From a virus, in IMG/VR virus record IMGVR_UViG_3300043772_000121, positions 1 to 24,155 of that record: a stretch of 24,155 nucleotides of DNA; one strand, given 5' to 3'. Position numbers and translations under genes: made by a program. Positions 1 to 24,155 of the stretch are shown in pieces. The first letter of the stretch is position 1. Each line of letters begins with the position of its first letter. Below the pieces are notes generated by a model that was given only the letters and a program-made list of their open reading frames with translations, had not been told where the DNA came from and searched no databases.

Positions 1-203
1 TATCCTTCTAGACCTAGAATTGGCTTAATGCCCTTTGCTTTTGCAATACGGTGCAGTTCCCTATGCCCAGATAAAGTACCGTGGTCAGTGATGGCAATTG
101 CTGGCATCCCTAACTCAACTGCACGGTCAACGTATTCTTCTGGAGTAGCAATCCCATCAAATAAACTAAAATGGGTGTGGACATGTAAGCCGACGTAGTT
201 CAT
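1..203 (-). CDS. dnaE: DNA polymerase III alpha subunit, N-terminus (partial)
   Basis: The first 67 codons of a DnaE-type replicative polymerase; the rest lies beyond the left edge. The translation begins MNYVGLHVHTHFSLFDG and includes AIAITDHGTLSGHRELH. HVHTHFS and ITDHG are motifs I and II of the PHP domain, with metal-ligand candidates H7, H9, D40 and H41 all present, so the PHP site may be active (as in bacterial enzymes where it proofreads). The ATG at 203 follows the previous TAA by one base, implying coupling, and no Shine-Dalgarno is evident. Phage-encoded DnaE replaces the host polymerase; together with the helicase, primase and binding protein it gives a near-complete replisome. Confidence 0.9.
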   Translation of the reverse strand, partial: MNYVGLHVHTHFSLFDGIATPEEYVDRAVELGMPAIAITDHGTLSGHRELHRIAKAKGIKPILGLEG

Positions 204-204
204 A

Positions 205-858
205 TTACCAGTCAGCGTTTGTTGCTGATGTGGCAGATGGGCCATCAAAGCCCAAGTAGAACGCTTCTTGTTCTGCATATGGAATCTTGCGTAGTGCAGA
301 CTCTAGTGGATAAGGTTTGATATCTCCCCAATTAAATGGTTCCTTATCTGGTGCTGATGGAATAAGTGTGTAATTGGTTTCAGTACCCTGACCATTACGC
401 TTTAACTTCCATTGTACGTTTGAAATGCTTCCTGTTTCAAGAGCATACTCACGAATTGTATTGAATGATGATTGCTTACTGATACCCATTGACCAGATTG
501 CAACATAAGGTGCTTCAATGCCGTCATCTACAACTACGTTGCAATAGAAACGAAGACGTGCTCTCCAGCCAGCCTTTGGATCCTTACGGTGCATCTCTTC
601 TGCCCAGTCACGACCTTCTGTATCCATTGTGTCTACAGCCTTGCGCTTATAGTCTTTTGGATTTGTGTGTTCTGATACAACAATTGCTAGACCACGATCA
701 GCACTATAGTTTGCTGAGTCTTCATCAAGTTCTTCTACAAACCTAATCTTTACTGACTGACCATCGGCAAGTTTTAGCCACTTAACCTTTGGACCATCGC
801 CACCCTTTGGGCCATCTAGTACTGGACCCATTTCTTTTATTCCTCTTAGTATTGCCAT
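205..858 (-). CDS. Probable single-stranded DNA-binding protein
   Basis: A 217-residue protein between primase and polymerase. It resembles the gp32-like single-stranded DNA-binding proteins of tailed phages: an N-terminal GPKGGDGPKVKWLKLADGQ segment leading to strands (VKIRFVEELDED), a central WRARLRFYCNVVVDDG strand region rich in basic and aromatic residues, and a C-terminal helix before a short tail ending ADW. Only one cysteine is present, so there is no zinc site. The 24-base gap after the primase stop contains AAGAGA as a weak ribosome site. Its stop is one base before the polymerase ATG. Family membership is by recollection of similar phage proteins and by context. Confidence 0.65.
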   Translation of the reverse strand: MAILRGIKEMGPVLDGPKGGDGPKVKWLKLADGQSVKIRFVEELDEDSANYSADRGLAIVVSEHTNPKDYKRKAVDTMDTEGRDWAEEMHRKDPKAGWRARLRFYCNVVVDDGIEAPYVAIWSMGISKQSSFNTIREYALETGSISNVQWKLKRNGQGTETNYTLIPSAPDKEPFNWGDIKPYPLESALRKIPYAEQEAFYLGFDGPSATSATNADW

Positions 859-882
859 GTGTTTTCTCTTTTCTGTGTTATG

Positions 883-1827
883 TTAGTTTAGCATAGACTG
901 TATTGATTTGTCAAACTGGAAACTTAGTTCTTGAATTGACTTATCGTCCATGTCGCCTATATCTTTATATTCTTTATTTAGTTTTATTACGGACACACGA
1001 GAACCAAGTTTTTCAACTATCTTAGTTTTCATATTTCCACCTGCTTCATCGTTATCCGCAATGACAATTATATCATTAAAGTACTTTTGAAGCAATTCTA
1101 TTTGTATGTTTGATACGTTAGATCCAAGTGTTGCTACCGCTGGAAAGCCACACTGATCAAGTCTAATAGCATCAAAAGATGACTCTACGATGTATACTTT
1201 GTCAGAACTTTTAACTCTGTGCAAATTAAACAGTGTCTTTGATTTTGGAAGTCCTGGGGTATTTTTAAATTCTTTACCCTCAATAGATCTTCCAACAAAG
1301 CCAATAGGCATTCCGTCTGGGCTATGAACTGGAACAGTTACCATGTCTTGTTTTTCTGAGTAACCCAAAGAAAATTTTGACCAAGAAGAAAGTTCAATTT
1401 TACGATACCTAAAATAATCTTTTGCCCTATCTGATGAAACAAGATTATTGTACAAACGCTTAAGGATCAGTTCATCAAACAAAACAAACTCTGGCTTTTT
1501 GTAAAGGGCCCTATCTATATCTTGCTCTATGCTTGTTTCTGTTTCTTTGCTCTTGATAAACCTTGCAGCCTCAAAGTATGTTCTATTAGACATATGCATT
1601 ACAAACTCTGTTAGTCCAGTTACGTGGTGGCAGGCAAAACAAAAGAAAGTTCCGTCTTGCTTATCTATTTCTCCTGCGGGGGTTCTATTATTGTTATGAT
1701 ATGGACAGAAAATTATATAGTCTGAGTCAACCTCAGACTCAATCGTTACACCTGTTCCCGTAAGGATTCTTTTGATTTGCTCTTTTGTGTAAAGATTGGT
1801 GTGCTTACGTCTATTCCTGATATCCAT
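883..1827 (-). CDS. dnaG: DnaG-type DNA primase (CHC2 zinc finger plus Toprim)
   Basis: A 314-residue primase that makes RNA primers for the lagging strand. The N-terminal zinc finger has C41, H44, C63 and C66 (CPYH then CFAC). The Toprim catalytic part has E215 (YIVESSFDA) and D258/D260 (ADNDEAGG). It is shorter than bacterial DnaG (about 600 residues) and has no C-terminal helicase-binding domain, common in phage primases. The ATG at 1827 is the only usable start before the zinc finger, since no in-frame ATG, GTG or TTG follows before C41; the ribosome site is weak. The first 27 codons overlap the 117-residue gene. Confidence 0.9.
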   Translation of the reverse strand: MDIRNRRKHTNLYTKEQIKRILTGTGVTIESEVDSDYIIFCPYHNNNRTPAGEIDKQDGTFFCFACHHVTGLTEFVMHMSNRTYFEAARFIKSKETETSIEQDIDRALYKKPEFVLFDELILKRLYNNLVSSDRAKDYFRYRKIELSSWSKFSLGYSEKQDMVTVPVHSPDGMPIGFVGRSIEGKEFKNTPGLPKSKTLFNLHRVKSSDKVYIVESSFDAIRLDQCGFPAVATLGSNVSNIQIELLQKYFNDIIVIADNDEAGGNMKTKIVEKLGSRVSVIKLNKEYKDIGDMDDKSIQELSFQFDKSIQSMLN

Positions 1828-2099
1828 TCGCTCTGTCTTCTTCCCGTATATGTTCCGTGTACTGTTAGTTGAAATTCAAAATATTTTTTCTTACTGTTAT
1901 AGTCTAGCGTAAAATCTGGAGTTATGTCAAGCCTTGGTACATACCCTGAAAGTCGCATCTCAGAGTCAAGCAGCCTGACATATTCATCCTTAAGTCTTCC
2001 GAGTGATGCTTCATCGTGTATAACCCCGTCAAGATAGAACTTTTTGATAGGCCTATGGTGATAAAAGGTCGGAGGAAGATTCTCGTGATTTTGTTCCAT
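1746..2099 (-). CDS. Conserved-looking hypothetical protein between helicase and primase
   Basis: A 117-residue protein starting MEQNHENLPPTFYHHRPIKK. The central part (GRLKDEYVRLLDSEMRLSGY, then VPRLDITPDFTLDY) is an amphipathic helix followed by beta strands (FEFQLTVHGTYTG). I recall similar small proteins near helicase and primase genes of actinobacterial phages but cannot name a function. No Shine-Dalgarno is visible. Its last 27 codons overlap the primase start by 82 bases in another frame, a long overlap for phage genes. Position suggests a replication accessory role, by inference. Confidence 0.6.
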   Translation of the reverse strand: MEQNHENLPPTFYHHRPIKKFYLDGVIHDEASLGRLKDEYVRLLDSEMRLSGYVPRLDITPDFTLDYNSKKKYFEFQLTVHGTYTGRRQSEWISGIDVSTPIFTQKSKSKESLREQV

Positions 2100-2104
2100 A
2101 CCAT

Positions 2105-2110
2105 ATTATA
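2105..2110 (-). promoter_or_regulatory. Weak -10-like box before the 117-residue gene
   Basis: TATAAT lies five bases before the ATG at 2099, just after the helicase TAG. There is no Shine-Dalgarno and no TGn extension. It resembles the leaderless arrangement at 4982-4990 but is weaker and may be chance in AT-rich DNA. Confidence 0.25.
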
Positions 2111-2111
2111 A

Positions 2112-3332
2112 CTACTTATCTTCATAATCTTTATATCTGTAATATCCCTTGTCAAAATCAACCTGAACAAGAAAGTCTCCCATAAATCCATTACGGTTCT
2201 TTCTAAAAGCACATTCAATAATATCGCTATTAGATGCTCTTCCAAGAGCAATAACCCAGTCTGCATCGTATGCAATCTGTCTTGACCAGGCAGTTTGTCC
2301 AAGTGTAGGAACTCCACTAAGATCATTAACATCATCTGGCGTGGCAGAGGAGATAGCAATGATAGGAACTTCTTCTCCAATAGCCATTAGTTTAAGTTCT
2401 CTTGAAAGGTTCTTCATTCGTACCGTTTCATTATCTGACTTCTGATTGGGAGCCATCAACTGAAGGTAGTCAACAATTACAAAGTCTGGCTTGTATTGAT
2501 CAATCTTTCCACGAAGAACTGAAGGGTTGATCTCTCCACCTTGATCGTTAGAGATAATATGAAACTCTGGCTTACCCTGTAGATGCTTAGCATGCCAAGC
2601 CTTAAGAGTATCTAATTCTACATCTCCGTTACTTAACTTTCTGTGTGACCAAAGACCTTCACCCATAATAGTAAATACACGGTTACGTACTTCTGTCTCT
2701 GACATCTCAAGTGAGATTACAAGGGGTGTCTTACCCTGCTTCCAAGCCTGTACAGCAAAGTATAAGGCCATCCATGACTTTCCTATACCTGGGTATGCTA
2801 AGAAGACTCCTAACTGCCCTGGCATAATTCCAGAAGGAAGATAGTTATCAAACCCTGGAAGGTTAGTCTTAATACCAACATGTCCTGCTGCCTGCTGAAT
2901 CTTTAGATTCTCAAAGTATGCTACTGCAGATTCAAGATCTGTAACATCAATATCACGAATAGCCGAAGTGTTTTTCTTTAACTCTGATGTTTGAGTAATT
3001 AAATCATTGAGAGCAATTGTACCTTGATTGTTTTGAACATTGCCTGCTGCTGACCTCAGTATATCTTTGAGGCTGTCATTTAAATATTCACCCTGCAACT
3101 CTTCAAGGTGGTGCTTAGTTGCTCCAACATTTTCTATTGGAGAAAAGTCTCTAAATTTTTCTGTAACAAGTTCTGCAGGGGGAAGTGATTTATTATTTTC
3201 AAAGTATAGTCTGATAAAGTTCCAGATGTCTCCATGTGTTCTGAGAAGATTATCGACATTTGCTTGCAAGAGTACATGGATCTGCTTATCTTGAAGAACT
3301 GCAGTAATTAGTTTTGACTCTGTATTATTCAC
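2112..3332 (-). CDS. dnaB: DnaB-type replicative DNA helicase
   Basis: A 406-residue helicase that unwinds DNA at the phage fork. The N-terminal 100 residues are helical, as in the DnaB N-terminal domain (ESKLITAVLQDKQIHVLLQA). The RecA-type motor follows: Walker A YPGIGKS with K185, Walker B VIVDYLQL with D288, and a later conserved segment (SRQIAYDADWVIALGR) typical of the family. The start is GTG at 3332 with AAGGAG seven bases upstream, overlapping the previous gene by 8 bases. It belongs with the primase, single-stranded DNA-binding protein and polymerase downstream. The length is a little under the usual 430-470 residues of bacterial DnaB. Confidence 0.92.
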   Translation of the reverse strand: MNNTESKLITAVLQDKQIHVLLQANVDNLLRTHGDIWNFIRLYFENNKSLPPAELVTEKFRDFSPIENVGATKHHLEELQGEYLNDSLKDILRSAAGNVQNNQGTIALNDLITQTSELKKNTSAIRDIDVTDLESAVAYFENLKIQQAAGHVGIKTNLPGFDNYLPSGIMPGQLGVFLAYPGIGKSWMALYFAVQAWKQGKTPLVISLEMSETEVRNRVFTIMGEGLWSHRKLSNGDVELDTLKAWHAKHLQGKPEFHIISNDQGGEINPSVLRGKIDQYKPDFVIVDYLQLMAPNQKSDNETVRMKNLSRELKLMAIGEEVPIIAISSATPDDVNDLSGVPTLGQTAWSRQIAYDADWVIALGRASNSDIIECAFRKNRNGFMGDFLVQVDFDKGYYRYKDYEDK

Positions 3333-3633
3333 TTAGCCACTCCTTTGCCATTCGTCTACGCTCTGCTCTCTCTTCTGTATCTCTTGCTTTATCTTTCTGT
3401 GCCTGCAATATTTTTTCTGCGTTGTATGCAAAGTAATTCCAAGAAGGATTCTCTGCAACTGAAAAGTAATACTCAAGTATATCGTAGCATCCAGAGATTC
3501 CGTATGACTCTACAAGAGCATCTGAGGCCCATTGCTCTACGTTTAGATTAAGTGATGGCTTTGATTCGTACCTTGCGGTATGATACTTGCTGTATCTTGA
3601 AAGCAAAGCCATACGGTCTTTGCGTTCGGCCAT
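3325..3633 (-). CDS. Small helical protein just upstream of the helicase
   Basis: A 102-residue, mostly helical, charged protein (MAERKDRMALLSRYSKYHTA at the start, ERAERRRMAKEWLSE at the end). A central WNYFAYNAEKILQAQKDKA segment is amphipathic. Its gene overlaps the helicase start by 8 bases, and its last codons contain the helicase ribosome site (AAGGAG), so the two are tightly coupled. Small proteins in this place in other phages are sometimes helicase loaders, but no loader motif is recognised, and this is only a positional suggestion. Confidence 0.6.
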   Translation of the reverse strand: MAERKDRMALLSRYSKYHTARYESKPSLNLNVEQWASDALVESYGISGCYDILEYYFSVAENPSWNYFAYNAEKILQAQKDKARDTEERAERRRMAKEWLSE

Positions 3634-3839
3634 TACTCGTTAATTTCAGATTTTGCTTCGTTAATCTTTTCAGTTAACTTATCTTCTACAAATTTATAGA
3701 CACGTTCAAATGCGTCATTTGTATTTTCTCCATTGCGCTTACTGTCAACAACGCCAAGATCAAGTCTTAGTGATTGAAAGTTGCCAAGGTTAAGCGTGTA
3801 TCCAAGTGTAACAGATACCTTTGTCTCTTCGTTTTCCAT
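3633..3839 (-). CDS. Small hypothetical protein of the replication region
   Basis: A 68-residue acidic protein. The ATG at 3839 is chosen because AAGGG lies six bases before it and it starts 13 bases after the previous stop; a longer reading from 3920 would begin inside the preceding gene without a ribosome site. The protein has a beta-like N-terminal part (VSVTLGYTLNLGNFQSLRLD) and a helical C-terminus (AFERVYKFVEDKLTEKINEA). Similar small proteins with an 'NLGNF/Y-S' strand occur, as I recall, near phage replication genes. Function unknown. Its stop overlaps the next start (TAATG). Confidence 0.6.
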   Translation of the reverse strand: MENEETKVSVTLGYTLNLGNFQSLRLDLGVVDSKRNGENTNDAFERVYKFVEDKLTEKINEAKSEINE

Positions 3840-3852
3840 TTCATACCCTTCG

Positions 3853-4395
3853 TTAAATAGATTCAGACCAGATTGGAATGAATCGCCCATCTTCAGTTCT
3901 CGTATATGTAAGTATACCATCGCCCATTCTTCGTGTCAACTCTTGCTTGCTTGGGGTGATATCGTTTGTTATTAAATTATCTTTTCTTGGTCTACCAATA
4001 TGGTGTGTAGCAAGTATATCACGAATCTCTCTTACCTGCGATTCTGAATAATATGATCTAACTTGAAATCCTCTTGCCCCGCCTTTTTGAGAACCCATAG
4101 GGAAAGGAATAACCCCTCTCTTCATTAAGTCTGGCATATATTTTTTATGACGATTAACTAAATCAGCAGTCTCTCTAACTGTGTAGGCTCGTTCTCTTTT
4201 CTTTTTAAAATCACTAATTAAACAACTTTCAATTTGATCTTTTGTAATATTATAAACAGACATTATTCCATTAGATTTGTTAAGGTGGTAAACTCTTACA
4301 AGGTCTCCATTAAGAAACCAAACCTTTTTATTCCCTGGAATTATAGGGAGGAGATTGTAGCCTTCGCTCTCAATACTTCCTTTTTTAACAGCCAT
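3853..4395 (-). CDS. Helix-turn-helix DNA-binding protein
   Basis: A 180-residue basic protein. Residues about 69-140 (RAYTVRETADLVNRHKKYMP, MKRGVIPFPMG, YYSESQVREIRDIL) look like a winged helix-turn-helix of the MerR/excisionase type: a recognition helix start, a turn, a wing with basic glycine-rich residues (GSQKGGARGF) and a following helix. The first 65 residues are beta-rich and unassigned. The C-terminal tail has GRPRKDN, an AT-hook-like basic motif that could contact the minor groove. The ribosome site GGAGG lies four bases before the ATG. Its place between the tail and replication modules suits a transcription regulator, but target and sign of control are unknown. Confidence 0.65.
   Translation of the reverse strand: MAVKKGSIESEGYNLLPIIPGNKKVWFLNGDLVRVYHLNKSNGIMSVYNITKDQIESCLISDFKKKRERAYTVRETADLVNRHKKYMPDLMKRGVIPFPMGSQKGGARGFQVRSYYSESQVREIRDILATHHIGRPRKDNLITNDITPSKQELTRRMGDGILTYTRTEDGRFIPIWSESI
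3911..3919 (-). promoter_or_regulatory. Candidate extended -10 promoter before the replication genes
   Basis: The minus strand reads TGGTATACT, identical to the box before the long chaperone gene. It lies in the last codons of the helix-turn-helix gene, about 70 bases before the ATG at 3839, leaving a leader that contains the ribosome site AAGGG. It could start a transcript for the 68-residue gene, helicase and primase. No -35 box is evident. Confidence 0.35.
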
Positions 4396-4532
4396 GAACC
4401 CTCCGCAGAACTTGTTGGGGGATTATAAAAATTTCTTGATCCGCAAGACATGCAGTATGTTTCAAGGTGTCCAATCGTAGTATATTGTCTGTCAAGGAAC
4501 ATCCTGCTTTTACATTTTTTACACTTCAACAT
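4341..4532 (-). CDS. Zinc-ribbon small protein
   Basis: A 63-residue protein with two CxxC knuckles, C4/C7 (CKKC) and C27/C30 (CMSC), about 20 residues apart: a classic four-cysteine zinc ribbon. The remaining C-terminus is basic (LLKKEVLRAKATISSL). Small zinc ribbons in phages often bind nucleic acid or host transcription and replication proteins; which applies here is unknown. The ATG overlaps the previous stop (TAATG) and no Shine-Dalgarno is visible. Its last 55 bases overlap the start of the next gene in another frame, so translation of the two is probably coupled. Confidence 0.65.
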   Translation of the reverse strand: MLKCKKCKSRMFLDRQYTTIGHLETYCMSCGSRNFYNPPTSSAEGSWLLKKEVLRAKATISSL

Positions 4533-4975
4533 TAGTTTGGTATACCAATGATAATTAAATTAACATCTATTGATAAGTCTCCAGATGTATTAAATCTTAC
4601 AACTCCTTCAAGTCCAGAAGTTGTTATGCTTTTTAAAACAATTGTAATATTTTTTCCAGCAACTGTGTTACCAGTATTTATTGCTGTTGCTGTTGCAATT
4701 GGAGCATACTTAAATTCTCCAGGGAAAGAGTATGTAAATGATTTTTCTTCTCCAGCAGTAATCGTTCCGCTACTTACTACACGAACATTTCCACCAATGA
4801 CTCTGGCTTCGCTGCTTTTTATACTTTGTCTGCCAGCATTTGGAGTATCAATTGATGTATACTTATATGTTGATGGGGATATTGCAGAAGATAACTCGTT
4901 AACTACCTGGGCTAATTGAGAAATATATGTAACATCTAGTGGTTGCCCACGCTCAGGTAAAGGAATTTTTGCCAT
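4532..4975 (-). CDS. Small virion-like protein, possible H-type-lectin-like fold
   Basis: A 147-residue protein starting MAKIPLPERGQPLDVTYISQ. A short helical N-terminus, possibly an oligomerisation region, is followed by a beta-rich C-terminal domain (SFTYSFPGEFKYAPIATATA, LSIDVNLIIIGIP) that loosely recalls small lectin-like domains at phage fibre tips. No Shine-Dalgarno is present; a TGGTATAAT box sits six bases before the ATG. It is the last gene of the tail region. Its stop overlaps the next start as TAATG. The function is not recognised, and a receptor-contact role is inference from place and fold impression. Confidence 0.5.
   Translation of the reverse strand: MAKIPLPERGQPLDVTYISQLAQVVNELSSAISPSTYKYTSIDTPNAGRQSIKSSEARVIGGNVRVVSSGTITAGEEKSFTYSFPGEFKYAPIATATAINTGNTVAGKNITIVLKSITTSGLEGVVRFNTSGDLSIDVNLIIIGIPN
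4537..4548. promoter_or_regulatory. 12-bp perfect palindrome at the tail/replication boundary
   Basis: TTGGTATACCAA reads the same on both strands and sits five bases before the zinc-ribbon ATG at 4532, inside the last codons of the previous gene. On the minus strand it includes TGGTATACC, close to the extended -10-like boxes. It could be an operator, perhaps for the nearby helix-turn-helix protein, or a by-product of coding I-G-I-P. Confidence 0.3.
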
Positions 4976-4981
4976 AATACT

Positions 4982-4990
4982 ATTATACCA
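4982..4990 (-). promoter_or_regulatory. Candidate extended -10 promoter, leaderless arrangement
   Basis: The minus strand reads TGGTATAAT, then AGTATT, then the ATG at 4975. The TAA stop of the preceding gene lies within the hexamer. No Shine-Dalgarno precedes the ATG, so a transcript starting at the ATG would be leaderless. The box is identical to that at 22698-22706. Confidence 0.45.
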
Positions 4991-5450
4991 CTAGGCTTGC
5001 TTGATCAGACTCAAACAAGGTAGCCTTGATAAATCTTTCTTTAGGAAATGTTGGAACTTGAACTGCAAATTGGACTGTATTATACCCTGCTGGAACTAGA
5101 ATAGAGTATGAAAAGGTTTGGATAGAGGCAACATATACAAATGCATCGGCACCCCACTTAACGTATAGATCAAAATCAGACTTTAGGTTTGCTGGTGGAG
5201 TCCAAACAATATTAGCAACTTGCTTGTTTTCACTAATAACTACAGAGTGTGCAATCCAGGCCTCTGGTGGAGTTGTTTCTCTATTTATCTCAGGCTCAAC
5301 ATCTAGTTTATATTTTGGAGACCAGTGAGAAGTTCTGTTTCTATCTTCAGAAACTATTCTATATCTAACTAAATAGTTTTGTGACACTCCGCTAAATGCT
5401 GGAAGATCTTGTTTTTTAATTATTACCTTTTTTACTGTTGGATCTGACAC
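4983..5450 (-). CDS. Fibronectin-III-like tail protein
   Basis: A 155-residue protein beginning at GTG (5450), overlapping the previous stop by one base. Two beta-sandwich-like parts are visible: YLVRYRIVSEDRNRTSHWSP resembles the end of a fibronectin type III domain, and residues about 65-150 (PPEAWIAHSVVISE, NIVWTPPANLKSDFDLYVK) resemble another. Such domains decorate tail and fibre proteins and may bind the cell surface weakly. It ends V-V-stop encoded by GTGGTATAA, overlapping a promoter-like box exactly as at the end of the long chaperone gene. The fold call is by eye. Confidence 0.6.
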   Translation of the reverse strand: MSDPTVKKVIIKKQDLPAFSGVSQNYLVRYRIVSEDRNRTSHWSPKYKLDVEPEINRETTPPEAWIAHSVVISENKQVANIVWTPPANLKSDFDLYVKWGADAFVYVASIQTFSYSILVPAGYNTVQFAVQVPTFPKERFIKATLFESDQASLVV

Positions 5451-6580
5451 TACAGAACATCCATCCCAAACCTAAACTCAATATGGTTTGTAGTATTTGC
5501 ATTTTTAACAATTGGCTCTGAGTTAGTATTTTTAATTACTGAGTATCCAGACAAACCATAAACTGGATTAGAAGAAGTTGTATTCTCTAGTCTTAAAGCA
5601 TCTAAACAAATATAGTAGTCATCAGATTCTGCTTCATCTTTAATTACTGTTGCGTAAACCTTTACCACGTCTACAACGCTCCATGTGAACCCAGTGCTCT
5701 TGTATAAATTTTCTAATTTTTTCTGTGACACAAAATATCTGTTTGTTGCAAAGTCAACTCCTACATCTGATTCTTTTAAAATTATTTCAAATCTTGCAGA
5801 TTGGCCAGTTCCATGAACGTCAGACTCTGCAAACTCAACCATTATTCTAACCTCATCTGGCTGGATGCTCGACTCTCCGTCTTTATTGATTACTGAAAAT
5901 GCTAATCTTAAATCATCAGTTGAAGCATTTTTATCAAAGTCTATTTCTTGACCAGTTAAATGAATATGTTTTGCATTTGATGGAACAACAATTCTTCCTG
6001 CTGAAACAGAAAGATTGCTTAAGTCTCCCCGAAGAACCATGATGTTGTTTAAAAATCTACATCTTTCATATCGTGAAGATCTTTCCTGGTTTGTAAAAAT
6101 TCTGTTATCTGCGTTAGTTTGAAAGGCCTGACTTGTTGTACTTATAATATTATTTGGAGGAGTTGATCCTGAGTCTAACGGTGCATAAATTTGAGAGATA
6201 GACACAGCACTGGTTTCACCATGATATTCCCAGTTTTCTGTTTCGTTAAATGCATAAACTGTCTTGCTATCATATGCACCTGCAGTTGGGTTTGCTCCTG
6301 CAGACCACACGCCAACCTCTGTTATTTCATATCTTTCTGCTGTAGGTAACTCTGCTGTAAAAACAATTTTTGATTGACCATTTTCAGTAACGTATCCACG
6401 AGAGGTTATTGGTACACGAAACATTTCAAAGTCTAATGACTGCTTGCCTGAATAATCTCCAAGCACTCCATCTGAAGCAAGAGGTTTTGCTCCACAGCCA
6501 ATGGCAATGTGGGAAGCGTAGGCGGGAGCCTGTCCAATAAGATATTTAGCCAAAATATTCTTACCTATATTAGTTATCAT
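5450..6580 (-). CDS. Tail fibre or baseplate-like structural protein
   Basis: A 376-residue protein. The first 110 residues (MITNIGKNILAKYLIGQAP, ITEVGVWSAGA) resemble the N-terminal attachment part of phage tail fibre or tip proteins, where a short helical start is followed by an 'ITEVGVW' strand motif. Residues about 180-370 look like a beta-sandwich, possibly carbohydrate-binding (LRLAFSVINKDGESS, EVRIMVEFAESDVHG). The ribosome site is AGAGGTG, five bases from the ATG. Its stop TAG shares its G with the GTG start of the next gene. Role and receptor are unknown; placement among tip genes supports a virion protein. Confidence 0.6.
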   Translation of the reverse strand: MITNIGKNILAKYLIGQAPAYASHIAIGCGAKPLASDGVLGDYSGKQSLDFEMFRVPITSRGYVTENGQSKIVFTAELPTAERYEITEVGVWSAGANPTAGAYDSKTVYAFNETENWEYHGETSAVSISQIYAPLDSGSTPPNNIISTTSQAFQTNADNRIFTNQERSSRYERCRFLNNIMVLRGDLSNLSVSAGRIVVPSNAKHIHLTGQEIDFDKNASTDDLRLAFSVINKDGESSIQPDEVRIMVEFAESDVHGTGQSARFEIILKESDVGVDFATNRYFVSQKKLENLYKSTGFTWSVVDVVKVYATVIKDEAESDDYYICLDALRLENTTSSNPVYGLSGYSVIKNTNSEPIVKNANTTNHIEFRFGMDVL

Positions 6581-6582
6581 TG

Positions 6583-7077
6583 TTACACCTCTCCATATAT
6601 TGTACCATTAAGTATCTCGCCACTGTCTAATATTTCTACATCTACCTGCTCATCAGGCTCAAGGGAAGAGACATTTATAACAAGATCCCCAGTAGTTGGG
6701 TCTATGTATACAGTCTCTCCGTTTGGACCTGTTCCAGAGTTTGGTAATTTTAACTCTAACTTAATAGGAAAGTTTTTAAAGTATGTATCTGAAGTGTTTT
6801 CTAAACTAATTATATTATTTGTATTATATTGAATATAAATATCTTTAAGGTTTCTTATAAGGCTATAGACTACATCTTGTCCATTAATGATGTCATTCCT
6901 TGAAATATTAATTAACTCTTGTCCCCCAATATTTTCAAAAACTAGGTCTGACATTATCTCTGGATCTAGTTCAGGGTTGCTAAGTGCAATTAGGGATGGG
7001 GTTGCAGGTTTTGTCGATGCCCTGAGTCCTAATTCCAAAATTGCTGCAGATTGATTTGCTACTGCATCTGTTGCCAT
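6583..7077 (-). CDS. Tail tip protein of unknown fold
   Basis: A 164-residue protein directly after the hub, with its ATG overlapping the hub stop (TAATG) and GAGGT as Shine-Dalgarno. The N-terminal third is helical and proline-containing (SAAILELGLRASTKPATPS). The C-terminal part is beta-like and acidic (GETVYIDPTTGDLVINVSSL). I do not recognise a family. Its place between hub and fibre-like genes suggests a baseplate or tip component, by inference only. The next ATG is two bases beyond its stop. Confidence 0.6.
   Translation of the reverse strand: MATDAVANQSAAILELGLRASTKPATPSLIALSNPELDPEIMSDLVFENIGGQELINISRNDIINGQDVVYSLIRNLKDIYIQYNTNNIISLENTSDTYFKNFPIKLELKLPNSGTGPNGETVYIDPTTGDLVINVSSLEPDEQVDVEILDSGEILNGTIYGEV
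6599..6607 (-). promoter_or_regulatory. Weak candidate extended -10 box
   Basis: The minus strand reads TGGTACAAT, a one-base variant of the TGGTATAAT box, ending about 18 bases before the ATG at 6580, with GGAGAGGTG as ribosome binding site between them. It lies inside the end of the 164-residue gene. It counts mainly because it repeats the pattern seen at other gene junctions. Confidence 0.25.
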
Positions 7078-10000
7078 TAAACTACCTCACTTAGAAATAC
7101 TGTCATTGATGGACCACTTTGATCTTTTGAATACTCTATATTATACACAACAAACCGACTATCTTTTGGTGCAACCATATTGATTGAGTTATCAACATAA
7201 TCTAAACTAACTATGTCTCCTAATTGAATCATAGGGTTTGCGAAAATCTTAACACCAACAGATTTTCTTGGCTTCATTATTTTATTAATAACCCAAGACA
7301 TTAAATTTTCTGCAGCGTCATGGGATTGAATGTATGGAACTTCTAAACTAAAATCTTTTTTACCATAAGACATTCTGCTTGACTTTATGTCTTGATAATC
7401 TTTTTTAACTTTAAGTGGTGATATAACTAAATTTGATCCAATTAAATCTGGATTAGCAAGGTTGCTATTTTTTGAAAAATACTCATCAACTGTTAAATCT
7501 GTGTTTGACTCTTGAGTAAAAGTTATTCCCTGTATTCTTAAATAGTTTCCAGATGTTGCATCTAGATTTAATGTAGTATCGGTTGCATTAAAGATTAAAA
7601 ACTCTGCTCCGTAAGATCCTGCCCTAAATCCAGAAACGGTGTAACCCTTTAATCTATTAAAAGTAGGAGATAATTTTGCATATAGTGCTGGATATGCTTG
7701 GTCATATTTAATGTTAAATGACGAGGCCTCTCTCATAATTGTTCCAAATTCTTCAAAATACATGTTAAATTTTGGTGGTTCAGCAGAACTTATTCCTGAT
7801 AGATATGTTCCTTGCACTATTCCGCTCATAGCATACTTCATAAATGATTCATTTGCATTTATTTCAGAATCTCCAAATACTGATGCTATTGGGGCATTAA
7901 TTTTAAAAGCAGTATTTTGTGAGTAGTTGTTCCCTAAAGCATATATGTTTTCAAACATTACTCTTGAGGAGCCACGAACAAACAGTGCCATATTATTATA
8001 TACTGGAAGCGGATTTTCATCATCTACCTCTGCAATAAGGTTATTATTTATGTATAAAAAGAATCTTCTTCTTGTTCCTATATCCTGGTATTCAACAGAT
8101 AGGTCATAGACTGTTGGGTTTTCTTCTGTAGCCATTCTATATTGACCAGTAAACTTCCCATCATCAACTATGATACCTGCTAAGCCTTCATACAATTTAA
8201 TTGGAATAGCAGATGAGCCAGATGCTTTTATCTTATAAAATATTACATCATGTACATTTTGCTTTTGAGAATCATTTAAGTTGTTTGCTCCTAAAGCAAC
8301 AATTTCAAAATAGTATCCGTTATTTGTTGCTGGATTAATCATTACGGCAAGCCCACCAGATCCACCAACCACGCTTATACTTTTATCTGGAGTAGTTCCT
8401 GGAACTGTAAAATATGTAGAAGCACCAACAGAAGTTTGTCCACGATTACCATCATTTTCAATTTTTCCAACAATTCTCATTCTAGTTCCAAAGTGTTTAT
8501 ACTTATTATCTAATGGTTTATATACATAAGAAATAAAATCAAGCGGTGATTCTGTTGTAGTAAATCCTGGACCATTCATAATTAAGGCCGATGACTGTAC
8601 TGTTCCTGTCTGTGTTGATAACATACCATTTATGCTTGACTCAGATATATACTTTGATGCTAAAGCATTTTTAATAATTCCATTTCTTGATGTCTTTTGT
8701 GCAAGAGTATTATTTATTCCTGCAGCACCGACAGTTGTTGCTGGAGGGGTTTGATCTAGTCTAAACAAATACTTTGACTCCATAGTGCATCCACGAACAT
8801 TTTCATTGTTAGACCAGTAAGGGCTAACTCCTGCTGAGTGTAAAGCAACTGGTGTTCCAAATTGCCCTCTTCCGTGTTTTGCTACTACCCCATTTTTAAG
8901 TTTTGTAACTCCAAGAACTTCTTCATAGTTTGGCTCAGCGTATATCCTTACTAAGCCTGTTGGATAAATTTTTCCATTAAACGGTAATGATGAAAAATAT
9001 TTTTCGTATTCCTGAACACTGTTGATCCAGACATTGCCAGTACCAGAAATATTATACTCAACTGCATCATACTTAATAATCTCTCCATTTGAATAAAAGT
9101 ATCCGTTATATCTTGTTATAAAGAAAACACCTTCTCCAAGATCCATAACATTGTCAACAACTATATTATTTTTGACTGATGGAACAGATGATGACAGGTT
9201 TGAATTTAAAGGTATTGCACTTAATGCATAGGTTGATTGGTTTTGAATTTCTTGATTCACAGACTTTGTGCCTTCTGATCCCCCTAGTTCCCAAAGAACT
9301 ACTGGCTTATATACCCAGATTTTTTCGTTATCTACAAGACTTGCCTGCTTTATTGTTCCAACTGATCTTTCTATAGATCTTGCAGTATAAGTAATCTTTC
9401 CATCATTATAAACCTCATTATCCTGAGATGTTATCTCTAAGATGTTTGAAAGTTTGCTATTTGTTCTTTCATTTTTAACAACACCTGTGTCAGAAAAATC
9501 TGTAGTCCCATAAAGGGTTACGTCTATTGGTCTTTGGTTAACTGATGGCATAATATAATCCTTGCTCATCATAACAAAATTATTATACTCATCAAAGAAC
9601 ATCGCTGTCTGAGTTGATATTGCAAGTTCTTCCAATACTTCTGCCACACTTTTTTCTGGAGGAATAAAGAAGAAAGGAATAATAACCTCAGACTCACCCT
9701 CAACTCTTTTAAAAACATAGTTGGAGAATCCAATAGAATCAAGTAGTAACGATACAGCAGAACTAACAGATGTATTTGTAAGTAGGATTTGTGGTGCAAT
9801 CTGTGACTCAAAGTAAAAATACAAATCTCTAAGTTCTATGGATACTTGCTTAGATTGATTATCTAGTTTTGGAAAACCATCAGAGTACATTGTTTTGATT
9901 GGTAGGTAATATTCAACTCCAGAATTATCTGTAATAACTTCGTAGAGTTTAAACTGAATATTTTTAGAAACATACTTGCTAATAATGCTTAAAGTATTCG

Positions 10001-11354
10001 ATGTATGAAAGGCATCATCAAAATCAAATAAAGAAATTGATCCTGTTGAAGCAAGAAGTTGTCCTACTGGCAATCCGCTAACTCCTAAATCAGAAGCACT
10101 TTTATTAACAGAAAATTCTAATACTCTATCGCTTAGGTCTGATACAAGTCGTGGAGATAATTCAATTAAATCAAACGTGGAATCAAATTTATTCATGCTA
10201 TCAACTACAACTCTAATTCCAGAAATGTACTCAAACTCTTTATACTTTACTTGATTATTTAGTGTAAATGCTGGGGGATTTGTTAGATCTGTAACAAGAC
10301 TTGTACGTGTTCCAACATCGGAATCTTCAAGACTCCAGCCATAAGATGGAGTAAAAGTTTTCCATTCACCTTTATACCAAATATGATATGTGCCTAAAGA
10401 CATACTATTAGAGATAACTAAATAAGCATCACCTTCTTGGGCTGTCTCTGGCTTTAGTGTTGCTGAAGATAACTCTTCAATAAATTTAAAAATCCCCGAA
10501 TATATTTTTGGAACAATTAAGCCATATGAAATCTCAACATATCCATCAGATCCAATTATTGACTTGCCATCTTTTCTTCTATCTCTATCAGAAAAAGATA
10601 TAGCATCTACCCAACTGTTATTTTTTAATACTTGAATCTTCCAGTTATTTGGGGTTGTTCTATTTACTTCTCCATAGTATGGGTCTAAGAATGTTTGAGA
10701 AGAACTAGAAAATGTTCCGTAGTCTAATTCCCCTGTATTGGTTTGCATCTTTACTATAAGTCTGTTGGCTGGAACCTTTTCTTTGTATACAACAAAGGGT
10801 GCCGTGTCCTCTATTCTATGTCTTTCATTAATAGTTTTATTAGCGACTCCATACTCAGTACCGTTTTCTGTTCTAAAAGAAGTCCAGTATTTAAATGGGT
10901 CATTCTTATCTGACATATAATATCTTGGTCTTTTTGCCATGTTTATATTTGGGTTATGCAAAAATCTTCCATTAAGATATGTTGCTTTATTGATTCCAGA
11001 TCTTGGTCTTTGATAACCAAAGCAGTCTTCTAAGGAATAAAGCATCTTAATTTTTTCTTTAACTGGTTTTAAAGTAGTTGGTTCTTCATCATCATCAAAC
11101 CCTCCATCAATAACTATATCTGCATCTGTTGCTCCAGTGTAATACTTAACTCCATTGGTTCCTGAGTCAAGCGGATCAAAGGTGTTTGGGATTGTTCTAT
11201 AAGGAGAGTTTGCCTGTGTTGGTCTATATCTATAGTTTCCCACCATAGACATGTTTGTTGCAATATTCATATTCCATTCAGCAATGACTGAAGATTTTGT
11301 TTTAACAGAAGAACTTGTTTCTATGTAGTTTAATAATTCCTTATCTTGAAACAT
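7077..11354 (-). CDS. Tail hub / tail-associated protein with lectin-like insert
   Basis: A 1425-residue protein expected at the tail tip. A middle part near residues 480-620 (VAEVLEELAISTQTAMFFDE, then NNFVMM) resembles the hub fold of tail-associated proteins. Residues about 935-1145 look like a concanavalin/LamG-type beta sandwich (FISYVYKPLD, GLAVMINPATNNGYYFEIV, RRRFFLYINNNLIAEVDDE), the kind of domain that binds or handles surface glycans. The C-terminal end (GDIVSLDYV and a final strand ending FLSEVV) resembles the closing part of such hub proteins. The ATG at 11354 was chosen over a TTG 33 bases upstream because it overlaps the previous stop as TAATG and has AGAGG five bases before it. 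No lytic enzyme motif was recognised. Fold assignments are by eye. Confidence 0.7.
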   Translation of the reverse strand: MFQDKELLNYIETSSSVKTKSSVIAEWNMNIATNMSMVGNYRYRPTQANSPYRTIPNTFDPLDSGTNGVKYYTGATDADIVIDGGFDDDEEPTTLKPVKEKIKMLYSLEDCFGYQRPRSGINKATYLNGRFLHNPNINMAKRPRYYMSDKNDPFKYWTSFRTENGTEYGVANKTINERHRIEDTAPFVVYKEKVPANRLIVKMQTNTGELDYGTFSSSSQTFLDPYYGEVNRTTPNNWKIQVLKNNSWVDAISFSDRDRRKDGKSIIGSDGYVEISYGLIVPKIYSGIFKFIEELSSATLKPETAQEGDAYLVISNSMSLGTYHIWYKGEWKTFTPSYGWSLEDSDVGTRTSLVTDLTNPPAFTLNNQVKYKEFEYISGIRVVVDSMNKFDSTFDLIELSPRLVSDLSDRVLEFSVNKSASDLGVSGLPVGQLLASTGSISLFDFDDAFHTSNTLSIISKYVSKNIQFKLYEVITDNSGVEYYLPIKTMYSDGFPKLDNQSKQVSIELRDLYFYFESQIAPQILLTNTSVSSAVSLLLDSIGFSNYVFKRVEGESEVIIPFFFIPPEKSVAEVLEELAISTQTAMFFDEYNNFVMMSKDYIMPSVNQRPIDVTLYGTTDFSDTGVVKNERTNSKLSNILEITSQDNEVYNDGKITYTARSIERSVGTIKQASLVDNEKIWVYKPVVLWELGGSEGTKSVNQEIQNQSTYALSAIPLNSNLSSSVPSVKNNIVVDNVMDLGEGVFFITRYNGYFYSNGEIIKYDAVEYNISGTGNVWINSVQEYEKYFSSLPFNGKIYPTGLVRIYAEPNYEEVLGVTKLKNGVVAKHGRGQFGTPVALHSAGVSPYWSNNENVRGCTMESKYLFRLDQTPPATTVGAAGINNTLAQKTSRNGIIKNALASKYISESSINGMLSTQTGTVQSSALIMNGPGFTTTESPLDFISYVYKPLDNKYKHFGTRMRIVGKIENDGNRGQTSVGASTYFTVPGTTPDKSISVVGGSGGLAVMINPATNNGYYFEIVALGANNLNDSQKQNVHDVIFYKIKASGSSAIPIKLYEGLAGIIVDDGKFTGQYRMATEENPTVYDLSVEYQDIGTRRRFFLYINNNLIAEVDDENPLPVYNNMALFVRGSSRVMFENIYALGNNYSQNTAFKINAPIASVFGDSEINANESFMKYAMSGIVQGTYLSGISSAEPPKFNMYFEEFGTIMREASSFNIKYDQAYPALYAKLSPTFNRLKGYTVSGFRAGSYGAEFLIFNATDTTLNLDATSGNYLRIQGITFTQESNTDLTVDEYFSKNSNLANPDLIGSNLVISPLKVKKDYQDIKSSRMSYGKKDFSLEVPYIQSHDAAENLMSWVINKIMKPRKSVGVKIFANPMIQLGDIVSLDYVDNSINMVAPKDSRFVVYNIEYSKDQSGPSMTVFLSEVV

Positions 11355-12010
11355 TATGCCTCTTCCAGTGACAGGGACACATTCCAAAAGTCAAAGTTTA
11401 AACCACTTCTCTTTACAACAGAATAACTAAAGTCTGAGAAAAACACCTCTATAACTTCATTATATTTATTGACGTTATTAAATCTGTTGTCAACTGAACT
11501 GCTATCCGTGTCTTCAAAATTTGTATACTTATCATAAGCAAGGTAAACCCAGAACGAACCTTTATGGTTATCATACCAATTAAGTAGTTCTACTCCACCT
11601 GCTCCACCATCTGTTGTAAACTCTAGTGGGTTAGGTCTTGCTACTGTTGCCTGCATATCTGCTTTTCCACTACTATTAAAATTTGCCTTTGTGTCATAGG
11701 CTCTAGATGGCAACATATTCCAGGATGTATTTATCTCTAGTTTGTCAGCAATATGATATGACCTCATACGGCCATTAATCATTCTCTCCCGTTTTTCAAT
11801 TCTAACGGGCTTAAAGTCTATCTCGGCTCTATTATTATCAGATAGGATTAAAAACTCGCCATTAGTGGCTTCAAAGGCTGTATTGGCCCCTACCTCGTTT
11901 CCGTCTGGGATGTAAAAACCATCAACCTTACTTCCAGGATTATCAGCAAAGAGCATTGCCTGTGGTCTAGAATATTTTTTTCTACCAGCCATATAGGTGT
12001 TATTTGCCAT
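11354..12010 (-). CDS. Distal tail (Dit-like) minor tail protein
   Basis: A 218-residue protein between the tape measure and hub genes, the usual place of the distal tail protein that joins the tube to the tip complex. It starts MANNTYMAGRKKYSRPQAM and has beta-rich segments such as GEFLILSDNNRAEIDFKPVR and VEVFFSDFSYSVVKRSG-like strands near the C-terminus (VIEVFFSDFSYSVVKRSG). The ATG shares a base with the tape measure stop (TAATG), implying translational coupling, and its own Shine-Dalgarno is weak. The hub start overlaps its stop in the same way. The Dit assignment rests on position and size; no diagnostic motif is claimed. It could equally be called an unspecified minor tail protein. 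Confidence 0.6.
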   Translation of the reverse strand: MANNTYMAGRKKYSRPQAMLFADNPGSKVDGFYIPDGNEVGANTAFEATNGEFLILSDNNRAEIDFKPVRIEKRERMINGRMRSYHIADKLEINTSWNMLPSRAYDTKANFNSSGKADMQATVARPNPLEFTTDGGAGGVELLNWYDNHKGSFWVYLAYDKYTNFEDTDSSSVDNRFNNVNKYNEVIEVFFSDFSYSVVKRSGLNFDFWNVSLSLEEA

Positions 12011-15000
12011 TAGAACCTAGCCCCCCTAATTCTTTGAGCATCTACGCTCTTTATCTGTACCATAACTGCTCGTGCAATATCATCTGGATTAGCATCAGAT
12101 TTTACATTTAAGTTGAGGTTATAATTATACACTGAATCTCCAACGGAAGATCCAGAATTTATAGCCTTCATATTTTCAACACCATACTTGTCAACTGCAT
12201 ACTTACTCATAACAAATTCTCCAGGGGTCAACATTGAAGGAACTGTATCTGTGCCCATAGCATATCCACCAGAAGCAAAATACTTTGGGACTAGCCCACC
12301 CTTTGATTTTAAAAGCATCCTTCCAGGATCTTTTTTATCTTTTAGTATTCCTGATGCCTTGATAGCCTTAACTAATAAACTATCTGCTTCTTCCATCTTT
12401 ACCAGACTGCCTAATGGATTTTTTAAATCACCCGTAAAAAATGATGAAAATTGTTCTGCTGTTGGATCATTCTTTCCGTATCCATACTTCATTCCTATAA
12501 AGCCATCTTTTATTGCTGCCTGAATTCCTTCATCTCCATATTTTGCTGTAGCAGTGCCATAGAAGTATCCATACTTTTTCATTTCATCCTGGGAAGCAAA
12601 TCCTTTACTTCTTAACACGGCAGTGACAGCGCCTAGGTTTAGTTTTGGTTTATACTCAAACGGTCCGTACCTTCCTGGATTTAAGGCTTGATACTCAGGG
12701 TTTGTTGCAAAGTGAGTAAAGTCTCCTAAAGCATTGCTTGATGAACCTGGATACTTTGATGGATGCACCAATTGATTAATAAGATTAGGGTTGTGTGAAT
12801 TATGAATTGCTCTAGTCATAAAGTTTAATGCTTCAAGTTTTTTTGCAATTGGTGACATTTGTTTAGCACCAGTAATTGCTTTTGGTGCAGATGCAGTAAA
12901 GTTTAGTGGAAGCAGTGCAGCATTTAAATAATCCCAATTATTTGGTGATCCTGAATATAAATTATTTAATCCCTTATCTTTTCCACCTTTAAAAATTTTA
13001 TTGACTGTTTGCTGAAGGCCTTTTATTCCTAAAAATTCAAGCAATGAAGCAGAAAATCCTTGTGACAATCCCATTCCCACGGCTGAAGAAGTATTTTTAT
13101 AGGAAGAACTAGAACCTGAATTAGGCGTTTTTCTTGAAGGGTTTGAAGGGTTTACGTTAGCATATACTTTTCCACCATCTGCATATTTGCCAACATTCAT
13201 TGCATCAAGATGTTCTATTCCGTACTTTTCAACAGCGTCTTTTGTTAATACATATTCTCCTGGGGTTAACATTGCAGGTACTGTATCAGTTCCCGAAGCA
13301 TATCCACCTCTAGCAAAGAAATTAGAAACCATACCACCCTTAGCATATCCAGCAAGTGATCTCTCAATCTTTCCTATTGGAGCATTAAACCCCTGAGTTC
13401 TTCTTACAGCCTCTTCTTTAAATTTATCATCAGCAACGATTTTTGCTGCTTGGGCTATAATTTCTTCTGCTTTCTTTTCTTCTTCCGTTTTTACTTTTAA
13501 TAATGTTGCTTTTGAAAGAGCAACTTCTGCAGGAACTCCCTTTGCATATGCTGACATCTTTGCAAGAATGTCATCCCATTTTGTCTTTAATGTATCGGCT
13601 GCTGCTAGTAATCCTGCAAGAGCGTCAGGATTATCTGCTGCTGCTTGTGCTGCTGCAAAGTAATCAATTTCTGCATTGATCCTATTCCATGCGTCTTTTG
13701 TGTCGCCATAGAATTTTATGTTTCTTATATTTTTATCAATAATGTCTTGAGATTTTTTGTTTTCTTCAATATATGAATCAATAATGGCTTGTCTTGGTTC
13801 AATTTTATTTTCTTCAGTATTATAAATTTCATCCTGCTTGGCTTGAATTTGTTTAAGAATTGTAAGTCTGGCTGGATCATTCTCCATTGCATAAATTCTT
13901 TGTGAATTCTCATATTGTTTTTGATTAATCTGATCTTGAGTTAAACCACTCTTTGGACCAGTTAAAGAACCAAGTGCATTTTCTCTTGCTTGTTGCAAAG
14001 CCTGACGTTGAGCATCAGCAAATCTTGAAGCATTTCCTGCTCTCATTTCTTGTACAGCACGTGCTGCTGCAGAGATATCTCCAGATGTTATTGCATCTGC
14101 TAAACCGATTTGTTGTTTTTGTTGATCTAAAATATTTTGATTTATGTCAGAAACTTTTTGAAGGGCTTCGGCTTGATCGTCATATCTCTTATTAACTTTT
14201 TCTGCAGCATTAGAAATAACTGTTAGATCATTAGACAAACTGCTATTTTCATCTTGAATTTTTTGTATAGCACGATCACCAAATAATGGATTCATTTCTA
14301 GACTACGATTTGCATCATTGATTGCTTCTGTTGCATCTGCAACTTCTTTAAGGAATGGATCAATTTCTCTTTCAACACCAGCAATTAATACATCATTCTT
14401 TTTAATATCCATTGCTTCTTTGCTAGTCATTACTAGTTCTTCTTCGGCTGCAAAGTAATCCTCAACTATTTGTCTTCCTGCAGATGCTGCACCTGCTAGG
14501 TCTCCCTTGTTTAACTTAACTTGAATATCAATTATTTTTTCTTTTTCTATATTGTTTAATAAGGTTGCGATTTCCTCAGCATCTAACTTTCCATCTTTAA
14601 GGTCTGCCATTAATTCTTTTGCAAGTGCTGGATCTCCAAGTACTGCATCAATCTGGTCAGCACTATAGCCAAAGGCTTTCATTTGAGATACAAGTTTTGG
14701 CATCTTTTTATACATTGCAAAATCTTCATTTGCACGAATTATTTTATTTAAAACTGCTTGACGCTCAAGTGCTGTGTTTGATTCTTTTATAAGTCTAACA
14801 TAATCATCCCACTCTGGAGTTCCCTTTTTAATTGTCCCCGCAGCAATGGCTGCTGCTTGGCTCTTATCTGCAACAACATCTAATGCTTCTGAAGCAGAGA
14901 GACCACCAGAAATAAGCATGTTGTATGCCTTGGTTTGTTCTTTAACACCTGCAATAGCAACATCATTAGCAAGTTTAAAGTTACCCATGTCTCTTTCTTT

Positions 15001-18000
15001 ATACCCTTGGTCAACAGCCTTACCAGTTTCTGTTAATCCAGTTATTGTATCTTTTGATCTTGGCTTATCTTTTTCAAAAGTAAATAGTGCTTTATTACCT
15101 GTGTATGCTGCAATCTTAGAAAAATCTTCTGCAGACATTGACTCGATAGCGCCTCTTAGTCCTTCTCCTGTGCCTAATTTTAAAAGTCTATTTTGAATAC
15201 CATCAAATAGTGCAAATGCATTTTGCTTTGTTTTTTTATCTCTAAATGCTGCAAGTAGTGACTCAATAGGACTAAGTGCATTAAATGCATTATCTCTTAC
15301 TTGCTTAAGACCCATTGCTAAATCTTTTAGAAAATCAAGTGGGTCTGCTCCTTTTGTTTTTGTTAAGTCAGGGGGGACAATACCGTTTCCCAATATTTCT
15401 GTTAGTTTACTTGGGTTTTCGGCAAAATAAACTGCTGCTTTTTGATTTACATCCTGGGTAACTTCTGGTATTCCTAATTGTCTTGATCTAGCAACTCTTT
15501 CTATATCTTTTGGAGAACCAGCAGCCTGTAAATAAGCATCAACGACATTTTTATCACCAACCAATGTTTCAATATTAAGCAACATTGTTCTTGTTATAGT
15601 TTTACCATCTCCAACTAAAGTTGCCCAATTGTCAACAATGTACTGATACCTTGGATCTTCTATAGCCATAGCCTCTAGTTCAAGTTTTGTTACACTTGTT
15701 TTTCCTGCTAGAGCATTAACCATATCTGCAATTCTTTGAATCTTAGATTCGCTATCTGTGTTAATGTCTAAGGTAATGCCATAAGTTTCTTGTATTTTAG
15801 ACAATATGTCAACTGCATCTGTTATGTCTTTTGGATCATAGGCATCTCCTTTATTATTTAGCAAGTTAAGAATAATAGTTTTTGATTCAGTCTTCAAACC
15901 AGCCTTTGATAATAGTTGTGAAATAACAGATCCTTCAGCAGTGTCTCCACCAAGAGTAGTAGTAACTAATAAATCAAATGCTGTTTGATAGTTTGGGTTA
16001 TTAAGTAACTCAAGAAGTGTCATTGGGTCAATTAAATTACTTGCAAATTCTAATTGCATTTGTGTTTTAAATGAACTGTTTTCTAATGCGCTTAGTTCTG
16101 TAAGTGCTACATTTTTTAGTTCTGCCATAGGGCCTTCTTTGTAGAGTGTATCTACAGCACCCTTAATAGCAGCATTCCAACCAGTATCTCCTATTGCATC
16201 TTTAGATGACAATATCATATTAAGTTGTGTTTTATTTTGTGCATTTAGAGCATCCAGTGCTTTTTTACGTTCTGCTTCAATTTCTGAAATTTCTTTTTCA
16301 GTTTTTGCAGTTTTTAATTTAATGTCATATTGTTTATTTAAAGAGTCTATAAGTTGTTGATTACTTTGGAACTCTTGAATCATCAACTGTGCGCCAGCGG
16401 CTCTAATTTTATTTGTTTGTGCATTAGCATCTCTAATTTGGAAAAATGCCGAAGTTATTCCAAATGTAAGAATTGATAATGTTTTATCTAGTCCACTCTT
16501 TTTTGGATCAAAGAAGTCTTGATATATTGCTGGATTTACTAATGCTAACCTTTGTTGAATATATCCTTTTTCTCCTTTTATGGCTGAGAATGCCTCTCCT
16601 TGCGTTCCTCCTTTACCACCATAAGATTTAGCAAAATTTTGCTGTTGTGCAAAGTTAACCATTTTTTGAGATGTCTTAAATGTTTTTTTATCAATATCTA
16701 AAGCAACCTTTATTGGATCCTTTAGAATATTTTCTCCATTAGGTCCAGTTATTTTAATTATTTCTCCAACTATGTTTGCAGATAGTGGATAGTCTTTTAA
16801 CTGATTGCCTAAAGCCATTGACATGCTTCTTGCTTGTTCTGAAGTTATAACACCACTAAGCATTGCACTTGATAGTTGAACTCCAACATTTTTACCAATT
16901 TCTTGGCTTGACATTCCTGCTTTTGCTTGTGTATTTACATCTGCAAGTAATGATTTTCCAAACTCAGAATCTAATATTGTTTGTCCAACCTTGCGCTGTT
17001 TTTCTGTTCCTCCAGAAAGCCTATCCTGTCTTTTTTTGTCTGCTGCTTCGCTTGCTGAAACTCTTTGAGTTATTTCTGATAAGGCAATTAATTTTGCATT
17101 AGTCATAGACATTGCGTTACCTAAAGCAATGCCTTCCTCTCTAGCCTTTTTCATTGCAGCATTAAATGCATATACTGTGCCTGCTAACGCAAGAAGCCCT
17201 GCAGCGACTGCACCAACGGGGTTTGTAAGCATAGGAGCAATACCAGCAACTGCTGATGCGCCCATCATAGCCATACCACCTGATGTATTACCAGACATCA
17301 ACATTCCAGTACCAATAGTTCCAAGTGCCATTGCTGCGCCACCAGAAACTCTTCCAACCTTTTCTTGTCTTAAGTTTCTTCTGTTTTTAATTTCTGCTCT
17401 TTTGGTTTGTTTTTGAGCCTTTAATTCTCTTTTTTGACCTTCTTTTACTGCAGCATCATAATTTAATGCTTGTTGACGATTAAGTTCCTGACGACGCTGT
17501 TCTTCTACATAACGTGCTCTTGCAGCCTCTGTCTGTTTCTTTTGAATTGCTGCTTGTTCTTTTTGTCTTGCCGCTTCAGTTCTTGCTGCTTTTTCAGCCG
17601 CTTTTACTTGGCGCTCTTTATTCCTTAGTTCTGTTTCAGCAAATTTTTTAAGCGTTCTATCAATTTGAGATTGAGTAAAACCCTTTTCTCTTAACCTTAG
17701 AGCAAGTTCTCCTTGCTTTACAGTTGGATTTTTTAATCTTGTTTTCCCTACTGTTGCATCTCCCTCTTCAAAACCTTTAACACGTATAAGTCTTTTAGTT
17801 TGGTTTTTTGTTGTTACTGTCTGCTTTTTCTTTTTCTTTACAAGCCTATCATCTTTAGTAACTTTACCTTTTGAATCTACAGGAACAACCCCATCTGGCA
17901 TAGGGGAACTATTTCTATTACCTATTTTTTTAGTAGTTCTTGCTTCTGGATCTGTAACACTCTCGCCCTTTTTTGCACCAACAAATACTTCATCGGCTGT

Positions 18001-21000
18001 TGTTGCTTCAAGGTTTAATAATCTTCCAGGCTGGAATGCAGTATCTGAAAATAAAGTTTGTAATATTCTAGGAGTTCTTGGGTCTGCTGGAAGGAATTTT
18101 GGTGAAACATTTTTAAGTGTTCCGTCAGCCTGAGCATTAAGAACTCGCTGATCTAACTCTACTGCCTTGGCAAGAAGCGCTCTTTCTTGTGCATTTTTTG
18201 GATGCTCTCCTCTTGCCATAAAATCTGCTGCTTTTCTGTATTCAGCCTTTTCTGCATCAGTTAAGTTAAGAATATTTTCATTAAGGATTGCTGTGGCTCT
18301 GCCCTTAGCATTCATATAATTATTTAATATTCTTGCATCGTATAGTGCCTGGCCAGTTTTCATCTTCTTTGCGCCAGAGGTTGAACCAGTAACTTCTTGT
18401 TTTATGTGTGAAAGATTTTCTCTTAATAAATCCCTGACTTCATCTGGAGAATACCCAAGAGCGAGCATTGCTCTTCCTGTTTTTGTTTTAAGAGGATCTC
18501 CAACTCTCTTGTTGTAATCTTCTATTTCTTTTCTTGCAAAAGGTCTTACAACTTTGCTTGTGTTTGCAACTCCGCCTCCTGCTGCTTTTCCAGTTGACCT
18601 TAAGTCTGTTCTGAATGCCGATAAACTACCGAACCTTCCAGAAAACTTTCCACCAGAAACAAATCTTCCATCGGCATCTGGAGCAACGCCCATTCTATAC
18701 ATAACGTTATTAAGTACTTGTTCTTTTGTTCTTGCATACTTTGCTCTGCCATTAGGATCTGCTTTAAACGCATCTAGGTCATCTGGATGAATATATTTTG
18801 TTACACCATCAACATTAATAGGAGTCATCTTAGAAATTTCATTTAAGAATGTTGATTGTTTTGGTGCAAACCTTCTTTCCTTCATTGAAGGAGGAACAGG
18901 AACCTTTCCGCCATCCCATGCTGCTTTTATTACTCTTGCTCTTTCAGGATCTAGAGTATCAAGTTTTCTTCTAAATTCACTTTCTACGCTTCTTCTTAAA
19001 TCATTTCTTCTTGACTGATCTTCTAATGGGGAAGCAAGAGCATACCTATTTAGTTGTTCTTTTATTTCAGATCTTGATGCATCTGGAATTTCACCAGCCA
19101 TAAGTTTTTTAATACCTTCTCCTGCACGAGCATGTATTGGCTGAAGTGATGCCCAATCAGTATTCTTACCTGCTTTAAGTCTTTCAAGCATATTTCCATA
19201 TACAACTTTTTCAGTTGGGTCTAAATCTTTATCCCAAGATTTTAAAAGTTTTTCTAGTCTTGGTATTGATTTATTAATTTCTGCCTTTATTGCTGCATCA
19301 TACTGGGCTGGCTTCATTCCTGCAGCAATACCTGATGTTTCTTGTGCAAAGAACTTCTTTGCTCCACCCTTTACACCAAGAAGATTTATTATTGCTTGTT
19401 GCTCCATGCTTGGCATTGCTTTAGCAAAATCTCTAAATCCAGATGCTTTATCAAATACTCCAGCAGTTCCAACATCTGATAAGACATTACCAGAAAGATT
19501 TGCTTTCTGTAAATCTTTATCTCCTCTAAGTGTTGAAGCAACTAACTGCTTAATCATGTCAGACTTTGTAAACTTTTCAGTGGCTGATGCTATTCTTGGA
19601 TCATATGGGGACTCAATAACTATAAACTTTCTTTGCCCTGATGGATCAGTTGGGTCTAGCATTGTCTTAATACTTTGTTTTGGAGATACCAGTCCGTGAA
19701 CTTCTCTTGCAATCTGTGTAGCACGTACTTCTGCTAATGCAGTCTTTTCATCTATTGTTGGTTTTACTACTACAACTTGTCCGTTAGGTTTTCTGTATAC
19801 CCCGCCAACTCCACGTGCAGGGAAACTTCTTCCAGAAAATGGCTGAAGAAGTGTTCCAAAATTAGTAGGTGGCAGTGATCCAAATCTTCCAGATTTTACA
19901 GTGTTAGATATTTTTTCTAATATTTGTCTAGACTGTGATGCCTCTGCTGCTGACTTTGGCATACCAACAAATACTGCTCCAGACTGGCTTTCTGAATGTA
20001 GACTAGAAGAAACTTTTTTAGAACCTTGTTGGACTCTTTGTATTTTAAGATCTTGTAAAGACATATTTGCAGGACCAGCAGGAATTCTTCCAGACATAAA
20101 ACCTGGAACCTTGTCATTAAACATTGCAGTTATAAGACCTCTATACTTGTCTGTAGTCTTTGTAGGAATAACTGCTTCTCCTGGAGAAAGCATTGCAGGA
20201 ACAACATCTCCAGCACCCTTTGGTCCTGGAACAGTTAAAACCCCATCTTTATATTTTCTAACTGGAGGCAACTTTCCTACTGCTCTTTTTGCTCCTCCCA
20301 TTCCCCCAGCAAATAACGCTGGGTTTTGAGATGCCATAGACCTCATCTGTGTACTTAGCGAATTATAAGATGAAGCAAGAGCATTAACAGATCCTGCTTC
20401 AACATTAAAGACTTCAATCAGCCTTGTGTGGGTTTGATGTAACTGTTGAGAAGAAGCGGCATTTTCTATCTGCTCTTGGGTCATGTAGTTAAAGCCTGCA
20501 CCCATTACACTTGTTTGTCCGTTTAGTTTTGCTATTCCTCCACGAAGCATTGAAAAGAATTTAATAACATTTGCAATACCGTTTGCAAGCAAACCAAACG
20601 TCATAAGAATAATTGGTCCAAGACCAGCAACTGCACCTACAATAATTGCAATAACTTTTTTTGTGCCATCGCTAAGTCCATTAAACTTTTCAAAGATATC
20701 ACCAAAAAATTTAACAACTGGAGTTAATGCTTCAAGGAATATTTTTCCTAATGGCATGATTGTTTGCTTAAACTGTTCTATTGCTGCTTGGAATTTAACA
20801 CCAACTGAGTCTTCAATTTTTTTCATTTCTCTTTCAGAAAGAATTGCTAACTCTTCTACTGATGCACCTGCTAGGTTAAGCGCTCTAGAAGCCTGCGTAC
20901 CATCTTTTGTTACGTTTTGAAACAGTGTTGATAGACGTGAGAACTGAAACTTTCCAAACATTTGCTCAATTGCTCGTGCACGGTTAAGGGGGTCTAGTGT

Positions 21001-22308
21001 ATCTAGTGCTTGTGCAAAACCAATAACAGTTGATTTAATATCTCCAGCATTTGCCTCAACAATTCCACGAATATTAACGCCAAGATTGCCTAAAAACTTT
21101 GCTGCTTTATCAGATGGATTAATTAAAGATGCAAGACCAGACTTAAGTGCGTTAGCGCCTTCTGATGCATTAATTCCACCTTCTTTCATTGCAGTCAGGA
21201 AGAATGCAAGATCTTCAACAGTTCCTCCAAGTTGTTTTACAACAGGGGCTGCTTTTGGAATTGCAATAGTTAAATCTTCAATAGATAGTAAAGTTTGGTT
21301 TTCTACTGCGTTAAGAAAGTCAATCTTTTTTGCAAGTTCTTCACTTGAAATACCAAATGCACTCTGTAAAGAGATGGTTGTTTCTAGTGCTTGCTGTTGT
21401 TCTATTTGACCAAGAACTGCTAACTTTGTTGCTGTTTCAACTTGAGCATTTAATGCTGATCCTGTAAAACCTGCTGCTGCAGCAGTTGCTGCCATTTCAA
21501 CAGTCTTGGTTACTGATACACCGTACTTTGTATACTCTGTTGCTAATTTTCTAATATTTTCTACTGCTTTATCTGTTTCTGCATCATTAGTAAAAGCATC
21601 TCCATATACACGCTTAAACTTTACAATCTCAGTTTCAAGTTCTCTAAATGTTTTTGCTGCCATGCTACCAAATAAGGCAAGTGGCATTGTAAGACCAACC
21701 ATAAGTTGGCGACCTGCCCACTGAGTATTCTTACCAAAGTTCAGGAGTTGTGTTGATCCTTGCTTTAGTAACTGATTTAAGAACTGCTGTCTTTGTGCAG
21801 CATACTGAATTCGTGTTCCAAGTTCTGTAAACTTTCCATTAGCCATTGCAAGGCTTTTTGGCATAATCCTGATTGCATCCATAAATCCAGAATTGGATTT
21901 GTTCATCTGGATATACTGTGCTTGTAAAGCCTTTACTCTATCTCTACGAGCACGATTTATAATCTCTCGCTCTTGTGCAAATGCCTTGCCCATAACACGG
22001 GTATTGGCAGTTGCTGCTGCCATTGTGTATCTATAGTACTCACGAAGAGATAATTTATTTTTTTCTAGTGCAGAAGTAAATGCAAGTGTGCTTCCTGCTA
22101 CCTTAACCTGGCTTGCAGAAAATTTTCCTGTAGCACCTATAGATTGTAGTAGTTGAGCGTTTAAACCTTTTTGAGCATTTGAAGCAGCCAGGTTGCCCTC
22201 AGCAAGAGACTGATGAAACCTGCTGAGGCCTGCCTGAAGTGAACGAAGTTGTGCAAGGGCGGCAGCCGTATTAAAATTAATATTTATATTAGAATTTACA
22301 TCTGCCAT
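12010..22308 (-). CDS. Giant tail tape measure protein
   Basis: A 3432-residue tape measure protein, which sets tail length and is released during DNA entry. Residues about 216-490 form a typical phage tape measure domain (FRELETEIVKFKRVYGDAF, GGINASEGANALKSGLASL). Hydrophobic segments lie near 545-583 and 1655-1722, the second preceded by a very basic, Ala/Gln/Arg/Lys-rich coiled-coil-like stretch (about 1487-1650). TPGE-type repeats occur near 688-725, 2998-3040 and 3344-3386. Segments near 812-1045 and 3140-3310 look globular rather than rod-like (see findings). The ATG is preceded by AGGGAAG about 10 bases away. The stop overlaps the next gene's start as TAATG. At the usual 1.5 angstrom per residue, the full length would give a tail near 500 nm, less if inserts do not contribute. 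Confidence 0.93.
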   Translation of the reverse strand: MADVNSNININFNTAAALAQLRSLQAGLSRFHQSLAEGNLAASNAQKGLNAQLLQSIGATGKFSASQVKVAGSTLAFTSALEKNKLSLREYYRYTMAAATANTRVMGKAFAQEREIINRARRDRVKALQAQYIQMNKSNSGFMDAIRIMPKSLAMANGKFTELGTRIQYAAQRQQFLNQLLKQGSTQLLNFGKNTQWAGRQLMVGLTMPLALFGSMAAKTFRELETEIVKFKRVYGDAFTNDAETDKAVENIRKLATEYTKYGVSVTKTVEMAATAAAAGFTGSALNAQVETATKLAVLGQIEQQQALETTISLQSAFGISSEELAKKIDFLNAVENQTLLSIEDLTIAIPKAAPVVKQLGGTVEDLAFFLTAMKEGGINASEGANALKSGLASLINPSDKAAKFLGNLGVNIRGIVEANAGDIKSTVIGFAQALDTLDPLNRARAIEQMFGKFQFSRLSTLFQNVTKDGTQASRALNLAGASVEELAILSEREMKKIEDSVGVKFQAAIEQFKQTIMPLGKIFLEALTPVVKFFGDIFEKFNGLSDGTKKVIAIIVGAVAGLGPIILMTFGLLANGIANVIKFFSMLRGGIAKLNGQTSVMGAGFNYMTQEQIENAASSQQLHQTHTRLIEVFNVEAGSVNALASSYNSLSTQMRSMASQNPALFAGGMGGAKRAVGKLPPVRKYKDGVLTVPGPKGAGDVVPAMLSPGEAVIPTKTTDKYRGLITAMFNDKVPGFMSGRIPAGPANMSLQDLKIQRVQQGSKKVSSSLHSESQSGAVFVGMPKSAAEASQSRQILEKISNTVKSGRFGSLPPTNFGTLLQPFSGRSFPARGVGGVYRKPNGQVVVVKPTIDEKTALAEVRATQIAREVHGLVSPKQSIKTMLDPTDPSGQRKFIVIESPYDPRIASATEKFTKSDMIKQLVASTLRGDKDLQKANLSGNVLSDVGTAGVFDKASGFRDFAKAMPSMEQQAIINLLGVKGGAKKFFAQETSGIAAGMKPAQYDAAIKAEINKSIPRLEKLLKSWDKDLDPTEKVVYGNMLERLKAGKNTDWASLQPIHARAGEGIKKLMAGEIPDASRSEIKEQLNRYALASPLEDQSRRNDLRRSVESEFRRKLDTLDPERARVIKAAWDGGKVPVPPSMKERRFAPKQSTFLNEISKMTPINVDGVTKYIHPDDLDAFKADPNGRAKYARTKEQVLNNVMYRMGVAPDADGRFVSGGKFSGRFGSLSAFRTDLRSTGKAAGGGVANTSKVVRPFARKEIEDYNKRVGDPLKTKTGRAMLALGYSPDEVRDLLRENLSHIKQEVTGSTSGAKKMKTGQALYDARILNNYMNAKGRATAILNENILNLTDAEKAEYRKAADFMARGEHPKNAQERALLAKAVELDQRVLNAQADGTLKNVSPKFLPADPRTPRILQTLFSDTAFQPGRLLNLEATTADEVFVGAKKGESVTDPEARTTKKIGNRNSSPMPDGVVPVDSKGKVTKDDRLVKKKKKQTVTTKNQTKRLIRVKGFEEGDATVGKTRLKNPTVKQGELALRLREKGFTQSQIDRTLKKFAETELRNKERQVKAAEKAARTEAARQKEQAAIQKKQTEAARARYVEEQRRQELNRQQALNYDAAVKEGQKRELKAQKQTKRAEIKNRRNLRQEKVGRVSGGAAMALGTIGTGMLMSGNTSGGMAMMGASAVAGIAPMLTNPVGAVAAGLLALAGTVYAFNAAMKKAREEGIALGNAMSMTNAKLIALSEITQRVSASEAADKKRQDRLSGGTEKQRKVGQTILDSEFGKSLLADVNTQAKAGMSSQEIGKNVGVQLSSAMLSGVITSEQARSMSMALGNQLKDYPLSANIVGEIIKITGPNGENILKDPIKVALDIDKKTFKTSQKMVNFAQQQNFAKSYGGKGGTQGEAFSAIKGEKGYIQQRLALVNPAIYQDFFDPKKSGLDKTLSILTFGITSAFFQIRDANAQTNKIRAAGAQLMIQEFQSNQQLIDSLNKQYDIKLKTAKTEKEISEIEAERKKALDALNAQNKTQLNMILSSKDAIGDTGWNAAIKGAVDTLYKEGPMAELKNVALTELSALENSSFKTQMQLEFASNLIDPMTLLELLNNPNYQTAFDLLVTTTLGGDTAEGSVISQLLSKAGLKTESKTIILNLLNNKGDAYDPKDITDAVDILSKIQETYGITLDINTDSESKIQRIADMVNALAGKTSVTKLELEAMAIEDPRYQYIVDNWATLVGDGKTITRTMLLNIETLVGDKNVVDAYLQAAGSPKDIERVARSRQLGIPEVTQDVNQKAAVYFAENPSKLTEILGNGIVPPDLTKTKGADPLDFLKDLAMGLKQVRDNAFNALSPIESLLAAFRDKKTKQNAFALFDGIQNRLLKLGTGEGLRGAIESMSAEDFSKIAAYTGNKALFTFEKDKPRSKDTITGLTETGKAVDQGYKERDMGNFKLANDVAIAGVKEQTKAYNMLISGGLSASEALDVVADKSQAAAIAAGTIKKGTPEWDDYVRLIKESNTALERQAVLNKIIRANEDFAMYKKMPKLVSQMKAFGYSADQIDAVLGDPALAKELMADLKDGKLDAEEIATLLNNIEKEKIIDIQVKLNKGDLAGAASAGRQIVEDYFAAEEELVMTSKEAMDIKKNDVLIAGVEREIDPFLKEVADATEAINDANRSLEMNPLFGDRAIQKIQDENSSLSNDLTVISNAAEKVNKRYDDQAEALQKVSDINQNILDQQKQQIGLADAITSGDISAAARAVQEMRAGNASRFADAQRQALQQARENALGSLTGPKSGLTQDQINQKQYENSQRIYAMENDPARLTILKQIQAKQDEIYNTEENKIEPRQAIIDSYIEENKKSQDIIDKNIRNIKFYGDTKDAWNRINAEIDYFAAAQAAADNPDALAGLLAAADTLKTKWDDILAKMSAYAKGVPAEVALSKATLLKVKTEEEKKAEEIIAQAAKIVADDKFKEEAVRRTQGFNAPIGKIERSLAGYAKGGMVSNFFARGGYASGTDTVPAMLTPGEYVLTKDAVEKYGIEHLDAMNVGKYADGGKVYANVNPSNPSRKTPNSGSSSSYKNTSSAVGMGLSQGFSASLLEFLGIKGLQQTVNKIFKGGKDKGLNNLYSGSPNNWDYLNAALLPLNFTASAPKAITGAKQMSPIAKKLEALNFMTRAIHNSHNPNLINQLVHPSKYPGSSSNALGDFTHFATNPEYQALNPGRYGPFEYKPKLNLGAVTAVLRSKGFASQDEMKKYGYFYGTATAKYGDEGIQAAIKDGFIGMKYGYGKNDPTAEQFSSFFTGDLKNPLGSLVKMEEADSLLVKAIKASGILKDKKDPGRMLLKSKGGLVPKYFASGGYAMGTDTVPSMLTPGEFVMSKYAVDKYGVENMKAINSGSSVGDSVYNYNLNLNVKSDANPDDIARAVMVQIKSVDAQRIRGARF
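12151..12279 (-). repeat. Tape measure TPGE repeat, copy 3
   Basis: This encodes residues 3344-3386, beginning FASGGYAMGTDTVPSMLTPG and running on through AVDKYG, near the C-terminus of the tape measure protein. It is a direct repeat of the sequence at 13189-13317, about 1.04 kb away. Confidence 0.8.
13189..13317 (-). repeat. Tape measure TPGE repeat, copy 2
   Basis: This encodes residues 2998-3040, beginning FARGGYASGTDTVPAMLTPGE and running on through AVEKYG. It aligns without gaps over 43 residues to copy 3 at about 29 identities by eye, and the DNA is also visibly similar. Copies 2 and 3 bracket a globular segment of about 300 residues. Confidence 0.8.
20130..20247 (-). repeat. Tape measure PGE repeat, divergent copy 1
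   Basis: This encodes residues about 688-725 of the tape measure protein, with core GDVVPAMLSPGEAVIP. It is a divergent relative of the two C-terminal copies, sharing the VPAML-PGE-V core. It lies shortly before the kinase-like segment. Such PGE motifs are common in tape measure proteins, and their function is not known to me. Confidence 0.6.
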
Positions 22309-22327
22309 ATTCTATGCACTTCCCTAT

Positions 22328-22669
22328 TTATTTATTTAACGAATTAAGCAATGTTCCTGCTTCAGAGTTTTGAAGCCCTGATGCTACATCGATAATTTGA
22401 TATACAGTTGGAAGGTCTAGAAGATCTTCTAGTGCTTCCCTGTCTTCTGCCAATTCTGGCTTGAATTGCTTTAGTGCAATCTGTGCACAATCAATAAGAA
22501 TATCCATTGACTTATCGTTATCTTCTGAGGCCTCTGAGAGTAGGGCAAACTTAGCCATAAAAGGTCTAAGTAGTGATAACTTAAGTGGTCTTACTGAAAG
22601 TTCTGTCCCGTCGATTAATGTAATAGTCTTACCGCTTGTAGTCTTATTTGTTGAAGGCTTGTCAGCCAT
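22328..22669 (-). CDS. Tail assembly chaperone, short form (G-like)
   Basis: A 113-residue protein encoded directly before the tape measure gene. It contains only the domain shared with the long chaperone: DGTELSVRPLK, a conserved CAQI motif, LEDLLDLPTVYQIIDVASG, then a short tail. Its position and size correspond to the G protein of lambda-type phages, which coats the tape measure during tail assembly together with a smaller amount of G-T. Here it is its own gene rather than the unshifted product of a longer one. It has its own candidate promoter and a very strong Shine-Dalgarno. The stop is 19 bases before the tape measure ATG. The paralogy is read directly from sequence; the chaperone role is from family knowledge and position. 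Confidence 0.78.
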   Translation of the reverse strand: MADKPSTNKTTSGKTITLIDGTELSVRPLKLSLLRPFMAKFALLSEASEDNDKSMDILIDCAQIALKQFKPELAEDREALEDLLDLPTVYQIIDVASGLQNSEAGTLLNSLNK

Positions 22670-22674
22670 AGTCT

Positions 22675-22682
22675 TCCTCCTT
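22675..22682 (-). promoter_or_regulatory. Near-perfect Shine-Dalgarno of the short chaperone gene
   Basis: AAGGAGGA lies five bases before the ATG at 22669. It is the strongest ribosome binding site seen in the window and contrasts with the absence of one before the long paralog, suggesting the short form is made in large excess. Confidence 0.8.
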
Positions 22683-22697
22683 ATAGGTTAACAGTTA

Positions 22698-22706
22698 ATT
22701 ATACCA
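22698..22706 (-). promoter_or_regulatory. Candidate extended -10 promoter for the short chaperone gene
   Basis: The minus strand reads TGGTATAAT, an exact extended -10 consensus. The TAA stop of the long chaperone gene lies inside the hexamer. A start about seven bases downstream would leave a leader of about 20 bases carrying a strong Shine-Dalgarno before the short chaperone ATG at 22669. No clear -35 hexamer is seen, as is common for extended -10 promoters. Confidence 0.45.
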
Positions 22707-23403
22707 CGCTGGAGGGTGTAGATTCATCTAATTTTTCATAGGTTAAGCCCATGCCAATTCCAAACCCTGCTTTTTGTGCATTGATTCCTTGGAGTGCAAC
22801 AATATCTTTTGAGTCTGCTGCTTGACCTCCACTAAAGACTCTAGCCTTCATTTCTTCCCAGGCATCTTGTTTACCACTTGACTTATCTAAATCAACACCC
22901 TGCATGGCAGCAAGAAATTTCTTATTAGAGTAGTCAAGATCTCTTTTAACCTTAAGGGTTGCCATTACCTCTGGCATCGACATTGATGATTCTAGTTCAT
23001 CGTAGTCTTTCCAAATCCCCAGCAAAAATACCTCTGACTCTATCTCTGCTAAATCTAATTCATCCCAGGAAGATCCACTATCTGTTGCTTGAGCCTTTAC
23101 TGGTTCTTCTGATTTTTCATTTATTTTAATACCTGCTGAATAATCTAATAGTTTATATATTGTCGGCATATCAATATTATCTTCTAGTTGTTCCTGAGTC
23201 TTTATGCTTGGATAGTATTGCCTCATTGTTATTGTTGCACATTTACACAAAGCATTAATTGCCTCAATATCGTTTGTTGCTTTTTTTACATTTTCAAATT
23301 CGTCTAAGAATAACTTTAAGTATTTTATTTTTAATGGGATAATATATAGTTCTGTTCCATCGAACAACTCAATGATTGAGGTTTTATATATTTCTGTAGG
23401 CAT
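22699..23403 (-). CDS. Tail assembly chaperone, long form (G-T-like)
   Basis: A 234-residue protein between the tail tube and tape measure genes, where tail assembly chaperones that coat the tape measure are encoded. Residues about 1-90 (DGTELYIIPLK near the start, LEDNIDMPTIYKLLDYSAG near the end) match the whole of the next gene product, at roughly 28 of 78 aligned positions by eye. A unique C-terminal part follows, rich in acidic and amphipathic segments (WDELDLAEIESEVFLLGIW, FGIGMGLTYEKL), the place of the T extension in lambda-type systems. The ATG at 23403 was chosen because the longer reading begins with TTG inside the hairpin stem. No Shine-Dalgarno is present. It ends V-V-stop encoded by GTGGTATAA, which overlaps the promoter-like box of the next gene. 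Confidence 0.75.
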   Translation of the reverse strand: MPTEIYKTSIIELFDGTELYIIPLKIKYLKLFLDEFENVKKATNDIEAINALCKCATITMRQYYPSIKTQEQLEDNIDMPTIYKLLDYSAGIKINEKSEEPVKAQATDSGSSWDELDLAEIESEVFLLGIWKDYDELESSMSMPEVMATLKVKRDLDYSNKKFLAAMQGVDLDKSSGKQDAWEEMKARVFSGGQAADSKDIVALQGINAQKAGFGIGMGLTYEKLDESTPSSVV

Positions 23404-23409
23404 TATATA

Positions 23410-23418
23410 AGTATACCA
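23410..23418 (-). promoter_or_regulatory. Candidate extended -10 promoter for the long chaperone gene
   Basis: The minus strand reads TGGTATACT, an extended -10 box (TGn plus a TATAAT-like hexamer), followed by six bases and then the ATG of the long chaperone gene at 23403. No Shine-Dalgarno precedes that ATG, so transcription starting at or near the ATG would give a leaderless mRNA. No convincing -35 box is seen. The site lies just after the UUCG hairpin, which fits a new transcription start after partial termination. Confidence 0.4.
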
Positions 23419-23422
23419 AACA

Positions 23423-23454
23423 GAAAGGCCCAACCCCGAAGGATTGAGCCTCTC
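23423..23454 (-). terminator. UUCG-capped hairpin after the tail tube gene
   Basis: In minus-strand RNA, GAGAGGCTCAATCC pairs with GGGTTGGGCCTTTC around a TTCG loop closed by C-G, giving 14 base pairs including three G-U wobbles. The wobbles make the hairpin good only in the minus-strand transcript, which supports a role in RNA. It begins about 16 bases after the tail tube stop. The downstream tract (TGTTTGG) is only weakly U-rich, so it may be a partial terminator or a 3'-end stabiliser for the tube mRNA rather than a complete terminator. Confidence 0.65.
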
Positions 23455-23469
23455 ATATATTAAGTTATA

Positions 23470-24093
23470 TTATGCTGCTGGGATGGTACGATCTACGATC
23501 TTACCGTATGATGCATCATCATTTGGAAGAAGACGGAATGATACTTCGAACATTGTCGCTTCATCTCTCTTTGCAGATACTGTAACGCTCTCAATTGAGA
23601 GTGCACGATATGCTACGTAAACTCTTTCGAGTTCATCTGATGCTGCACACTCGCCAGTTCCTGGACCAACGGCAACCAAACCACGCTCGACAGGGCATTC
23701 GCCGATGTCTCCTGCTGAAAGATTAAGTGTTGGGTTTCCTGATACTGTTGCTAGATCATCATCTTTGCCTGCTAGTGCAAACAAAAGGTTTTCTAGTGTT
23801 GATTCTGCGAATGTAGTATTTAGGTTTACTTGCATGCCTTGCTTAAACAACTTAGCAACGTCAAGAACCTGATCTACTGCAACCTCACCAAAGTCAGGCT
23901 GGAATTGAATTTCCAAACCGTTCATTGTGTATCCAACGTTACGGAAATCGGCATCATTAGACAAAGTTGTCTTGTATGATGTTCCTGCTACGTATGCTGG
24001 AAGGGCTGCGTCTGTAAGTACGCCTGCTTCATGTGTGAAGAGGGCTGCTGCGCCAACAATAATATTGTTGCTGCTACCACGTGTATATGCCAT
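23470..24093 (-). CDS. Major tail tube protein
   Basis: A 207-residue protein with the size, composition and position of a siphovirus tail tube subunit, the protein that stacks in rings around the tape measure to form the tail. It begins MAYTRGSSNNIIVGAAALF and has alternating beta-strand-like segments and a C-terminal strand region (SVTVSAKRDEATMFEVSFRLL) typical of tube proteins. It sits upstream of the chaperones and tape measure, the usual order. The ATG has a good Shine-Dalgarno (AGAGGTG, 6 bases away). The gene looks visibly richer in G and C than its neighbours, as expected for a highly expressed structural gene. A UUCG hairpin follows its stop. The family is assigned from position and general features, not from a diagnostic motif. 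Confidence 0.75.
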   Translation of the reverse strand: MAYTRGSSNNIIVGAAALFTHEAGVLTDAALPAYVAGTSYKTTLSNDADFRNVGYTMNGLEIQFQPDFGEVAVDQVLDVAKLFKQGMQVNLNTTFAESTLENLLFALAGKDDDLATVSGNPTLNLSAGDIGECPVERGLVAVGPGTGECAASDELERVYVAYRALSIESVTVSAKRDEATMFEVSFRLLPNDDASYGKIVDRTIPAA

Positions 24094-24155
24094 TTATTTC
24101 ACCTCTTTTTTTTCTTTTGGATTAAAAGGGCTTGTTTCCTCAAGATTAATTATAA
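24094..24155 (-). CDS. 3' end of an upstream structural-region gene (partial)
   Basis: Immediately before the tail tube ATG, one minus-strand frame stays open from the window edge to a TAA that touches that ATG. The visible C-terminus reads INLEETSPFNPKEKKEVK and is hydrophilic and lysine-rich. The Shine-Dalgarno of the next gene (AGAGGTG) lies inside its last codons, which suggests translational coupling. Only about 19 codons are visible, so no family can be named. By position it should be a head-tail connector or tail-completion protein, but that is inference from gene order alone. The same open stretch could be non-coding leader, so the call is moderate. Confidence 0.5.
   Translation of the reverse strand, partial: IINLEETSPFNPKEKKEVK

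Follow-up and report, generated by a model that had tools for sequence, protein, structure and literature searches.

Duplicated tail assembly chaperone genes, with dosage set at initiation, may well have replaced the chaperone frameshift once in a clade of environmental phages

The tail locus and its two putative chaperone genes

The stretch of DNA analysed here (the window) is a virus record of 24,155 bases, and its tail operon carries, in minus-strand order, a major tail protein gene, a long and a short gene for putative tail assembly chaperones, and a tape measure protein gene (Table 1). The coordinates first proposed for the two chaperone genes are correct, and their strand, which the original prediction had left unstated, is minus. 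The ORF of the long gene has a further TTG upstream of the ATG, at position 23433. The call of the major tail protein agrees with the records of relatives, in which the gene at the same position is named likewise. Scans of the whole window for Rfam families, tRNAs, and tandem repeats were all empty. The tape measure protein of the window is very long, at 3432 residues compared with about 2100 in the Streptomyces phage relatives EGole and Moab (from record coordinates). Beyond the tail module lies a replication module (positions 205-3332, minus strand) with genes for a DnaB-like helicase (2112-3332), a DNA primase (883-1827), and a single-strand binding protein (205-858).

Table 1. Features of the tail locus, in minus-strand order, with the matches or observations on which each assignment is based
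Feature	Position in window	Strand	Basis or remark
Major tail (tube) protein gene, 207 aa	23470..24093	-	phrog_2175 1e-31; phrog_885 (major tail protein) 0.002
Terminator-like hairpin, UUCG loop, between major tail protein and P1	23423..23454	-	hairpin and T run in 137 relatives
P1, extended -10 box TGGTATACT	23410..23418	-	predicted promoter; ends 6 nt before the long-gene ATG
Long gene, putative in-frame GT-like tail assembly chaperone, 234 aa from the ATG at 23403	22699..23403	-
Long gene, G-like domain, residues 1-98	23110..23403	-	phrog_10504; paralogy with short protein
Long gene, T-like domain, residues 109-234	22702..23079	-	phrog_10474
P2, extended -10 box TGGTATAAT for the short gene	22698..22706	-	predicted promoter; overlaps the long-gene stop codon
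Shine-Dalgarno sequence AAGGAGG of the short gene	22676..22682	-	duplex energy -11.1
Short gene, putative stand-alone G-like tail assembly chaperone, 113 aa	22328..22669	-	phrog_10504; paralogy with long gene
Tape measure protein gene, 3432 aa	12010..22308	-	phrog_10030 3e-95; PF10145 7e-27

The short protein and the N-terminus of the long protein are paralogues. BLASTP aligns them with 32/88 identities (36%), 61/88 positives, two one-residue gaps, and an E value of 3e-19 (an end-to-end alignment made earlier by eye had about 28 of 78 positions and two one-residue gaps), and their Smith-Waterman score of 162 compares with a mean of 31 and a maximum of 60 over 2000 shuffles (z = 24). The G-like family of the Streptomyces phage relatives, phrog_10504, is matched independently by the short protein (2e-16, residues 14-101) and by the long protein (1e-18, residues 1-106), placing both in one family and not in unrelated ones. 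The C-terminus of the long protein matches a separate, T-like family, phrog_10474 (8e-16, residues 130-188), and is homologous to the -1 frame ORF of the Streptomyces phages; the T-like tail that had been proposed for the long gene is supported, and in relatives it is encoded in another frame. Neither chaperone protein gave a usable match in Pfam, and a sequence-profile search of the PDB returned chance matches only. Both genes are under purifying selection, with a median dN/dS of 0.075 for the long G, 0.069 for T, and 0.11 for the short gene.

Assignment to the tail assembly chaperones is suggested by position between the major tail protein and the tape measure protein, with the same order in relatives, and by the presence of a short form and a longer form with a common N-terminal domain. 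The short protein is modelled by AlphaFold (pLDDT 70) as a beta-hairpin plus helices. Foldseek, run with this model against 350,542 PDB chains, ranks the HK97 tail assembly chaperone 2ob9 first, a weak match (E 0.72, TM about 0.4, 8% identity) which fits the chaperone assignment but is suggestive only and no proof of it. The model of the long protein matched nothing specific in the structure search. The G:GT ratio of 30:1 is crucial in lambda, where the tape measure protein is bound by G and the tube protein by T, and the G/GT frameshift is widely conserved among long-tailed phages (PMC5009743). The window resembles lambda gpG/gpGT, the products of a programmed -1 frameshift (PMC5009743), in position, in having a short G form, and in having a long form made of a similar N-terminal domain plus a T-like extension. 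It differs in having two complete genes with separate start signals and no conserved slip site, and no sequence match to the lambda proteins is shown. By analogy, we infer that the window proteins would act as lambda G and GT do.

Two layouts of the locus and the probable loss of the slip site

We gathered 339 loci from five scans of viral contigs and a phage collection; they were picked by similarity to the window and to its Streptomyces relatives, and certain contigs turned up repeatedly across scans, so that the counts should not be read as population frequencies. G and T lie in one ORF, with a separate G gene coming next (the fused layout), in 254 loci, and 8 further fused loci end at most about 150 nt past the long gene; the short gene follows, at the same position, in all 254 fused loci that reach far enough. 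The frameshift layout, a single G with T in an overlapping -1 frame, is found in 75 loci, and 72 of these extend at least 450 nt past T, enough to show a second G. The other two loci have a G match alone; one is a contig that is cut off, and the other is Brevibacillus phage Jenst, a distant one. Counted as unique sequences, there are 162 fused and 54 frameshift layouts. Among the 339 loci, a -1 T is never accompanied by two G genes, and none shows an in-frame T while the second G is visibly missing. The two designs are mutually exclusive within one locus. The window has the fused layout: its T is in frame with G, as in the 254 relatives and the 8 cut-off loci, and not in the -1 overlap of lambda-type genes. 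Rhodococcus phage Trina was rejected as a two-G locus, one gene having been matched in two segments. One scan of bacterial genome contigs found no relatives.

The Stanwilliamsviridae (Streptomyces phages, among them EGole, Coruscant, and Moab) share homologous G and T domains and gene order with the window, but they have one G, with T in an overlapping -1 frame and a slip site, CCCAAAT for the Moab type or CCCGGAA for the EGole type. The Rhodococcus phages Trina and NiceHouse, with distant G and T homologues at the same position, likewise differ from the window in their frameshift design with overlapping -1 ORFs. Among the Streptomyces and Rhodococcus phages together, the G-T join is annotated in the records of NiceHouse and Yaboi. 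An in-register heptamer lies within the G/T overlap in 38 of the 54 unique frameshift loci, most commonly C CCA AAT, C CCA AAC, or C CCA AAA, with G GGA AAC in the locus L335 and G GGA AAA in the Rhodococcus phages; the remaining 16 (EGole type; L083, L084, and 14 more) carry just the non-canonical C CCG GAA. As a positive control, judged by inspection, CCCAAAT is invariant in 11 Moab-type sequences even though flanking synonymous sites vary. Overlaps and heptamers of this kind point to frameshifting in these relatives.

The original prediction held that the long gene contains no canonical slippery heptamer. To the letter this is not so, given that the window's gene has an in-register A AAA AAA at about codon 40, inside the G domain; nevertheless, the point stands in substance, because that heptamer is present in only 10 of 144 relatives and lies far from the G-T junction. 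Across the 144 relatives the long gene has no conserved heptamer, the commonest in-register one (36/144) being inside T, and at the junction (codons 91-117) synonymous sites are no more conserved than elsewhere in the gene. For the short gene, 134 of 145 sequences have no in-register heptamer within the final 35 codons. One could still suppose that the long gene yields both forms by an unrecognised frameshift or early termination, perhaps at A-run heptamers such as that of the window or one at codon 103 in 18 of the 144 long genes, and that the short gene took on another function. We regard this as very unlikely, since neither a widely shared heptamer nor a constraint peak at the junction is seen, as compared with the invariant CCCAAAT of the Moab-type relatives, and the short gene is always there, in the same place.

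To place the switch between layouts, the tree of T was rooted on the Rhodococcus phages, with their annotated frameshift and GGGAAAA heptamer. The duplicated type forms one clade (98/93) nested within frameshift lineages, the nearest being L335, L312, L326, and then L306-L332. The major-tail-protein tree agrees, with the duplicated type as one clade (91/76; one clade in 92% of bootstraps) and L335 then L312 nearest, subject to a long-branch warning. This single nesting in both trees supports the frameshift layout as ancestral and as having been replaced once in the sampled loci. The converse, with the fused two-gene layout ancestral and the frameshift layout derived, has in its favour that the fused layout is the commoner one in the sampled contigs, albeit in a sample chosen by similarity to the window. 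With the Rhodococcus outgroup, however, the fused type falls as one clade inside several frameshift branches of the T tree, and it is one clade in the major-tail-protein tree also, so that this converse order of events is hardly credible to us.

The aquatic frameshift relatives L335, L312, L326, and L306-L332 are thus nearest to the window in T and major tail protein, and they also have a -10 box and a Shine-Dalgarno sequence before G; they differ in their single G, -1 frame T, and heptamer CCCAAAC or GGGAAAC. The slip site of L335, as well as of L336 and L337, is GGGAAAC and not CCCAAAC, and in these three loci the interval from T to the tape measure gene contains a TGGTATAAT box.

Trees of G resolve the long copies as one clade and the short copies as another (98/92 and 100/97, respectively; 100/98 and 99/91 with closer relatives); Jenst was removed from the trees (end branch 3.75, falling inside the long clade). 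The earlier proposal of two complete genes made by duplication gains from the paralogy, the in-frame fusion, and the single nested clade. The two clades are sisters (100/98) when the relatives are from Streptomyces only, and AU tests did not reject alternative placements of the G copies (p 0.22 and 0.24). When closer relatives are added, the single G of L335 joins the short copies (99/95), which makes the short gene look like a continuation of the old G; it is possible that the duplication came before the L335 split and was followed by a loss, or that there was a transfer. Separate clades with no sign of exchange would also suit two G domains with split roles, for instance in contacting distinct regions of the 3432-residue tape measure protein, with dosage secondary. 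We think it quite unlikely that this is the main explanation, as it leaves unexplained the exact coincidence between presence of the second G and loss of the frameshift; it is nonetheless compatible with the duplication model given below, the two not being exclusive.

Start signals and a model for the ratio of the two forms

The layout of start signals at the two genes is conserved. The P1 -10 box stands exactly 6 nt before the long-gene ATG in 132 of 143 unique loci, and the long gene is without a Shine-Dalgarno sequence (median duplex energy -2.9 kcal/mol). From the 6-nt spacing, transcription is predicted to start at the A of the ATG, which would give the long gene a leaderless mRNA. An extended -10 box precedes the short gene in 145/145 unique loci, in nearly all of them 24-29 nt before its ATG, and the Shine-Dalgarno sequence of the short gene is stronger than that of the long gene in 143/143 loci. 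The coding parts of these genes, 137,922 bp in all, contain the 9-base P2 motif 4 times. In the window taken by itself, the -10 pattern is only mildly enriched (6 found compared with 2.6 expected), so the case for the promoters rests on position and on conservation in relatives; a generic promoter scan of the window was uninformative (5 found, 5.6 expected).

Before the single G of most frameshift relatives there is a TATAMT box, mostly 22-29 nt upstream (none was found in 12 of 45 unique leaders), and the median Shine-Dalgarno energy is -10.2. This leader resembles that of the short gene, and thus the short gene appears to keep the old layout, while the leaderless long gene looks new. A second TGGTATAAT box, at window positions 4982-4990 (minus strand), ends 6 nt before the ATG of a gene at 4975-4532 (minus strand), which is without a Shine-Dalgarno sequence, has a weak match to phrog_122 (head decoration, 0.0015), and is another predicted leaderless gene; 6-nt starts of the leaderless type may be usual in the window phage.

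The following model, taken as a whole, seems to us likely. In the ancestor, one G gene would have given G and, through a -1 ribosomal frameshift, GT. In the window clade, G would have become two genes, most simply by a single duplication; the upstream copy, joined in frame to T, would always yield GT, the downstream copy would yield G only, and the slip site would have been lost. GT would be translated at a modest rate from a leaderless mRNA starting at P1, without a Shine-Dalgarno sequence, and G would be translated by way of a near-perfect Shine-Dalgarno sequence, both on transcripts that read through from P1 and on those of its own promoter P2, leaving G in excess. From there on, the proteins would behave like those of lambda, with the tape measure protein coated by many copies of G and few of GT, and with T recruiting the tail tube protein.

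Given the opposite start signals of the long and short genes, the G:GT ratio is probably set at initiation. Leaderless mRNAs can be translated efficiently in actinobacteria, and for this reason the excess of G is not certain. The same property would favour a variant in which the duplication and the frameshift loss are real and the ratio does not come from the start signals, GT and G being made in similar amounts or their ratio depending on mRNA processing, translational coupling, or protein turnover. We consider that variant unlikely, because the contrast in start signals (a -10 box at 6 nt and no Shine-Dalgarno sequence for the long gene; a Shine-Dalgarno sequence and its own -10 box for the short gene) is kept in every locus tested. 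Carried over to the whole clade of environmental phages, the reading that we lean towards is that the near-universal chaperone frameshift was dropped once in favour of a duplication with dosage control at initiation, through a leaderless GT and a G that is led by a Shine-Dalgarno sequence and has its own promoter.

Precedents and meaning

The proteins themselves are of a known kind. In a literature search whose coverage misses most subscription papers, a G/GT duplication was not found described, and no paper on Nanopelagicales phages was found; within the searchable papers, this holds for an in-frame GT gene with a separate paralogous G under opposite start signals and for a clade-wide replacement of the frameshift. 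The nearest precedent is a remark that in some cluster EA Microbacterium phages two chaperone ORFs seem to be expressed separately, with no evident frameshift (PMC7302621). These phages can be set beside the window by description only, as the passage containing the remark is silent on paralogy, on in-frame GT fusion, and on expression control (PMC7302621).

It is not clear why the G/GT frameshift is so widely kept, and hence the value of one related group that holds both the frameshift and the two-gene design, with the direction of change supported, in which one can ask directly whether the frameshift has a role beyond fixing a ratio. If the model is true, the clade is a natural test of whether the frameshift matters for the ratio alone. 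For annotation within this phage group, a second chaperone gene can be taken as the mark of frameshift loss. A separate point of annotation concerns Brevibacillus phage Jenst (L259), in which the G-like gene just before the tape measure gene is annotated as a 'putative DNA polymerase III subunit gamma/tau' and is probably a tail assembly chaperone.
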